Assembly: GCF_002532075.1 (NCBI RefSeq)
Contig: NZ_LYXE01000157.1
Location: forward strand, 62,001-126,000
Reading direction: 5' to 3'
Length of the DNA stretch: 64,000 nt
Origin: Candidatus Chloroploca asiatica
GTDB lineage: Bacteria; Chloroflexota; Chloroflexia; Chloroflexales; Chloroflexaceae
This document shows, one piece after another, positions 1 through 64,000 of the stretch. Within the stretch, counting starts at the first letter, position 1; the number at the start of each line of letters is the position of its first letter. The translations under genes were made by a program, and so were the position numbers. The notes below the pieces were generated by a model. That model had not been told where the DNA came from and made no database searches. It saw nothing but the letters and a program-made list of their open reading frames with translations.

Positions 1-3000
1 GGTCGGCAATGGCAACTACAGCCGTGAATGACCTGCGCAAAGAGGATGGTCTAACGCCCGCTAACGCCTTTGATGTTGGCGCGGGACGGCTAGACCTCGC
101 CCGGGCCAGTACCGTTGGCCTCGTGTTTGATGAAACTGGCGCGAATTATCTTGCCGCCGATCCTTTAGCCGGTGGTGATCCTAAAACCTTGAACCAGCCC
201 GGCCTGGTCAATTACAATTGCGCCGACCAATGCACCTGGACGCGCACCGTCAAGAGTGTGCTGACCCAGCCCGTGACCTACACAGCCTCTTTTGCTGGGC
301 CGGCTGGCATGTCGGCAACAGTTACCCCGGCAACCTTTACGATCAACCCTGGGGCGACCCAGGTGCTCACCATGACAGCCGACGTCTCAGGGCTCCCGCT
401 GGGTGAATTTGCCTTTGGCCGCATCACCCTGCAGACAAGTGCAACGCATCCAGCGCCGTTGCTCAACCCGAGCAGTACGACCAGCACACGCCCCGTTGCG
501 GTCACCAATCTTCCTGTTGTCGTTTTGCCGATTGCTGCGACCCCAGGTATAACGGTTACCCCGGGGCTACTGGCTGCGACACAACCGGTGGATGCGATCA
601 CAACGCATGTGTTGACGATTGGCAACGAGGGTGGGGCCGATCTGAACTGGTCAATTGATGAAGCGCCTCAATCTAACGTTCTCCTGGAACTGTCAGAAGA
701 CACGGTACGAGAACGTCGTGCGCCCAGCCTGCATCCAAAGCTCGTGAGTGCAGCGACGCTCCAGGGTGAAGCTTCGCCCACGGTGAGCAGCGTTATGCTG
801 CCAGCGAATGCTCCCGGTCAGGTCAATCTCGTCCTGGATGATGGCACGGCAGAAAATGCCGTTGGTCACAGTCAAGGGGGGCAGTTTCTCTGGTTGAACC
901 GCTTTACCCCGGTGGAAACTGCTTATCCCTTGACCCTCGAGCAGATCCAGGTGCTCTTCCGTTCAGAGAATGGACCACAAATTGGTGATGCGGTTGATCT
1001 CTATGTCTACGAGGATGCTGACGGTGATCCGAGCAATGGGGCAACCCATGTTGCCTCGCTGACCGGGCAGACGGTACAGTCTCTGGATGCTTTCTCGACC
1101 TATCCGATCTCTGTTACGCTGAATGGCCCTGGTGATGTGCTGATTGGGGTGGTGAATCGTGGCTCAGTCACAGCAGGTGTTTTCCCGGCAGCGCTTGATC
1201 AGACAAACAGCCAACGGCGTTCGTGGGCCGGTTTCGACGATGCGACACCTGGCGACCCACCGGTGTTGCCGCTGGATACCTTTGATCTCATTGACACCTT
1301 TGGGTTGGCCGGTAACTGGATGATCCGTGCTCAGGGAACGAGTAGCAATGCCTGTCTGGCACCCGCTGATGTCCCTTGGTTATCCATTGAGCCGACGAGT
1401 GGCACAACTGCACCTGGTGCCACGACGGCAGTCACGGCCACGCTTGATGCCACTGGTCTGGCAGTTGGTCAGTACGCGGCCGTTTTGTGTGTCAATAGCA
1501 ACGATCCGATTCAGCCTGTGGTCGCAGTGCCAGTGAACCTCGACGTGGTCAATGTTCCCGAGATTGAGGTTGACGTCGCGGCCATTGCCGCTCTCCAACC
1601 TGTTGAGACGACCACAACGCACGCGCTCACAATCAGCAATACAGGTCTGGCCGATCTGACCTGGTACATCGAAGAAGCTCCAGGCGCAGCATCGGTTGGC
1701 CTGGCACCATCAGCCGTACCTACGGTAACGGTGCTGTACAACAATGGCCCCTTCATTACCAGCTTTGGTGATGGGCCAGGTGGTGCTGATCTGAGCTTGC
1801 TGCAGACGAGCCTGGGGATGACCACCCTTGGGTTTGCCACAGGACTGAATGATTCAGGCCCTCATTTCCGCATCTCTGATCATTTTACCGTGACCGATGC
1901 CAGCGGTTGGAGGGTTGATGAGGTTGTCTTTTATGCGTACCAGAGCGGATCATCGACTACTTCTACCTTCACAGGGGTGAACTTCCAGATCTGGGATGGC
2001 CCACCAGATGATCCGGTGAGTAGGGTTATCTTTGGTGATACGACGACCAACCGGTTTGTTGAGAGTAGTTGGACCAATGCCTACCGGGTCTCTGAAAGCA
2101 ATTTCACCACAACCCAACGCCCCATTATGGCGATCGTTGGTCGTGCAGGCGTTGATTTGTCACCTGGCACCTACTGGCTCGATTGGCAACTGGCTGGCAG
2201 CCTCGCCTCGGGGCCATGGCAGCCTCCGATTACGGTCATCAGTCAGACCGTCACCGGCAATGCTCTGCAACGCAACGACACTGGCTGGGTGCCACTGCAG
2301 GATACCGGGTCAAGTACCAATCAGGGTGTGCCCTTCCAGCTACGAAGAGTGGTGGGATGCGGCAATCCATCTGATATCGCCTGGATGTCTGTCGCTCCCA
2401 CCAGCGGTACGACCTTGCCCAGGGCTTCAAGCGAGGTGACCGTGACCCTCGATGCGACAGGGGTTGCCCCCGGTGCGTATGAAGCGTATCTCTGCCTGCA
2501 TAGCAATGATCCCGTCAAGCCACTGATCACAGTGCCGGTCAGTATGACCGTGGAAGCTGTGCAATATGGGGTCGATCTGCTAGCCGCTACATCAACTGGC
2601 TCGGGACGTCCTGGCGCGGTGGTCACGTACACCCTGGCGCTGACCAATACCGGCAACCTGACCGATAGCGTCAGCCTCAGCACGGCGGGCAACACCTGGC
2701 CCGTCACGGTGCCCCCGACAGTCACGCTCGCCGCCGGTGAAGGGACAGCTCTGGTGCTCACCATCACGATCCCGGTCACAGCCACGGGCGGGATGCTTGA
2801 TACGGTGGTCGTCACCGCGACCTCCGAGGCCGATCCGGGCACACCACCCGCCACGGCGACCAGCACGCTGACCACGACTGCCGAGGCGACCTACGGCGTG
2901 ACGCTCCTGCCACCACGCGACACCCAGACCGCGCTGCCGGGCACGGTGGTCACGTACACCCTGGCGCTGACCAATACCGGCAACCTGACCGATAGCGTCA

Positions 3001-3269
3001 GCCTCAGCGCGGCGGGCAACACCTGGCCCGTCACGGTGCCCCCGACAGTCACGCTCGCCGCCGGTGAAGGGACTGCTCTGGTGCTCACCGTCACGATCCC
3101 GGTCACAGCCACGGGCGGGATGACGGATACCGTCACCATCACAGCTACCTCAAGTGGCAATCCCGATACAACGGCACAGTCCATCCTCACAACGAGCACG
3201 AGAGCCGTGCCATCCCGCTACTCGCTCTGGATACCACTGATCATGGTAGATTGGAACAGCCCACAATAG
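1..3269 (+). CDS. Secreted subtilisin-like (S8) serine peptidase, C-terminal part (5' truncated by window)
   Basis: The frame is open from base 3 with no start, so the gene begins upstream. The first residues (SAMATTAVND, then AFDVGAGRLDL) match the segment just after the catalytic Ser in S8 peptidases, but the catalytic triad itself is outside the window. After an Fn3-like stretch (about residues 65-165) come Ig-like modules: BACON-like units with the pattern WLSIEPTSGTT...VNSNDP (about 455-510 and 795-850), a lectin-like segment (about 280-445), and two NEW3/CARDB-like repeats (about 860-960 and 970-1065). The tail ends SLWIPLIM plus nine residues, without a membrane helix. It is probably an extracellular protease or adhesin. 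The assignment rests on architecture; the catalytic domain cannot be checked here. Confidence 0.8.
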   Translation, partial: SAMATTAVNDLRKEDGLTPANAFDVGAGRLDLARASTVGLVFDETGANYLAADPLAGGDPKTLNQPGLVNYNCADQCTWTRTVKSVLTQPVTYTASFAGPAGMSATVTPATFTINPGATQVLTMTADVSGLPLGEFAFGRITLQTSATHPAPLLNPSSTTSTRPVAVTNLPVVVLPIAATPGITVTPGLLAATQPVDAITTHVLTIGNEGGADLNWSIDEAPQSNVLLELSEDTVRERRAPSLHPKLVSAATLQGEASPTVSSVMLPANAPGQVNLVLDDGTAENAVGHSQGGQFLWLNRFTPVETAYPLTLEQIQVLFRSENGPQIGDAVDLYVYEDADGDPSNGATHVASLTGQTVQSLDAFSTYPISVTLNGPGDVLIGVVNRGSVTAGVFPAALDQTNSQRRSWAGFDDATPGDPPVLPLDTFDLIDTFGLAGNWMIRAQGTSSNACLAPADVPWLSIEPTSGTTAPGATTAVTATLDATGLAVGQYAAVLCVNSNDPIQPVVAVPVNLDVVNVPEIEVDVAAIAALQPVETTTTHALTISNTGLADLTWYIEEAPGAASVGLAPSAVPTVTVLYNNGPFITSFGDGPGGADLSLLQTSLGMTTLGFATGLNDSGPHFRISDHFTVTDASGWRVDEVVFYAYQSGSSTTSTFTGVNFQIWDGPPDDPVSRVIFGDTTTNRFVESSWTNAYRVSESNFTTTQRPIMAIVGRAGVDLSPGTYWLDWQLAGSLASGPWQPPITVISQTVTGNALQRNDTGWVPLQDTGSSTNQGVPFQLRRVVGCGNPSDIAWMSVAPTSGTTLPRASSEVTVTLDATGVAPGAYEAYLCLHSNDPVKPLITVPVSMTVEAVQYGVDLLAATSTGSGRPGAVVTYTLALTNTGNLTDSVSLSTAGNTWPVTVPPTVTLAAGEGTALVLTITIPVTATGGMLDTVVVTATSEADPGTPPATATSTLTTTAEATYGVTLLPPRDTQTALPGTVVTYTLALTNTGNLTDSVSLSAAGNTWPVTVPPTVTLAAGEGTALVLTVTIPVTATGGMTDTVTITATSSGNPDTTAQSILTTSTRAVPSRYSLWIPLIMVDWNSPQ
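2617..3122 (+). repeat. Near-identical 179-bp direct repeat inside the subtilase gene
   Basis: Bases 2617-2795 and 2944-3122 differ at only about three positions and are offset by 327 bp (109 codons), so the frame is kept. They encode the cores of two NEW3/CARDB-like modules. The near-identity at DNA level, including third positions, indicates recent duplication or gene conversion. Confidence 0.93.
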
Positions 3270-3305
3270 CTTTGCACCTATCATCCTAAGCGCACATCAA
3301 AACGA

Positions 3306-3334
3306 AAAGAGGGGCACCTGAGGTGCCCCTCTTT
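3306..3334 (+). terminator. Rho-independent-type hairpin behind the subtilase gene
   Basis: A 13-bp perfect stem (AAAGAGGGGCACC / GGTGCCCCTCTTT) with a 3-nt loop starts 36 nt after the stop. The T-run is within the right arm, so the A-rich left arm also makes it usable on the other strand. Confidence 0.85.
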
Positions 3335-3384
3335 CGGTAAGCAAATGTATACGATAAATTGTGATTACTTCTCACTTCAAGCTA

Positions 3385-3413
3385 TAGACATATAAGCACG
3401 AGACTTGTATAAT
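3385..3413 (+). promoter_or_regulatory. Sigma70-type promoter of the STAS-like gene
   Basis: TAGACA (3385-3390), a 17-nt spacer and TATAAT (3408-3413). Transcription would start near 3420, giving a leader of about 130 nt before the ATG at 3554. The leader is GC-rich with short self-complementary stretches, but I recognise no riboswitch in it. Confidence 0.75.
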
Positions 3414-3553
3414 GGGCACGCACCCGCTACTCGTCTCAGCGTTTCCCCCCGATGGGCGCTTGAGCCCGGAGCTATCTACGCACGATACTGTCCGGCATCT
3501 GGGCCGGCCCATGACGTTTGCTCGTTCGGATAGCTTCCTAGAAAGTGCGAACG

Positions 3554-4222
3554 ATGCCCTACCGCATTACTCGTCATGGCGATGATCTCGTCTGGGTCAC
3601 TATTGAAGGCCACCTGAGTCGCGATCACGCCGAGAACTATTATGCCGAGATGTGGTCCCTGCTCGAAACCTGCCCGATGCCGACTGATCTTCTTGTTGAC
3701 GGACGTTACATTGCCGGGGCGTCACCCGGAGCGCGCCGACGAACGGAAGAGATCGCTCATCACCCTCATTTAGGCCACCTGGCCTTTGTCGTCAACACGC
3801 ATCATCTCTTGATCTTTGCCCCCCTCGTGAAACTCGTCAGCGGGATTGGTCTCTTTGGCGACGAATACGAGGCATTGCAGTATTTGCGTGGCAATCGAGG
3901 CACCCCGCCCCACACAGTACACCTGGATCTCCCGTCTTTCCAGGAATATGCCCGTCCTTCCCCGGCCCCGATGATCATGCCCGAACCCGAACCCATTGGC
4001 CCACCGCCGACCGCAGTGGCGCGGGCCGTTGCCGCCGAGATGCACTCGCCCTCGCGCATCATCACGGCGCGCCTTGATCCACCGCCCCCGCTCACGCCGC
4101 GGACAATCACAACCCGCCACAGCAACGGGAATGGTGGTCGTCCCTCGTATACACGCCCCTTACCGCCGCCGCCAGCACCACGCATTGGACGCAACTGGGA
4201 CGAGGAAGATATGGACTGGTAA
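3554..4222 (+). CDS. STAS/SpoIIAA-like domain protein with Pro-rich tail
   Basis: A 222-residue cytoplasmic protein. The first about 120 residues look like a SpoIIAA/STAS-like alpha-beta fold: an N-terminal beta-hairpin (DDLVWVTIEGHLS), a central strand (TDLLVDGRYI) and the typical C-terminal GDEYEALQYLR helix. The last 100 residues are Pro/Arg-rich and probably disordered. An in-frame GTG lies at 3545, but the ATG at 3554 has the better upstream purine run (GAAAG) and begins directly on the conserved strand. It is monocistronic, between its own promoter and a terminator, convergent with pyrG. It may act in signalling or anti-anti-sigma control; no partner kinase is adjacent, so the function is inferred from fold only. 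Confidence 0.65.
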   Translation: MPYRITRHGDDLVWVTIEGHLSRDHAENYYAEMWSLLETCPMPTDLLVDGRYIAGASPGARRRTEEIAHHPHLGHLAFVVNTHHLLIFAPLVKLVSGIGLFGDEYEALQYLRGNRGTPPHTVHLDLPSFQEYARPSPAPMIMPEPEPIGPPPTAVARAVAAEMHSPSRIITARLDPPPPLTPRTITTRHSNGNGGRPSYTRPLPPPPAPRIGRNWDEEDMDW

Positions 4223-4223
4223 A

Positions 4224-4244
4224 GAAGGGGCCTATGGCCCCTTC
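4224..4244. terminator. Bidirectional terminator between the STAS-like gene and pyrG
   Basis: GAAGGGGCC - TAT - GGCCCCTTC, a perfect 9-bp stem between two convergent genes, 2 nt after one stop and 11 nt from the other. Each strand has a short T-run on its 3' side. Confidence 0.75.
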
Positions 4245-4254
4245 CTTATCGGTT

Positions 4255-6586
<2,332 letters not shown>

Positions 6587-6628
6587 CAGCGCGCCTCTTT
6601 AATATCAGACACGGGGCCATACCCCGCC

Positions 6629-7297
6629 TCACGTCTCGTCACCCTGTGATGCAGAACATTCATGCCAGAGGGTTTCGAGCAACGGACGAATGACAGCGAG
6701 GGCAAAGCCTCGTCGTTGGAGGAGACCGCCGAGACGGCGTTGAAACGTGGTGCGGTCAGGGCATGCACAGTACCGTGCAAGAACTGATCGCGCAACCTGT
6801 TCTGCCGCCTGCCGTTCTCCTTCGGCATCGGCACCGACCTCGGCCAGTGCTGTTGCGATTGTATCACGATCTACGCCTTTGTCGCGCAACTCGGCAACGA
6901 GCGCACGCACCCCCCGTGGTCGAAACCGTTGTCGGTTTTCGACCCAGTAGCGACTAAATGCCGCATCATCAAGCAACCCAAGGTCTTGCAGACGCTCGAG
7001 CACCTGATCAATCACCTGAGGGGGATGCTCTTTCTGGCGCAGACGCAAGCGCACCTCGGCGCGGCTACGAGGGCGGGCATCGAGCAAGCGCATAGCAGAC
7101 AGGAGGGCCTGTTCTACCTGTGCTGATGCCGCCAGGCGTTGCCAGGCGGCATCATCAAGGGTCAGACCGACCCACAAACCCTCACGGGCGAGGGTTGCGA
7201 GGGTTATCCCAAGGGCAAAGGCCCCATCAATGAAAATATTGACACGCTGGCTATCGTGAAGCTGCGCAGTGATGGCGGTAATGGTGCCTGCGGGCAT
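6629..7297 (-). CDS. recX: Regulatory protein RecX
   Basis: A 222-residue RecX-family protein that binds RecA filaments and modulates recombinase activity. The three-helix repeats typical of the family are visible: ALLSAMRLLDARPRSRAEV, then VLERLQDLGLLDDAAFSRYWVENR with the conserved L(L)DD.xFA-like signature, and FRPRGVRALVAEL followed by the C-terminal repeat. The N-terminal about 60 residues form the beta-rich extension seen in longer RecX proteins. It starts 13 nt after the recA stop, the classic recA-recX arrangement, so translation is probably coupled to recA expression. Confidence 0.93.
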   Translation of the reverse strand: MPAGTITAITAQLHDSQRVNIFIDGAFALGITLATLAREGLWVGLTLDDAAWQRLAASAQVEQALLSAMRLLDARPRSRAEVRLRLRQKEHPPQVIDQVLERLQDLGLLDDAAFSRYWVENRQRFRPRGVRALVAELRDKGVDRDTIATALAEVGADAEGERQAAEQVARSVLARYCACPDRTTFQRRLGGLLQRRGFALAVIRPLLETLWHECSASQGDET

Positions 7298-7310
7298 CGT
7301 GGCTGGCTAA

Positions 7311-8375
7311 CTACTCCTCGTCTTCAAAGAGGCCGGCGTCTTCATCGTCGGCAATGGCCGCGACGGGCAGCGCAATCGGATTCGAGAGGCCCTGGGCTTT
7401 GATCAGGCGCTCGATCTCTTCAGTCAGCGCCGGGTTCTCCTTCAAGAAGTTACGCACATTCTCGCGCCCCTGTCCGAGGCGGTCTTCGGCAAGGTAGAAC
7501 CAGGCCCCGCTCTTGCGGATGATATTCATCTCGACGCCAACATCAAGGATATTGCCCTCACGCGAAATGCCTTCATTGGCGAGGATATCAAACTCGGCCT
7601 GACGGAAGGGTGGGGCCACCTTATTCTTGATCACCTTGACGCGTGCCCGTGAACCAATCACCTCTTGCCCCGACTTGAGCGTCTCGATGCGGCGAATATC
7701 GAGGCGCACCGAAGCGTAAAACTTGAGTGCCTGCCCACCCGTAGTGGTTTCGGGCGAACCGAACATCACTCCTATCTTCATACGCAACTGGTTGAGGAAA
7801 ATAACGATGGTTCGGCTCTTGTTGATGGCCCCGGAGAGCTTGCGCAGGGCCTGGCTCATCAGGCGGGCCTGGAGACCGGGGAGGCTGTCTCCCATGTCGC
7901 CTTCGATTTCAGCGCGAGGCACCAAGGCCGCCACTGAGTCGATGACGATGACATCGATGGCATTGGAACGAACGAGGGTTTCACAGATCTCAAGCCCTTG
8001 TTCACCGGTGTCGGGCTGTGAGACGAGCAAATCATCGATCTGGACACCACAGCGCTGGGCATAGATCGGGTCAAAGGCATGCTCAGCGTCAATGAAGGCA
8101 CAGACACCACCGAGTTTCTGGGCTTCGGCAATGATATGCTGGGCCAGCGTTGTTTTGCCACTGCTCTCGGGGCCAAAGATTTCGACGACGCGACCGCGGG
8201 GCAAGCCACCGATGCCCAGCGCAATGTCGAGGGCAATCGAACCAGTGGGGATCGCCTCAATCGCCAGACGCGAGTTGAGCTCGCCCATCTTCATGATCGA
8301 GCCTTTGCCGAATTTGCGGTCGATCTGGCTCATTGCGGCAGCCAGAGCCTTCTCTTTTTCGGGCGCGATTGCCAT
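7311..8375 (-). CDS. recA: Recombinase RecA
   Basis: A 354-residue strand-exchange ATPase and SOS co-protease. Seen: GKGSIMKMG at the N-terminal linker, Walker [10 protein letters not shown], Walker [11 protein letters not shown], the QALRKLSG helix, the loop-2 region [13 protein letters not shown], and an acidic tail ending GLFEDEE. The ATG at 8375 follows GGAGGAG with 9-nt spacing and gives [14 protein letters not shown] at 8405 (MSAHNGG) also has an AAGGAG upstream, so a 364-residue form is possible. First gene of the recA-recX-MBL-pyrG unit, with a strong promoter at 8485-8513 carrying an inverted repeat in its spacer. Confidence 0.98.
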
Positions 8376-8484
8376 CGCGGGCGCTCCTCCGTTATGTGCT
8401 GACACTCGTGCTTCTCCTTCTCTCTACTCTACTATGAGGGAGGGGCGCTGTCAACGCAGATTGACTCGCCCGCAAATCTGTTCT

Positions 8485-8513
8485 ATTATAGCACGCCCGT
8501 GCGTGCTTGGCAA
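8485..8513 (-). promoter_or_regulatory. recA promoter with inverted repeat in the spacer (candidate operator)
   Basis: On the minus strand: TTGCCA (8513-8508), 17-nt spacer, TATAAT (8490-8485), with TGC before the -10 (extended -10). The inverted repeat AGCACG-N6-CGTGCT occupies 8490-8507, the whole spacer. A repressor bound there would block polymerase, so it is a candidate LexA-type site. It does not match the GAAC-N4-GTTC box. Confidence 0.75.
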
Positions 8514-8568
8514 GTTGCTTGCATGATTTATACCGCTGCCGCACGCCAAAGGATACGCCGCGAAGCTA

Positions 8569-8577
8569 TGTTATAGT
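8569..8577 (+). promoter_or_regulatory. Extended -10 promoter of the DUF427 gene
   Basis: TG-T-TATAGT, 22 nt before the ATG at 8599. There is no convincing -35. Confidence 0.5.
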
Positions 8578-8598
8578 GAAAGAAAGGAGGAATTAAAG

Positions 8599-9090
8599 AT
8601 GATACGTCGCATTCCACCGGGTGAAGGTCAGGAGTCGGTCTGGGATTATCCTCGGCCACCGCGACTCGAAGCGACCTCGCGCCATCTTCAGATCTATTTT
8701 GGAGGCATTTTGCTTGCCGATACGCGGCGGGCCTTTCGGGTGCTCGAAACCAGCCATCCTCCGGTCTACTATATCCCTCCCGAGGATGTGCAGATGCGTT
8801 ATTTGACTCGTACAGCGCGCAGTAGTTTCTGCGAATTCAAAGGCCAGGCGATCTACTATACGCTTCAGATTGAGAACCAGCGTGTTGAAGATGTTGCCTG
8901 GGCCTATCCACGACCAACCCGGGGGTTTGAGGCGCTTGCCAATGCTCTGGCCTTTTACCCTGACCCAATGGATGGATGTTTTGTTGATGGCGAACGGGTG
9001 ACGCCGCAACCAGGCGGTTTCTATGGGGGTTGGATTACGTCGGATATTGTCGGGCCTTTCAAGGGGGGGCCTGGAACCTGGGGATGGTAG
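8599..9090 (+). CDS. DUF427 domain-containing protein
   Basis: A 163-residue soluble protein of the DUF427 family, a small beta-barrel fold of unknown biochemical role. Family hallmarks seen: WDYPRPPRLE, IYFGGILLADTRRAFRVLETSHPPVYYIP, then RSSFCEFKGQAIYYTL and the VAWAYPRP segment. The ATG follows an unusually good ribosome binding site (AAAGGAGG, 8 nt upstream), suggesting strong translation. It is monocistronic, divergent from recA and convergent with a histidine kinase, with a long hairpin in between. No context explains its function. Confidence 0.88.
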   Translation: MIRRIPPGEGQESVWDYPRPPRLEATSRHLQIYFGGILLADTRRAFRVLETSHPPVYYIPPEDVQMRYLTRTARSSFCEFKGQAIYYTLQIENQRVEDVAWAYPRPTRGFEALANALAFYPDPMDGCFVDGERVTPQPGGFYGGWITSDIVGPFKGGPGTWGW

Positions 9091-9097
9091 ACGCGTT

Positions 9098-9142
9098 GTG
9101 TGGTGGCAAACAGCCGATGAAACTGGCTGTTTGCCACCACAC
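9098..9142. terminator. Long perfect hairpin between convergent genes (hairpin family copy)
   Basis: Perfect 18-bp stem (9098-9115 with 9125-9142), 9-nt loop, starting 8 nt after the DUF427 stop. The arm contains GGCAAACAGCC, the family AAA plus GCC core. No external T-run. Confidence 0.8.
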
Positions 9143-9167
9143 ATGCATGCGTTGCTCGGGCAACAGC

Positions 9168-10844
9168 CTAGTTATGGTCGCTCAGTGGGAGGCAGATCGT
9201 AAAGGTTGTCCCCTGGCCTTCCTGGCTGGTACAACTGATCATGCCGCCGTGCTGCTGCACAATCTCGCGAACAATGTACAGGCCAATGCCCAGACCAGTG
9301 AACGAGCTGTGCTGAACATTGGCGGCACGATAGAACTGCTCAAACAAGTGTTGTTGTGCCTCGAGAGGGATACCAATACCCTGATCGCTGATCGCCACAC
9401 AAAGATGTTCGTCTCTCTGCTCGAGGGTGAGGAGGATGGGGCCTCCTGCCGGACTATATTTGATGGCATTGCTGATGATATTCTGAATTACTTCTTCAAT
9501 GCGCAGTTCGTCAGCAAAGATCCGCAGCGGATCAGGGGTGGCCAGCAGTTCAAGGGTATGCCGACTCAGCGTCGGGCTCACCTCGGCCACGATCCGCTCG
9601 ACCAGCCTCCTCAGATCAAACCAGTCGCGTTCGATAACCAATTGGCCGGTCTGAATGCGTGATAGATCAAGCAACGACGTCAACATCCGGTTGAGACGCA
9701 GACTCTGCTGAACAATCGCCTGAATCGGGCGGGTAAAGGCTTCACCAAGCTGGGCGTGTTGCATGCGGCGGTCGAGCAACTGCGCCTGGCCGAGCATCAC
9801 GGTGAGAGGGGTACGCAAGTCGTGTGAAGCGACAGCTATGAAATGGTCGCGGGTGGTGACGGCTTCTTGCATCGTGCTATAGAGGCGGGCCCGCTGCAGC
9901 GCCTGGGCACATTGCACCGCGATCGCCCACAGAAAAGCCCGTTCATCCTGGGGAAATTGACGCGGCTCAGCAAAACTAACCATACAGACGCCCATCACCT
10001 GGCCCTCGACTTCCAGTGGCAGCAGAGCCAGACCGTGCGCATCTGCCGCGAGTGGCGGTGGAAGGGTAACTGATTGATAGAGCGCCTCCCTATCGGCCTG
10101 TGAAACAAGAAAGACTGGGAGCGCAGTCTTCAAGGTCTCGCCAAGCGGATGAGTGGTGTCGAGTAGCATCGTGATCGGCACAGGGGCTGTAGTATCAGTG
10201 GGGGGGGCATTGGTGCTGTGTAAGACCTCCAGCGCCGTACCATCGACACTGCGGACATACATTGCTACCTGGTGGGCATCGAGGGTCTGCCGCACCTCTT
10301 CAACGACGACACGCGCCACATCTAGCGGCGTGACGGCTTCAGAAAGGGCTGAGGTAATCGTCTGAAGACGCTCTACCCGTCGCACAGCTTGCTCGGCCAT
10401 CTGGCGTGCAATGCGCTCACGGGCAAGGAGAAACTCTCGTTCATGCTGGATGCTATAGCGCTCGCTGACATCAATCGCCGAAGGAATTAGGTAACGGATA
10501 TTGCCATATGCGTCACGGAGCGGGGCCAGCATAAAATCGATCATCATCAGGCGCTCGTCGGCGACCCGCACCATCACATCATACCGTGAGGTCTCACCAG
10601 CCTGGCCACGCGCAAGGGCCAGGCATAGTTCGGCCTGAACGTCAGGATCGTACGACCACCAGTAGGTCTCGTGAAATGGCTTACCAATGACATCGGATGG
10701 TTGCAAGCCAGCCACCTTGAGGGCAGACTGATTCGCTTCGATCAGGATGCCATCAAACGTCACTACACCAACAAAAGCAAAGAGGGAATCCAGGAGAGCC
10801 TGCGCTGAGAATGAATGTAGAATGTCGGCTTCACCTGGTTGCAT
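9168..10844 (-). CDS. PAS-GAF sensor histidine kinase
   Basis: A 558-residue cytoplasmic sensor kinase without membrane helices. An N-terminal PAS domain (about 15-135) is followed by a short coiled coil, a GAF domain (about 165-300), a HisKA dimerisation domain with phospho-acceptor His in SHDLRTPLTV, and an HATPase_c domain with N-box NIISNAIKYSP, DQGIGIP and GLGIGLYI. The stimulus is probably a cytoplasmic ligand or redox cue. ATG 10844 has GAGAAG 6 nt upstream; the longer ATG at 10862 has a Shine-Dalgarno sequence too close to be useful. No response regulator is adjacent, so it is an orphan kinase. Confidence 0.92.
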   Translation of the reverse strand: MQPGEADILHSFSAQALLDSLFAFVGVVTFDGILIEANQSALKVAGLQPSDVIGKPFHETYWWSYDPDVQAELCLALARGQAGETSRYDVMVRVADERLMMIDFMLAPLRDAYGNIRYLIPSAIDVSERYSIQHEREFLLARERIARQMAEQAVRRVERLQTITSALSEAVTPLDVARVVVEEVRQTLDAHQVAMYVRSVDGTALEVLHSTNAPPTDTTAPVPITMLLDTTHPLGETLKTALPVFLVSQADREALYQSVTLPPPLAADAHGLALLPLEVEGQVMGVCMVSFAEPRQFPQDERAFLWAIAVQCAQALQRARLYSTMQEAVTTRDHFIAVASHDLRTPLTVMLGQAQLLDRRMQHAQLGEAFTRPIQAIVQQSLRLNRMLTSLLDLSRIQTGQLVIERDWFDLRRLVERIVAEVSPTLSRHTLELLATPDPLRIFADELRIEEVIQNIISNAIKYSPAGGPILLTLEQRDEHLCVAISDQGIGIPLEAQQHLFEQFYRAANVQHSSFTGLGIGLYIVREIVQQHGGMISCTSQEGQGTTFTICLPLSDHN

Positions 10845-11225
10845 ACGGTTCTTCTCAATCATCCTTGCGCCAGGGCGTATCCTCCAGCCAGCGTGTGCCT
10901 TATGTTATCAAGAACGAGCTTTGCAACTCATGCTAACACACGTCGGTCTATTTTGGCAGAGCATGCACCTTTTTCGTAGGGCTACGTCAAAGTGGGAGGG
11001 ACACGAATCAGGGCAAGCGCGGCCCCTACGGAAGCCGCGGTCGCCCGCACGGAAGCGGCAATATTCGTCTAACCCGCACGCCGCCACAGCGCCAGGAGGC
11101 TGTTGCGCAGCGCCGCGAGCGCCTGTGGGGCTTATCCCGTGCGCATAAGGTTCACGGCTCTGAACCAAGGAACTGTGGTTCCTGGCATCTCGTGTGACCA
11201 CGTGAGCAGGGTTAGACTAGTGTGA
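10845..11225. other. Gene-free stretch upstream of the PAS-GAF kinase
   Basis: No ORF here has family features or a ribosome site. It holds short inverted repeats (GGTTC...GAACC near 11150 followed by GGAAC...GTTCC) and a CGTAGGG/CCCTACG pair around 10977-11030. It probably contains the kinase promoter, but I see no convincing -10/-35. Confidence 0.4.
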
Positions 11226-11573
11226 TCATGCTTGTTGCGGAGGAGTTGCTGTTTTATAGGGTTGGTTGAGCATCTGCTCGATCTTCAGCTTCAACTGCTC
11301 AGGGTTAATCCAGATGCTTGCTTGCGGAGCTGGGGTATTATCTGGTCGGCATGCTAGTCGGTCAAACCCGAAGCCCCACTCACCACACATTTTTTTGAAA
11401 TCGTCATTAACGAAATTCTCAGCATGGATTTCTAGGACACTCATAGGGGGATCTCGGCGGAAGATCATATTCGTTAGACCAGCCCCGTGGACAGCAAGAA
11501 AGTAGCGTGTTTTAGAGCAGAGTTGAACATATACGTCTCCTGATGTTATTTTTATGCAGATATCTTCTGCTAT
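11226..11573 (-). pseudogene. Remnant of a GT61 (DUF563) glycosyltransferase, 3' end only
   Basis: The minus frame is open for 115 codons from an in-frame stop at 11574-11576 down to 11226. It encodes VYVQLCSKTRYFLAVHGAGL then TNMIF; HGAGLTN (11469-11489) is the hallmark of GT61 glycosyltransferases, and the following EIHAENF and W/Y-rich segment also fits the family C-terminus. No start codon precedes the HGAGLTN motif, and the 300 residues that should stand before it are absent. An overlapping frame (11512-11739) might hold a frameshifted upstream piece, but I cannot recognise it. I infer a decayed gene. An ATG at 11468 would give only an 80-residue stub. Confidence 0.7.
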
Positions 11574-11966
11574 CTACGGCCCATCCGGGGTACGCGGCAC
11601 CGCGCCGGTTCTGGACAACAACCTCGCGGAGCAAGGTCAGCAATGCAGGTTGACTGATCTTGGTGTCGTGGCCCACAGCCAGATCGCAGGTGCAACACAG
11701 TTGTACCTGCTCGAGTCGCAACGAAGTGTTTGCCACCACCTACACCTCAATGAGTGTGAACAACGGCACCACAATCTTGAACGTTGCCGGATGGATCGGA
11801 AATAGCATCTAAATTAATATCGAAGATCTGTATTCCGAGGAGTATACCACAACTTGGCCGAGTTGTCACCATAGGGTGTCAGAATTAGATCAAGGAAGAA
11901 CGTGTTATAATCTGCCCTATAGACAATCCCTTAACTTTATTTGACTGAGAGATCGAGTGTCTATCG
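11574..11966. other. Gene-poor stretch before the PAS-PAS kinase
   Basis: It may contain the scrambled 5' part of the GT61 remnant. No ORF is convincing. An extended -10 promoter lies at 11903-11911 near its right end. Confidence 0.4.
11903..11911 (+). promoter_or_regulatory. Extended -10 promoter of the PAS-PAS kinase
   Basis: TG-T-TATAAT, 56 nt before the start at 11967. The -35 region is poor, typical of an extended -10 promoter. Confidence 0.55.
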
Positions 11967-13634
11967 ATGCTGTCGTCAGAAGAACAACTCCTCGATGAAC
12001 TGCGTGCCAGTGAAGAGCGTTTTCGTGCTTCCTTTGAGCAGGCGGCCGTTGGGATGAGTCATATCCGCTATGATGGCCTGATTATGCGCGTCAATCAGCG
12101 GTATTGTGATATTGTCGGCTACACCAAAGACGAATTAACCCGGCTAACGCTGCACGATTTTGCGCATCCTGATGATAACGAAGCCGATAGCGTATTAGCC
12201 CTCAAACTCTTGAGTGGTGAACTGCGAACCTATACGCTCGAGCGTCGGCTGTATCACAAGAACGGCGCAATCATCTGGGTCAAGGTCACGGTTTCGCCGA
12301 TTTATGATGTTGCAGGCAACATTATTGAGGCGCTGGGCATTATCGAGGACATTACCGCCCGCAAAGCGGCCGAAGAAGCCCTCCGCGAACTCAATGCCAC
12401 GCTCGAACAACGGGTTGCTGAACGCACCTTTGAATTAAGCATGGCGAATGAACGCTTGCAGGCCGAGATCACGGTACGCGCTCGGGTTGAACAGGCGCTG
12501 CGCGAGAGTGAGGAGCGCTACCGGCGACTTGCCGAGAATGCACCTGATATTGTCTACCGCGTGGATCTGCAACCTGAACCGCGCATCACCTATATCAGTC
12601 CGGCCATCACAGCGATTACAGGCTATAGCATTGAAGAGTTTTATGTCTCGCCGCTGTTGGTGAGCGACATTCTCTTCCCCGAAGATCGGGCGATGCTGAC
12701 GCAGGGCATCGCTGATCCAACGTTGCTGATTGGCCCGTTCGAATTGCGTGGGCAGCACCGTGATGGTTCGCCCATCTGGTTCGAAGTGCGGAGCACGCTT
12801 CTTCACAATGACCACGGCACCCTTGCTGCCATTGAAGGCATCGCACGCAATATTACCGAGCGCAAGCGGGCCGCTGAACAATTACAGCAGAGCCGTGACG
12901 CGCTCTTGATCACGAATCAAGAGCTTGATCGGGCAAACCGCACCAAAGACCAATTTCTGGCCCATCTCAGCCACGAGTTGCGTACGCCGCTCAATAGCAT
13001 GCTTGGACAGGTAGAGTTGCTTCGGGCTCAGTTGTATGGCCCGCTCAATGCCTGGCAACAGCGTACGATCGAAGATCTAGAGGGGAACGGGCGGCATTTG
13101 CAGACTTTGATCAGCGATCTGCTCGATTTGACCCGGATTGAAGCAGGGACGTTAGAGTTGCAGCCTGGGTTGCTTGAAGTCTACGAACTCTGTGTTGCGT
13201 GTGTGCGCGTAGTTGCCGAAGCCGCAAGAGCAAGACAAGTTACGGTTCAACTTGATCTTGATCCTGCGGTGACAGCGTTGTATGGTGATCATCGGCGGAT
13301 CAAACAGGTGCTCGTCAATCTGTTGAGCAATGCCGTGAAATTTAGTCATACCGGGGGCGTAGTGCGGCTCGAACTGCGTGGTAATGCAGACGAGGGTCTT
13401 GCGCTCTTTCACATTATTGACACGGGCATCGGGATCGCCGAAACTGATCTCTCACGTCTCTTTCAGCCCTTTGTGCAAATTGACAGTGGCCTAAAGCGGC
13501 GTTATGGTGGGGTTGGTCTGGGGCTTGTGCTGGCTTCGCGGCTCGCAAAGTTGCACCAAGGCGACCTTACCGTCACCAGCAGTCTTGGTCAGGGCAGTCG
13601 GTTTACCCTGAGCCTCCCATGGCGGCCATACTAG
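11967..13634 (+). CDS. PAS-PAS sensor histidine kinase
   Basis: A 555-residue soluble kinase. Two PAS/PAC units (about 12-130 and 175-295; each ends with an EDITARK or RNITERK connector) are separated by a coiled coil (EALRELNATLEQRVAERTF). HisKA follows with the His in AHLSHELRTPLNSM (about residue 335), then HATPase_c with NLLSNAVKFSH, DTGIGIAE and GGVGLGLVLAS. It lacks a receiver domain and has no regulator gene nearby. The PAS units suggest small-molecule, light or redox sensing in the cytoplasm. Only the sensor class is certain. Confidence 0.93.
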   Translation: MLSSEEQLLDELRASEERFRASFEQAAVGMSHIRYDGLIMRVNQRYCDIVGYTKDELTRLTLHDFAHPDDNEADSVLALKLLSGELRTYTLERRLYHKNGAIIWVKVTVSPIYDVAGNIIEALGIIEDITARKAAEEALRELNATLEQRVAERTFELSMANERLQAEITVRARVEQALRESEERYRRLAENAPDIVYRVDLQPEPRITYISPAITAITGYSIEEFYVSPLLVSDILFPEDRAMLTQGIADPTLLIGPFELRGQHRDGSPIWFEVRSTLLHNDHGTLAAIEGIARNITERKRAAEQLQQSRDALLITNQELDRANRTKDQFLAHLSHELRTPLNSMLGQVELLRAQLYGPLNAWQQRTIEDLEGNGRHLQTLISDLLDLTRIEAGTLELQPGLLEVYELCVACVRVVAEAARARQVTVQLDLDPAVTALYGDHRRIKQVLVNLLSNAVKFSHTGGVVRLELRGNADEGLALFHIIDTGIGIAETDLSRLFQPFVQIDSGLKRRYGGVGLGLVLASRLAKLHQGDLTVTSSLGQGSRFTLSLPWRPY

Positions 13635-13669
13635 TGGGTAACGTACATTATTTCCTGAGATGCTCCCGG

Positions 13670-13700
13670 CCTTGTCATTGCTGAGTGCAGCGAAGCAAGG
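13670..13700. repeat. REP-like palindrome between convergent genes
   Basis: CCTTG ... CAAGG enclosing TTGCTGAGTGCAGCGAAGCAA. Sequences of this TTGC(T)GAG..GCAGCGAAGCAA type are frequent intergenic repeats in many bacteria. It sits 36 nt after a kinase stop and 32 nt before the end of the convergent GNAT gene. Confidence 0.55.
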
Positions 13701-13731
13701 TAACGACACAACTGAGGTTATGCCGAGCCAA

Positions 13732-14334
13732 TCACGCTTCGGCTGAGGTAAAGGGGAAAAACGGCTTGAGCGCATCGCAGAGCATGAGGTCAATCTCGTA
13801 GAGACCGGCGCTATGGTGGCCCTTGAAGGGCAGGCCAACGCGTTTCACCAGGGCGATCATGCCAAGATTGTCGGCGTGGGTCAACAGGATCATGTGGTGC
13901 AGACCACTGGCAAGGGCGACCTGAACCAACAGATCAAAGAGTAGCCCCCCAAGGCCAGCGCCTTGATAATCGTCACGAATGACGACCGACGCTTCACAGG
14001 CATCACGGCGGTGATCCAGAAGACCGTAGCGGGCGACCCCGATGCACTCATCGCGCCCATTCTCTTCAATCAGGGCGATGAGGGCACACTCGTGGGTCGG
14101 ATCGATCGAGGCCAGGCGGTGCGCTTCAAGATCAACCCGTTCTTCCTCAACCTTATCAAGGGGTACGAAAAAACGCCGGTAGCGTGTCTCAGAGGAGAGA
14201 CGGTAAAACATCCGCTTGAGCAACACGGCATCTTCGCGGCGCATGTGGCGCACCTTCACCCGGCGGCCATCACGAGTTTCGAGGGTGACGATGGCTCGTG
14301 AATCTGGTTGCTCTAAGGCTAATGATGGCCTCAT
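13732..14334 (-). CDS. GNAT family N-acetyltransferase (Pat-like)
   Basis: A 200-residue acetyltransferase. The acetyl-CoA pyrophosphate loop is seen in DDYQGAGLGGLLFDLLV (R/QxxGxG/A pattern), preceded by ECIGVARYGLLD and EASVVIRD strands. The N-terminal VKVRHMRREDAVLLKRMFYRLS and TRYRRFF segments resemble the catalytic domain of protein acetyltransferase Pat/acetyl-CoA synthetase regulators, but no CoA-binding or cNMP domain is attached. ATG 14334 follows CAGGAG at 8 nt, better than the ATG at 14358. Divergent from miaA. It may acetylate a protein lysine; the target is unknown. Confidence 0.85.
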   Translation of the reverse strand: MRPSLALEQPDSRAIVTLETRDGRRVKVRHMRREDAVLLKRMFYRLSSETRYRRFFVPLDKVEEERVDLEAHRLASIDPTHECALIALIEENGRDECIGVARYGLLDHRRDACEASVVIRDDYQGAGLGGLLFDLLVQVALASGLHHMILLTHADNLGMIALVKRVGLPFKGHHSAGLYEIDLMLCDALKPFFPFTSAEA

Positions 14335-14480
14335 GATTTCTACTCCTGGCCGTGGCACAATTCAATGGATATTGATCGTATGTCTCGGCGCTTATCGCTG
14401 CACTGTCTAAGGGGCAGCTTATGCCGCAGTGCGTCATGATGGTATTGTATCATACAAACGTTACCAATGGATAACCAAAG

Positions 14481-15377
14481 ATGGAGTTTCGCTTGACGGC
14501 ACCCTTGATCGCCCTGGTGGGGCCTACGGCTGTAGGCAAGACGGCGCTTGCCGTTGCCCTGGCGCACCGCTTGGATGGCGAAATTATCTCGGCTGACTCA
14601 CGACAGGTCTACCGACGGATGGAGATCGGGACGGCAAAACCGTCGGCAGCCGAACGAGCTGCTGCGCCGCATCACCTGATTGATCTGTGTGAACCTGATG
14701 AAGCCTTCTCGCTGGCGCGGTATCAGGATCTGGCGCTGGCGAGCATTGCCGAGGTGGTCGCCCGTGGGCGCGTGCCTTTGCTCGTAGGGGGAACCGGTCA
14801 GTACCTTGCGGCGGTACTTGAAGGATGGCAGATCCCCAGGGTGGCCCCGCAGCCTGCGTTGCGGGCCGAATTGCAGGCCGAAGCCGAGCGCGACGGCGGG
14901 GCAAGGCTTTATGAGCGTTTGGCGGAAGTTGATCCAATGGCCGCCCTACAGATTGGCCCGACCAACGTGCGTCGCATTATTCGTGCCCTCGAAGTCTATC
15001 TCGTGACTGGCGAACCAATTTCGACCCAACAGACGCGGCAACCACTGCCGTACCAAATCCGTACCATCTGGCTTACGCGTCCACGTGAAGAACTCTATGC
15101 GCGGGCCGATGCGCGTGTGGAGGCGATGATAGCGGCTGGCCTCGTTGAAGAGGTGAAGACGCTGGTTGCCGCCGGGTACGGCTGGCACCTCCCAGCAATG
15201 TCGAGCCTCGGATATATCCAGTTCAAACCGTATCTCGAAGGTGAGACCGCCCTGCAGTCGTGCATCGAGCGGCTGAAATACGATACCCACAGCTTTATTC
15301 GACGTCAGGGCGCATGGTTTCGGCGACTTCCGCAGCTTGAGCAATGGGCCCCTGGGCATCCTGAGTGGGTGGGGTAA
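14481..15377 (+). CDS. miaA: tRNA dimethylallyltransferase
   Basis: A 298-residue enzyme that transfers a dimethylallyl group to N6 of A37 in tRNAs reading UNN codons. Seen: P-loop GPTAVGKT near the N-terminus, the DMAPP/tRNA motif ISADSRQVYRRMEIGTAKP, HHLIDLCEPDEAFS, LLVGGTGQYL, NVRRIIRALEVY and the C-terminal SLGY..F plus KYDTHSFIRRQGAWFR. Length is typical. No hfq or mutS neighbour. A long hairpin follows 10 nt after the stop. Confidence 0.97.
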   Translation: MEFRLTAPLIALVGPTAVGKTALAVALAHRLDGEIISADSRQVYRRMEIGTAKPSAAERAAAPHHLIDLCEPDEAFSLARYQDLALASIAEVVARGRVPLLVGGTGQYLAAVLEGWQIPRVAPQPALRAELQAEAERDGGARLYERLAEVDPMAALQIGPTNVRRIIRALEVYLVTGEPISTQQTRQPLPYQIRTIWLTRPREELYARADARVEAMIAAGLVEEVKTLVAAGYGWHLPAMSSLGYIQFKPYLEGETALQSCIERLKYDTHSFIRRQGAWFRRLPQLEQWAPGHPEWVG

Positions 15378-15387
15378 CTTGTCGTGC

Positions 15388-15434
15388 GTGGCGAGGGCAA
15401 GCGGCTAACAAAGCTAGCCACTTGCCCTCGCCAC
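15388..15434. terminator. Long hairpin behind miaA (hairpin family copy)
   Basis: Stem of 20 pairs with one mismatch (15388-15407 with 15415-15434), core AAGCGGCTA / TAGCCACTT. It lies between convergent miaA and the 75-aa gene. Confidence 0.75.
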
Positions 15435-15450
15435 ACGAAGTTGCAGGGCG

Positions 15451-15678
15451 TCAGGCAATATTTCTGCGTTCGCTGCCGCCAAGACGCATGAGCATCATAC
15501 GGAGGAGCGCCAGATCCTCATCAGAGAGACGCGCAAGTGACGCATCACCAGGACTGACAGCCTCACTCAACAATAGCAACGCGCGCAGCGCCATAGGTGA
15601 GACAGTTACACTATCACCTGAGGAGGCGATAGGGAGATACATGTGAGATGGCTGCGTATTTGAACAGACGGGAGTCAT
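15451..15678 (-). CDS. Small hypothetical protein, 75 aa
   Basis: Not recognised. It is supported as a real gene by a good promoter (15714-15742) and a strong ribosome site (AAAGGAG, 5 nt before the ATG). The second half is Leu/Met-rich and helical (ALRALLLLSEAV, then LARLSDEDLALLRMMLMRLG), without a clear membrane segment. A small helical adaptor or regulatory protein is possible, but there is no functional evidence. Confidence 0.6.
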   Translation of the reverse strand: MTPVCSNTQPSHMYLPIASSGDSVTVSPMALRALLLLSEAVSPGDASLARLSDEDLALLRMMLMRLGGSERRNIA

Positions 15679-15713
15679 ACGGGCTCCTTTCCTCCTGGTT
15701 GATCTACTTGAAT

Positions 15714-15742
15714 AGTGTAGTCTGTTGCTTGGTAATCGTCAA
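15714..15742 (-). promoter_or_regulatory. Promoter of the 75-aa gene
   Basis: Minus strand TTGACG (15742-15737), a 17-nt spacer and TACACT (15719-15714), 36 nt upstream of the ATG. Confidence 0.65.
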
Positions 15743-15802
15743 GAGCACTGAAGATGAAGTACAATAGAAAATGGTGGTGCAGTAGAGCTAAGGGAGAGTG
15801 CC

Positions 15803-18538
15803 GTGGTACCTGCGGTAACGCTTGGGCGTGATGGGCTGTTGCTTGACGGGCAACCTTTCTATCTCCTGGCTGGTTGTATACACTATTTCCGCTGGCCTTA
15901 CGCAGAATGGCGCTCGTTGTTGACCCAGGCTCGCCGGGCGGGGTTGAATACGATTGATACAGTCATCCCATGGAATCGTCACGAACCCCGTCCTGGTCAC
16001 TTTGATTTTGCTGATGAGGCCAATCTTGCGGCTTTCCTCGATCTTTGTCATGTGCTTGGGCTCAAAGTGATTGTTCGTCCGGGACCCTATATTTGTGCCG
16101 AATGGGAAAATGGTGGCCTACCGGCCTGGTTGACGGCTACCCCTGGGCTACGTTTGCGTGTTGATGATCCGCATGCGCTCAAAGCTGTTGAACGCTGGTT
16201 TGACCGGTTGATGGAGGTGCTCGTTCCACGTCAGTATACCAGGGGCGGCCCGATTATCCTCTGTCAGATCGAGAATGAGCACTGGGCCTCGGGGGTCTAT
16301 GCCCACGATTTTCATCAGCAGACGCTTGCAGCGGCAGCGACGGTGCGCGGCATCGAGGTGCCGCAATATACGTGTGTCGGGGCGATGCCCGGACGACCTG
16401 AATTGCGCAATGGCTGGAGTGGCCTTGCCGAAAAGCTTCTCCAGACTCGGCGCCTCTGGCCGGATAATCCACTGATTGTGAGTGAACTCTGGAGTGGCTG
16501 GTTTGATAGCTGGAGTACCAGTCGCCAGACGCGCAAAACGGCAGCGAAACTCGATATGACGTTGCATCAACTGACGGCTGTCGGTGCGGCTGGCTTTTCG
16601 CATTGGATGTGGGCTGGTGGCACCAATTTTGGTTCGTGGGGTGGGCGCACGGTCGGCGGCGATCTGGTCTTTATGACGACCAGTTATGACTATGATGCCC
16701 CAGTGAGCGAATATGGCGAATTGCGCGCCAAGGCGCTCGTGGCGCGTCGGCATCACCTCTTTCTGGGGAGCCTGGGCGCACGCCTGGCGCCGATCCTGGC
16801 CGATGCGGTGCCGGGTGGGCTGACCGTGCTGAGCCCGCCATCCGTCTATGGGCGCAGTGAGCCAGGCACTGAGCCGTATCGGACGGTACGGGCCAGCCCG
16901 AACGCTCCAGAGGCGTGGCGCGATTTTCAGGCTACGTTCCTGGTGAATGCCGGGCTAGAAGGGCAGACCTATCAGGTCTTTCTGGCGCATCCTGCGCGTC
17001 ATCTGACCGTCGAGGTTGAGCCAGCAACGATCCGCCCGATCTTTGCGCATCTGCCTTTACACGACCAGTTGCGCCTGGTGTGTCATACCGGGCGCGTTCT
17101 CGGGTTCTGGCGCTACCGCGAACGCGATCTGCTGATCATCTATGGGCAACCTGGCGAGCAAGGCATGGTCGAACTGCTTGATCAGCGTGGTGAGGCCCCG
17201 CCAATAGTGACAATGACCTCACCTGGCCTCCAGGCCTCGTTGCACAAATATAGTATCGAGGTAACCTACTGGATCAACGAGAACCCTGGCATTCTCGATC
17301 TTCACTGTGGCGCACGCTCGCTGCGTTTGATGTTCCTGACCGACGCTGCGGCGGCGCGGTGCGAATTGCTGCCCGACGGCTCGCTTCAGATCCCGTCGCC
17401 ACCTGCGCCTCTGCAGGAGACCCGGCTGAAGCTCTCGACCGAACGGTTTGGCGTAGTCGAAATGATCACGAATGAGGGTTGGCGGAACCTTACCCGCCCC
17501 GAACCGCTCGAGCGCCTGGGATGCGATTATGGGTACGGTTGGTACCGAGCGACCCTGGAATTGGATGCGCCGCTCGAAACACGGCTGGTTGCGCCATGGT
17601 TGCATGATCGGGGCTGTCTGCTGGTTGATGGCGTGGATGTCGGCTGGTTCGGGGTCAGTCATCACGGGCCACGGTATACGCTGCCGCTAAAGCTTGAAGC
17701 TGGGCAGCACGACGTGCGCCTGCTGGTTGACAACCTGGGGCGCTTTAACTATGGGTTGAAGCTTGGCGAACTCAAGGGGTTGCTGGACACGCTCTATCTT
17801 GATGGCGAAGAGCAGGATCTCTCTCATGGCTGGTCGGCGCTCTGGCAGGAGGTGCAGTTTGCGGGTGAGGCCGTGGCGCATGCGCAACCCGGCGCGTTTC
17901 GACCCGACCAGGATGCGGTCGACCTGCGCCATTTTGCCTTTAGCGGGCCTGCGGTCTGGTTGTTGCGGACGCTTGAGGTGCAACCTGGACGGCGTTATCT
18001 TCTGCACATCACTGGTGATCGGAGTTCGGGGGCACTTTTTGTGAATGGTGAAGCCATCGAGCGTTTCAGCCGTCATCGTAGTGGAGGCTTTCTCAAGCAC
18101 GACATAACCGACTGGTTGCGCCCAGGGGCGAATGTGCTGGCCCTCTTTTTACAGGGTTATGCCGGAACCCCCTGGCAGGCGACCCTGGTGAGTTATCCGC
18201 TCAAACGCCCGTTGAAGGCTCGCTGGAGTTTTCGCGCCGGAGTGACCCCAGATCTTCCGGCCAAAGCCAGTGTAACCGGGCCAGCTTTCTATCGGGTCGC
18301 TTTTGCCCGGAACGAGTTATCAGCGCGCATGGTGCGCCTGAGCCTACGGCTTGACGGCTTTGCCAAAGGGCACATCTGGCTCAATGGGCGCAACCTGGCC
18401 CGTTTCTGGCAACCCGGGCCACAAGAAGAGTATAAAGTGCCTGTCGCGTGGCTGTTGCCCGAGAATGAACTGTGGATCTTTGCCGAGACGGGAACAGCTG
18501 CAGAGGTCACCCTGATCGCCGGGGGACAGAATGAGTGA
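15803..18538 (+). CDS. GH35 family beta-galactosidase
   Basis: A 911-residue glycoside hydrolase. The TIM-barrel shows the family signature RPGPYICAEWENGGLPAWL (about 92-110), acid/base Glu159 in QIENEH and nucleophile Glu228 in VSELWSGW. C-terminal jelly-roll domains (about 560-910) include GYGWYRATLEL and HIWLNGRNLARFW, as in other long GH35 enzymes. No signal peptide is seen, so it probably acts on imported galactosides in the cytoplasm. The GTG start follows AGGGAG. It overlaps the next gene by 4 nt (GTGA), indicating coupling. Substrate specificity within GH35 cannot be read from sequence. Confidence 0.92.
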   Translation: MVPAVTLGRDGLLLDGQPFYLLAGCIHYFRWPYAEWRSLLTQARRAGLNTIDTVIPWNRHEPRPGHFDFADEANLAAFLDLCHVLGLKVIVRPGPYICAEWENGGLPAWLTATPGLRLRVDDPHALKAVERWFDRLMEVLVPRQYTRGGPIILCQIENEHWASGVYAHDFHQQTLAAAATVRGIEVPQYTCVGAMPGRPELRNGWSGLAEKLLQTRRLWPDNPLIVSELWSGWFDSWSTSRQTRKTAAKLDMTLHQLTAVGAAGFSHWMWAGGTNFGSWGGRTVGGDLVFMTTSYDYDAPVSEYGELRAKALVARRHHLFLGSLGARLAPILADAVPGGLTVLSPPSVYGRSEPGTEPYRTVRASPNAPEAWRDFQATFLVNAGLEGQTYQVFLAHPARHLTVEVEPATIRPIFAHLPLHDQLRLVCHTGRVLGFWRYRERDLLIIYGQPGEQGMVELLDQRGEAPPIVTMTSPGLQASLHKYSIEVTYWINENPGILDLHCGARSLRLMFLTDAAAARCELLPDGSLQIPSPPAPLQETRLKLSTERFGVVEMITNEGWRNLTRPEPLERLGCDYGYGWYRATLELDAPLETRLVAPWLHDRGCLLVDGVDVGWFGVSHHGPRYTLPLKLEAGQHDVRLLVDNLGRFNYGLKLGELKGLLDTLYLDGEEQDLSHGWSALWQEVQFAGEAVAHAQPGAFRPDQDAVDLRHFAFSGPAVWLLRTLEVQPGRRYLLHITGDRSSGALFVNGEAIERFSRHRSGGFLKHDITDWLRPGANVLALFLQGYAGTPWQATLVSYPLKRPLKARWSFRAGVTPDLPAKASVTGPAFYRVAFARNELSARMVRLSLRLDGFAKGHIWLNGRNLARFWQPGPQEEYKVPVAWLLPENELWIFAETGTAAEVTLIAGGQNE

Positions 18539-19503
18539 GTATGAGGGTTAGACAGCCACCTATGCCTGGGTTGCGCATTATCATTGTGTCATGGAATGTG
18601 CGTGAGTTGCTGCAAGCGTGCCTCGCGAGCATTGAGGCGTCGCTAGCCGGGAGTGAACTGGAGTATCAGATTATCGTCGTGGACAATGCGAGTCACGATG
18701 GCACGCCAGCGATGGTGCGCACGTTCTATCCGCAGGTGGTTCTGCTTGAACCGGGGCACAATCTTGGTTTTGCTGGAGGCAATAACCTGGCCTTACGGCA
18801 GATCATTGCCACAGAAGGCGAACGTCGTCCCTATATTCTGTTGCTCAACCCCGATATCAAGGTTGTTGGCGCAGCCATCCCCCGGCTGGTCCATGAACTG
18901 GCAGCGCATCCCGAACTGGCGGCGGTCGGCCCATTGTTGCGCTATGGTGACGAGACGATCCAGCCGTCGCGGCGTCGGTTTCCGACCCGTGCGACCTTCT
19001 TCTGGGAGAGCACCGTGCTTGATCGGCTCTGGCCTGCGAATCCGTGGGCAGGGCAGTACCGCTGTGCCGAAACGCCTGAGACCGTGGCGCAGCCGGTCGA
19101 CTGGCTTGTCGGGGCCGCACTATTGGTGCGAAGCGAGGCGATCATGCGGGCTGGCTTGCTTGACGAGCGCTTTTTTATGTATAGTGAAGAGTTGGAGTGG
19201 CAGGCCCGGTTGCACCAGGCGTGGGGTGGGATCAGGTTTGTGCCCGACGCAGTGATGATCCACTACGAAGGCAAAAGCAGCGAGCAAGCGCTAGCTGCCC
19301 GTCACCTGAACTTTAGTCAGAGCCGCATTTTGTTAGCGCGAATCTGGTATGGCTGGCGCTGGGCAGCCTGCCTGCGCAGCTTCTTGCGCCTGGGTTTTGC
19401 CTATGAACTGGTCAACGAATGGCTCAAATTACGCCTTGGGCACCGTCCTGAACTTCGTCGGACACGGATAGCACTGTATCGCGATCTTTTGCGAACCTTA
19501 TAG
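18535..19503 (+). CDS. GT2 family glycosyltransferase (rhamnosyltransferase-like)
   Basis: A 322-residue cytoplasmic or membrane-associated transferase with a GT-A fold. Seen: IIIVSWNVRELL, VVDNASHDGT, NLGFAGGNN, the DxD-like LLLNPDI, and the acceptor-side LLDERFFMYSEELEW with the catalytic acidic pair. This pattern is typical of WbbL-like rhamnosyltransferases. Translation may start at GTG 18535 (overlapping the GH35 stop), ATG 18541 or ATG 18562. It lies between two glycosidases in one unit, 12 nt before the GH2 gene. The donor sugar is unknown. Confidence 0.9.
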   Translation: MSMRVRQPPMPGLRIIIVSWNVRELLQACLASIEASLAGSELEYQIIVVDNASHDGTPAMVRTFYPQVVLLEPGHNLGFAGGNNLALRQIIATEGERRPYILLLNPDIKVVGAAIPRLVHELAAHPELAAVGPLLRYGDETIQPSRRRFPTRATFFWESTVLDRLWPANPWAGQYRCAETPETVAQPVDWLVGAALLVRSEAIMRAGLLDERFFMYSEELEWQARLHQAWGGIRFVPDAVMIHYEGKSSEQALAARHLNFSQSRILLARIWYGWRWAACLRSFLRLGFAYELVNEWLKLRLGHRPELRRTRIALYRDLLRTL

Positions 19504-19514
19504 ATAGTGTTGCT

Positions 19515-21662
19515 ATGTATGATCAAACGCTTGCCGACCACTGGCAGATCCACCCGGTTGACACCTTCCGACAAGGCATCTATCCACGTGACAATGAAGG
19601 CTGGTTTCCGGCGCATGTTCCCGCTCACTGGCAACAACTGAGTGGCTTTGAGCACTATGCAGGCCGAGTTGTCTACCGCTGCCGGTTTCCGTGGTCGGAT
19701 GCAGAGGCAGCGGATCAAGCGATGTGCCGCCGGTGGCTGCGGCTGAATGGCGTCTTTTATCATTCGCGCGTCTACCTGAACGGGGTTGATCTCGGGCCAC
19801 ATACCGGTTATTTCGAGCCGCACGAACGCGAGATCACGGGCCTGTTGCAGCGCGAGAATACGTTGCTGGTAGAAGTTGAGTGCCCTGATGAACGCAACAA
19901 GAGCGGGAAGACGATGATCACCGGCGTCTTTTCGCACTGGGACTGTCTTGATCCGCAGGCGAATCCGGGCGGGATCTGGTTACCGGTCGAACTGCATCAC
20001 AGTCGAGCGGTGCGGCTGGCGCGGGGGCGGTTGTTGACGCTCACGTGCAATGATCGTTTTGCGCAGATCCGCTTTGATCTCGAAGTTGACGCGGCAACCG
20101 CGTGCGACGCAACCGTGCGCCTGACCTTTACCCCGCGCACCTTTGCCGGTGAAGCGCAACAGATCGAGCAGCAACGCAGCCTTGGACATGGCCCGCAGCA
20201 GCTTGGCGGGCTGATCAAACTGCGCGAACCGCGGCTCTGGTGGACGCACGACCTGGGGCGTCCAGAGCTCTATGATGTGACCGTTGAGGTGCTGGTTGAC
20301 GGGCACGTAAGCGATGTTCTACCCATCACCTTTGGCGTGCGTACCTTCGAATTGCGCAACTGGTTGCCCTATCTCAATGGTGAACGCTTTCTGGTAAAAG
20401 GCAACAACTACCCGCCGGGCGATATGCGGATTGCCACGATGGACAAAGCCCGGTGTGCCGCCGATCTTGAACTAGCACGGGACTGTCATATGAACATGCT
20501 GCGTGTGCATGCCCATGTTGATCACCCGGCCTTTTACGAAGCGGCCAACGAGGCGGGGATCCTGCTCTGGCAAGACTTCCCGTTGCAATGGCTCTATGCG
20601 TCGAGCATTCTCCAAGAAGCGCGGCGCCAGGTGCGCGTGATGGTGCATCAACTTGGCAGCCACCCTTCGGTCGCGATCTGGTGTATGCACAACGAATCCT
20701 TTTTGATCGAAGATACGGCTGATGAAAGCATCTGGACACGGATCAAAATGCAACTGAGCGTCTTTGGGCCAAACTGGAATCGCAATGTGATGGATACCCA
20801 ACTCAAAGCGATTGTTGAGCAAGAAGACCCGACGCGGCCTGTGGTGCGCTCATCGGGCGAACTCGACATCACCTATTTGCGGGAAGGCACTGACGGCCAC
20901 GCCTACTTTGGCTGGTACCGCAACTATGGCGACCTGCGTGATGCCGAGGTGATGCAAAAACGATTTTCAAATAACATGCGTTTTGTAACCGAATTTGGCA
21001 CGCAGAGTTTTCCAAATCTTGAGAGTAGTTTGCGTTTTATGCCTGATCCGCTGACTGATGAAGCAATTACGCAACTCGCCACGCGCCATGGCTTACAGGC
21101 GGAAATCATGGACAACTGGCTCCCGTGGCGGCAGGCCGGATCGCTCGCCAACGTCATCAAACTCTCGCAGGACTACCAGATCTTCATCAACCGCTACTAC
21201 ATTGATCGGCTGCGCAACAACAAATACCGTCCAACGGGCGGCATCATCGCCTTTCTCTTGCTCGACCCCTACCCGGCGGTGCTCTGGAGCGTCGTTGACT
21301 ACTGGCGGGTACCCAAGCGTTCTTACGAGGCTATGCGCATGGCCTACAGCCCACAATACGCCTACTGCATCTTTGATCCACGGATGTACAGCATTGGCGA
21401 GGCCATCACGCTCGCGTTGAGTGTCGTCAACGACGCGCGGCGGGGCATTGTCGGGGCGCAACTGGCAGCGCGGCTGAGCGATCCTGGTGGCAATGTGCTC
21501 GCCGAAGTGCGTCACCGGGTCAACCTGCCAGCTGATTGCCTCCCGATCATTGTTGATCGACTGCGGCTCACGCCAACGCAAGCTGGCCGTTACGCCCTAA
21601 CCATCGAACTGACCGGCGTGGATCACGAGATTCACCAGATCTACGAAATTGCCGTAGGGTAG
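19515..21662 (+). CDS. GH2 family glycosidase (beta-mannosidase-like)
   Basis: A 715-residue enzyme. The N-terminal sugar-binding jelly roll (about 1-170) shows RWLRLNGVFYHSRVYLNGVDLG; an Ig-like domain follows and then the TIM-barrel with KGNNYPPGDM, acid/base Glu394 (CMHNES) and nucleophile Glu493 (VTEFGTQSFP). SEFG/TEFG-QS is the pattern of beta-mannosidases and exo-glucosaminidases rather than LacZ. It lacks a signal peptide. It is slightly short for GH2. Third gene of the GH35-GT2-GH2 unit. It probably trims oligosaccharides; exact sugar uncertain. Confidence 0.87.
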   Translation: MYDQTLADHWQIHPVDTFRQGIYPRDNEGWFPAHVPAHWQQLSGFEHYAGRVVYRCRFPWSDAEAADQAMCRRWLRLNGVFYHSRVYLNGVDLGPHTGYFEPHEREITGLLQRENTLLVEVECPDERNKSGKTMITGVFSHWDCLDPQANPGGIWLPVELHHSRAVRLARGRLLTLTCNDRFAQIRFDLEVDAATACDATVRLTFTPRTFAGEAQQIEQQRSLGHGPQQLGGLIKLREPRLWWTHDLGRPELYDVTVEVLVDGHVSDVLPITFGVRTFELRNWLPYLNGERFLVKGNNYPPGDMRIATMDKARCAADLELARDCHMNMLRVHAHVDHPAFYEAANEAGILLWQDFPLQWLYASSILQEARRQVRVMVHQLGSHPSVAIWCMHNESFLIEDTADESIWTRIKMQLSVFGPNWNRNVMDTQLKAIVEQEDPTRPVVRSSGELDITYLREGTDGHAYFGWYRNYGDLRDAEVMQKRFSNNMRFVTEFGTQSFPNLESSLRFMPDPLTDEAITQLATRHGLQAEIMDNWLPWRQAGSLANVIKLSQDYQIFINRYYIDRLRNNKYRPTGGIIAFLLLDPYPAVLWSVVDYWRVPKRSYEAMRMAYSPQYAYCIFDPRMYSIGEAITLALSVVNDARRGIVGAQLAARLSDPGGNVLAEVRHRVNLPADCLPIIVDRLRLTPTQAGRYALTIELTGVDHEIHQIYEIAVG

Positions 21663-21690
21663 TGCCTCCGGCGGGTAGAGGTGGGGTTTG

Positions 21691-21737
21691 CACTCCATGC
21701 GTGTGCTGGCGAAAACGGCCAGCACACGCATGGAGTG
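21691..21737. terminator. Long perfect hairpin behind the GH2 gene (hairpin family copy)
   Basis: Perfect 20-bp stem (21691-21710 with 21718-21737), loop GAAAACG, 29 nt after the stop. The apical CTGGC-loop-GCCAG is a variant of the family core. Confidence 0.8.
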
Positions 21738-21869
21738 CTTGGGGCAGCGGCCCGCAAACCTCAGGCCCCCAAAGATTCCCCAGATGAGCGAAAGATGTGG
21801 TATGATATTGATATCTATAACGCATCGCGTAATATGAACGTCTGAACACCAACGGTCAAGGAGGACCAG

Positions 21870-24287
21870 ATGCCCTATCAGATCAAGCGTGTGGCCGTGA
21901 TTGGTGCTGGCACAATGGGTGCGGCGATTGCTGGCCTGGTTGCCGGTGCGGGTCTGCCAGTGCTCTTGCTCGACATGCCGCCCAGCAAACTCACTCCCGA
22001 AGAGGAAGCCAAGGGGCTGTCACTCGCTCACCCCGCTGTTCGCAATCGGTTTGTGCAGGCCGGTTTTGACCGGATGCGTAAAGCTCGCCCTTCCAATCTC
22101 TACAATCAAAACAGTGCGCAACTCATTTCCCTTGGCAATACCGAGGATGACTTCGCAAAATTGGCCGATGTCGATTGGATTGTCGAGGTCATTATCGAGC
22201 AACTTGGCCCCAAACAGGCCTTGATGGAGCGGATCGAGGCGGTGCGCAAGCCGGGTGCGATTGTCACCAGCAACACCTCAGGCATTCCCATCGGGCTGAT
22301 TGCCGAGGGGCGCAGTGATGAGTTCAAGCGTCATTTCTTTGGGGCGCACTTCTTCAACCCTCCGCGCTATCTCAAGTTGCTTGAGTTGATCCCTGGTGAG
22401 GCCAGTGATCCGGCGGCGGTGGCGGCTTTCCGCAGTTTTGCCGAAAATACGCTCGGCAAAGGTGTGGTGATCTGCAAAGATCGGCCCAATTTCATTGGCA
22501 ACCGCATCTTTAGCTATGCCGGCCAGGTTGTGCTCAATGAGGCGCTCGCCCGTGGCTATACGGTCGAAGAGCTTGATGCCTTGACGGGTTCGCTGATCGG
22601 GCGACCCAATACGGCCAGTTGCCGCCTGCTTGACCAGGTTGGCGTGGACGTGATGCACTACGTGGCATCAAATCTCTACAAAGCTATTCCCGAAGACGAG
22701 AGCCGCGAGGTCTATACCAATAATGACCTGCTTGAGCGCATGGTCGCTGCCGGTCGTCTGGGCAAGAAGGTCGGCCAGGGTTTTTACAAAGAGATGCGTG
22801 AGGGCAAGAAGCGCGAGTTCTGGGCTCTCGATTTGCAGAGCTTCGAGTATGTTGCGCCGCAAGGCACCGCGTCGGTTGATGCGTTTATCAACGAGGCCAA
22901 AAAGCAGAAGGCGTTGCCTGAGCGTTTGCGGTTTATGCTGCGTCGTGCCGCCGAGCAACCCGATGACCGGGGGGCCGCGATTGTCACGCTGGCCATCTTG
23001 CCAATGATCGCCTATGCGGCACGTCGGTTGCCCGAGATTGCCGATAGCGTCGCCGATGTGGATAGTGCTATTCGTTGGGGCTTTGCGCATCAACTTGGGC
23101 CGTTCCAGATCTGGGATGCGCTCGGTGTCGCTGAGGGCGCCGATCTGATGAAGAGCCAGGGCCTGGACGTGCCCGCCTGGGTTGATCAGTTGATCGCCAA
23201 AGGCGAGGCCCAGTTCTACGGCGACGGCACAGCCTACAATGTTGCCACCGGGCGTCATGAGCCGCTTGTGCGTGACCCACGCGCTATCGATCTGGCTGCG
23301 CTCAAGGCCGCAGGGCACGAGGTGCTTGGCAATGCTGCGGCGAGCCTGATTGACCTTGGTGACGGCGTGCTCTGCTTCGAGATCCATTCGAAGGCCAATG
23401 CCATCGGCGGGCCGGTTGTCGAGATCCTGCTCGGCGCAATGGAAGAGTTGAAGAACGACAAGTGGGTCGGCATGGTCATCGGCAACCAGGGTGCCCGCTT
23501 CTCGGCAGGCTTCGACCTGAACGAGTTGGGCGCTGCGGTGCAAATGGGGGCCTGGGACGACCTTGGCGAGTTGATCGAGTTGGTGCAGCAGACCTTCTAC
23601 AATCTGCGCTACGCAGCCAAGCCGGTCGTGACCGCACCATTTGCCCACACCCTTGGTGGTGGGGCTGAATTCGCGATGCACGGTGCCGTGACGGTTGCGG
23701 CGGCTGAAACGTATATGGGTCTACCCGAGTTTGCCGTTGGTCTAGTGCCGGGTTGGGGTGGTTGTACGCAACTCAACCGGCGCATTATTGCGGAAACAGC
23801 TCGCAATGGCGGCGATACGCTCAAGGCCTTCCAGCAGGTCTTCGAGACCCTGGCCTTTGCCAAGGTCGCAACCAGCGCCCTCGAAGCGCGTGACCTCGGC
23901 TATCTGCGGCCTACCGATCGCATTGTCTTCAATCAGGACTACCTGATTGGCGAAGCGAAACGTGAAGTACTGCGCCTCGTTGGCGAGGGCTATACGCCGC
24001 CTACGCCGGGCAACCACTGTTATGCCCTCGGGCGTGACGGCTTGGCCGCAGCGCGTATCGCCATCTACCAGTTGCGTCAGGGCAACTTCGCCACTGAGTA
24101 TGATGCGGTTATTGCCGAAAAGATTGCGCATATCCTCTGTGGCGGCGAATTGAGCAACCCACAATTCGTTGATGAGCAATACCTCTTGAGCCTTGAGCGT
24201 GAAGCGCTGTTGGTTCTCGGCCAGGACGAGCGTACGCTTGCACGAGCCAAACATATGATGGAGACCGGCAAGCCCCTGCGTAATTAA
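21870..24287 (+). CDS. fadN: 3-hydroxyacyl-CoA dehydrogenase / enoyl-CoA hydratase, FadN-like
   Basis: An 805-residue bifunctional beta-oxidation enzyme. The NAD-binding dehydrogenase part comes first (GAGTMGAAIA at about 11-20, TSNTSGIPI, FFGAHFFNPPRYLKLLE, KDRPNFIGNRI). The crotonase domain lies at about 470-700 (GARFSAGFDLNELG for the oxyanion hole, ETYMGLPEFAVGLVPGWGG for the catalytic Glu). This order is that of Bacillus FadN and the reverse of E. coli FadB. AAGGAGG precedes the ATG. It is followed by a thiolase, giving the last three steps of beta-oxidation. Confidence 0.94.
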   Translation: MPYQIKRVAVIGAGTMGAAIAGLVAGAGLPVLLLDMPPSKLTPEEEAKGLSLAHPAVRNRFVQAGFDRMRKARPSNLYNQNSAQLISLGNTEDDFAKLADVDWIVEVIIEQLGPKQALMERIEAVRKPGAIVTSNTSGIPIGLIAEGRSDEFKRHFFGAHFFNPPRYLKLLELIPGEASDPAAVAAFRSFAENTLGKGVVICKDRPNFIGNRIFSYAGQVVLNEALARGYTVEELDALTGSLIGRPNTASCRLLDQVGVDVMHYVASNLYKAIPEDESREVYTNNDLLERMVAAGRLGKKVGQGFYKEMREGKKREFWALDLQSFEYVAPQGTASVDAFINEAKKQKALPERLRFMLRRAAEQPDDRGAAIVTLAILPMIAYAARRLPEIADSVADVDSAIRWGFAHQLGPFQIWDALGVAEGADLMKSQGLDVPAWVDQLIAKGEAQFYGDGTAYNVATGRHEPLVRDPRAIDLAALKAAGHEVLGNAAASLIDLGDGVLCFEIHSKANAIGGPVVEILLGAMEELKNDKWVGMVIGNQGARFSAGFDLNELGAAVQMGAWDDLGELIELVQQTFYNLRYAAKPVVTAPFAHTLGGGAEFAMHGAVTVAAAETYMGLPEFAVGLVPGWGGCTQLNRRIIAETARNGGDTLKAFQQVFETLAFAKVATSALEARDLGYLRPTDRIVFNQDYLIGEAKREVLRLVGEGYTPPTPGNHCYALGRDGLAAARIAIYQLRQGNFATEYDAVIAEKIAHILCGGELSNPQFVDEQYLLSLEREALLVLGQDERTLARAKHMMETGKPLRN

Positions 24288-24295
24288 GGAAGTTC

Positions 24296-24348
24296 GCGTA
24301 TGCTGGTGCAAACGGCTAGCTTCGCTCGCCATTTGCACCAGCATACGC
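24296..24348. repeat. Long hairpin between fadN and the thiolase gene (hairpin family copy)
   Basis: 21-bp stem with one mismatch (24296-24316 with 24328-24348), core GCAAACGGC. It starts 9 nt after the fadN stop and ends 47 nt before the thiolase ATG, inside an otherwise operon-like pair. Confidence 0.8.
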
Positions 24349-24395
24349 ACGGTACCGATATCAGACAAGAGGATATATCAGGAGAACAATCACAT

Positions 24396-25571
24396 ATGGA
24401 CGAAGCCGTCATTATTTCTGGTGCCCGTACCGCCGTTGGCAAATCAGGCCGTGGTACGTTGCGCACGACTCGCCCCGATGAATTGGCCGCACTGGTTGTG
24501 CAGGCGACGATTGCTCGCGCACCAGGGCTTGACCCGCGTGAGGTCGAAGATGTGATTATGGGCTGTGCGATGCCCGAGGGTGAGCAAGGGCTCAATCTGG
24601 CGCGTGTCGCCGCCCAGCGGGCCGAGTTGCCCGATAGCGTCTGTGGCGTTACCGTCAACCGTTTTTGTGCCTCGGGTCTGCAGACCGTTGCGATGGCCGC
24701 GCAGCAGATCATGATGGGGCAGGCTGACGTGATTATCGCCGGTGGGGCCGAGAGCATGAGCATGGTGCCAATGTCGGGCAACAAGTTCTCGCCCAATCCA
24801 CACCTCGCCCAGCACGATCCGGCCGTCTATCTCGGCATGGGTCTGACGGCAGAGAATGTCGCCCGTGACCACAAGATCAGCCGTGAAGACCAGGATGCCT
24901 TTGCGCTCCGTTCGCACCAGAAGGCCCTGCATGCACAAAAAGAGGGCTATTTTGCTCCTGGCATCGTACCGGTTGAGGTGCAACTGACCGAACTAGTTGA
25001 CGGACGGGCGCAGACGCGGACGATGGTATTTGATCGTGACGAGGGGCCGCGGGCCGATACGTCACTCGAAGCCTTGGCGAAACTCAAGGCCGCCTTCAGC
25101 GCGACTGGTAGCGTGACGGCAGGCAATAGCTCGCAGACAAGCGACGGGGCCGCCGCCGTGCTGGTGATGAGTCGGCGCAAAGCGGATGCCCTGGGGCTCA
25201 AGCCTCGCGCACGCTTCCTCAGCTTCGCCGTGGGCGGCGTGGCCCCGGAAGTAATGGGCATCGGGCCAGTCGTCGCGATTCCCAAGGCGCTCAAGTTGGC
25301 CGGGCTTGAATTGAGCCAGATCGACCTGATCGAGCTCAATGAAGCTTTTGCGGCACAGGCGCTGGCCGTTGCGCGTGAACTTGGCCTTGACATGGAGAAA
25401 CTCAATGTCAACGGTGGCGCCATCGCGCTCGGGCATCCGCTGGGTTGCACCGGGGCCAAGCTCACCGTTCAGATCCTCGACGAACTCGAGCGGCGCGGCG
25501 GGCGCTATGGCATGGTCACGATGTGCATCGGTGGTGGCATGGGTGCCGCCGGAATCTTTGAGCGCTTGTAA
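24396..25571 (+). CDS. Acetyl-CoA acetyltransferase / 3-ketoacyl-CoA thiolase
   Basis: A 391-residue thiolase that cleaves 3-ketoacyl-CoA (or condenses acetyl-CoA). Nucleophile Cys91 is in [44 protein letters not shown] and the second Cys in [10 protein letters not shown] are all intact. The frame is open back into the preceding hairpin, but ATG 24396 with AGGAG upstream gives the conserved N-terminus [15 protein letters not shown]. It pairs with fadN (108 nt apart). Chain-length preference cannot be judged, so fadA versus phaA/atoB remains open; context favours beta-oxidation (fadA). Confidence 0.94.
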
Positions 25572-25595
25572 CCTAGCAACGACCGATCATTCATT

Positions 25596-25638
25596 GCGTA
25601 CCGAAAACCGCCAGCTACACTGGCGGTTTTCGGTACGC
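25596..25638. terminator. Long perfect hairpin between convergent genes (hairpin family copy)
   Basis: Perfect 19-bp stem (25596-25614 with 25620-25638), 5-nt loop, core GAAAACCGCCAG / CTGGCGGTTTTC. It lies 24 nt after the thiolase stop and 5 nt from the end of the opposing gene. Confidence 0.85.
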
Positions 25639-25643
25639 TGATC

Positions 25644-27596
25644 CTAAAACAACAAATTCCCCACAAACCCGAGCACCAGCGACAAAAGAATGAATAACGC
25701 CACCAACCCGAGCACGACAAGGCCAAGGATGTTGCCCAGGTTGAGCGACCGCGATGAGCGAACCTCTTCGCCTTCGCCGATCTGCCGGACGGTGCGTACC
25801 GTCTGCGTGATCAGGGTTTCGGTACTGGATGATTCGACACCAATCCATTGCCACGCATTGCTGCGAGTAGGGACAACCAGTTTGCGGGCCGGGCTGGTAT
25901 GCACCAGTTGGACAAGTTCGGGTGACAGACCCTCTGGGCCACTTGTTGCCATCGTCCACGGCCCGACAATCAAGCCTGCCTCGGCAAGTTGAGCGGCGGC
26001 AACGCTGACCTCACCATCAGGTCTGATCAGATCCAGCTGAAGGCCAGGAAGTTCCTGCTGCAAGCGGGAAGCGACGGCTTGCCCAAAGCTAGCGTCGCCT
26101 GGCGCAATGATAGCGACGCGCAAAGCAGCGAGGCGGGCCGCAAGCTCGCGCCGCTGGGCACGTCCGTCGGCACGCACCTCGGATCCGTGGTAGAGCCAGG
26201 CCAGGCCAGCGAGGATGGTAAAGGCAATTGCCTGACCAAGATCGCTCAACAAGTTGCCTTCGATCGGGTCGCCGAGAATCAGGCGCAGCAGGCGGGCAAT
26301 GACATAGATCGCCCCGCTGAGCACCACCATCGTTGCCACAAAGAGATATCCATAGAGATAGATCTTGCGCACAAGCGACGTGCGTTCGGCACTTCCCACT
26401 GGCCCAGAGAGTTCGGCTGCCACCATAATGCGGCGCCAGGGCCAGATCCAGACGGCAAGGCCAGCTATCAGTGCCGCTGTGAACCATGCCAGTTGGGTAC
26501 TGAGCAGATCGGTGAAAGCGCGTTCAGCAAAGGCACGGATGATCACACTGAGGATGCCGCCCCCACCCACAAGCGCCGCGGCCAGGCCAATCGCGGCCAC
26601 AAGATAGAGATAGGTACGACGCACTGCCGCCTGGCGCGGAACCTCGCTGGATCGTGTGGCATCCTGCTGCAACACACGCGCATGATAGGCCCAGAAGACG
26701 CCAGACGCGATGATGATCGTCAACGGCTCACGCAGATCGCCTTCGGGTGAGAGACCGAGCAGCTGCTGCAACAAGCCGGCGAGAATAAAAGTCGCATTGG
26801 TCACCGCCGCCAGCACCGTCACAAAGACAATCGCATAGAGATAGAGCTTGCGCAGTGCCGATGCGTGCTCGTCTTGATCTGGCCCGTCAAAGAGCGCCTG
26901 TGCCCAACTCCAGAAGATGAGCCAGACTGGCACGCCGATGGCAAGGCGGGCAATGTCATCATAGAGGCTCAAGAGGGGGAGCGAGCCTGTCAGGCCTGGC
27001 CCCGATCCGAACTGAAAGAGTAGCCAGCGGAGCAGACTTGTCGCCGCAAAGGCGACCATGATCAAGCCGGTGGTACTAAAGGCAAAGAGATAGAACCGGC
27101 GGAAACCAGCCGTGAGATCGGTTTCGGGGAGTTCCACACGATCGGCGCTGACGATGCGGTGGTGGTACCACCAGAGCAAGCCAAGGACAACGATCGCAAT
27201 GATGCTACGTAGCAATTGTTCAATTGGGGTAAATCGACCGATGAAGTCGGACCCCGAACCACCTGAAATAAGGGTGAGCAGCGCTTGCACCAGGCTCACG
27301 CCATTGAAAATTGCCGGCCAGAGCAGCGCGGCCATCGTTGCATAGAGGTAAAAACGGCGCTCGGGGCTGCCACGTTCTTCCGGATCGCCGCTCGCGAGGC
27401 GTTGCCCCCAGATCCAGTGACCGAGAAAGATTGGCAAGCCAATAATGATCACGGCAAGCTGAAAGGCGACGGCAGCCACCGGATCGCGGCCATCGGTCTG
27501 CAAAACTCCGCGCAGCAGGGCAATCGTGGCCCAGGTGGTCGCATGAAGACTGACGGCGCAGACGAGCAGGATATACCAACGTCGAATGGTAGCCAT
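25644..27596 (-). CDS. Multi-repeat polytopic membrane protein (DUF5671-type)
   Basis: A 650-residue integral membrane protein. I count about 11-14 hydrophobic helices arranged as four or five repeats, each opening with a basic R.(F/L)YLY or RKIYLYGYLF motif and ending W.YH or FWSWAQ-like. This resembles the DUF5671 repeat found in Chloroflexota. A soluble segment of about 140 residues (about 470-615) containing APGDASFGQAVASRLQQELP follows, then a terminal helix. ATG 27596 is 2 nt after the upstream stop; ATG 27608 overlaps that gene but lies too close to its Shine-Dalgarno sequence. Function unknown. Confidence 0.75.
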   Translation of the reverse strand: MATIRRWYILLVCAVSLHATTWATIALLRGVLQTDGRDPVAAVAFQLAVIIIGLPIFLGHWIWGQRLASGDPEERGSPERRFYLYATMAALLWPAIFNGVSLVQALLTLISGGSGSDFIGRFTPIEQLLRSIIAIVVLGLLWWYHHRIVSADRVELPETDLTAGFRRFYLFAFSTTGLIMVAFAATSLLRWLLFQFGSGPGLTGSLPLLSLYDDIARLAIGVPVWLIFWSWAQALFDGPDQDEHASALRKLYLYAIVFVTVLAAVTNATFILAGLLQQLLGLSPEGDLREPLTIIIASGVFWAYHARVLQQDATRSSEVPRQAAVRRTYLYLVAAIGLAAALVGGGGILSVIIRAFAERAFTDLLSTQLAWFTAALIAGLAVWIWPWRRIMVAAELSGPVGSAERTSLVRKIYLYGYLFVATMVVLSGAIYVIARLLRLILGDPIEGNLLSDLGQAIAFTILAGLAWLYHGSEVRADGRAQRRELAARLAALRVAIIAPGDASFGQAVASRLQQELPGLQLDLIRPDGEVSVAAAQLAEAGLIVGPWTMATSGPEGLSPELVQLVHTSPARKLVVPTRSNAWQWIGVESSSTETLITQTVRTVRQIGEGEEVRSSRSLNLGNILGLVVLGLVALFILLSLVLGFVGNLLF

Positions 27597-27598
27597 CG

Positions 27599-28099
27599 TT
27601 AGTTGCATCCTTCCGTCTCATTCCAACACCAAGCCCAGTAGCGATCAGCACCGGTCAACTTCCAGTTTGCCTCGGAGGCATCGCGCACGAGTGACATGAC
27701 AAAGGTAGAACTATACTGACCACTGCCAAAGAGCCCCCCCTGCGAAAAATAGGTCTCGCGCACATCCACCGATGCCCGATTATTCGTCACCGTACTCGAC
27801 AAAACATCCCAGGATGATGAACCCTGGTTCGTATCGAGAGCGCCGGTATAGCGGGTAAGATCGCGGGTAAAAAGATCGAGCGTTGCGGGAAACCCGGGCA
27901 AGCCAGGATCAAGGTAGCCATACGCACGCGACAGATCGCGCTGTTGCAGGGCAAGCAAATAGTTATGGGCTACCCCTTCGGGCGTTGTTTCAGGCTGAAA
28001 TGTTGGCTCGGGGCGCATCATCGCGACGACAAACGCAACCACAACAAGCAGGATGATACCGGCAACAATGCCGATCAGAAAGGTGTCTTTTCTTTTCAT
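27599..28099 (-). CDS. Membrane-anchored hypothetical protein, 166 aa
   Basis: A short basic N-terminus (MKRKDTF) and one hydrophobic helix (about 8-29) are followed by an extracytoplasmic domain resembling the small alpha-beta cone (NTF2/DUF4878-like) fold: EGVAHNYLLALQQRDLSRAYGYLDP, then a beta-sheet ending in NWKLTGADRYWAW. The last seven residues hold two Cys. AGGAAG precedes ATG 28099. An open frame continues upstream through the 37-bp repeats but has no ribosome site. It is coupled to the DUF5671-type gene (2 nt). The fold assignment is tentative and the role unknown. Confidence 0.7.
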   Translation of the reverse strand: MKRKDTFLIGIVAGIILLVVVAFVVAMMRPEPTFQPETTPEGVAHNYLLALQQRDLSRAYGYLDPGLPGFPATLDLFTRDLTRYTGALDTNQGSSSWDVLSSTVTNNRASVDVRETYFSQGGLFGSGQYSSTFVMSLVRDASEANWKLTGADRYWAWCWNETEGCN

Positions 28100-28161
28100 C
28101 GTTTTTCTTCCTAGTGGTTCGAGCCACTTAAGGTGATGGAGGCGGCTGGGTTCCCGCATCC

Positions 28162-28272
28162 GCGGGAACGACCAGTGCGCCAAATCAGTTCCATATACGC
28201 GGGAACGACCAGTGCGCCAAATCAGTTCCATATACGCGGGAACGACCAATGCGCCAAGTCAGTTCCATTGTT
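28162..28272. repeat. Three tandem 37-bp repeats
   Basis: Copies 28162-28198, 28199-28235 and 28236-28272. The first two are identical; the third has a few changes, mostly at its end. There are no spacers, so it is not a CRISPR. Each begins GCGGGAACGACC, continuing the flanking palindrome. Confidence 0.92.
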
Positions 28273-28555
28273 ATGCCCGCGCACGCGGGCATCCAGCAGA
28301 ATCATCGTGTCATGCCACTAGTGCGGTTGCAGATTTGCACTTGGGTGCAGCGCATCTGGATGCGATCGGCATCACGTTGAGGCCCGAACAACTCGCCCGG
28401 CACTGCCCGCACAACAAGTATAACGCGGTGATGACGTAAAAACGATCAGCCGGAAGGTGGAAAAAGCACAGGTAACGTAGCTAGGTAACCCCCTAGCCAC
28501 CTTGCTCCATCTAGAGAGGAGTGCTCACAGGTCTTGAAGACCTGTGTGTGGGGGC

Positions 28556-28668
28556 TTAGGCCAATACCTTGCAAAGAAGCTCATGCGAAGGCGCGAAGGG
28601 TGAGCGCACCTACACGAAAACCTTTGCGCCTTTGCGTCAAAACAACCGCCGCCTTCTTTGCAAGGTAT
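28556..28668. mobile_element. MITE/REP-like element, copy 1, with terminal inverted repeats
   Basis: ATACCTTGCAAAGAAG (28564-28579) is the perfect inverse of 28653-28668. Inside, GCGAAGGCGCGAAGG faces CCTTTGCGCCTTTGCG, so the whole element folds into a long imperfect hairpin. Its right end is 5 nt from the M20 stop codon. Too short to code. Confidence 0.75.
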
Positions 28669-28673
28669 GCGTC

Positions 28674-29861
28674 TTAGAGCCGTACGGTGCCGCGGAGGAA
28701 GCGCAACGCTGTTTCGGCGAGGATAGCCGCGCCAAGAGGGAGGCTGCGCTCATCAATGTCAAAGATCGGCGTATGATGGGCACGTACCACACCATCATCA
28801 ATGGCGGCCCCGAGCATCAACATTGCTCCAGGAGCCTTCTGGCACATATAGGCAAAATCCTCGGCCCCAAGCCCTGCCGGGGCATGGTCAAAGGCATCAC
28901 TGCCGAGCATCGCGCCTGCTACCTGTTCGAGCCAGCCTGCAACACGTTCGTCATTCCAGCCTGCAGGATAGCCGCGCCCGATCTTCAGGCGATAATCACC
29001 GCCGAAGGCACGGGTCACGGCAAACGCCTTCTCGACCTCGCTGATCAACTGTTCACGCACCCGCGGATTGTAACTGCGCAAGGTTCCCTGCAGGCGCACC
29101 TCACTCGGAATGACATTCGATGCCCCCTGCGCCTCGACGACACCAACGCTGAGCACCGTTGGCTCGACGGGATCAATGCGCCGTGCCTTGATCCCATAGA
29201 GTGCGGTGAGCACCGGGATGAGCATATAGATTGGATCAGTGCCCTCGTGGGGTGCGGCCCCGTGGCCACCTGTGGCAAGCAAGGAACCGGTGAAATCATC
29301 CACGGCCGCCGAGGTCCAGCCGCCACGGATGGTCACTTTGCCCATTGGCAACGTCGAATCAACATGGAGCGCAATCACGGCGTCGACGCCCTCCATCACC
29401 CCTTCTTCAACCATACGCAGCCCACCACTCTTGCCTTCGTCATCCCAACTCTCTTCTGAGGGCTGAAAGATGAAGCGTACGCGCCCGCGGAGGCGTTCAT
29501 TGGCAAATTGTTCACGGAGCAGATGGGCCGCTCCGAGCAACATGGCGGTATGCGCATCATGGCCGCAGGCGTGCATCACGCCGTGATTCTGTGAAGCATA
29601 CGCGGTTGTGTTGGCCTCAATAATCGGGAGGGCGTCCATATCAGCGCGGATCGCAATCGTTGGCCCGCCACCGGGACCAAGTTCGCCGACAACGCCGGTG
29701 CGCGCAATACCCGTGCGTATCGTGATGTCCCCAATCTCGGCCAGCGTATCGACCACCATGGCCGCCGTCCGTGTCTCAGCAAAGCTCAATTCGGGGTGCG
29801 TATGAAGATCCCGCCGGAGACGCACGAGTTCAGCGGCGAGCGCATTGGCACGGTCAAGCAT
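28674..29861 (-). CDS. M20 family amidohydrolase/peptidase
   Basis: A 395-residue dinuclear-metal hydrolase of the M20D group (hippurate hydrolase/IAA-amino acid hydrolase/N-acyl-amino acid amidohydrolase type). Seen: RRDLHTHPELSF, RADMDALPI, the metal motif MHACGHDAHTAM, QPSEE with the catalytic Glu, a dimerisation domain with HGAAPHEGTDP, and GAEDFAY plus the late HTPIFDIDE. No signal peptide. GAGGAG is 8 nt upstream of the ATG. A 16-bp hairpin lies just before it in the leader. Acyl-amino acid substrate specificity is not predictable. Confidence 0.9.
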   Translation of the reverse strand: MLDRANALAAELVRLRRDLHTHPELSFAETRTAAMVVDTLAEIGDITIRTGIARTGVVGELGPGGGPTIAIRADMDALPIIEANTTAYASQNHGVMHACGHDAHTAMLLGAAHLLREQFANERLRGRVRFIFQPSEESWDDEGKSGGLRMVEEGVMEGVDAVIALHVDSTLPMGKVTIRGGWTSAAVDDFTGSLLATGGHGAAPHEGTDPIYMLIPVLTALYGIKARRIDPVEPTVLSVGVVEAQGASNVIPSEVRLQGTLRSYNPRVREQLISEVEKAFAVTRAFGGDYRLKIGRGYPAGWNDERVAGWLEQVAGAMLGSDAFDHAPAGLGAEDFAYMCQKAPGAMLMLGAAIDDGVVRAHHTPIFDIDERSLPLGAAILAETALRFLRGTVRL

Positions 29862-29875
29862 ATGTTTTTCTCCTC

Positions 29876-29918
29876 GATCGTGATGGATATGGGCCTACGG
29901 CTCATATCCATCACGATC
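29876..29918. repeat. 16-bp hairpin in the leader of the M20 gene
   Basis: GATCGTGATGGATATG (29876-29891) is a perfect inverse of 29903-29918, directly upstream of the Shine-Dalgarno of the M20 gene. It lacks the AAA/GCCAGC core. Confidence 0.7.
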
Positions 29919-29944
29919 AGGGCTGTCGCCCTAAAACCCGGTAG

Positions 29945-29991
29945 TTTGCTGGTCGAAAAAGCCAGCTACGCTGGCTTTTTCGACCAGCAAA
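29945..29991. repeat. Long perfect hairpin in a divergent intergenic region (hairpin family copy)
   Basis: Perfect 22-bp stem (29945-29966 with 29970-29991), loop TAC, core GAAAAAGCCAGC / GCTGGCTTTTTC. Unlike the other copies it lies between divergent genes (M20 and fabF). Confidence 0.85.
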
Positions 29992-30103
29992 GATGTTTGG
30001 CAACCGTAGACTGCCAAGTCTCGCCCCCGCAGAGGCGAGAACAGAGGCTTATTGCTGATAGTATACCATCACCTCGAATGAACCATCTCGGGCAAAGCAG
30101 GCA

Positions 30104-30112
30104 TGGTATAAT
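30104..30112 (+). promoter_or_regulatory. Extended -10 promoter of fabF
   Basis: TG-G-TATAAT, 42 nt before the fabF ATG. No good -35. Confidence 0.6.
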
Positions 30113-30154
30113 TCCGCACGTTGAGGTTATCAGCCTACAGGTGAGGAGAGCATT

Positions 30155-31399
30155 ATGAAGGAGCGGCGTGTCGTTGTGACGGGAATGGGGGCGATCAGCC
30201 CGCTAGGTCTGAGTGTTCCCGCGTTGTGGCAGGGCATTGTTGAGGCGCGCAGTGGCGTTGGCCCGTTGACCCTGTTCGACCCGACCGGCTTTGACACGCG
30301 CTTTGCTGCTGAGGTCAAGGACTTCGATCCGGCGAACTTTATGGACCGCAAAGAGGCACGGCGGACTGATCGTTTTGTGCAACTGGCCGTCGCCGCATCG
30401 AATGAGGCACTGCATCATTCAGGCTTGAAGATTACTGAAGCGAACCGTGATGAGATTGGGGTCTTTATCGCCAGTGGCATTGGGGGCATTGGCACCCTCA
30501 GCGAGCAACTTGATGTGTTGCGGGCACGCGGTCCGGGGCGGATCAGCCCATTCTTGATCCCTTCGATGATTACCAATCTTGCGGCAGGCCAGGTCTCGAT
30601 TGTCACCGGGGCACGTGGGCCGAGCTATTGTCTCACGTCGGCCTGCGCGAGTTCAGCCCATGCGATTGGCGAGGCTGCCGAGACGATTCGGCGGGGTTGG
30701 GCCAAGGCGGTGATCGTCGGGGGCAGCGAGGCGAGCATTACGCCAATCGGAATTGCCGGGTTCAATGCGATGCGAGCGCTTTCGACCAATAATGACGACT
30801 TTGCGACGGCTTCACGCCCGTTTGATGCGACCCGCGACGGCTTTGTGATGGGTGAAGGTGCCGCCTCGCTCATCCTGGAAGATGCCGAAGAGGCGATCAG
30901 CCGGGGGGCGACAATTCTGGCTGAAGTGGCCGGCTATGCCTCGACTTCTGATGCGTACCATATCTCGAACCTGTCTGAGGATGGCGAAGGCGTCGCCCGT
31001 GCGATCCGCCTGGCCCTCAAGCGTGCTGAGATAACCCCTGATCAGGTCGATTACATCAATGCCCACGCGACGAGCACGCCCGCGGGCGATCCGGTCGAGT
31101 CACGGGCGATCAAGCAGGTCTTTGGCGGACGCGAAACCGCCCCGCCCGTCAGTGCGAGCAAATCGCAATTCGGCCATCTCTTGGGTGCCGCCGGGGCGAT
31201 CGAGACGGTCGTTGGCGTGCTGGCAATGCAGCATAAGCTCTTGCCTGCCACGATCAACCTGACTAGTCCCGATCCTGCCTGCGATCTCGACTATGTTCCC
31301 AATACGCCCCGCCCCAGCCAGATTGATGTTGTACTGAGCAATTCGTTTGGCTTTGGTGGGCATAATGTGTGTCTCGTGCTCAAGCGTTTTGTTGACTGA
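30155..31399 (+). CDS. fabF: Beta-ketoacyl-ACP synthase II
   Basis: A 414-residue fatty acid elongation enzyme condensing malonyl-ACP with acyl-ACP. The Cys-His-His triad is seen in SACASSAHA (about 163), NAHATSTPAGD (about 303) and KSQFGHLLGAAG (about 340). VVVTGMGAISPLG at the N-terminus and NSFGFGGHN at the end are typical of KAS II. GAGGAGAG precedes the ATG. It is followed by rnc after 87 nt, the fabF-rnc order common in bacteria, but acpP does not precede it here. Confidence 0.96.
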   Translation: MKERRVVVTGMGAISPLGLSVPALWQGIVEARSGVGPLTLFDPTGFDTRFAAEVKDFDPANFMDRKEARRTDRFVQLAVAASNEALHHSGLKITEANRDEIGVFIASGIGGIGTLSEQLDVLRARGPGRISPFLIPSMITNLAAGQVSIVTGARGPSYCLTSACASSAHAIGEAAETIRRGWAKAVIVGGSEASITPIGIAGFNAMRALSTNNDDFATASRPFDATRDGFVMGEGAASLILEDAEEAISRGATILAEVAGYASTSDAYHISNLSEDGEGVARAIRLALKRAEITPDQVDYINAHATSTPAGDPVESRAIKQVFGGRETAPPVSASKSQFGHLLGAAGAIETVVGVLAMQHKLLPATINLTSPDPACDLDYVPNTPRPSQIDVVLSNSFGFGGHNVCLVLKRFVD

Positions 31400-31432
31400 A
31401 GGAGTTCGTTGATACACTCCTTCGGGCCAGGT

Positions 31433-31450
31433 TTGGGGCGTAGCCCCCAA
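31433..31450 (+). terminator. GC-rich hairpin between fabF and rnc
   Basis: TTGGGGC-GTA-GCCCCCAA, with one bulge and no T-run; weak or no terminator. A preceding GAAGGAGT...ACTCCTTC pair (31398-31423) also folds. Confidence 0.35.
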
Positions 31451-31504
31451 GTGTCGCGCTTCGATGTTGGCGGGCGGTAGCCCTCTATGATGCACCAGGT
31501 AATC

Positions 31505-32218
31505 ATGCTTATGCCGAGCCGCTTAGAAGAGATTATTGGCGTTACCTTCCACGATCCACTGTTGTTGCAGAGTGCGTTTGTGCATCGTTCGTTCATGCAT
31601 GAACATCCCGAACGGGTGCCGGGGCTCTCTTCCAATGAACGGCTTGAGTTCCTTGGTGATGCGGTGCTCAATTTCCTGACGGCGGCGTGGCTCTTTGTGC
31701 GCTACCCAGATCGCAGCGAGGGTGAATTGACCAGCCTTCGTTCGGCGCTGGTCAAGACAACAACCCTGGCCGGGTTTGCGCGTGAACTCGATCTTGGCAC
31801 CTATATTCGCATCAGCCGTGGCGAAGATACGCCTGCGGCACGGAACCGTGATGCGCTGCTGGCCGATATCTTTGAGGCGGTGCTCGGGGCGATCTATCTT
31901 GACCAGGGTGTTGAAGGGGTGTCGCTCTTTGTAACGCCCTTCCTCGAACGCCAGATGAAGACAATTGAAGAGGGCGGCGGCGAGGTGAACTATCGTACCC
32001 AATTGCAAGAGGTTGCGCAGGCGCGTTATAGCCAGACCCCTACGTACCGGGTGATTGATGAGGATGGGCCGGCCCATCAGCGTGTCTTTACGATGGAAGT
32101 TCGCCTTGGTGAGCAGGTGCTCGGCATTGGTCGCGGCTTGAATAAGCAAGCAGCAGCGCAGACCGCTGCCCAGGAGGCGTTGCAGCGCCTTGCTGTTGTT
32201 GAGGATGATCCAGCATGA
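31505..32218 (+). CDS. rnc: Ribonuclease III
   Basis: A dsRNA endonuclease for rRNA and mRNA processing. The signature NERLEFLGDAVL contains the metal-binding Glu and catalytic Asp; the second acidic cluster is in DIFEAVLGAIYLD. The C-terminal dsRBD begins at NYRTQLQEVAQ and contains GIGRGLNKQAAAQTAAQEAL. Four in-frame ATGs (31487, 31490, 31505, 31511) are possible; I chose 31505 because CCAGGT precedes it closely. Its stop overlaps the next start (ATGA), so it is coupled to the RmlD-like gene. Confidence 0.95.
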   Translation: MLMPSRLEEIIGVTFHDPLLLQSAFVHRSFMHEHPERVPGLSSNERLEFLGDAVLNFLTAAWLFVRYPDRSEGELTSLRSALVKTTTLAGFARELDLGTYIRISRGEDTPAARNRDALLADIFEAVLGAIYLDQGVEGVSLFVTPFLERQMKTIEEGGGEVNYRTQLQEVAQARYSQTPTYRVIDEDGPAHQRVFTMEVRLGEQVLGIGRGLNKQAAAQTAAQEALQRLAVVEDDPA

Positions 32219-33084
32219 CGCGAGGTCTGATTACGGGTGGTACGGGCTATCTTGGGCAGGAGTTGATCCGTCAGGCATGCGCACGAGGTTATGCTGTGGT
32301 CGCGACCCATTATACGCAGCCACCTGTGCCGGTGCCTGGGGTGACCTGGGCCGCGCTGGATGTGCGTGATCCGCACGCCGTGCGGTCGCTCGTTGAAGCG
32401 GTGCAGCCCGCCTGGGTTATCCATACGGCTTTTTTGCAGAACGGCCCTGAGGTGATGGCAATTACCGGCGAAGGGGCCGGCCATGTTGCGGTTGCGGCTG
32501 CTGCGGTGAACGCACGCCTGATCCATCTGTCGAGTGATGTTATTTTCGATGGCGAGCGTGATACCCCGTATACCGAAGATGACCCGCCGGATCCCGTCAC
32601 TGACTACGGGCGCGCCAAGGCGCACGCTGAGGTCCTGGTTGCGGCGGCGCATCCCGCGGCAACCATTGTCCGCACGTCACTGATCTATGGCTTCGACCCA
32701 ATTGATAAGATTTCGCGCTTTGTCCTCGATGTCGCCGCGGGGCGTGTCGCTGCGGCTTTGTTCACCGATGAGTACCGTTGCCCAATCTTTGTTGAAGATC
32801 TCGCCGCTGCCTTGCTCGAATTGCTTACACTCCCCTACCAGGGTGTGTTGCATATCGCCGGGGCAAGCTGTGTCAGCCGCTATGCAATGGGTTGCCTGAT
32901 CGCACAAGCGTGGCAGATCGATCCCACCGGCATACCCGCCGGCCTCAGTGCCACGAGTCCAATCCGGCGCCCCCGCAACTGTCGCCTCGCGATTACACGT
33001 GCCCAGGCGTTGCTGCAGACCCGCCTGCGAGGCATCGATGAGGTGCTGCGTGAGCGGGGCGGTGAGCGCCGGGGAAGGGTGTGA
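32215..33084 (+). CDS. RmlD-like NAD(P)-dependent sugar-nucleotide reductase
   Basis: A 289-residue extended SDR of the dTDP-4-dehydrorhamnose reductase family. Seen: ITGGTGYLGQEL (dinucleotide loop), LDVRDPHAV, VIHTAF, LSSDVIFDGERDTPYTEDDPPDP and the catalytic YGRAKAHAE (Y..xK). Similar proteins occur both as true RmlD and as uncharacterised relatives; rmlA/B/C are not in the window, so dTDP-rhamnose synthesis is not proven. Overlaps rnc by 4 nt and precedes a GT4 gene by 3 nt, which supports a role in surface glycan synthesis. Confidence 0.85.
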   Translation: MTRGLITGGTGYLGQELIRQACARGYAVVATHYTQPPVPVPGVTWAALDVRDPHAVRSLVEAVQPAWVIHTAFLQNGPEVMAITGEGAGHVAVAAAAVNARLIHLSSDVIFDGERDTPYTEDDPPDPVTDYGRAKAHAEVLVAAAHPAATIVRTSLIYGFDPIDKISRFVLDVAAGRVAAALFTDEYRCPIFVEDLAAALLELLTLPYQGVLHIAGASCVSRYAMGCLIAQAWQIDPTGIPAGLSATSPIRRPRNCRLAITRAQALLQTRLRGIDEVLRERGGERRGRV

Positions 33085-33087
33085 TGG

Positions 33088-34248
33088 ATGCGAATTGGGT
33101 TTGATGCGCGCTATGCCACCGAGCATTTTCCAGGGATTGGCCGGTATACCATCGGTCTCGCCCGTGCGCTCGCCGAGATTAGCCACGGCCATACGCTGGT
33201 GCTCATTGTTGATCCCCGTCAGTTGCGCGAGAGTCGTTATGATCTGGCGGCGATCGCGGCGATGCCCGGGGTCGAGACGGCGCATCTGGCGGCAGGGCCG
33301 TTTAGTTTCAAGCAGCATGTTGCGCTGCCATCCCTCGCTCGTCGCCTCGGGTTGGATGTGTTGCATTCGCCCTATGTGGTCAAACCGTATCTTGGCCTGC
33401 CTTGCCCGTCGGTCGTCACCGTGTATGACCTGATCGGCTGGCGCTATCCGCGCACGCTCTCGGCACGGGGGCGGCTCTTCTACCGCCTGACGATGGATCT
33501 GGCGCTGCGCACCGCAACGCGCATCCTGACGATCTCGGAGAGTTCGCGCGCCGATCTTGCGTATGTCTACCCCCGTGCCGCCAGTCGCCTCGTGGTGACG
33601 CCGCTCGCCGCCGAACGCCGGTTTCAACCCCAACCAGCAGAAGTTATCGCCCAGGTGCGCCAGCGTTATGCGCTCCCCAACGATTATGTGCTCTATGTTG
33701 GTTCACAGAAGGCACACAAGAATCTTGAACGCCTTGTGCGGGCGTGGGAACGGATGCTGGAGTTTGAAGCGCGCCAGACCCCCGGTGCCTGGACGCTGGT
33801 GCTGGCCGGTCATGCCGAACGCGGGCAGACGAGTCTGCACCAGTTTGTCAAACAGCGTGGTCTCGCCGACCGGGTTCGCTTTGTGCCCAATGTGGCCGAT
33901 GAAGACCTGCCCGCGCTCTATAGTGGTGCGACTGTCTTTGCTTTCCCGTCGTATTATGAGGGTTTCGGGCTACCCCCGCTCGAGGCAATGGCCTGTGGTG
34001 TGCCGGTGATCTGCGCGTACGCTTCGAGTCTGCCCGAGGTCGTGGGTGAGGCCGCGCTCACGGTGGATCCGTTCAATGTGATTGAAATGGCCGAAGGCCT
34101 CTGGCGGTTGCTCAACAATCCGCTCTTGCGCCGCGATCTCGCGGCCCGCGGTGCCCGGCGTGCCCGCGACTTTTCGTGGCGCCGCACGGCCCTTGGCACG
34201 CTCCGTGTGTATGAGGGACTCGCGGGGCCCGCACATAGTAGTGTGTAA
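33088..34248 (+). CDS. GT4 family glycosyltransferase
   Basis: A 386-residue GT-B transferase. The N-terminal domain begins [20 protein letters not shown] with the acceptor-side Gly-rich turn; the C-terminal domain shows [34 protein letters not shown] and the donor-binding [19 protein letters not shown], whose two Glu are the EX7E motif. It retains its configuration class and resembles mannosyl- or rhamnosyltransferases. Last gene of the fabF-rnc-rmlD-like-GT4 group. Donor and acceptor are unknown. Confidence 0.92.
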
Positions 34249-34273
34249 CCTACGTTTCTTGATCCCAGCGGAA

Positions 34274-34342
34274 GCTTCGACAGGCTCAGCCTCCGTCCGT
34301 TCGCAACGCCCATCGTCCGCCGTTGGCTGAGCTTGTCGAAGC
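34274..34342. repeat. REP-type inverted repeat pair between convergent genes
   Basis: GCTTCGACAGGCTCAGCC (34274-34291) and its inverse (34325-34342) with one mismatch, 33-nt spacer. The TTCGACA(A/G)GCTCAG motif is a frequent intergenic repeat in many bacteria. Confidence 0.8.
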
Positions 34343-34382
34343 CAATACCTAGAGCAGAAAACGTACGCTACAGACTCCTTCG

Positions 34383-36776
34383 TCACAGCGCGGGCAAGAC
34401 CTTGCCAGGGTTGAGGCGCCCCCCCGGGTCGAACCAGGCTTTGATGCGGTGCTGCACCGCAAGCTGTGTTGCCCCCAGCGCCTCGTGCATAAACGCTAAT
34501 TTCAGCGTCCCAATGCCATGTTCCCCCGAGAGCGTGCCGTCCACGGCGAGCGCAATGCGGAAAATTGCTTCGGCGCACGGCCAGATACGCGCACTCTCAG
34601 CAGGGTCACGGGCATCGAAGAGGATGTTCGGGTGCAAGTTGCCGTCACCGGCGTGCCCAAAGACGACAATGGGCAACTGATGTTCTTCAGCGAGTGCTTT
34701 GATCAAACGCACACTCTCGGCAATGCGCGTCAGTGGCACCGCGATATCTTCGCCAAGTCGGTTGGGGCGAATGCGGGCCAGCGCGATCGAGACGGCCCGG
34801 CGCGCTTGCCAGAGTTTCGCTTCGTCGCTGACACTCTGCGCAACCTGGACGAGCCGGGCGCCCCCGGCGCGGGCCAGCGTGGCGAGGGCCTCGGCGTCGT
34901 GCGCTACTGTTTCAGGCTCACCATCGCTGAGCATCAACAGCATGGCCCCCGTCTCGGGGGGCAGGCCAAGGTGCAGGTACGCCTCGACGGCGGCGAGGGT
35001 CGTATCGTCCATCAACTCAAGCGCCGACGGCACCAGACCCGAGGCCATGATCTGTTCGACGGTTGCGCAGGCATCCTCAAGCTTGGCAAAGAGGGCCATC
35101 GTGGTGCGCCGGGCAGGCGGCAGCGACACAAGCTGCAGGGTCACCTCGGTGATCACGGCAAGTGTGCCCTCTGAGCCAACCAGCAGTTGGGCAAGGCTCT
35201 GTTCGGTTCCTTGCCCGGCGAGACCATCACCCCAGCGCACGATCGTACCATCGGCAAGCACCGCCGTGACCGCCAGTACATAGTCAGACGTCACGCCATA
35301 TTTGACACAACGAGGCCCACCGGCATTGCACGCCAGATTGCCCCCAATCGTCGACGCCGTCTGGCTGGAGGGGTCAGGTGGATAAAAGAGGCCCAGTGTC
35401 TCGGCGGCCCGTTGGATCTCGGCGGTAATCGCGCCTGCGCCGACGTGGGCAACCATCTGCTCTTTATCAAGCGTGATCTGGTCAAGCCGATTGAGGCCGA
35501 GGATCAGTGCATGCGGCGTTGGCGTTGATCCACCAGCGAGCCCGCTGCCCGCCCCGCGTACGACAACTGGCAAGCCGTAGGTTGCCGCAGCACGCATCAA
35601 GCCAGCGACCTCGCTAGTAGTTGCTGGCAAGGCAACCGCCAGCGCCTGTCCAAGCGGTTGTGCAATCGAGGCATCCTGGTCGTAACAGGCAAGATCTTCC
35701 CTGCGCGTCAGCAGATAAGTTTCCCCAACCACCGAGCGCAGGGTTGTCAGGATCTGCTCGCGACCAGTTTGGCGCATCAGGCGTTCGTGCAACGCCAGGT
35801 CGGACGAGCTTAGCAATGGCGACAATGGAGCGAGGGCCGTCTCGCGCAAGCCTGCCAACATCAGGTCGTGCTTGGCCTCTGGTGGTGGCATCCCCATCTC
35901 GGTGGTGACCGTACCACCGGCCTCGGTTGCAAGCGCCTGCAGAATGCGTAACAACTGTTCAGCTTCATCAGTTGGCGTAGCGAGACCGAGGTGTACTGTC
36001 CCGACTCCGGCATCGCCCCAGAGCGTGAGGGGCAGGCGGTATCGTACAGCAAGCGTGCGGGCGCGGGCCACAAAAGCGGGCAAGGCAGAGCGGGGGAGCG
36101 TCAGATCACGACGCAGCGCTGCCGGATGCAGATGCGCAGCCGCCAGGTCATACCACTGGTGCCACGGATCGCCCTCGCCGACAGGCATCACCGTTGCGGC
36201 AGTGGTAGCCGCGATCTCCCTCACCAGACCAACCTGGCGCACCAGCAGTGCTGACAGTCCTTCAAGCTCAACCAGCAACACTCCGCTGCCATCCGGTTGT
36301 TCGGCAACTGGCAGGGCACTGAGCGCAAGCCCCGCGTTCACCAATTGGGCAGCCAGGCGACATGCCTCGGCCAGCGACGGGCAATGCAGAAGCGTTGAGG
36401 CACGCTCAGCGGGCAGTGGCCGCAGGCTAAAGGTAAACTCGTGGGCAATTCCCAGATCGAGTTGACTTGCAGCGAGTGCCCGATGCAGACCATAGCCGGT
36501 GGCTCGCTTGATCGTCGGTCCACCAATGCTCAGGTTTGTGCCATCGGGCAACATCAATTGCGCCGCACGTAGATAGCGTCCAATGGTTCCATAGCCGAAA
36601 CGGCGGCGACCGCCCGCATTGCAGGCGACCAGATCGGCCAGCGTCAGACCAGGCACAAGCGGAAAGATCGGCAACGCAAGCCGATAAGGCGCAAGCTCCT
36701 CGTGCAGCCTCGCGATCAACGTGGTTGCAGGGGCAGTGACAAGCAAGGCCCCGGGCTCAACAGCAACTACTTCCAC
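34383..36776 (-). CDS. Two-part FAD-linked oxidase: GlcE-like half fused to GlcD-like half
   Basis: A 797-residue flavoprotein-like protein. Residues about 335-797 form a complete GlcD/D-lactate dehydrogenase unit: RGAGSGLAGGSTP for the pyrophosphate loop, TIGGNLACNAGG, VGSEGTLAVITEVTL, then the oxidase cap with GHAGDGNLHPN and SGEHGIGTLK. Residues about 1-330 are a second FAD_binding_4-like unit (LADLVACNAGGRRRFGYG, LPDGTNLSIGG), but its first subdomain is missing. The GTG start overlaps the stop of the 89-aa gene by 10 nt, and an in-frame stop lies two codons upstream, so it is not longer. Probable substrate glycolate or D-2-hydroxy acids. A GlcF iron-sulphur partner is not seen. Confidence 0.82.
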   Translation of the reverse strand: MEVVAVEPGALLVTAPATTLIARLHEELAPYRLALPIFPLVPGLTLADLVACNAGGRRRFGYGTIGRYLRAAQLMLPDGTNLSIGGPTIKRATGYGLHRALAASQLDLGIAHEFTFSLRPLPAERASTLLHCPSLAEACRLAAQLVNAGLALSALPVAEQPDGSGVLLVELEGLSALLVRQVGLVREIAATTAATVMPVGEGDPWHQWYDLAAAHLHPAALRRDLTLPRSALPAFVARARTLAVRYRLPLTLWGDAGVGTVHLGLATPTDEAEQLLRILQALATEAGGTVTTEMGMPPPEAKHDLMLAGLRETALAPLSPLLSSSDLALHERLMRQTGREQILTTLRSVVGETYLLTRREDLACYDQDASIAQPLGQALAVALPATTSEVAGLMRAAATYGLPVVVRGAGSGLAGGSTPTPHALILGLNRLDQITLDKEQMVAHVGAGAITAEIQRAAETLGLFYPPDPSSQTASTIGGNLACNAGGPRCVKYGVTSDYVLAVTAVLADGTIVRWGDGLAGQGTEQSLAQLLVGSEGTLAVITEVTLQLVSLPPARRTTMALFAKLEDACATVEQIMASGLVPSALELMDDTTLAAVEAYLHLGLPPETGAMLLMLSDGEPETVAHDAEALATLARAGGARLVQVAQSVSDEAKLWQARRAVSIALARIRPNRLGEDIAVPLTRIAESVRLIKALAEEHQLPIVVFGHAGDGNLHPNILFDARDPAESARIWPCAEAIFRIALAVDGTLSGEHGIGTLKLAFMHEALGATQLAVQHRIKAWFDPGGRLNPGKVLPAL

Positions 36777-37036
36777 AGATTATCCCAGATGTCTTGAATG
36801 GTCGTCTGGACACCCGCGATCGTCTGGCGCACCGGGTCAGGCGACAGGCGTGCATCAAGACGGGTTCGGCTATCCTCAATGACCTCGCTGAGCAGACGAT
36901 GGGCCTCGACTGCATAGAGGCGGGTCATCGCATCGGTATAGACCTCGATCAACTCGTGCCGATCGGCCCTAGGCGTTTCGGCCAGCATATTGGTAAGGAT
37001 TTCGCGTGCATTATCGCGGAAAGACTCAATCGACAT
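36767..37036 (-). CDS. Small helical hypothetical protein, 89 aa
   Basis: Not recognised. A highly charged, helix-rich protein without membrane segment or Cys. AGGGAGG lies 6 nt upstream of the ATG, and the gene overlaps the FAD oxidase start, so it is very probably expressed and translationally coupled to it. A chaperone or assembly role for the oxidase is only a guess from position. Confidence 0.7.
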   Translation of the reverse strand: MSIESFRDNAREILTNMLAETPRADRHELIEVYTDAMTRLYAVEAHRLLSEVIEDSRTRLDARLSPDPVRQTIAGVQTTIQDIWDNLWK

Positions 37037-37098
37037 AACAACCTCCCTGATCGTACTCTCTTCATTATACGACGGCAGGGAGAACTTTGTGGCTTTTA

Positions 37099-37182
37099 GG
37101 GTTAGCTCACCTACGCTAAAAACGTTGCGCCTTGGCGCCTTTGCGTCAAAACAACCGTCTTATGTGCAAGGTATTGGCCCTA
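37099..37182. mobile_element. MITE/REP-like element, copy 2 (left end lost)
   Basis: Shares GGGT(T/G)AGC.CACCTAC, TTGCGCC, TTTGCGTCAAAACAACCG and TGCAAGGTAT with copy 1 at 28.6 kb. Its right end reads TGCAAGGTATTGGCCCTAA, the inverse of copy 1's left flank. It abuts the ftsK stop codon, the same position and orientation as copy 1 behind the M20 gene. Confidence 0.7.
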
Positions 37183-39657
37183 ACGCTGCTCGCGTTCAGG
37201 CGACGACGAGCGCAACACTTCGCGTGAGCGCCCCCCTTCGGCTGGCCCGACGATGCCCTGTTGTTCAAGCAGATCGATCAACTGGGAAGCCTTGCTATAG
37301 CCGATCCGGAGGCGGCGTTGCAACAGTGAGGCCGAGGCACGCTGATGTTGTTGCACCAGATCGATCGCCTGGGTCAAGAGCGCGTCCTGTTCATCAACCG
37401 AAAGAAATTCGGCGGGGGGCTTGAACGTCTCATCAGATGTTCCGGCCGCTTGCGCTCCGGTCGCAGCCGGACGTGGCCCGGGCAAGGTTCCGCTAAAGGG
37501 CGGGCCATTGACCCCGAGCGAACCACCGGGCTTCTGGGTCGGATCAGCCGAAGCCTCGTCAGGAGGCAACGCCTTACGCCAGAAGTCGACAATCTTTTCC
37601 ACCTCACGATCCGAGACATAGGTACCCTGGATGCGCACCAGTTTGGCGGCATCAGCGGCCATATAGAGCATATCGCCGCGTCCGAGCAACTGATCAGCCC
37701 CAGGTACATCAAGAATGACCCGGCTATCAACCTGTGATGTGACGGCAAAGGCAATGCGCGAAGGAAAATTGGCCTTGATCAACCCTGTAATGACATCAAC
37801 CGAGGGCCGTTGCGTCGCAATAATGAGATGAATGCCGGTCGCACGGGCCATCTGGGCGAGGCGACAGATATAGGTCTCGATCTCATCGGGGGCCATCATC
37901 ATCAGATCGGCAAGCTCATCAATAATGATCAAAATATAGGGCATTGGCTCGAGGTCAGCGCGTTTGCGCGCAAGTTGCTTATAGCTATCAAGATTGCGCA
38001 CCCCGTGGCGAGCAAAAATCTTATAGCGGCGCTCCATCTCACGAGTTGCCCACTTCAACGTCGGCACCACCCGTTCGAGCTCGGTGACGACAGGTGAGAG
38101 CAGATGCGGGATATGATTATAGACAATCATCTCGACCATCTTGGGGTCAACCAGGATCAGCTTGAGTTCATCCGGTGTATGGCGCAGCAGCAGCCCGCAG
38201 AGGAAGGTATTGATCGCCACCGACTTGCCCGAACCGGTCGCGCCGGCGACGAGCAAGTGGGGCATACGGGTCATGTCGGCAATCACCGGCGTCCCACTCA
38301 CATCCTTGCCAAGCGGAAGTTTCAGCCGACCGCGGCTCTGCTCAAACTCCTCGCCATCCATCACTTCACGCAGGCTGACCATCGCAATCGAGGAATTAGG
38401 AATCTCGATGCCTACCGCTGATTTGCCAGGAATCGGGGCCTCAATGCGAATCGACGAGGCGGCGAGCGCCAGCGCGAGATCTTTTTCGAGCGAGGTAATC
38501 TTGCTGACTTTGACCCCTACCGCCGGCTGCACCTCGAACTGGGTCACTGCTGGCCCAGGATTAACGTGAACGACCTGCGCCTCAACCTTGAAGCTCGCCA
38601 GGGTATCTTCAATCAACCGTGAGCGATGGCGAATCACATCATCGCCAACCTGACTCACGATCGTGACCGGATCAAGCAGATCCAGCGAAGGCAGGGGCCA
38701 GGCTCGATGTACCGAGGCTGGCTCGAAGCCATCGAGGGCCTCTTGCACGATCTCGTGTGGCGTGGCCGGTGGCAGTTCGACCGGCGGTTTGGCCAGAACC
38801 GGAGGCACCCCAGGGGCGGGTGGAGCCGGAGGAGCCGGAGGAGGCACCACGGTGATCGCTGGCTCGGATTTGGCTAGCGTCCCGGGTCGTTGAAAGAGGC
38901 TGGCGCGCGTCGGGCGGGCCGCAATTGGCGTGGGCACAATCGAATCGTCGGCCCCCTGAGGTGGCGGCGTAAACGGAAGATCGGTATCGGCACGTGCCGT
39001 AGGCTCAGGCCGACGGGAAACGGGCGAACGACGCGGCGCACTCCAGAGCAACTGCCAGAACGCCACCGTCCGTGCCGCCGTCCCACCGAGCAACTCGCGC
39101 AGCGTCAGATCAAACGTCAGTAGCACACCGATCAGGCCAATCACAACCGTCACGAGCACGGCGGCCGGGCGCCCAATAATGCTATCAAAGCCCTGCACCA
39201 GCCAGAAACCGGCCCAACCGCCCCCCTCATTCTTGAGCCGAGCCTCGAATGCCACATCATGCACAGGAAACTCAAGCAGGTTGAGAATCGAGGCAATAAT
39301 GAGAAGTGTCCCGATTAGGTGGGTTGTGGTAAGCCGCGAGTCACGAAACTGCTCTTGAATCAAGATCGCAATACCCAACAAACCGAGTATAATTGGTACA
39401 ACAACAGCGCCCCCGCCAAAGGCTTGGCGCATCACCTCAACATACAGCGCCCCAGCCCTACCGGCAATCCCAGTCGTAAAAAAGATCACGGTTACCAGGG
39501 CCAGTGTCAACAATCCAAGCGCAAAGAGGTCGCGCTGATGTTCAGGACGCATCAAAATAGGGGGAGGCATAGCACGCGTATTTTTTCGCGGTGCTTTGCT
39601 GGTACGGGTAGCAGGTTTGCGCCCAGTGGATGGTTTCTTATTGCCTTGTGCGGCCAT
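37180..39657 (-). CDS. ftsK: DNA translocase FtsK/SpoIIIE
   Basis: An 825-residue septal DNA pump for chromosome segregation. A basic N-terminal tail is followed by about four to five membrane helices (about 45-190), a Pro-rich linker (about 215-310), then the motor: alpha domain (VHNPGPAVTQFEVQ-like segment), Walker A GATGSGKSVAIN (about 475), Walker B ILIIIDELADLMM and RPSVDVITGLIKANFPSRIAF. The C-terminal winged-helix gamma domain that reads KOPS sites is visible as SASLLQRRLRIGYSKASQLIDLLEQQGIVGPAEGG. The linker is short compared with E. coli FtsK. GAGGAG precedes the ATG. Secure. Confidence 0.96.
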   Translation of the reverse strand: MAAQGNKKPSTGRKPATRTSKAPRKNTRAMPPPILMRPEHQRDLFALGLLTLALVTVIFFTTGIAGRAGALYVEVMRQAFGGGAVVVPIILGLLGIAILIQEQFRDSRLTTTHLIGTLLIIASILNLLEFPVHDVAFEARLKNEGGGWAGFWLVQGFDSIIGRPAAVLVTVVIGLIGVLLTFDLTLRELLGGTAARTVAFWQLLWSAPRRSPVSRRPEPTARADTDLPFTPPPQGADDSIVPTPIAARPTRASLFQRPGTLAKSEPAITVVPPPAPPAPPAPGVPPVLAKPPVELPPATPHEIVQEALDGFEPASVHRAWPLPSLDLLDPVTIVSQVGDDVIRHRSRLIEDTLASFKVEAQVVHVNPGPAVTQFEVQPAVGVKVSKITSLEKDLALALAASSIRIEAPIPGKSAVGIEIPNSSIAMVSLREVMDGEEFEQSRGRLKLPLGKDVSGTPVIADMTRMPHLLVAGATGSGKSVAINTFLCGLLLRHTPDELKLILVDPKMVEMIVYNHIPHLLSPVVTELERVVPTLKWATREMERRYKIFARHGVRNLDSYKQLARKRADLEPMPYILIIIDELADLMMMAPDEIETYICRLAQMARATGIHLIIATQRPSVDVITGLIKANFPSRIAFAVTSQVDSRVILDVPGADQLLGRGDMLYMAADAAKLVRIQGTYVSDREVEKIVDFWRKALPPDEASADPTQKPGGSLGVNGPPFSGTLPGPRPAATGAQAAGTSDETFKPPAEFLSVDEQDALLTQAIDLVQQHQRASASLLQRRLRIGYSKASQLIDLLEQQGIVGPAEGGRSREVLRSSSPEREQR

Positions 39658-39694
39658 CTTTACTCCTCGCCGCGTGGCGATCCCTCAAGATGGT

Positions 39695-39703
39695 AGTATA
39701 GCA
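39695..39703 (-). promoter_or_regulatory. Extended -10 promoter of ftsK
   Basis: Minus strand TG-C-TATACT, 37 nt upstream of the ftsK ATG; weak -35. Confidence 0.5.
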
Positions 39704-39735
39704 CACATGCGCGTTGTAGTGATTAGGAGAAGCAA

Positions 39736-40221
39736 ATGTGGCGACGGAAAAACAAGTTTGAGCGTCAGTTGGATACGCTTGAAACACAGGCCTCTGAAGC
39801 GGTTGGTCAGCTTGCCGGCACGATCCGTAGTCGGTTTGATAACGAAGTAGGCCAAGAAGTAGCCGCGAACCTGAACCAGCTCGCCCGTCGGGTTGATGAA
39901 CTCGATTTGAGTGACCAGGTTGCGCAACGGCGAAAAAAATTGGAAAAAGCGGCGAAAAAGGCGAGCCGTCGGGTCGATCGGGCGATCAAGGATCTCGAAA
40001 AGACCCGCGGTAAAGTTGCCCGTGACGCACGAGAGCTTGCCTCGCAGGTGGGCGAAAATCTTGAGCATAGTGGTCAGCAGATCGCCACGATCAGCCAGCA
40101 ATCAGTCCCTGAAAAGCCCGGTGGCTGGATTATGCCCACGTTGCTTGGCTTGCTTATCGGTTTCGGCCTGGGCTTTTTTGTCGCCAAGAAGACAAGCAAA
40201 AAAGAGCCCGAGGCACAGTGA
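39736..40221 (+). CDS. YtxH-like coiled-coil protein with C-terminal membrane helix
   Basis: A 161-residue tail-anchored protein. Residues about 1-125 are charged and helical with apolipoprotein-like amphipathic heptads (KKLEKAAKKASRRVDRAIKDLEKTRG). One Gly-rich membrane helix follows (WIMPTLLGLLIGFGLGFFVA) with a basic end. It resembles YtxH/general-stress proteins in layout. AGGAG precedes the ATG. Divergent from ftsK; monocistronic, followed by a 24-bp hairpin. Possible envelope-stress or membrane-associated role; no direct evidence. Confidence 0.7.
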   Translation: MWRRKNKFERQLDTLETQASEAVGQLAGTIRSRFDNEVGQEVAANLNQLARRVDELDLSDQVAQRRKKLEKAAKKASRRVDRAIKDLEKTRGKVARDARELASQVGENLEHSGQQIATISQQSVPEKPGGWIMPTLLGLLIGFGLGFFVAKKTSKKEPEAQ

Positions 40222-40234
40222 TGTAAGCATGTGG

Positions 40235-40284
40235 TTGGATGCGCAAAAAGCCAGCTTAGCTAAGCTGGCTTTTTGCGCATCCAA
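40235..40284. terminator. 24-bp perfect hairpin between convergent genes (hairpin family copy)
   Basis: Perfect stem 40235-40258 with 40261-40284, core GCAAAAAGCCAGCTTA / TAAGCTGGCTTTTTGC, starting 14 nt after the stop. Confidence 0.88.
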
Positions 40285-40303
40285 CGCATGCGTCGGATTT
40301 ACC

Positions 40304-41422
40304 CTACGATTGATGATCAGACAACGGTGAGGATGCAGTCGTCGAGGCTGCACCCGTCGCATATTCTTCGACCTGTTCCGCCAATTTATCCGTGAGCGAC
40401 AGCCCCATCAGACGCGCCATCCAGCGTGTCTCGTCATAGCTATCGAGCAGCACGACGACCAGAACCGTAATTGGCATCGAGAGAAAGGTGCCGGGCGGCC
40501 CCAGAATCCACGTCCAAAAAAAGAAAGCCACAAACACAACCGCTGGCGACAGACTCAGTTCGCGTCCAATCAACGATGGGGCAATCAGGTTTTCAATCGT
40601 CAAATTGATCGTCGTAATAATCAAGAGCACAATCAGGGCTCGCACGAAGCCGTGTTCAGCCAGGGTGAGCAAAAAGGCTGGCAAGGCTGCCGTTGGGATG
40701 CCAATATAGGGAATATACCCTAACACAAAGATCAAGACCCCCCAGAGCAAGGAGAATGGAACCTGGAGCAAGACCATCCCAATCGTTGAGCCAACAGCAA
40801 CCGTAAGATTGATATACGTACGCACGCCAAAATAACGTACGACACTGCCTCCAAAGGTGGCAAGTCGATGCAGCAGGGGGCTTTGCTCACCGAGACCCGA
40901 GCTCAGGCGCTTGCGGAGCGACGGCATTTCGATGAGAAAAAAGAGTACCAGCACGGTCACGATCAACGAATTGCCCAGCACGTTGCCGATGCCTGCCAGG
41001 ATCGATCCCAACACTCCGACGAGCGAAACACTATTGAGCAAGCCAAAAAATTGTAACTCGTTGGCAACAAACCCATAACTTGCCAACCACTCACGGAGCA
41101 CATGCTCTTGTTGCGCGAGGAGACGTTGATATGTGCCAAGTTGTGATGTCAGACGGGTAATTGATATCCCGAGTGCGGTGGTCAACATCGCGGCAAACGC
41201 GATCATGCCCAACACCATGATCAGCAGCGCAAACCACGAAGGGATGCCACGTTTTTGCAGCCAGAGATAAATTGGATTACACAACAAGGTAATCACGAGG
41301 GCTAGCAGCAGTGGATTGAGCAACGGCGCTGCAACCCGCATAGCTCCCAGGATCAGTACCAGCGAAGCGATGATCAACAAAGGGCGCAAGATCGTTGTCG
41401 CCTGAGGCTGGGGCAATTCCAT
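40304..41422 (-). CDS. AI-2E family transporter (YdiK/PerM-like)
   Basis: A 372-residue polytopic permease with about eight hydrophobic helices: paired helices at about 15-70, a long amphipathic cytoplasmic or periplasmic stretch (about 85-140), then the conserved GVLIFVLGYIPYIGIPTAALPAFLLTL and NLIAPSLIGRELSLSP segments typical of the family. Members export diverse solutes; AI-2 transport is shown for only a few. ATG 41422 has GAGGAG at 7 nt, better than GTG 41428. It lies downstream of the CHAT-like gene behind a hairpin, so it is probably transcribed separately. Confidence 0.88.
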   Translation of the reverse strand: MELPQPQATTILRPLLIIASLVLILGAMRVAAPLLNPLLLALVITLLCNPIYLWLQKRGIPSWFALLIMVLGMIAFAAMLTTALGISITRLTSQLGTYQRLLAQQEHVLREWLASYGFVANELQFFGLLNSVSLVGVLGSILAGIGNVLGNSLIVTVLVLFFLIEMPSLRKRLSSGLGEQSPLLHRLATFGGSVVRYFGVRTYINLTVAVGSTIGMVLLQVPFSLLWGVLIFVLGYIPYIGIPTAALPAFLLTLAEHGFVRALIVLLIITTINLTIENLIAPSLIGRELSLSPAVVFVAFFFWTWILGPPGTFLSMPITVLVVVLLDSYDETRWMARLMGLSLTDKLAEQVEEYATGAASTTASSPLSDHQS

Positions 41423-41516
41423 AGCCACTCCTCACTCAGTCAAAATGGTTCTCCCTTAGTATACCGTTTTCTGAGGATTTAGGTAACGCTTTTTGCCAAC
41501 CTGCGGCCTCAAGAAT

Positions 41517-41575
41517 CATTCCTTCACTGACCAACAAAACTAGCTATGCTAGTTTTGTTGGTCAGTGAAGGAATG
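41517..41575. terminator. 28-bp perfect hairpin (longest of the family)
   Basis: Perfect stem 41517-41544 with 41548-41575, loop TAT, core CAAAACTAGC / GCTAGTTTTG. It starts 24 nt after the stop of the minus-strand CHAT-like gene. Confidence 0.9.
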
Positions 41576-41599
41576 GGTTTTCGCGCACCTTCTCCCCGA

Positions 41600-42916
41600 C
41601 TAGGGTTCCAACAGTGGCAACGCCGACGTGGGTACTACAGTTGGCACAGGGGGCGGAGGAGTAGAGGAGGGCAGCACCTGGCTGATCAGCAAGATGAGCA
41701 CCAGGACGGCAATAATCAGCGCCACCAGTTTTGGTGAAAAGCCTTGCTTGCGCGGGGCCTCGTTACGTGCGCGTTGGGCCGGCTCACCTACGGTCGTCGT
41801 CCCGACAACAAAGGCTTTGGCGCTCGTCAAGGCCCGCGAAGCCATTTGCCCAGCCCCGGCGAACGTACGCTCGGTACGCAGTGGCTTGCCCACCGGCGCA
41901 GCCTCGCCAGCAACCGCATCAGCGGGCACAGACTGACGAGCGACGCTCGCCATGCGGGCATTAAAGAGATATTCACTCCCAGGAACAACCCACAAACGCG
42001 GCGATCCCCAGGCATCCTCAGCCTCCGCAAGCGCTGCTCGTCCATCGGTTGTGGCCAGATCAACTGGTTCATCGGCCACCAGCGCTTCATAACATGGCCC
42101 ACAAAAGGTGGCAACACCTGCATTATCCAGGTCGCCCAGCGCAAGGGTGGCAATGCCAAGCCGGTCATGCACTGCCCCTGCAATGCTCGCCAGGGCTACC
42201 GCTTCAGCCCCCAGATCAGCCGCAAGCGTGAGCAAGCGTAGCTCCTGGTAATCACCAATAATCCCGGCCAACCCTGCCGCATCAAGCGCACGGCCCAAGC
42301 GCAGGCGCGCTGTTGATCCCTGACCCGTTGCATCAGCAGCAACAAGGTGGAGCGCATGGCACGGCTCTTCAGCTAGGGCCTCACGCAGCATGAACGGGTC
42401 AGCATCGCGCAACAGATCAACGACCAGGCGGCCCTCACGCACTGGTTGCGCCAGGGCATGGCCCAGTGGTGCCGCTGCTGCCGCTGCCGCCCCTGGTGCG
42501 CACGCAATCAAAAGACGTATCGGGCCGCTCAAAGGCAAAGCGGGACGCGAACGGGTAATGCGGCCAACCCGAATCAGCGGGTAATCGTCACGGATCGCTG
42601 GTTGCCACGGGGTTGAACGCCCCAGCGTGATCCATTCCCAGGGCAGGATCGCCACCTCAGGCAGGGCCATGTGCAACTGAATCTGGACGTGGTTCCCCGC
42701 TTCGCTGGCTGTGTGGGCGGCTTCAAGTAGCAATTGATGCACCGGCGGGGGAAAAAGCACCGGCCCAAGCATTTCACCATTGGTCACCATATCATTGGTG
42801 AGCACGGGCAACTCGATCAGGGTTTCAATATCTCCGCCCGGACTCGTTGCACGAAGGGTATATCCAGTCGTTCCTTGCCCACTAATGGCGATCTGAAAGG
42901 GTATTGCCACTGCCAC
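41600..42916 (-). CDS. Degenerate CHAT-like protein with C-terminal membrane anchor
   Basis: A 438-residue protein. An N-terminal beta-rich segment leads into a caspase-like (CHAT) layout: VAILPWEWITLG matches the conserved LPWE motif; PIRLLIACAPGAA, CHALHLVAADA and LLTLAADLG occupy the places of the core strands. The catalytic GHG histidine and the late Cys (normally NAC) are not recognisable, so it is probably a non-peptidase relative. A poly-Ala run is at about 145. Near the C-terminus come a basic patch, one membrane helix (LVALIIAVLVLILLI) and a Pro/Thr tail. The GTG start is uncertain. Possible scaffold or signalling role. Confidence 0.6.
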   Translation of the reverse strand: MAVAIPFQIAISGQGTTGYTLRATSPGGDIETLIELPVLTNDMVTNGEMLGPVLFPPPVHQLLLEAAHTASEAGNHVQIQLHMALPEVAILPWEWITLGRSTPWQPAIRDDYPLIRVGRITRSRPALPLSGPIRLLIACAPGAAAAAAAPLGHALAQPVREGRLVVDLLRDADPFMLREALAEEPCHALHLVAADATGQGSTARLRLGRALDAAGLAGIIGDYQELRLLTLAADLGAEAVALASIAGAVHDRLGIATLALGDLDNAGVATFCGPCYEALVADEPVDLATTDGRAALAEAEDAWGSPRLWVVPGSEYLFNARMASVARQSVPADAVAGEAAPVGKPLRTERTFAGAGQMASRALTSAKAFVVGTTTVGEPAQRARNEAPRKQGFSPKLVALIIAVLVLILLISQVLPSSTPPPPVPTVVPTSALPLLEP

Positions 42917-43057
42917 GCTGCTTACACCTGCCCCTCATAACACTATGTATGCACGACCGCCAAAGGAATGCTGTTACGCTGAGTACCACTCATTGCCTAC
43001 TTGCAATATAGCATGCCCCTCACTCTCATGTCTAGTCAGCCGAGGCTTATGCCCTAG

Positions 43058-43414
43058 CTACTCAACCAGCAATTCGATCTGCTCTCCCTCTTCAGTGTCG
43101 TTCCATACCAGCAACCGTCCCGTCGCACCGCGGGCTATGCTCCCCAGCAATTCGTCCCGTGCGGCCTCGCTGAGATGCGGGATGAGCCGTGCCCCCAGCC
43201 GTAGGCCGACATTGATCAGGCCCACAGGGATCGCTACATTGACCTTCTGATGTCTTGTTTGGAGATCGGTGACACGCACTCGTACCAGACGTGTCTGCCC
43301 CTGTTGTACTGAGCTTGTCTCGGCTGCCAGTGCATCAAGCAACTGCGCCGCCTCATCCGAAGAGACTTGGCCCGTTTCGACTAATTTCAAGATGCGGTCG
43401 CGTGTGTTGAGCAT
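43058..43414 (-). CDS. SHOCT-like domain protein, 118 aa
   Basis: A small soluble protein. The N-terminal RDRILKLVETGQVSSDEAAQLLDAL is the bihelical SHOCT-like (oligomerisation) motif that opens YvlB-type proteins. The middle VRVTD...HQKVNVAIPVGLINVGLRLGARL matches their conserved second part. The C-terminus is acidic. ATG 43414 follows GAGAGG; an open frame extends to 43441 without need. Such proteins are linked to membrane-stress responses in other phyla. Single gene here. Confidence 0.78.
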   Translation of the reverse strand: MLNTRDRILKLVETGQVSSDEAAQLLDALAAETSSVQQGQTRLVRVRVTDLQTRHQKVNVAIPVGLINVGLRLGARLIPHLSEAARDELLGSIARGATGRLLVWNDTEEGEQIELLVE

Positions 43415-43498
43415 AGGCCTCTCGCGGGGGTTGGGGGCCATAGAATTCTCAAGCCTTGCGCTTGTGTTGGCGAAAATGGCCAGGACAGGCGCGGGCTG

Positions 43499-43516
43499 TT
43501 AGGGTGACTGCCCTAA
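43499..43516. repeat. Short palindrome TTAGGG-N6-CCCTAA
   Basis: 6-bp perfect arms. Just upstream (43460-43495) an 11/14-matched hairpin, GCGCTTGTGTTGGC / GCCAGGACAGGCGC, looks like a decayed member of the long hairpin family. Confidence 0.5.
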
Positions 43517-43606
43517 AGTTACGGCGGATGAGGCCGTAGCCCTCACGTTTGGACGTATAATACACCATCATCCATCTTGAAGCTAGCAAATGAAGGGTAG
43601 AGCGTG

Positions 43607-44812
43607 ATGAAGGCGGCCCTCATGTTTCCCGAAATTACCATTGCTGGTACGCCCTATGAACGTGGGCATATGTACGGTGCGGCAGTTCCTTCGCATATCC
43701 GACATAGTATCGCGAGCTATGCGCGCCTTTTTGCCTATCGCCGCGCCCTCGATTGGGCGGCAAGCCAGGCCGAGGCACTGCGTTTTGTGCCTTTGTTGAC
43801 CGAGGTGGCCCCTGATCTGCTTGAAGAGATGCGTGGGCTTGCCGATGGTGCCGGGGTCGCGCTGGCCGAGATTGTGGCACTGAATGTGCGTACCGAGTTG
43901 ATGGCGGGCATCCCAATTGGCTATTATCACCCCGATGGCGCTGCCGCGATGGCGCGTAATCGCGCCGCCAGAGTGCCCGAACATCCCGACGAGCAGCCGC
44001 TGAACCGGGGGATGGTCGCCGATGCGCCTGAACTCGACCGTGATGCCGGCGAGTGTACGACCGCCGCTGCCTATGGCCCAGCTACGACTGATGGCCGTAT
44101 GTTGCTGGCCCAAACCTGGGATTGGCAGGGTGATCAGCGCGCTGCGTGCCTTATGTTGCGGGTGCATGCACCGGGTGAACCAGCAATTTTGACGATGACC
44201 GAAGCCGGGATGCTGGCTAAGGTTGGGCTCAATAGCGCTGGCCTGGTGGTCGGGTTGAATCTCTTACGCTCGCAGAGTGACGGGCAACATGTTGGCATGC
44301 CTGTCCATATCTTGCTCCGCAAGATGTTGCAGGCAACGACGTTTGCGGATGCTCGTACCCTGGCCGATCGCGTTCCCGCTGGCGGATCATCCTGTGTCAC
44401 CATTGCGAGTACCACGGGCCAGTTGGTTAGCCTCGAAATAAGCCCGACTGGTGTGGCTGAGGTCTGGGCCAAAGATGGTTTGCTGGCGCACGCGAACCAC
44501 TGCGTTGATCAAACCGCCGCCGCTGGCGAATGCCCGCTCGAGGCAACCTCGACCTCGCGTGAACGCCAGGGGCGCGCCTGGGAGTTGCTGCGGATGGGGT
44601 ATGGTGCCCTTGATGTACTGACCCTTCAAGCGATCCTGCGCGACCGCCATGATGCACCGCGCTGCATCTGTCGCCTCCCCGATATGCGTGTCCCCCGACT
44701 TGACCGGGGCGAGAGCATCTGTGGGCTGGTGCTTGATCCTCACGACGGCGTGATCTATGTGGCGCCTGATGCGCCCTGTCAGGCAGCTTTTACGGCGGTC
44801 ACCTTGGCGTGA
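43607..44812 (+). CDS. C45 family autoproteolytic acyltransferase/hydrolase
   Basis: A 401-residue Ntn-hydrolase of the acyl-CoA:6-aminopenicillanic acid acyltransferase family. The likely self-processing Cys is Cys150 in AGECTTAAAYG, followed by the family strand MLLAQTWDWQG. GLNSAGLVVGLN and GGSSCVTIAST are also family-like. Upstream of the Cys, an insertion of about 40 residues (about 108-148, HPDGAAAMARNRAAR...) is unusual, and the residue before Cys is Glu instead of the usual Gly, so autocleavage is not certain. Natural substrates of bacterial members are mostly unknown amides. Monocistronic, convergent with mutL. Confidence 0.85.
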   Translation: MKAALMFPEITIAGTPYERGHMYGAAVPSHIRHSIASYARLFAYRRALDWAASQAEALRFVPLLTEVAPDLLEEMRGLADGAGVALAEIVALNVRTELMAGIPIGYYHPDGAAAMARNRAARVPEHPDEQPLNRGMVADAPELDRDAGECTTAAAYGPATTDGRMLLAQTWDWQGDQRAACLMLRVHAPGEPAILTMTEAGMLAKVGLNSAGLVVGLNLLRSQSDGQHVGMPVHILLRKMLQATTFADARTLADRVPAGGSSCVTIASTTGQLVSLEISPTGVAEVWAKDGLLAHANHCVDQTAAAGECPLEATSTSRERQGRAWELLRMGYGALDVLTLQAILRDRHDAPRCICRLPDMRVPRLDRGESICGLVLDPHDGVIYVAPDAPCQAAFTAVTLA

Positions 44813-44817
44813 TCCGT

Positions 44818-44868
44818 CTCTTCGCCGGTTCCAACACCAGCCAGGCTGGCCTTTGAACCGGCGAAGAG
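44818..44868. terminator. Two-part hairpin between convergent genes (hairpin family copy)
   Basis: Outer 14-bp perfect stem (44818-44831 with 44855-44868) and inner CAGCC/GGCTG. It begins 6 nt after one stop and ends 6 nt from the other. Confidence 0.75.
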
Positions 44869-44873
44869 GCCCT

Positions 44874-46778
44874 TCATCGGCCAAACTGGCGTTCAAGCTG
44901 CGTCGGGGTCATCAGGATCATCGTCGGACGACCGTGCGGACAGGTACGCGGGCTGGTGCAGGCTTCGAGTTGCTGCAAAAGTTGGCGCATCTCTTCAAGC
45001 GAGAGCGTCTGCCCGGCGCGCACTGAGGTATGGCACGAAAGGGTGGTCAGCATCGCTTCGCGCCAGTCGAGCGGCGTCGAACCGCCGCGCCCAGCCAGAT
45101 GATCGGCCAGTTCGTGCAAGGCACGGGGCAGTTGATCGGCAGGAAGGGTGGCGGGCACAGCGCGGACCATGACACCTTCGCCCCACTCATCGAGGACAAA
45201 GCCCCATTCGGCCAGACGCTCAGGATTGCCAAGCAGGAGCGCACTCGCCGCCGGGATCAGGGGCACGGAACGAGGCATCAGTAAGCCCTGCGACTCAACA
45301 CTGCCCCCCGCAAATTGGGTCATCAGGCGTTCATATGTAATGCGTTCGTGGGCGGCATGTTGATCGATCAGATACATCCCCTCGGGGGCCTCGGCGATAA
45401 TATAAGTCAACCCGACCTGCCCGACCACACGCAACGGTGGCAGCTTACCGCTTTGACGCAGCGGCTCGGCTGCGGGAAGATTGTTTGCCGTACGGGGCTG
45501 CGGCAGGGAGCCCTGCCAGTCATCTGCGGCTTGACCGGAAGCATCGCCTTGCAAGCCTGCCGTTGGCGGTGGGCTAACTGAGGGAATAGGAGCTTCGCCA
45601 GATGAGAAGGGGGCTTCGTCCCCTCCGGCATCCCAACGACTGCGCTCGCGATCCCATGCCGATGCGCCAACCCCCCACGCTGATGGCTCAGGTTCACTCG
45701 GGGCCGCTTGCCCAAGCTGGCGCAACTCGAACCGGCGCTGCGCCGTCGCTTCATCAACCTCCCATGTTGGCACCCCGGCCCCGGCGACCAGCGCCTCGCG
45801 CACGGCCCGCCCGAGGGTACCATGCACTTTTGGCGCATAGCGGAACTTGACCTCACTCTTGGTGGGATGCACATTGACATCAACCGCCAGAGGATGCACA
45901 AAGAGATTCAGTACCACAAGTGGATGGCGCCCGCGCATCAACATCGTATGGTAGGCATCTTCAACCACCGCAGGCAACGCCCCGCGTGGCTGCAACGCGC
46001 GCCGATTGGCAAAGAGATGCAGATAGCTACGCGAGCCACGGGTCAGGCCGGGCGGCGAGATCAAGCCATCCACCCGGATCTCCTGCTCACCTTCACCAAC
46101 CTCAGCGGCGACGGGCAGCATCTGGCGGGCGACATCAAGGCCATAGAGCTCGATCAGCACAGCACGCAAGTCGCCATCACCACTGGTCTGCAAGGCCAGG
46201 CGTCCTTCGAGCTGCAGCGTAAAGCGCACCTCGGGATAGGCCAGGGCATACTGTTGCACCACCGCGCTGATCGCACTCAACTCGGTGGCCTCACTCCGCA
46301 GGTACTCACGACGCACGGGCGTATTGTAGAAGAGATTGCGCACACTGAAACTCGTCCCCGGCGAGCAACCCCGCAGGGTACGCGACTGCACCTCACCCCC
46401 GGCCAGGCGCAACTCAGTGCCAACCTCTTCGGCAGCGGTACGGCTCACACAGATGACCTGGGCGACACTGGCAATTGAAGGCAGGGCCTCACCACGAAAC
46501 CCGAGGGTACCAATACGCCAGAGATCCTCGGAGGTAGTGAGCTTGCTCGTTGCATGCCGTTCAAAGGCGAGTTCCAGCTCGTGGGCCGCAATCCCGCCCC
46601 CATCGTCCTGCACTTTCAACTCACGCAGGCCACCGCCACGCGCCTCAATCGCAATGCGGCGCGCACCTGCATCAAGCGCATTCTCCACCAGTTCCTTGAT
46701 GACCGAGGCCGGGCGCTCAACTACCTCACCAGCGGCAATCTGCGCCGCAACCGTCGCATCAAGCAGCCGAATAGGCAT
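44874..46778 (-). CDS. mutL: DNA mismatch repair protein MutL (endonuclease type)
   Basis: A 634-residue mismatch repair ATPase. The N-terminal GHKL domain shows AAGEVVERPASVIKELVENALDAG, DDGGGI, THSKx-like RHATSKL and GFRGEAL. NVHPTKSEVKF ends it. A variable Pro/Ala linker follows (about 335-425). The C-terminal domain carries the nuclease motif DQHAAHERITYE at about residue 470 and CPHGRP near the end, so it is a nicking MutL, as in bacteria without MutH. AAGGAGG precedes ATG 46778; the open frame runs 303 nt further upstream but is not coding. No mutS in the window. Confidence 0.96.
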   Translation of the reverse strand: MPIRLLDATVAAQIAAGEVVERPASVIKELVENALDAGARRIAIEARGGGLRELKVQDDGGGIAAHELELAFERHATSKLTTSEDLWRIGTLGFRGEALPSIASVAQVICVSRTAAEEVGTELRLAGGEVQSRTLRGCSPGTSFSVRNLFYNTPVRREYLRSEATELSAISAVVQQYALAYPEVRFTLQLEGRLALQTSGDGDLRAVLIELYGLDVARQMLPVAAEVGEGEQEIRVDGLISPPGLTRGSRSYLHLFANRRALQPRGALPAVVEDAYHTMLMRGRHPLVVLNLFVHPLAVDVNVHPTKSEVKFRYAPKVHGTLGRAVREALVAGAGVPTWEVDEATAQRRFELRQLGQAAPSEPEPSAWGVGASAWDRERSRWDAGGDEAPFSSGEAPIPSVSPPPTAGLQGDASGQAADDWQGSLPQPRTANNLPAAEPLRQSGKLPPLRVVGQVGLTYIIAEAPEGMYLIDQHAAHERITYERLMTQFAGGSVESQGLLMPRSVPLIPAASALLLGNPERLAEWGFVLDEWGEGVMVRAVPATLPADQLPRALHELADHLAGRGGSTPLDWREAMLTTLSCHTSVRAGQTLSLEEMRQLLQQLEACTSPRTCPHGRPTMILMTPTQLERQFGR

Positions 46779-46811
46779 CACACCCTCCTTGTGCGAACAT
46801 GTTTGCGTGCT

Positions 46812-46820
46812 TAGTATACC
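46812..46820 (-). promoter_or_regulatory. Extended -10 promoter of mutL
   Basis: Minus strand TG-G-TATACT, 33 nt upstream of the mutL ATG. No clear -35. Confidence 0.5.
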
Positions 46821-46886
46821 ATACCCCAAGAAGCTAAGGAAAACAGGGGCGTGGGGGAACCAAGTTCCCCCATCTTCAACGTAGCC

Positions 46887-46923
46887 CTGGCAAACGGCCA
46901 GCGAAACTGGCCGTTTGCGCCAG
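46887..46923. terminator. Hairpin behind the PP2C gene (hairpin family copy)
   Basis: AAACGGCCAG / CTGGCCGTTT core, extended after a 2-nt bulge by CTGGC / GCCAG. It starts 9 nt after the stop of the minus-strand PP2C gene. Confidence 0.7.
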
Positions 46924-46932
46924 CATACCTTC

Positions 46933-47934
46933 CTACAAATCTGGGGTCGGGCTACTGGCAGGTGTTGGCAAGGGCGTAGCGGTAGGCATGGAGGGAGGGA
47001 GAGGGAAAAGGGTCGCGGCAGGAGGGACACGTGAGGGCTGGGCGGCGGGGAGCTCTCCAGCCGGAAGGGAGAGCCAGACATAACTCACCGTACTCACGAG
47101 GAGCAAGAGCAGCGCCAGCGCAAGCAGGCCCCCCAGCGGGTTCAGAGGGCGTTCGACCGGTGCGCTGCGGGGGGCAGTCACGACGCTGGGGGCATCAGCG
47201 GTATGAGTGCGTGGCTCATCATCATCGCCGGTAAGGGTATCAACCTGAGCCACCATCACCGTAATATTATCAACGCCACCCCGCTCATTCGCGAGATCAA
47301 CGAGGCGTTCGACGGCCGCATCAGGCGGCAGCATCCCCGCGATTTCGGCAATCTCTTCATCGGTAATCAAGCCATGCATCCCATCAGTCGAAAGGATCAC
47401 GGTATCACCAGGGCGGAGGGCAAGGGCAAAGAGATCGACCTCCACCTCGGAACTATGGCCAAGAGCGCGGGTAATAATATTGCGAATATTGGAAGAACGG
47501 GCCTGAGCAGGAGTCATCAGGCCGGCTGCCACCTGATCAGAAACAAACGAATGATCATGCGAAATCTGAGTAATCTGGCCCTCGCGGACAAGATAAGCCC
47601 GACTATCCCCAACATTCGCGACATAGAGACCACCAGGGGTAAAGAGGGCCGCCACGCCGGTGGTGCCCATACTGCCACGCCCTGCTTCATAGATCGCCCG
47701 ATTGGCCCCGATAAAGGCCTCACGTAGCATATCCTCAGGTTCGACCTCGGGCCGAAACGCAGAGATAATCGTCTCTACCCCAAGTTCACTCGCAACCTCA
47801 CCAGCAGCATGGCCACCCATACCATCACAGACAACCAGCAGGTTGATTGAACCAAGTTGCTTACTCGCGTAAGCATCCTGGTTAACCTCGCGCCGCATAC
47901 CAACATGGGTACGGGCACTGAAGCGCACACGCAT
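46933..47934 (-). CDS. PP2C-type Ser/Thr protein phosphatase with C-terminal membrane anchor
   Basis: A 333-residue Stp/PrpC-like phosphatase that reverses Hanks-type kinase phosphorylation. Metal-binding motifs: VNQDAY, VVCDGMGGHAAGE, VGDSRAYL, STDGMHGLI and GGVDNITVMV (about residues 15-230). One membrane helix (about 262-284) follows, then a Pro/Thr/Ser-rich extracytoplasmic tail of about 45 residues. In most bacteria the anchor of this family is shorter or absent. No kinase gene is beside it. Transcribed after the LiaS-type kinase and a small membrane protein, perhaps as one unit. Confidence 0.92.
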   Translation of the reverse strand: MRVRFSARTHVGMRREVNQDAYASKQLGSINLLVVCDGMGGHAAGEVASELGVETIISAFRPEVEPEDMLREAFIGANRAIYEAGRGSMGTTGVAALFTPGGLYVANVGDSRAYLVREGQITQISHDHSFVSDQVAAGLMTPAQARSSNIRNIITRALGHSSEVEVDLFALALRPGDTVILSTDGMHGLITDEEIAEIAGMLPPDAAVERLVDLANERGGVDNITVMVAQVDTLTGDDDEPRTHTADAPSVVTAPRSAPVERPLNPLGGLLALALLLLLVSTVSYVWLSLPAGELPAAQPSRVPPAATLFPLPPSMPTATPLPTPASSPTPDL

Positions 47935-47984
47935 CGGTTACTCCTCGGGCGAGCTACAAAACATGGGTCAGTTCCTCCGACGCT

Positions 47985-48176
47985 CTATTTCAGCAGACGG
48001 GGCAAAATGACCATAGCAGCGGCAACAACGAGCAGCGTCAGAAAGAAGAGATTGCCGGTTGAACTGGTTAACAAGATCGCAAGTGCCACCACAATTGCTG
48101 CCATAAAGAGACAGCCACGCTGGACACGGGCGATGCTTGTTGCCACTTCATCAGGCTCGGGTGGTGATGTTTTCAT
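47985..48176 (-). CDS. Small membrane protein, 63 aa
   Basis: Two hydrophobic helices (about 23-39 and 42-59) after a charged N-terminus (KTSPPEPDEVATSIARVQRG). No clear Shine-Dalgarno. It sits 33 nt after the sensor kinase and 50 nt before the PP2C gene on the same strand, which supports it being real. Function unknown. Confidence 0.5.
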   Translation of the reverse strand: MKTSPPEPDEVATSIARVQRGCLFMAAIVVALAILLTSSTGNLFFLTLLVVAAAMVILPRLLK

Positions 48177-48209
48177 GAAGAATAGGGAAGACCCGTTGTT
48201 CCTTTCATT

Positions 48210-49982
48210 TTAGCCATTGGTGTTGATTGGTACCGTAATCGTAACTTTTGTCCCCTGCCCTGGGGTAGAGGCCAGTTCAGCCGTCCCATTCACCAGGCGG
48301 GCACGTTCATCAATATTAAGCAACCCAAACGAACCACGCTTTTCGTATGAGCGCATAATTTCATTCAGATCAAAGCCAATTCCATCGTCTTGCACGACGG
48401 CGATCAGGTTATTGCCATCACGTTGGAGACGCACCCAGATATGTTTGGCTCGCGCATGCTTGAGCGCATTATTAATTGATTCTTGAATAATATTAAAGAG
48501 CGTCCCCTCGGTCTTCGTTTCGAGGTGAACCTCATCAAGCCCATCAGCCTCAAGCACCAGTTTGGTACCGGTACTATTCTGCTGAAAGCGTTGCAAGTAC
48601 TGTTCGAGCGTCACTTTGAGGCCCTGTGTTTCGAGCACTAGGGGGCGCAATTCAAACAGCATCGTACGTACCTCGTAAGTCGTACGTTTGGCCAGGGCAC
48701 TCAGCTTATCGAGTTCATCGAGTACACGCTCGGGGTCGCGTTCAAGCAACCGCTTGATAAACTCGACATTCATCGTGATCGCCGCAACGGCCTGGGCCGG
48801 CCCATCGTGCAGATCACGGGCAAGCTGATGACGAACTTCCTCTTCTTTCGAAATAAGCTTATTCCGCTCTTCCTGGAGATCGAAGATCAACTGGGCATTA
48901 TGCAGGGCAATAATGGCGTAATTGACCAGGGCAGTCAAGCCAGCGATCTCATCTTCGGCAAACGTTTCCGCCCGCTCGATGGCAAAGACCACAATGCCAT
49001 AGGTGCGCAAGTTGGCCCGGAGTGGGATGAGACAGGCATACCGACAGTTCGTCAGGCTATCAAAGAGCAGCAGGTCGGGATCGGGGGTGGCAAGATCAAG
49101 AATGTGAGGGTTCGGTTTATGCAACGCCTCGGCGAGCCCAGCCGTGACCTTGATCTGCCGCGCCTGATCACTGATGCTCAAACGATGGCTTGCGCCAACA
49201 TACAGTTCGTCGGGCACCCCCGCCGAAAGCAGCACCATGCCTGCTGTATAGGGGGTCAGCTTATAACTCTCGCGGAGCGTCACCTCAAGGACTTGCCCAT
49301 AGTCTACGGTACTCGACAGGGTATAGGCCACCTCATAGAGCGACCGGCTCTGGGCGCGATACGCATGGGCCTCTTCGAGCGCCTTTTCAGCCTCGTGGCG
49401 GGCATTTTGCACACTCACCCGGTTATTCTCGCTCCAGCGTTCAGCCAGCCCGGCAGTAATCCAGGGCACAAAGATCAAGGTCAAACCGCGCAAGAAGAGG
49501 GCGACATACTCAAGGAACGTTGTCTCAAGGTCAGCGGCAAAGATCCGCCGCCAGCCGATAAAGGCAGCGATATAGCAGAGGGCAGCGACAATCCCCGAGA
49601 GCAAGCTGATAAGCTTTGTCTGGCGGATGGCCGCATTGATCAATGGGACAAGATAGAGGGGGAAAAAGATGACGATCTGCTCGCCACCAAAAAACATCAT
49701 CAGAGAGATGAAGCCAATGTCGATGAGATACGTGAGTTCGAGCCGGGTAGCAAGCGGTGGGATAAAGAGCGCTAGCGTTGCCAGAACGCTCACCGCAACA
49801 TAGATCCAGAAGACAACAACCAGGGGAGGACTGGCACTAGAGACAGGCCATACAGGTTGATCAGTGAGAAAGTTGGTAATTAAAAAGAGCAGCAGGATGG
49901 TCAACCAGCGGGCGAGCGCATAAAAACGCTCGCCCCCAGGCAGGATCCACTGCTTCGTCTGGAGAGGTTGCGAACCAGACAT
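48210..49982 (-). CDS. Membrane sensor histidine kinase, NarL/LiaS type (HisKA_3)
   Basis: A 590-residue kinase. Five to six N-terminal membrane helices (about 20-185) form a sensor resembling MASE domains. A coiled coil and a GAF domain (about 210-365) follow, then HisKA_3 with RHQLARDLHDGPAQAVAAI (phospho-acceptor His) and HATPase_c with NIIQESINNALKHA, DDGIGFD and GSFGLLNIDERARL. ATG 49982 lies 27 nt inside a longer frame starting at GTG 50009; neither has a strong ribosome site. The NarL-type response regulator partner is not adjacent. Confidence 0.9.
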   Translation of the reverse strand: MSGSQPLQTKQWILPGGERFYALARWLTILLLFLITNFLTDQPVWPVSSASPPLVVVFWIYVAVSVLATLALFIPPLATRLELTYLIDIGFISLMMFFGGEQIVIFFPLYLVPLINAAIRQTKLISLLSGIVAALCYIAAFIGWRRIFAADLETTFLEYVALFLRGLTLIFVPWITAGLAERWSENNRVSVQNARHEAEKALEEAHAYRAQSRSLYEVAYTLSSTVDYGQVLEVTLRESYKLTPYTAGMVLLSAGVPDELYVGASHRLSISDQARQIKVTAGLAEALHKPNPHILDLATPDPDLLLFDSLTNCRYACLIPLRANLRTYGIVVFAIERAETFAEDEIAGLTALVNYAIIALHNAQLIFDLQEERNKLISKEEEVRHQLARDLHDGPAQAVAAITMNVEFIKRLLERDPERVLDELDKLSALAKRTTYEVRTMLFELRPLVLETQGLKVTLEQYLQRFQQNSTGTKLVLEADGLDEVHLETKTEGTLFNIIQESINNALKHARAKHIWVRLQRDGNNLIAVVQDDGIGFDLNEIMRSYEKRGSFGLLNIDERARLVNGTAELASTPGQGTKVTITVPINTNG

Positions 49983-50089
49983 TTCACTCGCTGTTGTGGT
50001 GGCCTTCACATCTAAGAACCATCTTTATTGACAGAATAGGACGTATATGTGCGGCGCTGGTGCTTGCCCCATATGATGGGTTATGTACT

Positions 50090-50118
50090 GGTTGTTGGCA
50101 GCTTTGCTACCAACAACC
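50090..50118. repeat. Hairpin behind mdh (possible family relative)
   Basis: GGTTGTTGG / CCAACAACC with inner AGC-TTT-GCT, 54 nt beyond the mdh stop. Confidence 0.5.
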
Positions 50119-50171
50119 GGCGTTTCGGAAGACCGTGGAGTATCCAGGCCCCCCCTCTCGTGGCGCAAAGA

Positions 50172-51107
<936 letters not shown>

Positions 51108-51223
51108 TTACTCCTAAACCTCTGCGCTGAGCGCTCGGATAGCAGATGCCTTGTACCACAACAAGAGCCAAATGATACGTGTGCATTGTAGCACACTGGA
51201 CGAAAGATCGGGCAACCTGGCGT

Positions 51224-52177
51224 TCATCGATGCGAACCGGCGGCAACACGGAGTTTCGTCAGCGTTGCTTCGAGATCATCGGTGAGTGGCGAGACAAATT
51301 CGCGCCAGGTGCCATCGCGGGGGTGGCAGAAACCGAGGCGATGCGCATGCAAAAACTGGCGGTTCAAGCCAAAACTCGAGCGCGAACGCCTCCCGCCGTA
51401 GGTCTGGTCACCGAGCACGGGATGGTTGGTATGCAACATATGCACCCGAATCTGATGAGTGCGCCCGGTCTCCAACTGTGCTTCAAGCAACGTATAATCC
51501 CCCAACTCTTCGCGTACACGGTAATGGGTACGGGCGTCGCGCCCGGTTGGCCGGTGGGTGACCGTCATACGCAATCGGTCAGATGGGTGACGACCAATGG
51601 GGGCATCAATCACGCCTTCATGCTGTTTGAAGCGCCCTGCTACGACAACCAAATAGATCTTGAGCATCTGACGTGCGCGTTGCTGCTCGGTCAGCGCTTG
51701 CATCGCACGATCATGGCGCGCTACCACCAGCAACCCTGACGTATCCTGGTCAATGCGATGGACAATGCCCGGGCGGATCCCGCCATTGACCTGCATCTCG
51801 GGGTAGCGTGACAGCAAGGCGTTCGCCAGGGTGCCCCCGGGATGTCCGGGGGCAGGGTGAACAACCATCCCCGCTGGTTTATCGACCACCACAATATCGG
51901 CATCTTCGTAGACAATGCACAGCGGAATAGCCTCGGGTTCCAGGCTTGTTGGCTGCGGTGGCGGTACCGTTACCATCACCCGTTCGCCCCCGCGTAAACT
52001 GTGGCTCGCACGCACCATCCGCCCGTTGACAACCACGCGACCTTCGTCAATCAACTGTTGCACATATGACCGCGACAGATCCGCGACACTCCGCGCCACA
52101 AAGCGATCAAGCCGCTCACCAGAGCCATCAGGAGGGACAAAGAGCTCAAACGAATCAGGCTCTGTGACGTTATCCAT
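51224..52177 (-). CDS. rluD: Ribosomal large subunit pseudouridine synthase RluD family
   Basis: A 317-residue RNA-modifying enzyme. An N-terminal S4 domain (about 15-80, ERLDRFVARSVADLSRSYVQQLIDEGRVVVNG) precedes the synthase core: VVDKPAGMVVHPAPGH, the catalytic Asp in GIVHRIDQDTSGLLVVA, and LLEAQLETGRTHQIRVHM. HRID instead of HRLD is a conservative change. ATG 52177 begins 7 nt after the lspA stop (GAGGT upstream). The lspA-rluD order is common in bacteria. RluD, RluC and RluA cannot be told apart completely by sequence; the S4 domain favours RluD. Confidence 0.92.
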   Translation of the reverse strand: MDNVTEPDSFELFVPPDGSGERLDRFVARSVADLSRSYVQQLIDEGRVVVNGRMVRASHSLRGGERVMVTVPPPQPTSLEPEAIPLCIVYEDADIVVVDKPAGMVVHPAPGHPGGTLANALLSRYPEMQVNGGIRPGIVHRIDQDTSGLLVVARHDRAMQALTEQQRARQMLKIYLVVVAGRFKQHEGVIDAPIGRHPSDRLRMTVTHRPTGRDARTHYRVREELGDYTLLEAQLETGRTHQIRVHMLHTNHPVLGDQTYGGRRSRSSFGLNRQFLHAHRLGFCHPRDGTWREFVSPLTDDLEATLTKLRVAAGSHR

Positions 52178-52184
52178 AGGGCAC

Positions 52185-52751
52185 TTATACCTCAACATCT
52201 TTGCTCAATAACTCACCCAGCAGCGTATCATCACGTGGAGGGGGCAGGGGCGCTGGGGCGGGTTCATCGCCGACAAAGATCAGATAGGTTGCAAGGGTGA
52301 GCGTGCCAACGGTAATGGCGCTATCGGCCAGATTGAAGACCGGCCACCACCCAACACTGATAAAGTCGACCACATACCCAAGACGGATCCGATCCAGCAC
52401 GTTGCCCAGGGCCCCCCCGACAATCAGGCCCGTTGCACCTTGAATGAGCCGCCGTTGATTGGGCAGATAGGCGATATAAGCGTAGATCAAGCCACCGGTA
52501 ATCAGCAGTGATGTCACAATAAAGAGCGCTGATAAGTTCTGGAAAAGACCAAAGGCCACGCCAGTATTACGGGTATAGATCAGTATCAACCAGTCATCAA
52601 ACAGATAGAGGCTACGCTGATGGGGTTCTGGCCCGAGCACATTGACCGCCCAGGCTTTGCTCATCTGATCAAGGACAAAGATACTTACCCCCACAAGCAG
52701 TGGAAGCAGCCAGCGTTGCGTCTGGGTAGATGGAGATACTGATGCTCTCAA
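52185..52751 (-). CDS. lspA: Lipoprotein signal peptidase, second copy
   Basis: A 188-residue signal peptidase II with four membrane helices. DQMSKAWAV, YTRNTGVAFGLFQ, GGALGNVLDRIRLGYVVDFI and FNLADSAIT hold the family residues, including both catalytic Asp (DR and AD). The last 30 residues form a Pro-rich tail absent from the other copy. TTG is the best start, 7 nt after the upstream stop; no strong Shine-Dalgarno, so reinitiation is likely. It is about half identical to its neighbour. Confidence 0.92.
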   Translation of the reverse strand: MRASVSPSTQTQRWLLPLLVGVSIFVLDQMSKAWAVNVLGPEPHQRSLYLFDDWLILIYTRNTGVAFGLFQNLSALFIVTSLLITGGLIYAYIAYLPNQRRLIQGATGLIVGGALGNVLDRIRLGYVVDFISVGWWPVFNLADSAITVGTLTLATYLIFVGDEPAPAPLPPPRDDTLLGELLSKDVEV

Positions 52752-52758
52752 GGTTGTC

Positions 52759-53277
52759 TCACTGACTGGTCAACGTCTCATGCTTGCGTGCACGGCGCTC
52801 GGCCAGATCTTCACGCAAAAACTGGTAGATGAGCAGCACTGCCCCGATGGTGATCGCACTGTCGGCCACATTGAAGATCGGGAACCACCCAACACTGATG
52901 AAATCGACCACATACCCGAGCCTGATACGATCAATCAGGTTGCCAAAGGCCCCCCCCATAATCAAGCCCATGCTCGCCTGAATAAGGGGCTGGTGATGAT
53001 CGAGATGGGCGGTATAAAAATAGATCGCCCCGGCAACAATGCAGAGAGCCGCGATGGTGAGTAGTTCGGGGTGCCCCTGAAACATGCTGAACGCAACCCC
53101 GGTGTTATGTGAATAGACGAGGCGAATCCATCCACCAGGTAGGGTGATCGACCGCGCCATGGTCTCGGGGCCAAGGGTTTGCACAACCCACCACTTGGTC
53201 GCCTGGTCAAGCAAGAGAAAGGTGCTTGCGATGGCGAGCGGTACGGCCCATATACGAATAGTGTGCGAACGCTGCAC
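52759..53277 (-). CDS. lspA: Lipoprotein signal peptidase, first copy
   Basis: A 172-residue signal peptidase II that cleaves prolipoproteins before the lipidated Cys. Four membrane helices; DQATKWWVV, YSHNTGVAFSMFQ, GGAFGNLIDRIRLGYVVDFI and FNVADSAIT carry the two catalytic Asp. GTG 53277 has AAAGGAG at 7 nt; the frame is open to 53310. First gene of lspA-lspA-rluD. A palindromic TATAAT lies about 50 nt upstream. Confidence 0.93.
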   Translation of the reverse strand: MQRSHTIRIWAVPLAIASTFLLLDQATKWWVVQTLGPETMARSITLPGGWIRLVYSHNTGVAFSMFQGHPELLTIAALCIVAGAIYFYTAHLDHHQPLIQASMGLIMGGAFGNLIDRIRLGYVVDFISVGWFPIFNVADSAITIGAVLLIYQFLREDLAERRARKHETLTSQ

Positions 53278-53327
53278 AGATACGCTCCTTTGAAGAGTTG
53301 GGAATCTCACAAAAAGATAGCCTCTGT

Positions 53328-53341
53328 TCCATTATAATGGA
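53328..53341. promoter_or_regulatory. Palindromic divergent -10 element
   Basis: TCCATTATAATGGA is a perfect palindrome containing TATAAT on both strands (53334-53339 plus; 53336-53331 minus), between the divergent lspA unit and the GT-C-like gene. -35 boxes are weak on both sides. Confidence 0.45.
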
Positions 53342-53430
53342 TTATGCGCGTTTTTTGGAGATCTGTCAGGGTCTGTGGGTGCGTAGATTGTCACGAGTCG
53401 TTTTGGTGTAGCCATTAAGGTTTTGCTTGC

Positions 53431-55401
53431 ATGCATATGTCGTACATTTCTCTCGTATGGCTGATTATTGCGCTGATGATGACTGGTTTTATGGTCTTGG
53501 TCTTACCCGGACTGGCGTTGCTGGCTCTTTTCGATCGACCTGAACGTCGCCGTTCCTGGTTTGAACAGCTTAGTCTGGCGATTGGGATCAGTCTGGCGTG
53601 GCTGCCTGTCTGGCTGCTCTGGACAGATATGCTTGGATGGCACCTCGGAGCAATGAATGTCTGGCTGCCAGCCTTGCTCAGTGTTGTTGTGCTGGTCTGG
53701 CACGGACGCCATCAACGCCGACCTAACTCCTCGCCCCTTCCTTTGGATAGCTACGACATAGCACTTGGAGCCTTGTTCTTGCTCATTGTTGTCGTCCGCC
53801 TGGCGATCGTTGCGCCCCTTGAGGCTCCGATGTGGGGTGATGCGTACCATCATACGATGATCGCTCAGCTGATTATTGACAATGGAGGCCTCTTCCGCTC
53901 GTGGGAACCATATGCCCCGTATCAGACGTTCACGGTGCAGTTTGGCTTTCCTGCCATGGTCGCAGGGTTTCCCTGGGTTACTGGTATATCAACTGTTGAG
54001 GCGGTGCTTGTCACGGGTCAGTTGCTGAATGCCGCAGCAGCCCTGGTCTTGTATCCCCTGGCCGTCCGGTTGGCTGATGGACGCCGGGTCGCGGGTCTGG
54101 TCGCGGTGTTGGTCGCTGGTCTATTGACGGTCGTGCCAAGCTTCTATGTCAACTGGGGGCGGTATGCTCAACTTGCTGGGCAGGTCATCTTACCTATTGC
54201 TATGGTGTTGACCTGGGAGATGTTTGCTGCGCCACGACCTCCGTGGCGTAGTGCTGGCCTCTTGGGGTTGGTTGTGGCTGGGATGACGCTGAGCTATTAT
54301 CGTATGGGGTTTTTCTATGCCGCGTTTATCGTGGTACTCGTGCTCTGCTGGGTTCTACCGCATTGGCGTACGAAGCGCTCTACCTGGCTACAGGCCTTGC
54401 CACCACTGATTCTGGCGGCTCTGGTTGCCGCCGGACTGTTGCTGCCATGGGTCTTTCGGGTCACCAATAGCCTTCTTGCTGATATGGTGTCTGTAGCGTC
54501 AACCACAGGTGTGCCTACGAGTTTTGTCTGGCATGATTACCAGAACTGGCAAGAAGTGACAACGTATATTGCCCCGCTCTTGCTCTGGATGAGCGGGTTG
54601 GCTGTGGCCTGGGCACTGGTGCGTCGGGCGTGGATGATCGTGGGTCTTGTGCTCTGGATCGGTTTACTGGTTTTGTATTTTGCTGGGACGCTGGTTGGTC
54701 TCCCCGGGGCTGTGATGTTGCAAAGCTTCTCGGTCATGATTGCAATCTATATGCCTGTCGCTCTGCTCTGTGGATGGTTAGCCGCCGAGATGATCGCTTT
54801 CTTACCGACACCTCGCCTCAAAGCGGTTCTGCCCCTTATTGCTGTAGTGCTGCTCGCTGCTTGGGGAGCGTTGCAGCAACGCCACATAGTTGACCCGTTC
54901 TATGCTATCGTCACGCAACCCGATATGAAGGCAATGGACTGGATTAAGCGGAATACGAAGCCAACCGATCTCTTTCTTGTGCAAGGCTTTACGATCTTTC
55001 AGGGAACGTCGGCGGTGGGGGCTGATGCCGGTTGGTGGATTCCATTGCTGACAGGCAGACAAAATACGATGCCACCGCAGTATCCAATGTTGAGTGAACG
55101 GCCTGACCCACCCGATTATACCCAGCGTGTGGTTGATCTTGTGCTGTTGATGGAGGCTCGGCCCCTGGATGATGCAGAGGTCATCGATCAGCTGTGTGCA
55201 TGGGGTGTCACCTATGCCTATTATGGTCAACGGCAGGGGCAAGCTGGTTTTGGCGCTGAACCGCTCTTTCGGCTTGATGATCTGCACGCTAGTCCGTATT
55301 TTACCCTGATGCATACGCAGGATGAGGTCGCGATTTTTGCTTTTGATCAAGCGGTGTGCTCCTCACGCGAAGGGCGATCGGTGCGCAGGCCTGCATTATG
55401 A
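53431..55401 (+). CDS. Large polytopic membrane protein, GT-C glycosyltransferase-like
   Basis: A 656-residue protein with about 12-13 membrane helices and a C-terminal soluble domain of about 150 residues. The first extracytoplasmic loop has EAPMWGDAYHHTMIAQLIIDNGG, the acidic-plus-His pattern seen in GT-C transferases such as the ArnT/PMT and oligosaccharyltransferase class. The C-terminal AMDWIKRNTKPTDLFLVQG and DWTTPYITG-like segment resembles the soluble part of such enzymes. Starts ATG 53431 or 53437. It overlaps the next gene (ATGA), so they probably work together. Donor and acceptor unknown. Confidence 0.7.
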   Translation: MHMSYISLVWLIIALMMTGFMVLVLPGLALLALFDRPERRRSWFEQLSLAIGISLAWLPVWLLWTDMLGWHLGAMNVWLPALLSVVVLVWHGRHQRRPNSSPLPLDSYDIALGALFLLIVVVRLAIVAPLEAPMWGDAYHHTMIAQLIIDNGGLFRSWEPYAPYQTFTVQFGFPAMVAGFPWVTGISTVEAVLVTGQLLNAAAALVLYPLAVRLADGRRVAGLVAVLVAGLLTVVPSFYVNWGRYAQLAGQVILPIAMVLTWEMFAAPRPPWRSAGLLGLVVAGMTLSYYRMGFFYAAFIVVLVLCWVLPHWRTKRSTWLQALPPLILAALVAAGLLLPWVFRVTNSLLADMVSVASTTGVPTSFVWHDYQNWQEVTTYIAPLLLWMSGLAVAWALVRRAWMIVGLVLWIGLLVLYFAGTLVGLPGAVMLQSFSVMIAIYMPVALLCGWLAAEMIAFLPTPRLKAVLPLIAVVLLAAWGALQQRHIVDPFYAIVTQPDMKAMDWIKRNTKPTDLFLVQGFTIFQGTSAVGADAGWWIPLLTGRQNTMPPQYPMLSERPDPPDYTQRVVDLVLLMEARPLDDAEVIDQLCAWGVTYAYYGQRQGQAGFGAEPLFRLDDLHASPYFTLMHTQDEVAIFAFDQAVCSSREGRSVRRPAL

Positions 55402-57869
55402 TGCAACGCACTTCTTCGTTTGTGAGGCTGCTTGTCCGCCTCGTGCTGCCGCTTGTCTGGTTCGAGAGCATTGCCCGCGTAGCGGATCAACCGGGGCCAG
55501 AGTCAACCATCTTTCGTGTGCTCTTTCTTGGTGGGGTGCTCGCTGCCGCGGTGGCTGGTCAACCTGTCTGCGAAAGGGGGCGGCGTTGGCGCCTGCCCTG
55601 GCCCGGCGTTATGCTTGTTGTCACGAGTCTGGTGGCCGGAGGCTTCTATTATGTGACACAGCATACAGTGGCGGCATGGGTGCTCACCTTAACTGGATGG
55701 GTGCTCGCGCTCTGGTTGTATGACGTGTTGATCGTTCGTCGGTCACGTGTCATTCGGGTCAGCATTGCCACAGCGCTGGCAAGCATAACTGCGGGGGCAA
55801 CGGTCGCCCTTGCCTTGCTGGAGAGCCGCTTCAGTGAAGAGGAGTTTTTTGTAGCGCTGGCCGGTCTTAGTATGGCCGGTGGTTGGATGTTGACCCTCAG
55901 GGCCTATCAAGGGTTGTCTAGGTTGGTTGTAACCCATCACGTAGATGAAGAGGCAGTTGATCTGGGTGCCTTGGCAACGTGGTCTGCGAGGCTTCGCCAG
56001 GGTGGGCTGAGGCTAGCAATCAAGCGACGATGGGTGGCTGCTAGCCTTGGTTTGAGCGTGCTTGTTGCGATGGTCGCTCTCGTACGGGCCTATCAACAAA
56101 GCTTTTTTCCAGTTCCACCGGCGCCTTATCCTGGGATCAGTGCCGAACAGCCAGTGCTCTGTGGGCAGATCGCTCCCGCAGGGCAGACCTACACCGGGCA
56201 AGAGGTGTTTGCCCAGATGCTTGCCCTGGTTGAGGCGCATCCGCAAAAAGGGCCGCCCGAATATGGCATGCTAGCGCTGGGTAGTGGTGACCCCGCATGG
56301 ATCGAGCTGTTTCGCACATCGCTCTTGGCTGAAATGAGCGCGGGGCGTTTTACTGAACCAGCCAACAGTGTCAAGATCGGACAATGGTACGCAGCCCAAC
56401 GGGTCTATTATTATGTCCATATGCGTGAAAGGTATCCGGAACTTTTCAGCAGCGATGAGGATGCAGCCATTCAGACCTGGTTTGCTTCCATCAATCAGCG
56501 TACCCTGACCGTCGAATGGGTTGACTGGCTCTATGCGCTGGCACTTGCGTACTGGCCTGCTGGCCCCTATGAAAACCAGGAAAATGGCGCTGGCCTGCTG
56601 GCCCTGCTTGCGGCAACCGGACTGGGTGATCCGGCGCTTGTCGAGGCCGGGCAGCAGTACCTTGACCAACGGCCTCGTGGGTGGGAAGGGCGCACGCGTA
56701 ACTCTGATGATACGTACTACTATCAGAGTGAATGGGTCACAAATGCCTATTTTCAGGCACTCCGAGATGGTACTATCCCTGCTGAAGAGGTACGCCAGTC
56801 TTTCGAATGGTTGCTGCTGCAGATGGTTCCTGATGGTCGTCCAGTTTCGTACAACAATCCTTACCCGATCACCCGTGAGGGTGCCCTGGCGTTGGGCGCA
56901 ACCCTGTTGAACGATCCCCGCTATTTGTGGGCAGCAGGGCGAACAGCAATGAGCGAGGCGCGCTTTTTTGACTTCATCGTCGCCCAGCCTGGTGTGAACG
57001 AGGCGCTGCCGCTGATTGCACAATCACCAACAGAAGGGTCTTGTCTGATCTACGGTGATACGGGCACCCCCATTCGGGTTGGGCCTCTGGCTCCCGACAA
57101 AATTGTCTTTCGTGACAGCTGGGAGCAAGATGCAACCTATGTCATGCTCAATTTACGTTTTACAGGCTGGCATCGGTATAAAGCCACCAATACCATCACC
57201 CTGGCCTATTATCAGGGCGATCTGATTGCTGATCAGCTTGAGGCGCACTATGTGCCGTGGTTGCCTCGTGGCCGCAGCTTATTACGCGACAAGCGCATTC
57301 CGCGTGAGCATGTGAGTGGCCTTGTGGTACGCCAGAGTGGCATCAACGCTGTGCAAGCCCTATTGAGTGGCATTGGGAGTAGATGGGCCCAGGATCCGCC
57401 GTTCTTTGCCGAGGTTGACCAGTTTACAACTGATGAACAGTGTACGGTGAGCACAACGAGCCTTGCTGATTGGCGCGGATGGGATCACCACCGTACGATA
57501 CGTTTCTGTGTAGGGGAACCCACGCTTATTGTTGATGAAGCACAAGGTGCGCGTGGTGACGAGGCGGCCCTGATGTGGAATTTGGCCACTCTAGGGACAC
57601 ATCAGGCCGGACGGATCAGGCTCACGGAACATGCCGAACTCGTTCTGATCCCGCTGGACCGTGCGAGGATTGAACATGACGGCCCACAACGCATCATGGT
57701 GCAAAGCAATGGCCCGACGTTACGCTCAGTCGCCGTTCTGCTAACGGGATCATGGGTAGGGGCCACCGTTGATCCAGGGCCAGACAATGCGGCTACCAGT
57801 GTGCGGATCACTGGCACGGCAGGAACGCTTGAGTTGCCTACCTTTGCCAAAGCACTAGTGTCTCCTTGA
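55398..57869 (+). CDS. Membrane-anchored heparinase II/III-like protein
   Basis: An 823-residue protein. Residues about 1-235 contain five or six membrane helices. A large extracytoplasmic part follows: an alpha-helical toroid-like region (about 265-545, with EWVDWLYALALAYWPAGPYENQENGAGLLAL and TYYYQSEWVTNAYFQAL) and a beta-rich region (about 570-820). In it, KIVFRDSWEQDATYVMLNLRFTGWHRYKATNTITLAYYQGDLIADQ has the layout of the heparinase II/III strand block. So it may be an anchored polysaccharide lyase or a non-catalytic binding protein. Start by ATGA overlap with the preceding gene. The enzymatic residues are not certain. Confidence 0.55.
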   Translation: MMQRTSSFVRLLVRLVLPLVWFESIARVADQPGPESTIFRVLFLGGVLAAAVAGQPVCERGRRWRLPWPGVMLVVTSLVAGGFYYVTQHTVAAWVLTLTGWVLALWLYDVLIVRRSRVIRVSIATALASITAGATVALALLESRFSEEEFFVALAGLSMAGGWMLTLRAYQGLSRLVVTHHVDEEAVDLGALATWSARLRQGGLRLAIKRRWVAASLGLSVLVAMVALVRAYQQSFFPVPPAPYPGISAEQPVLCGQIAPAGQTYTGQEVFAQMLALVEAHPQKGPPEYGMLALGSGDPAWIELFRTSLLAEMSAGRFTEPANSVKIGQWYAAQRVYYYVHMRERYPELFSSDEDAAIQTWFASINQRTLTVEWVDWLYALALAYWPAGPYENQENGAGLLALLAATGLGDPALVEAGQQYLDQRPRGWEGRTRNSDDTYYYQSEWVTNAYFQALRDGTIPAEEVRQSFEWLLLQMVPDGRPVSYNNPYPITREGALALGATLLNDPRYLWAAGRTAMSEARFFDFIVAQPGVNEALPLIAQSPTEGSCLIYGDTGTPIRVGPLAPDKIVFRDSWEQDATYVMLNLRFTGWHRYKATNTITLAYYQGDLIADQLEAHYVPWLPRGRSLLRDKRIPREHVSGLVVRQSGINAVQALLSGIGSRWAQDPPFFAEVDQFTTDEQCTVSTTSLADWRGWDHHRTIRFCVGEPTLIVDEAQGARGDEAALMWNLATLGTHQAGRIRLTEHAELVLIPLDRARIEHDGPQRIMVQSNGPTLRSVAVLLTGSWVGATVDPGPDNAATSVRITGTAGTLELPTFAKALVSP

Positions 57870-57999
57870 CAATAGCCTCACTCAGGGCGTATACTAGTGT
57901 CAGATCTACAACAGGCCGTGCGACCGTTTTTGCTACGGGCTGTTAGTGTCGATATGACAATACCCCGTTCGGTCGCATGGCTCTTTTTGTCGGTGTAGA

Positions 58000-58018
58000 T
58001 AGTGTTTAATGTACACTA
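58000..58018. promoter_or_regulatory. Inverted repeat upstream of nadA, candidate operator
   Basis: TAGTGT-N7-ACACTA, perfect 6-bp arms, 33 nt before the nadA start. It could bind an NAD-biosynthesis repressor; I cannot match it to a known NiaR, NrtR or NadQ site. Confidence 0.4.
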
Positions 58019-58050
58019 ATAAGTACGTGTTAAGCAAGGGAGGTTCCGAG

Positions 58051-59022
58051 GTGTCAGTGTCGCTCTATCATACGCCGCCCGAGGCTGCGGCGGTGCTCAT
58101 CGAAGAAATTGCTGCGTTGAAGGCCGAGCGCAACGCGGTGATCCTTGCGCATAACTATGAGTATGGTGAAATTCAGGATCTTGCTGATTATGTCGGCGAT
58201 TCGCTGGGCATGGCCCAGTACGCTGCCCGCAGCGAGGCCCCGGTGCTGGTGGTCTGTGGGGTTCATTTTATGGCCGAAACGTCGGCGATCCTCTCGCCCG
58301 AAAAGATCGTCTTGATCCCTGATCCTGAGGCCGGCTGTTCGCTGGCAGCCTCGATCAATGCTGATCAGTTGCGGGCCTGGAAGGCCGAGCACCCCGGCGC
58401 TGTTGTCGTTAGTTATGTAAACACTACGGCTGAAGTCAAGGCGGAGAGCGACTATTGCTGTACTTCGGGCAATGCCGAGCGCGTGATCCGGGCGATCCCC
58501 GAAGATAAGACGATCCTCTTTTTGCCTGATATGTTTCTTGGCAGCTATCTGCGCCAACAAACGGGGCGCAACATCGAGATCTGGGCCGGCGAGTGCCATG
58601 TTCACGCGGCGATTCGCCCCGCCATGGTTGAACGCCAGCGCGCAGCCTTGCCCGGTGCCGATTTTCTGATCCATCCCGAGTGTGGCTGTGTGAGCAGTAC
58701 GATGCACTACCTTGCCACTGGGGCGCTGAAGCCCGAGGGAACCCATATTCTCTCGACCGAGGGCATGATCCGCCACGCCGCTGCGAGCCCAGCGCAGCAG
58801 TTTGTGGTTGCCACCGAGATCGGCGTGCTCCACCGGATGCGGAAGGCCAACCCCACCAAGGAATTTGTACCGATTGATGAGTCGATTAGTTGCAAATATA
58901 TGAAGATGATTACGCTGGAAAAGGTGCGGAATAGTCTACGCGACCTGACCCATCGGGTGACGGTTGAGCCGACACTCGCGGCACGCGCACGGACGGCCAT
59001 CGAGCGCATGGTGGCGCTCTGA
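58051..59022 (+). CDS. nadA: Quinolinate synthase
   Basis: A 323-residue 4Fe-4S enzyme condensing iminoaspartate with dihydroxyacetone phosphate. Likely cluster ligands: Cys69 (VVCGVHFMAE), Cys182 (GECHVH) and Cys281 (SCKYMKMIT). LAHNYEYGEIQDLADYVGDS and HPECGCV are family motifs. GTG 58051 lies 7 nt after GGGAGGT, while the ATG at 58009 has no ribosome site. It is followed by nadB after 59 nt; together they make quinolinate from aspartate. nadC is not in the window. Confidence 0.96.
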   Translation: MSVSLYHTPPEAAAVLIEEIAALKAERNAVILAHNYEYGEIQDLADYVGDSLGMAQYAARSEAPVLVVCGVHFMAETSAILSPEKIVLIPDPEAGCSLAASINADQLRAWKAEHPGAVVVSYVNTTAEVKAESDYCCTSGNAERVIRAIPEDKTILFLPDMFLGSYLRQQTGRNIEIWAGECHVHAAIRPAMVERQRAALPGADFLIHPECGCVSSTMHYLATGALKPEGTHILSTEGMIRHAAASPAQQFVVATEIGVLHRMRKANPTKEFVPIDESISCKYMKMITLEKVRNSLRDLTHRVTVEPTLAARARTAIERMVAL

Positions 59023-59081
59023 AATTGGTCTGCTGGCGTCGGCTCCAGCCGTGTCAGAAGCAAAGATGGGGAGAGCGTATT

Positions 59082-60737
59082 ATGAATAATCTTCCGCGTT
59101 ATGCGCTCGCAGCGTTGCCGAGCGTTCTCTTGAACCGGCATACTGATGTGCTGGTGATTGGTGGGGGGGCGGCAGGTTTGACCGCCGCGTTGACGGCAGC
59201 GGCTCATGCCGATGTGTTCGTGCTGGCGCGAGGGCCACTCTTCGAGAGCAATTCAGCCCTTGCCCAGGGAGGCATTGCGGCAGCCCTTGATGCCGCTGAC
59301 TCACCCCGAGCGCATGTGGCGGATACGCTGGTCGCCGGGGCCGGGCTGACCGACGAAGTTGCGGCGACCGTGTTAGCCAACGAGGCGCCAGCCTTGATGT
59401 GCGAACTGGCGACACGCGGCGTTCCCTTCGAGCGCGCCGATGCGCTGCATTTTGCCCTTGGGCTCGAGGGCGGCCATTCTGCCCGTCGCATTGTGCATGT
59501 CGGTGATGCGACCGGCTGGGCCGTCACGGCTGCGCTGATTGCCGAGGCACGGGCGCATCCGCGTATTCATCTGCTCGAAGGTTGGCAGGCGGTCGATCTT
59601 CTTGATCGTCAGGGCCAGATCATTGGTGCACTTGCCCGCGATCCGCAGGGCCAGTGGCATCGTTTGTTGGCTGGCGCCACGGTGCTCGCAAGTGGCGGGG
59701 CCGGGGCGCTCTATGGGTTGACCAGCAATCAACCAGCCGCCCTCGGTGAGGGCATTGCAATGGCCTATCGCGCCGGGGCTGAGATTGCCGATATGGAGTT
59801 TGTCCAGTTTCACCCGACGGTCTACCGTATGCCGACCGGCGAGGGCTTTTTGATTACCGAGGCGGCCCGTGGCGAAGGCGGGATCTTGTTTGCGACAACC
59901 GGCGAACGCTTCATGCCAGCCTATGATCCACGGGCCGAACTTGCCCCGCGGGATATTGTGACGCGCGGGATCTATGCTGCGATGCAACGCACTGGCAGCG
60001 ACCATGTCTTGCTTGATCTGACACATCTGCCATCGGCCCGTATCGAACAGCACTTTCCCACGATCTGCGCCCGGCTGCGTGAGCATGGCCTTGATCCGGT
60101 GCGTCAGTCTATCCCCGTGGCCCCCGCAGCTCACTATCTGATGGGTGGCGTGCGTACCGATCTCACCGGCGCGACGAGTCTTCCTGGTCTCTTTGCCGCT
60201 GGCGAAGTGGCTTGTACAGGTGTGCATGGGGCCAATCGCCTTGCGTCCAACTCGCTCCTCGAATGCATCGTCTTTGGACGACGGGCAGGCCAAGCTGCGC
60301 TGCAATGGGCCGATACAGAGGGCTTACACCGCGAAGGGAGCCATCTAGAATTGCTTCCCGAACGCACTGTTGTCCTCGCCTCGTCACCTGCGCCAGCCGC
60401 CTGGCGGGACAGTCTGGCTACGCTTATGCAGAGCTATGCTGGGCCACTGCGTGATGGCACTGGCCTCGGCGAAGGGCATGTCCAACTCACCCAGTGGCCC
60501 GTGCAGGCAGCCGCCGATGATCCTGAGGCCATTACTGCGGTCAATGCAGCCATAACTGCGCGTTTAATCATCCGGGCGGCCAGTTTGCGCCAGGAGAGCC
60601 GGGGTGGGCATTTTCGCCGCGATTTTCCCGAGACTAGTGAGATCTGGCGGGGCCATAGTGTCCAGCAGCGTTCGCGTGAACCAGCCACCCTTGCCAGTCT
60701 AGCTCACTTTGCGCCGATCGCTCACGCAGCTGATTGA
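59082..60737 (+). CDS. nadB: L-aspartate oxidase
   Basis: A 551-residue flavoprotein that makes iminoaspartate for NadA. FAD-binding VIGGGAAGLTAALTAA, SNSALAQGGIAAA, catalytic-site segments HPTVYRM, RGEGGIL, RAELAPRDIVTRGIY and AAHYLMGGVRTDL, the second FAD loop GLFAAGEVACTGVHGANRLASNSLLE. ATG 59082 has GGGGAG upstream; an earlier in-frame start (59025) is unlikely. The final helical domain ends ESRGGHFRRDFPE. Co-transcribed with nadA. Confidence 0.96.
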   Translation: MNNLPRYALAALPSVLLNRHTDVLVIGGGAAGLTAALTAAAHADVFVLARGPLFESNSALAQGGIAAALDAADSPRAHVADTLVAGAGLTDEVAATVLANEAPALMCELATRGVPFERADALHFALGLEGGHSARRIVHVGDATGWAVTAALIAEARAHPRIHLLEGWQAVDLLDRQGQIIGALARDPQGQWHRLLAGATVLASGGAGALYGLTSNQPAALGEGIAMAYRAGAEIADMEFVQFHPTVYRMPTGEGFLITEAARGEGGILFATTGERFMPAYDPRAELAPRDIVTRGIYAAMQRTGSDHVLLDLTHLPSARIEQHFPTICARLREHGLDPVRQSIPVAPAAHYLMGGVRTDLTGATSLPGLFAAGEVACTGVHGANRLASNSLLECIVFGRRAGQAALQWADTEGLHREGSHLELLPERTVVLASSPAPAAWRDSLATLMQSYAGPLRDGTGLGEGHVQLTQWPVQAAADDPEAITAVNAAITARLIIRAASLRQESRGGHFRRDFPETSEIWRGHSVQQRSREPATLASLAHFAPIAHAAD

Positions 60738-60759
60738 GGCAAAGCCCCAAGTAGCTCTA

Positions 60760-60768
60760 TGCTATAAT
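60760..60768 (+). promoter_or_regulatory. Extended -10 promoter of the DnaJ-like gene
   Basis: TG-C-TATAAT, 46 nt before the ATG, with no convincing -35. Confidence 0.55.
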
Positions 60769-60814
60769 ACAAAAATATACTGCAACCTAGGTAAGCTTCA
60801 GGATCAAACCCGGA

Positions 60815-62170
60815 ATGGAAGAGTTCGAGCACCTTGATTATTATGCTCTCCTTGGCGTTGAACGCAATGCCAAGATCGATGCGATCAAAAAAGCCTACCG
60901 TCAGCAGATGGTACTCTACCATCCTGATCGGTACGTCCATGCTAACTCAGATGAGCAGGCGTATGCGAGTCGTCGAGCGCAACGGATTAATGAGGCTTAT
61001 CAGGTGCTGAGTGATTTTGTGGCACGTACGGCCTATAATCGTCGCTTGACCCCTGTGAACCCTGAGCCTGTGGCCGCGCCACCGACACGTGCCTCGGCCG
61101 CGCCACCTCCAACCCCGCCTCGTGATACGCTCGCTGACCTATACGACAAAGCGCGTGACCATCTTGATGCCGGACGGTACACGCAGGCCATTGCTGATTT
61201 CCGTACCATCCAGCAGATCAACCCGTTCTATCGTGATAGTGCGGTGTTGCTGGCTCAGGCCGAGGCCGCGCTCCGTCAGGCTACGCGGGCCGCTTCCAAG
61301 GCTCACCCAACCCAAAAAACTGATAAGAGTCGGCGTACACTGGTGTTCGGGGGTGTCGGTGCACTGGCGATGGCCGGCCTTGGAGCGCTTGGCTGGGGAT
61401 TGCGCGACCGGCTCAGTAGCAATGCAACTGCCGAGGCACCACAAGCTGATGTGATGCCCTCCCCAACAACGCCACCGGCCTCGCCTGCGCCAACGGGGAT
61501 CCCAGTGTCACCCCCTACCAGCACGGTGCCGACCGCGCCGGTGACGCCCGAGGCCACCACAACGACCGCACCGGTACCAACCAGCGCACCCACCGCGCCC
61601 CCCGTGACGACCACGCCCGTCACCTTGCCGGAAACAGGGCCAATCGCCTATGCCAACGATCTCACGTCGGGTGAGGGGTGGCCCTCAGTCGGTGGACGTG
61701 GGTGGAATGTCGGGTTTGCCCAGGATGGCTATCGGATTACCGCCGTCCGTGGCGCCGGCAATATCTGGGCCTTCAATACCTCACCGGCCGGGATGGATTA
61801 CCTGATCGGTGTTGATCTGACGGTCACCGGTGGGGCCGCCGGTTTGATGCTGCGCTTTGCCGAAAGCAATTTTCTGGCCTTTTTTGTTGAGCCCGCGACA
61901 GGCCGGTATCGACTTGAGCAACGGGTGAACGGGAATGATAACCGCCTACGCGATGAGGCGCATCCCGCGATTGCCACTAAACCACAGGCGACCAACCGTC
62001 TTGTTGCCCGCCTCGCTGGGCTTGAGGTTGCCCTGGGCATCAATGGGCAAGCCGTGGCAACCCTCGTTGTTGAGGCGCCACCGCCAACCTCGCGCTATGG
62101 GATGATTGCCCTTGCCCGTGAGCCTGAAGTTGTTGCGTTGTTTCGCAATTTGAGCATTCGTGAGTTGTAA
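60815..62170 (+). CDS. J-domain membrane protein with extracytoplasmic jelly-roll domain
   Basis: A 451-residue protein with an unusual order. Residues 1-75: J domain with the HPD motif (36-38) that stimulates DnaK. About 105-160: one or two TPR-like helices (LADLYDKARDHLDAGRYTQAIADFRTIQQINP). About 172-195: membrane helix. About 205-275: Pro/Thr-rich linker. About 280-451: beta-rich domain of the LamG/DUF1080 type (GWNVGFAQDGYRITAV, RLEQRVNG). The J domain is predicted inside, the jelly roll outside. It may couple envelope state to cytoplasmic chaperones; this is inferred from architecture. Confidence 0.8.
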   Translation: MEEFEHLDYYALLGVERNAKIDAIKKAYRQQMVLYHPDRYVHANSDEQAYASRRAQRINEAYQVLSDFVARTAYNRRLTPVNPEPVAAPPTRASAAPPPTPPRDTLADLYDKARDHLDAGRYTQAIADFRTIQQINPFYRDSAVLLAQAEAALRQATRAASKAHPTQKTDKSRRTLVFGGVGALAMAGLGALGWGLRDRLSSNATAEAPQADVMPSPTTPPASPAPTGIPVSPPTSTVPTAPVTPEATTTTAPVPTSAPTAPPVTTTPVTLPETGPIAYANDLTSGEGWPSVGGRGWNVGFAQDGYRITAVRGAGNIWAFNTSPAGMDYLIGVDLTVTGGAAGLMLRFAESNFLAFFVEPATGRYRLEQRVNGNDNRLRDEAHPAIATKPQATNRLVARLAGLEVALGINGQAVATLVVEAPPPTSRYGMIALAREPEVVALFRNLSIREL

Positions 62171-62217
62171 CGGGCGTTACGGGCTCTTTCAGGAAAGGAT
62201 ATGGTGTTATCCTGGTG

Positions 62218-64000
62218 ATGCCCTCCTTCCAGATGCTTGTGCGGCGCTTGCTCTTGCTCCTGGCCGTGCTCCTTTGTGGGGTGTTCTCTGTCACGCCAGT
62301 CGCTGCTCAGGCAAACCTGAGCCTGACGGCTGTTCCTGCTTTTGAGGGCAACTATACACCTGGCACCTGGTTGCCGGTGCAACTTGAACTGCGCAACGAT
62401 GGCCCAGCCATTGATGTGCTGGTTGTGGCCGGGGCCACTGGCTCGTCGCTGCGCCATGGGCAACGGGTTGAATTGCCCGCTGGAGCCGTCAAGCAACTGA
62501 CGCTCTACGTTGCGCTCGATCAAGAGGTACGCTCACTGGTGGTGCAGGTTGAGCAGCAGAATCTGGTGCTCGCTGAAACTGAGTTTGAGCTGCGGCCCCG
62601 TCGCGATGAACGGATGCTCGGCTTGCTTGTCGCGTCTGATCCCCAGTTGAACCTGCCCCGTCGCCAAGATGTCACAACCTTTCCCTTCAATACCTTCCTT
62701 CTCGACCCGGCCTTCTTCCCTGACCGCATGGCAGGCTTGAGTAGCCTGAATCTTGTGCTGCTTCACGATGTTCCGTTCGCGAATCTGAGCCCTGCCCAGC
62801 AGGAGGCGCTCATCGGTTGGGTCTATGCCGGTGGTCATCTGCTGCTTGGTGGTGGGCCAACGGCTGCCCGTACGATCGCCAGTATGCCGACGACGCTCTT
62901 GCCTGCTACGCTCGGCGCAACGCGCCAGATCGATGATGCACCGCTGGTTGCGTTGAGTACCGCACCTGGCCCCGGTGCCTTGCCTGGCCTCGCGTTGTTG
63001 CCTGTGCCTGGAGCAATTGCGACTGGCACTGTTGACGCTCCGGCATGGGTGAGTCGCCAAGTCGGTCGTGGGAGTGTGACCCAACTCGCGTTTGATCCTG
63101 GCGCGCCTGCCCTGGTTCGTTGGGCACAAGCCCCGGCCTTCTGGCAGAATCTACTGCGCCCTGAGCAACGCATTACCACACCGTTTGGCACACAGAGCAC
63201 CGTTGATATCCTGCAAGAACAGGTCGTTACCGCCGGTTTGTCGAATCTGCCCGCGCTGACGTTACCACCAGTTGATCTCATGTTTCTGGTACTGGCCCTC
63301 TATACCATCCTGATTGGGCCGGGGATTGCGCTCATTTTGCGCCAGTTCGATCGCCAGGCCTGGGCCTGGGTGGTTGTGCCAGGGGTTGCGCTCGCAACCG
63401 GGGCACTGGTTGTTGGCCTCGCCCTCGCCATTCGACCCGAACAACGGCTGGTGAGCCGTCTAGCCCTGGTAGAAATGACCGCACCCGACCTTGCCCGGGT
63501 GCGCGGTTTTGTTGGCATACTCGTGCCTCAACCACAAGAGGTGCGGCTCGCAACGAGTGCTGAAGCCCTCGTCCGCCCTGTTCGTCCCGCCGCAGGTGTG
63601 TTTGGGCAGGTCAATGGTGTCGTTGGCGATCTGGCGCAGTTGAGCCCCGAGCTTCCGCTGCCGCTTGAGGCCTGGCAGATCCAAGGGGTGATGGCGGAAG
63701 CCCATATACCCCTGGAAGGCATCCAGGCGACGATGCTGCTGGTTGATGGTATGCTGCAGATCGAGGTGGTCAACACGAGCGATCTGGTGCTGCGCGACGC
63801 CGTGGCCGTCTTTGGTGAGCGGGTTGTCAGGCTAGGCACGCTCAATCCAGGTGAAACAGCGTCGCAACCGTGGCCCCTCGATCCACCTGAAGCTGTCGCA
63901 CGCAATACGGCCCCCAGTTTCCTGGTGCTCAGCGAAGAATTGGAGGCCGGCCAGGGGCCGGGGCAGGCGGCGAGTCGCAATGTTCTGGCACGCGAGGCGC
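62218..64000 (+). CDS. Large secreted/membrane protein of unknown function (3' truncated by window)
   Basis: At least 594 residues; open to the window end. A signal peptide is seen (MPSFQMLVRRLLLLLAVLLC... with AAQA). Then an Ig-like domain (about 35-125: TPGTWLPVQLELRNDGP), a Rossmann-like segment similar to class-I-glutamine-amidotransferase-like folds (about 135-290; LVLLHDVP, LIGWVYAGGHLLLGGGP), two membrane helices (about 345-405) and a beta-rich domain. The layout resembles conserved membrane proteins that neighbour MoxR/DUF58 or ABC genes in other bacteria, but those lie outside the window. No Shine-Dalgarno close to ATG 62218; ATG 62233 is possible. Confidence 0.65.
   Translation, partial: MPSFQMLVRRLLLLLAVLLCGVFSVTPVAAQANLSLTAVPAFEGNYTPGTWLPVQLELRNDGPAIDVLVVAGATGSSLRHGQRVELPAGAVKQLTLYVALDQEVRSLVVQVEQQNLVLAETEFELRPRRDERMLGLLVASDPQLNLPRRQDVTTFPFNTFLLDPAFFPDRMAGLSSLNLVLLHDVPFANLSPAQQEALIGWVYAGGHLLLGGGPTAARTIASMPTTLLPATLGATRQIDDAPLVALSTAPGPGALPGLALLPVPGAIATGTVDAPAWVSRQVGRGSVTQLAFDPGAPALVRWAQAPAFWQNLLRPEQRITTPFGTQSTVDILQEQVVTAGLSNLPALTLPPVDLMFLVLALYTILIGPGIALILRQFDRQAWAWVVVPGVALATGALVVGLALAIRPEQRLVSRLALVEMTAPDLARVRGFVGILVPQPQEVRLATSAEALVRPVRPAAGVFGQVNGVVGDLAQLSPELPLPLEAWQIQGVMAEAHIPLEGIQATMLLVDGMLQIEVVNTSDLVLRDAVAVFGERVVRLGTLNPGETASQPWPLDPPEAVARNTAPSFLVLSEELEAGQGPGQAASRNVLAREA

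Follow-up and report, generated by a model that had tools for sequence, protein, structure and literature searches.

The window analysed in this study is a stretch of 64,000 nucleotides from Candidatus Chloroploca asiatica, which carries on its forward strand two adjacent genes for large membrane proteins, here named P1 and P2. According to the open reading frames and the Pfam, AlphaFold, and Foldseek results, P1 (53431-55401) encodes a protein of 656 amino acids, predicted to be a GT-C membrane glycosyltransferase with weak DUF6541 similarity, and P2 (55398-57869) encodes a membrane protein of 823 amino acids, counted from the ATG at 55398, with a predicted extracytoplasmic domain of heparinase II/III type. 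The stop codon of P1 and the start codon of P2 overlap in the sequence ATGA (55398-55401), as the preliminary description of this DNA had stated, and the 4-nt overlap recurs in about ten other loci. That description began P1 at 53398; the open reading frame is indeed present, but its first ATG lies 33 nt downstream, at 53431. On the left flank, translations from the opposite strand read as two lspA-like genes and a pseudouridine-synthase-like gene, while those on the right flank read as nadA-like and nadB-like genes. Since these neighbors are housekeeping genes, the P1-P2 pair stands alone in the window, and it is not adjacent to other glycan genes there. P2 is found as a single copy in the source genome (5.84 Mb). 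The two lspA-like genes just upstream of P1 are arranged in tandem (52185-53310, reverse strand) and encode signal peptidase II-like proteins of 188 and 183 amino acids.

Single-protein searches with P1 and P2 (Pfam, NCBIfam, and phmmer against the PDB) returned nothing usable except a weak DUF6541 match in P1 (1.2e-6, 27.6 bits against a cut-off of 29). A DUF1616 stretch in P1 was weaker still in Pfam, and P2 from the window had no Pfam match on its own, in line with the earlier remark that neither protein has a confident family name. DUF6541 was matched by seven of 15 P1 relatives, the best at 1.1e-12. The P1 model built by AlphaFold from 15 homologues (pLDDT 85, pTM 0.88) was compared with the PDB by Foldseek; the top match was AftA (5e-7), and the others included yeast and human STT3, DPY19, AglB, and PglB, with ArnT weaker. 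All 21 PDB matches at E <= 0.001 are GT-C enzymes or GT-C-containing complexes, and P1 is therefore a GT-C transferase by predicted fold. The preliminary description had called P1 GT-C-like and let this proposal stand or fall with the predicted structure, and the structural search bore it out.

In the P1 model, Asp137 (53839-53841) of a WGDxxxH motif sits after helix 107-127 in the first large extracytoplasmic loop and is near-invariant among the 15 homologues, so that by analogy with GT-C families generally it is a candidate catalytic acid of the GT-C core. The C-terminal extracytoplasmic domain, which starts at about residue 490 of the model, carries a GADAGWW motif (residues 530-536, 55018-55038) that is near-invariant in the homologue alignment. 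The WWDYG motif expected in the C-terminal domain of STT3 / GT66 oligosaccharyltransferases is absent from the P1 family (15 homologues), which has GADAGWW instead. Thus, P1 resembles AftA, STT3/PglB/AglB, DPY19, and ArnT in its GT-C fold and in the loop position of its conserved Asp, but its identity to them is 10-15%, and it differs from them in the GADAGWW motif and in extra N-terminal helices (the DUF1616-like stretch).

The AlphaFold model of P2 (19 relatives as input, pLDDT 84) consists of an N-terminal membrane domain (residues 5-235, 55410-56102), an alpha/alpha toroid (about residues 260-525, 56175-56972), and a beta-sandwich (about residues 541-815, 57018-57842). N-terminal membrane helices had been expected from the sequence; their number is seven in the model, not five or six. 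Loop charges predict a topology with the N-terminus inside and the C-terminus outside, which places the conserved acidic RFSEEEFF motif (residues 144-151, 55827-55850) in an extracytoplasmic loop; F145 and E148-F151 of this motif are invariant in the alignment. The best Foldseek match of the P2 model was the heparan-sulfate lyase HepC (4MMH, 5e-13), and further matches included other heparinase III structures, PL35 GAGases, lyases of PL15, PL17, and PL21, as well as human dermatan-sulfate epimerase 1 (1.4e-7). The extracytoplasmic part of P2 is thus predicted to fold as the heparinase II/III type, an alpha toroid followed by an antiparallel beta sandwich, confirming the earlier impression of a toroid-plus-beta-sandwich architecture like that of polysaccharide lyases.

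At the sequence level, no similarity between the P2 family and known lyases reaches a curated cut-off. Hepar_II_III_C was matched by eight of 19 P2 relatives, below the cut-off in those read individually, with the best at 21.3 bits against a cut-off of 24. The sole PDB profile match of P2 was the BT4657 heparinase III chain (E = 0.17). P2 defines a lyase-fold family that is missed by current Pfam and NCBIfam models.

Three residues of P2, invariant in every relative that covers them, are candidate counterparts of the lyase Asn/Tyr/His triad. Asn393 of a YxNQE motif (56574-56576), at the start of a toroid helix, would match heparinase III Asn240 as the charge neutralizer; Tyr442 of a DDxxxYQ motif (56721-56723), also at the start of a toroid helix, would match Tyr294 as a base/acid; and His592 of a GWHRYK motif (57171-57173), in the sandwich, would match the catalytic His424. 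In the profile alignment with the BT4657 chain, the WHR of the His592 motif pairs with the catalytic-histidine motif WHC. Published triads are Asn240/Tyr294/His424 in heparinase III, Asn192/Tyr246/His401 in GAGase II, and Asn201/Tyr258/His413 in PL17 (PMC12088678). The spacing of the P2 residues (49/150) resembles that in PL35 and PL17, being 54/155 in GAGase II, 57/155 in PL17, and 54/130 in heparinase III, as computed from the residues in PMC12088678. Asn393 is followed by Gln394, where several lyases carry His, including PL39 and the PL15 exo-heparinase (PMC12088678). Local hhalign of P2 against a heparinase III fragment aligned part of the beta sandwich only, and when the P2 ectodomain was aligned globally by hhalign to individual canonical heparinases, the toroid stayed unaligned; because these comparisons fell short, the assignment draws on the invariance of the three residues, their spacing and motif context, and a single weak profile alignment. 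The catalytic Tyr, His, and Asn suggested as a check on P2 are represented by conserved positions with family-like spacing.

A scan of GTDB genomes identified 17 loci, almost all of them in Chloroflexota, including Chloroflexales bacterium ZM16-3 and an Oscillochloris MAG from the same family as the source genome. According to whole-genome searches, P2 is present in six of 41 genomes of its own family, in 13 of 346 from the class to which the uncultured Anaerolineae MAG G096 belongs, and in five of 400 across the phylum, so that its distribution is sparse and patchy. Among the loci with an intact P2 and available upstream sequence, about 21, counting the window, have P1 as the gene immediately before P2; they belong to Chloroflexales, Anaerolineae, and allied lineages. 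The single exception is the Anaerolineales MAG SJ511 (L032/L033), in which a weakly DUF6020-like membrane protein precedes P2, suggesting that P2 may partner another membrane protein. The order is kept among full-length relatives at 33-55% identity, and the divergence of P1 and that of P2 are correlated over 12 loci (r = 0.89, Mantel p = 0.0005), which argues against chance. The co-occurrence of the pair across Chloroflexota, raised as a further check on the proposal, is thus borne out in scattered lineages (about 20 other loci). Two short contigs, one of 5.4 kb labelled Blastopirellula and one of 3.7 kb labelled Aenigmatarchaeota, also carry the pair; both were taken as mis-binned because they are short and the GT4 on the Aenigmatarchaeota contig closely matches Anaerolineae. 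In one further locus (L015 of G208, 6979-10301), P1 is intact and only pieces of P2 remain, with about 2.5 kb between them; this segment, which may be an old insertion element, is bounded by 29-nt inverted repeats that match imperfectly (79%).

At least one P1-type match was found in 38 of 41 genomes of the family, and P1 paralogues without P2 are present in most of them, indicating that the P1 family is wider than the pair and that P2 is an accessory or optional partner of one of its branches. Two such paralogues occur in tandem in another genome of the same genus as the window (G253, L118 4768-8669). TAG stops seemed to lie inside P1 paralogues; in the single copy that was read, the TAG proved to be the gene's own stop codon, where the match ends.

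In many relatives, the pair heads a glycan cluster. A GT4 gene usually comes next, and then more GT4s, a flippase (Polysacc_synt), a polysaccharide pyruvyltransferase, methyltransferases, and LPG_synthase_TM. A close copy of the GT4 partner was not found in the source genome, where the best match had 33% identity. Each of the ten P2 genomes examined for it encodes a UDP-sugar dehydrogenase, a near-universal enzyme that could supply uronic acids. The clusters often also encode a secreted protein of about 450 residues, which is present in eight distinct P2 loci (L023, L025, L027, L029, L030, L031, L034, and L059); its sequence reads as having a signal peptide and some four repeats of beta type (FxVQN), and it has no convincing match in Pfam or NCBIfam. 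The same protein is found in three P1-paralogue clusters without P2, one of them in the source genome (L117, 9240-10607; homologues also in L118 and L119). By its association with these clusters, it is a candidate acceptor and a possible glycosylated surface protein.

Several known proteins resemble P2 in part. P2 shares with the PL12 enzymes heparinase III and HepC (4MMH, 5JMF) the toroid, the sandwich, and the Asn/Tyr/His positions and spacing; it differs from these degradative enzymes in having no significant sequence similarity to them and in adding seven membrane helices and a GT-C gene partner. Fold and triad pattern are common to P2 and the PL35 GAGases and PL15, PL17, and PL21 lyases, which are soluble catabolic enzymes and have no membrane part, and the Gln after Asn393 sets P2 apart from PL39 and the PL15 exo-heparinase. 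Human dermatan-sulfate epimerase 1 (6HZN), which is membrane-bound, shows that a heparinase-type fold may serve glycan maturation instead of degradation, but P2 has its membrane helices at the N-terminus and no second invariant His.

Soluble heparinase II/III-family proteins in bacterial EPS and O-antigen loci also lie beside glycosyltransferases, and one of them, a canonical protein of 659 amino acids, occurs in the source genome itself, where its gene neighbors a GT4 within an EPS cluster (L064/L065, G000:C61), so the association of a heparinase fold with glycan synthesis is ordinary. Unlike P2, these proteins have a clear Pfam match, no membrane domain, and no adjacent GT-C gene, and no convincing profile similarity was found between P2 and proteins of this kind such as L064. 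Degrading or editing enzymes are likewise encoded with the synthase in polymer-synthesis loci for alginate (AlgL), Pel (PelA), and cellulose (BcsZ), although these lyases or hydrolases are soluble periplasmic proteins of other folds with no coupling to a GT-C gene. The earlier suggestion of an undescribed surface-glycan assembly or editing system therefore holds in part: the relatives do have glycan-synthesis neighbors, but a heparinase fold beside synthesis genes was already known, and it is the membrane-tethered, GT-C-paired version alone that appears undescribed. The seven-helix tether and the strict pairing with a GT-C gene appear to be new, and the coupling by overlapping genes and the retention of the pair outside clusters likewise set it apart from the ordinary case. 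A literature search on DUF6541, on GT-C with heparinase, and on heparinase in EPS clusters found nothing relevant.

Taken together, P1-P2 is probably an uncharacterized module for building and trimming a glycan at the cell surface. The full model, to which we give about an even chance, builds on how P1 and P2 are predicted to fold, which residues are conserved, how the two genes are coupled and kept together, and which glycan genes surround them in relatives. In this model, one operon would allow P1 and P2 to be made together and to act on a common glycan outside the cytoplasmic membrane. P1 would draw on a polyprenyl-linked donor and hand its sugar or oligosaccharide to a surface acceptor, while P2 would be held at the same site by its seven membrane helices, with the heparinase-type domain facing outward, and would act by beta-elimination to cleave or shorten the product, which would contain uronic acid; Asn393 would neutralize the carboxylate, and Tyr442 and His592 would serve as base and acid. 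The donor, the acceptor, the lyase activity, and the topology are postulated parts of this model. A stronger version, in which P1 and P2 form one membrane complex that assembles and edits a nascent uronic-acid glycan with the beta-repeat protein as acceptor, supposes in addition a physical association and an acceptor role, and we consider it unlikely; if true, it would define a surface glycan or glycoprotein system of Chloroflexota.

A non-catalytic P2, whose toroid and sandwich would bind glycan as a platform, keeping the nascent chain in place for P1 or passing it to export, has a small chance of being correct. The very low sequence similarity to lyases fits this reading, and the many conserved residues outside the triad (RDKRxPRE, WAQDPP, and RFSEEEFF) suggest a specialized role; however, binding alone would not need the invariance of all three triad positions. 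It is also conceivable, though doubtful, that P1 is of the oligosaccharyltransferase type and glycosylates the secreted beta-repeat protein, with P2 trimming the attached glycan. STT3, PglB, and AglB are among the best structural matches of P1, and the secreted protein is encoded in both P2 and P2-less clusters, but the family lacks WWDYG and its top match, AftA, is a lipid-linked sugar transferase that acts on polysaccharide. N-x-S/T sequons are not consistently enriched in the beta-repeat proteins and are depleted in the copy of the source genome (one found against 5.4 expected), and N-glycosylation of this protein by an STT3-type P1 is accordingly unsupported by the sequon counts.

We regard as improbable that P2 is a uronyl C5-epimerase that, like dermatan-sulfate epimerase, alters stereochemistry in the growing glycan instead of cleaving it. 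Such editing would suit a biosynthetic cluster better than degradation, and the structural match to epimerase 1, itself a glycan-maturation enzyme, agrees with it. Dermatan-sulfate epimerase uses additional histidines. His592 is the sole invariant His in P2, and the toroid has no second one, which argues against an enzyme of this type; Gln394 also brings P2 closer to PL12/PL35 than to the epimerase. That P2 is an ordinary heparinase II/III-like gene of a polysaccharide locus whose adjacency to P1 has no functional meaning, as the canonical protein beside GT4 in the source genome might suggest, is quite unlikely because the pair is conserved, its order and frequent 4-nt overlap being kept at such divergence across distant lineages and the pair being retained even where there is no cluster, as in the window.

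The preferred reading remains a coupled P1 and P2 that build and trim one surface glycan. The phylum Chloroflexota includes filamentous phototrophs as well as abundant members that are uncultured, and to our knowledge its surface glycans are largely uncharacterized; the two genes of the P1-P2 pair offer a concrete point of entry. By joining the folds of a transferase and a lyase in a single coupled membrane unit, the pair would directly model synthesis-coupled glycan editing in bacteria.
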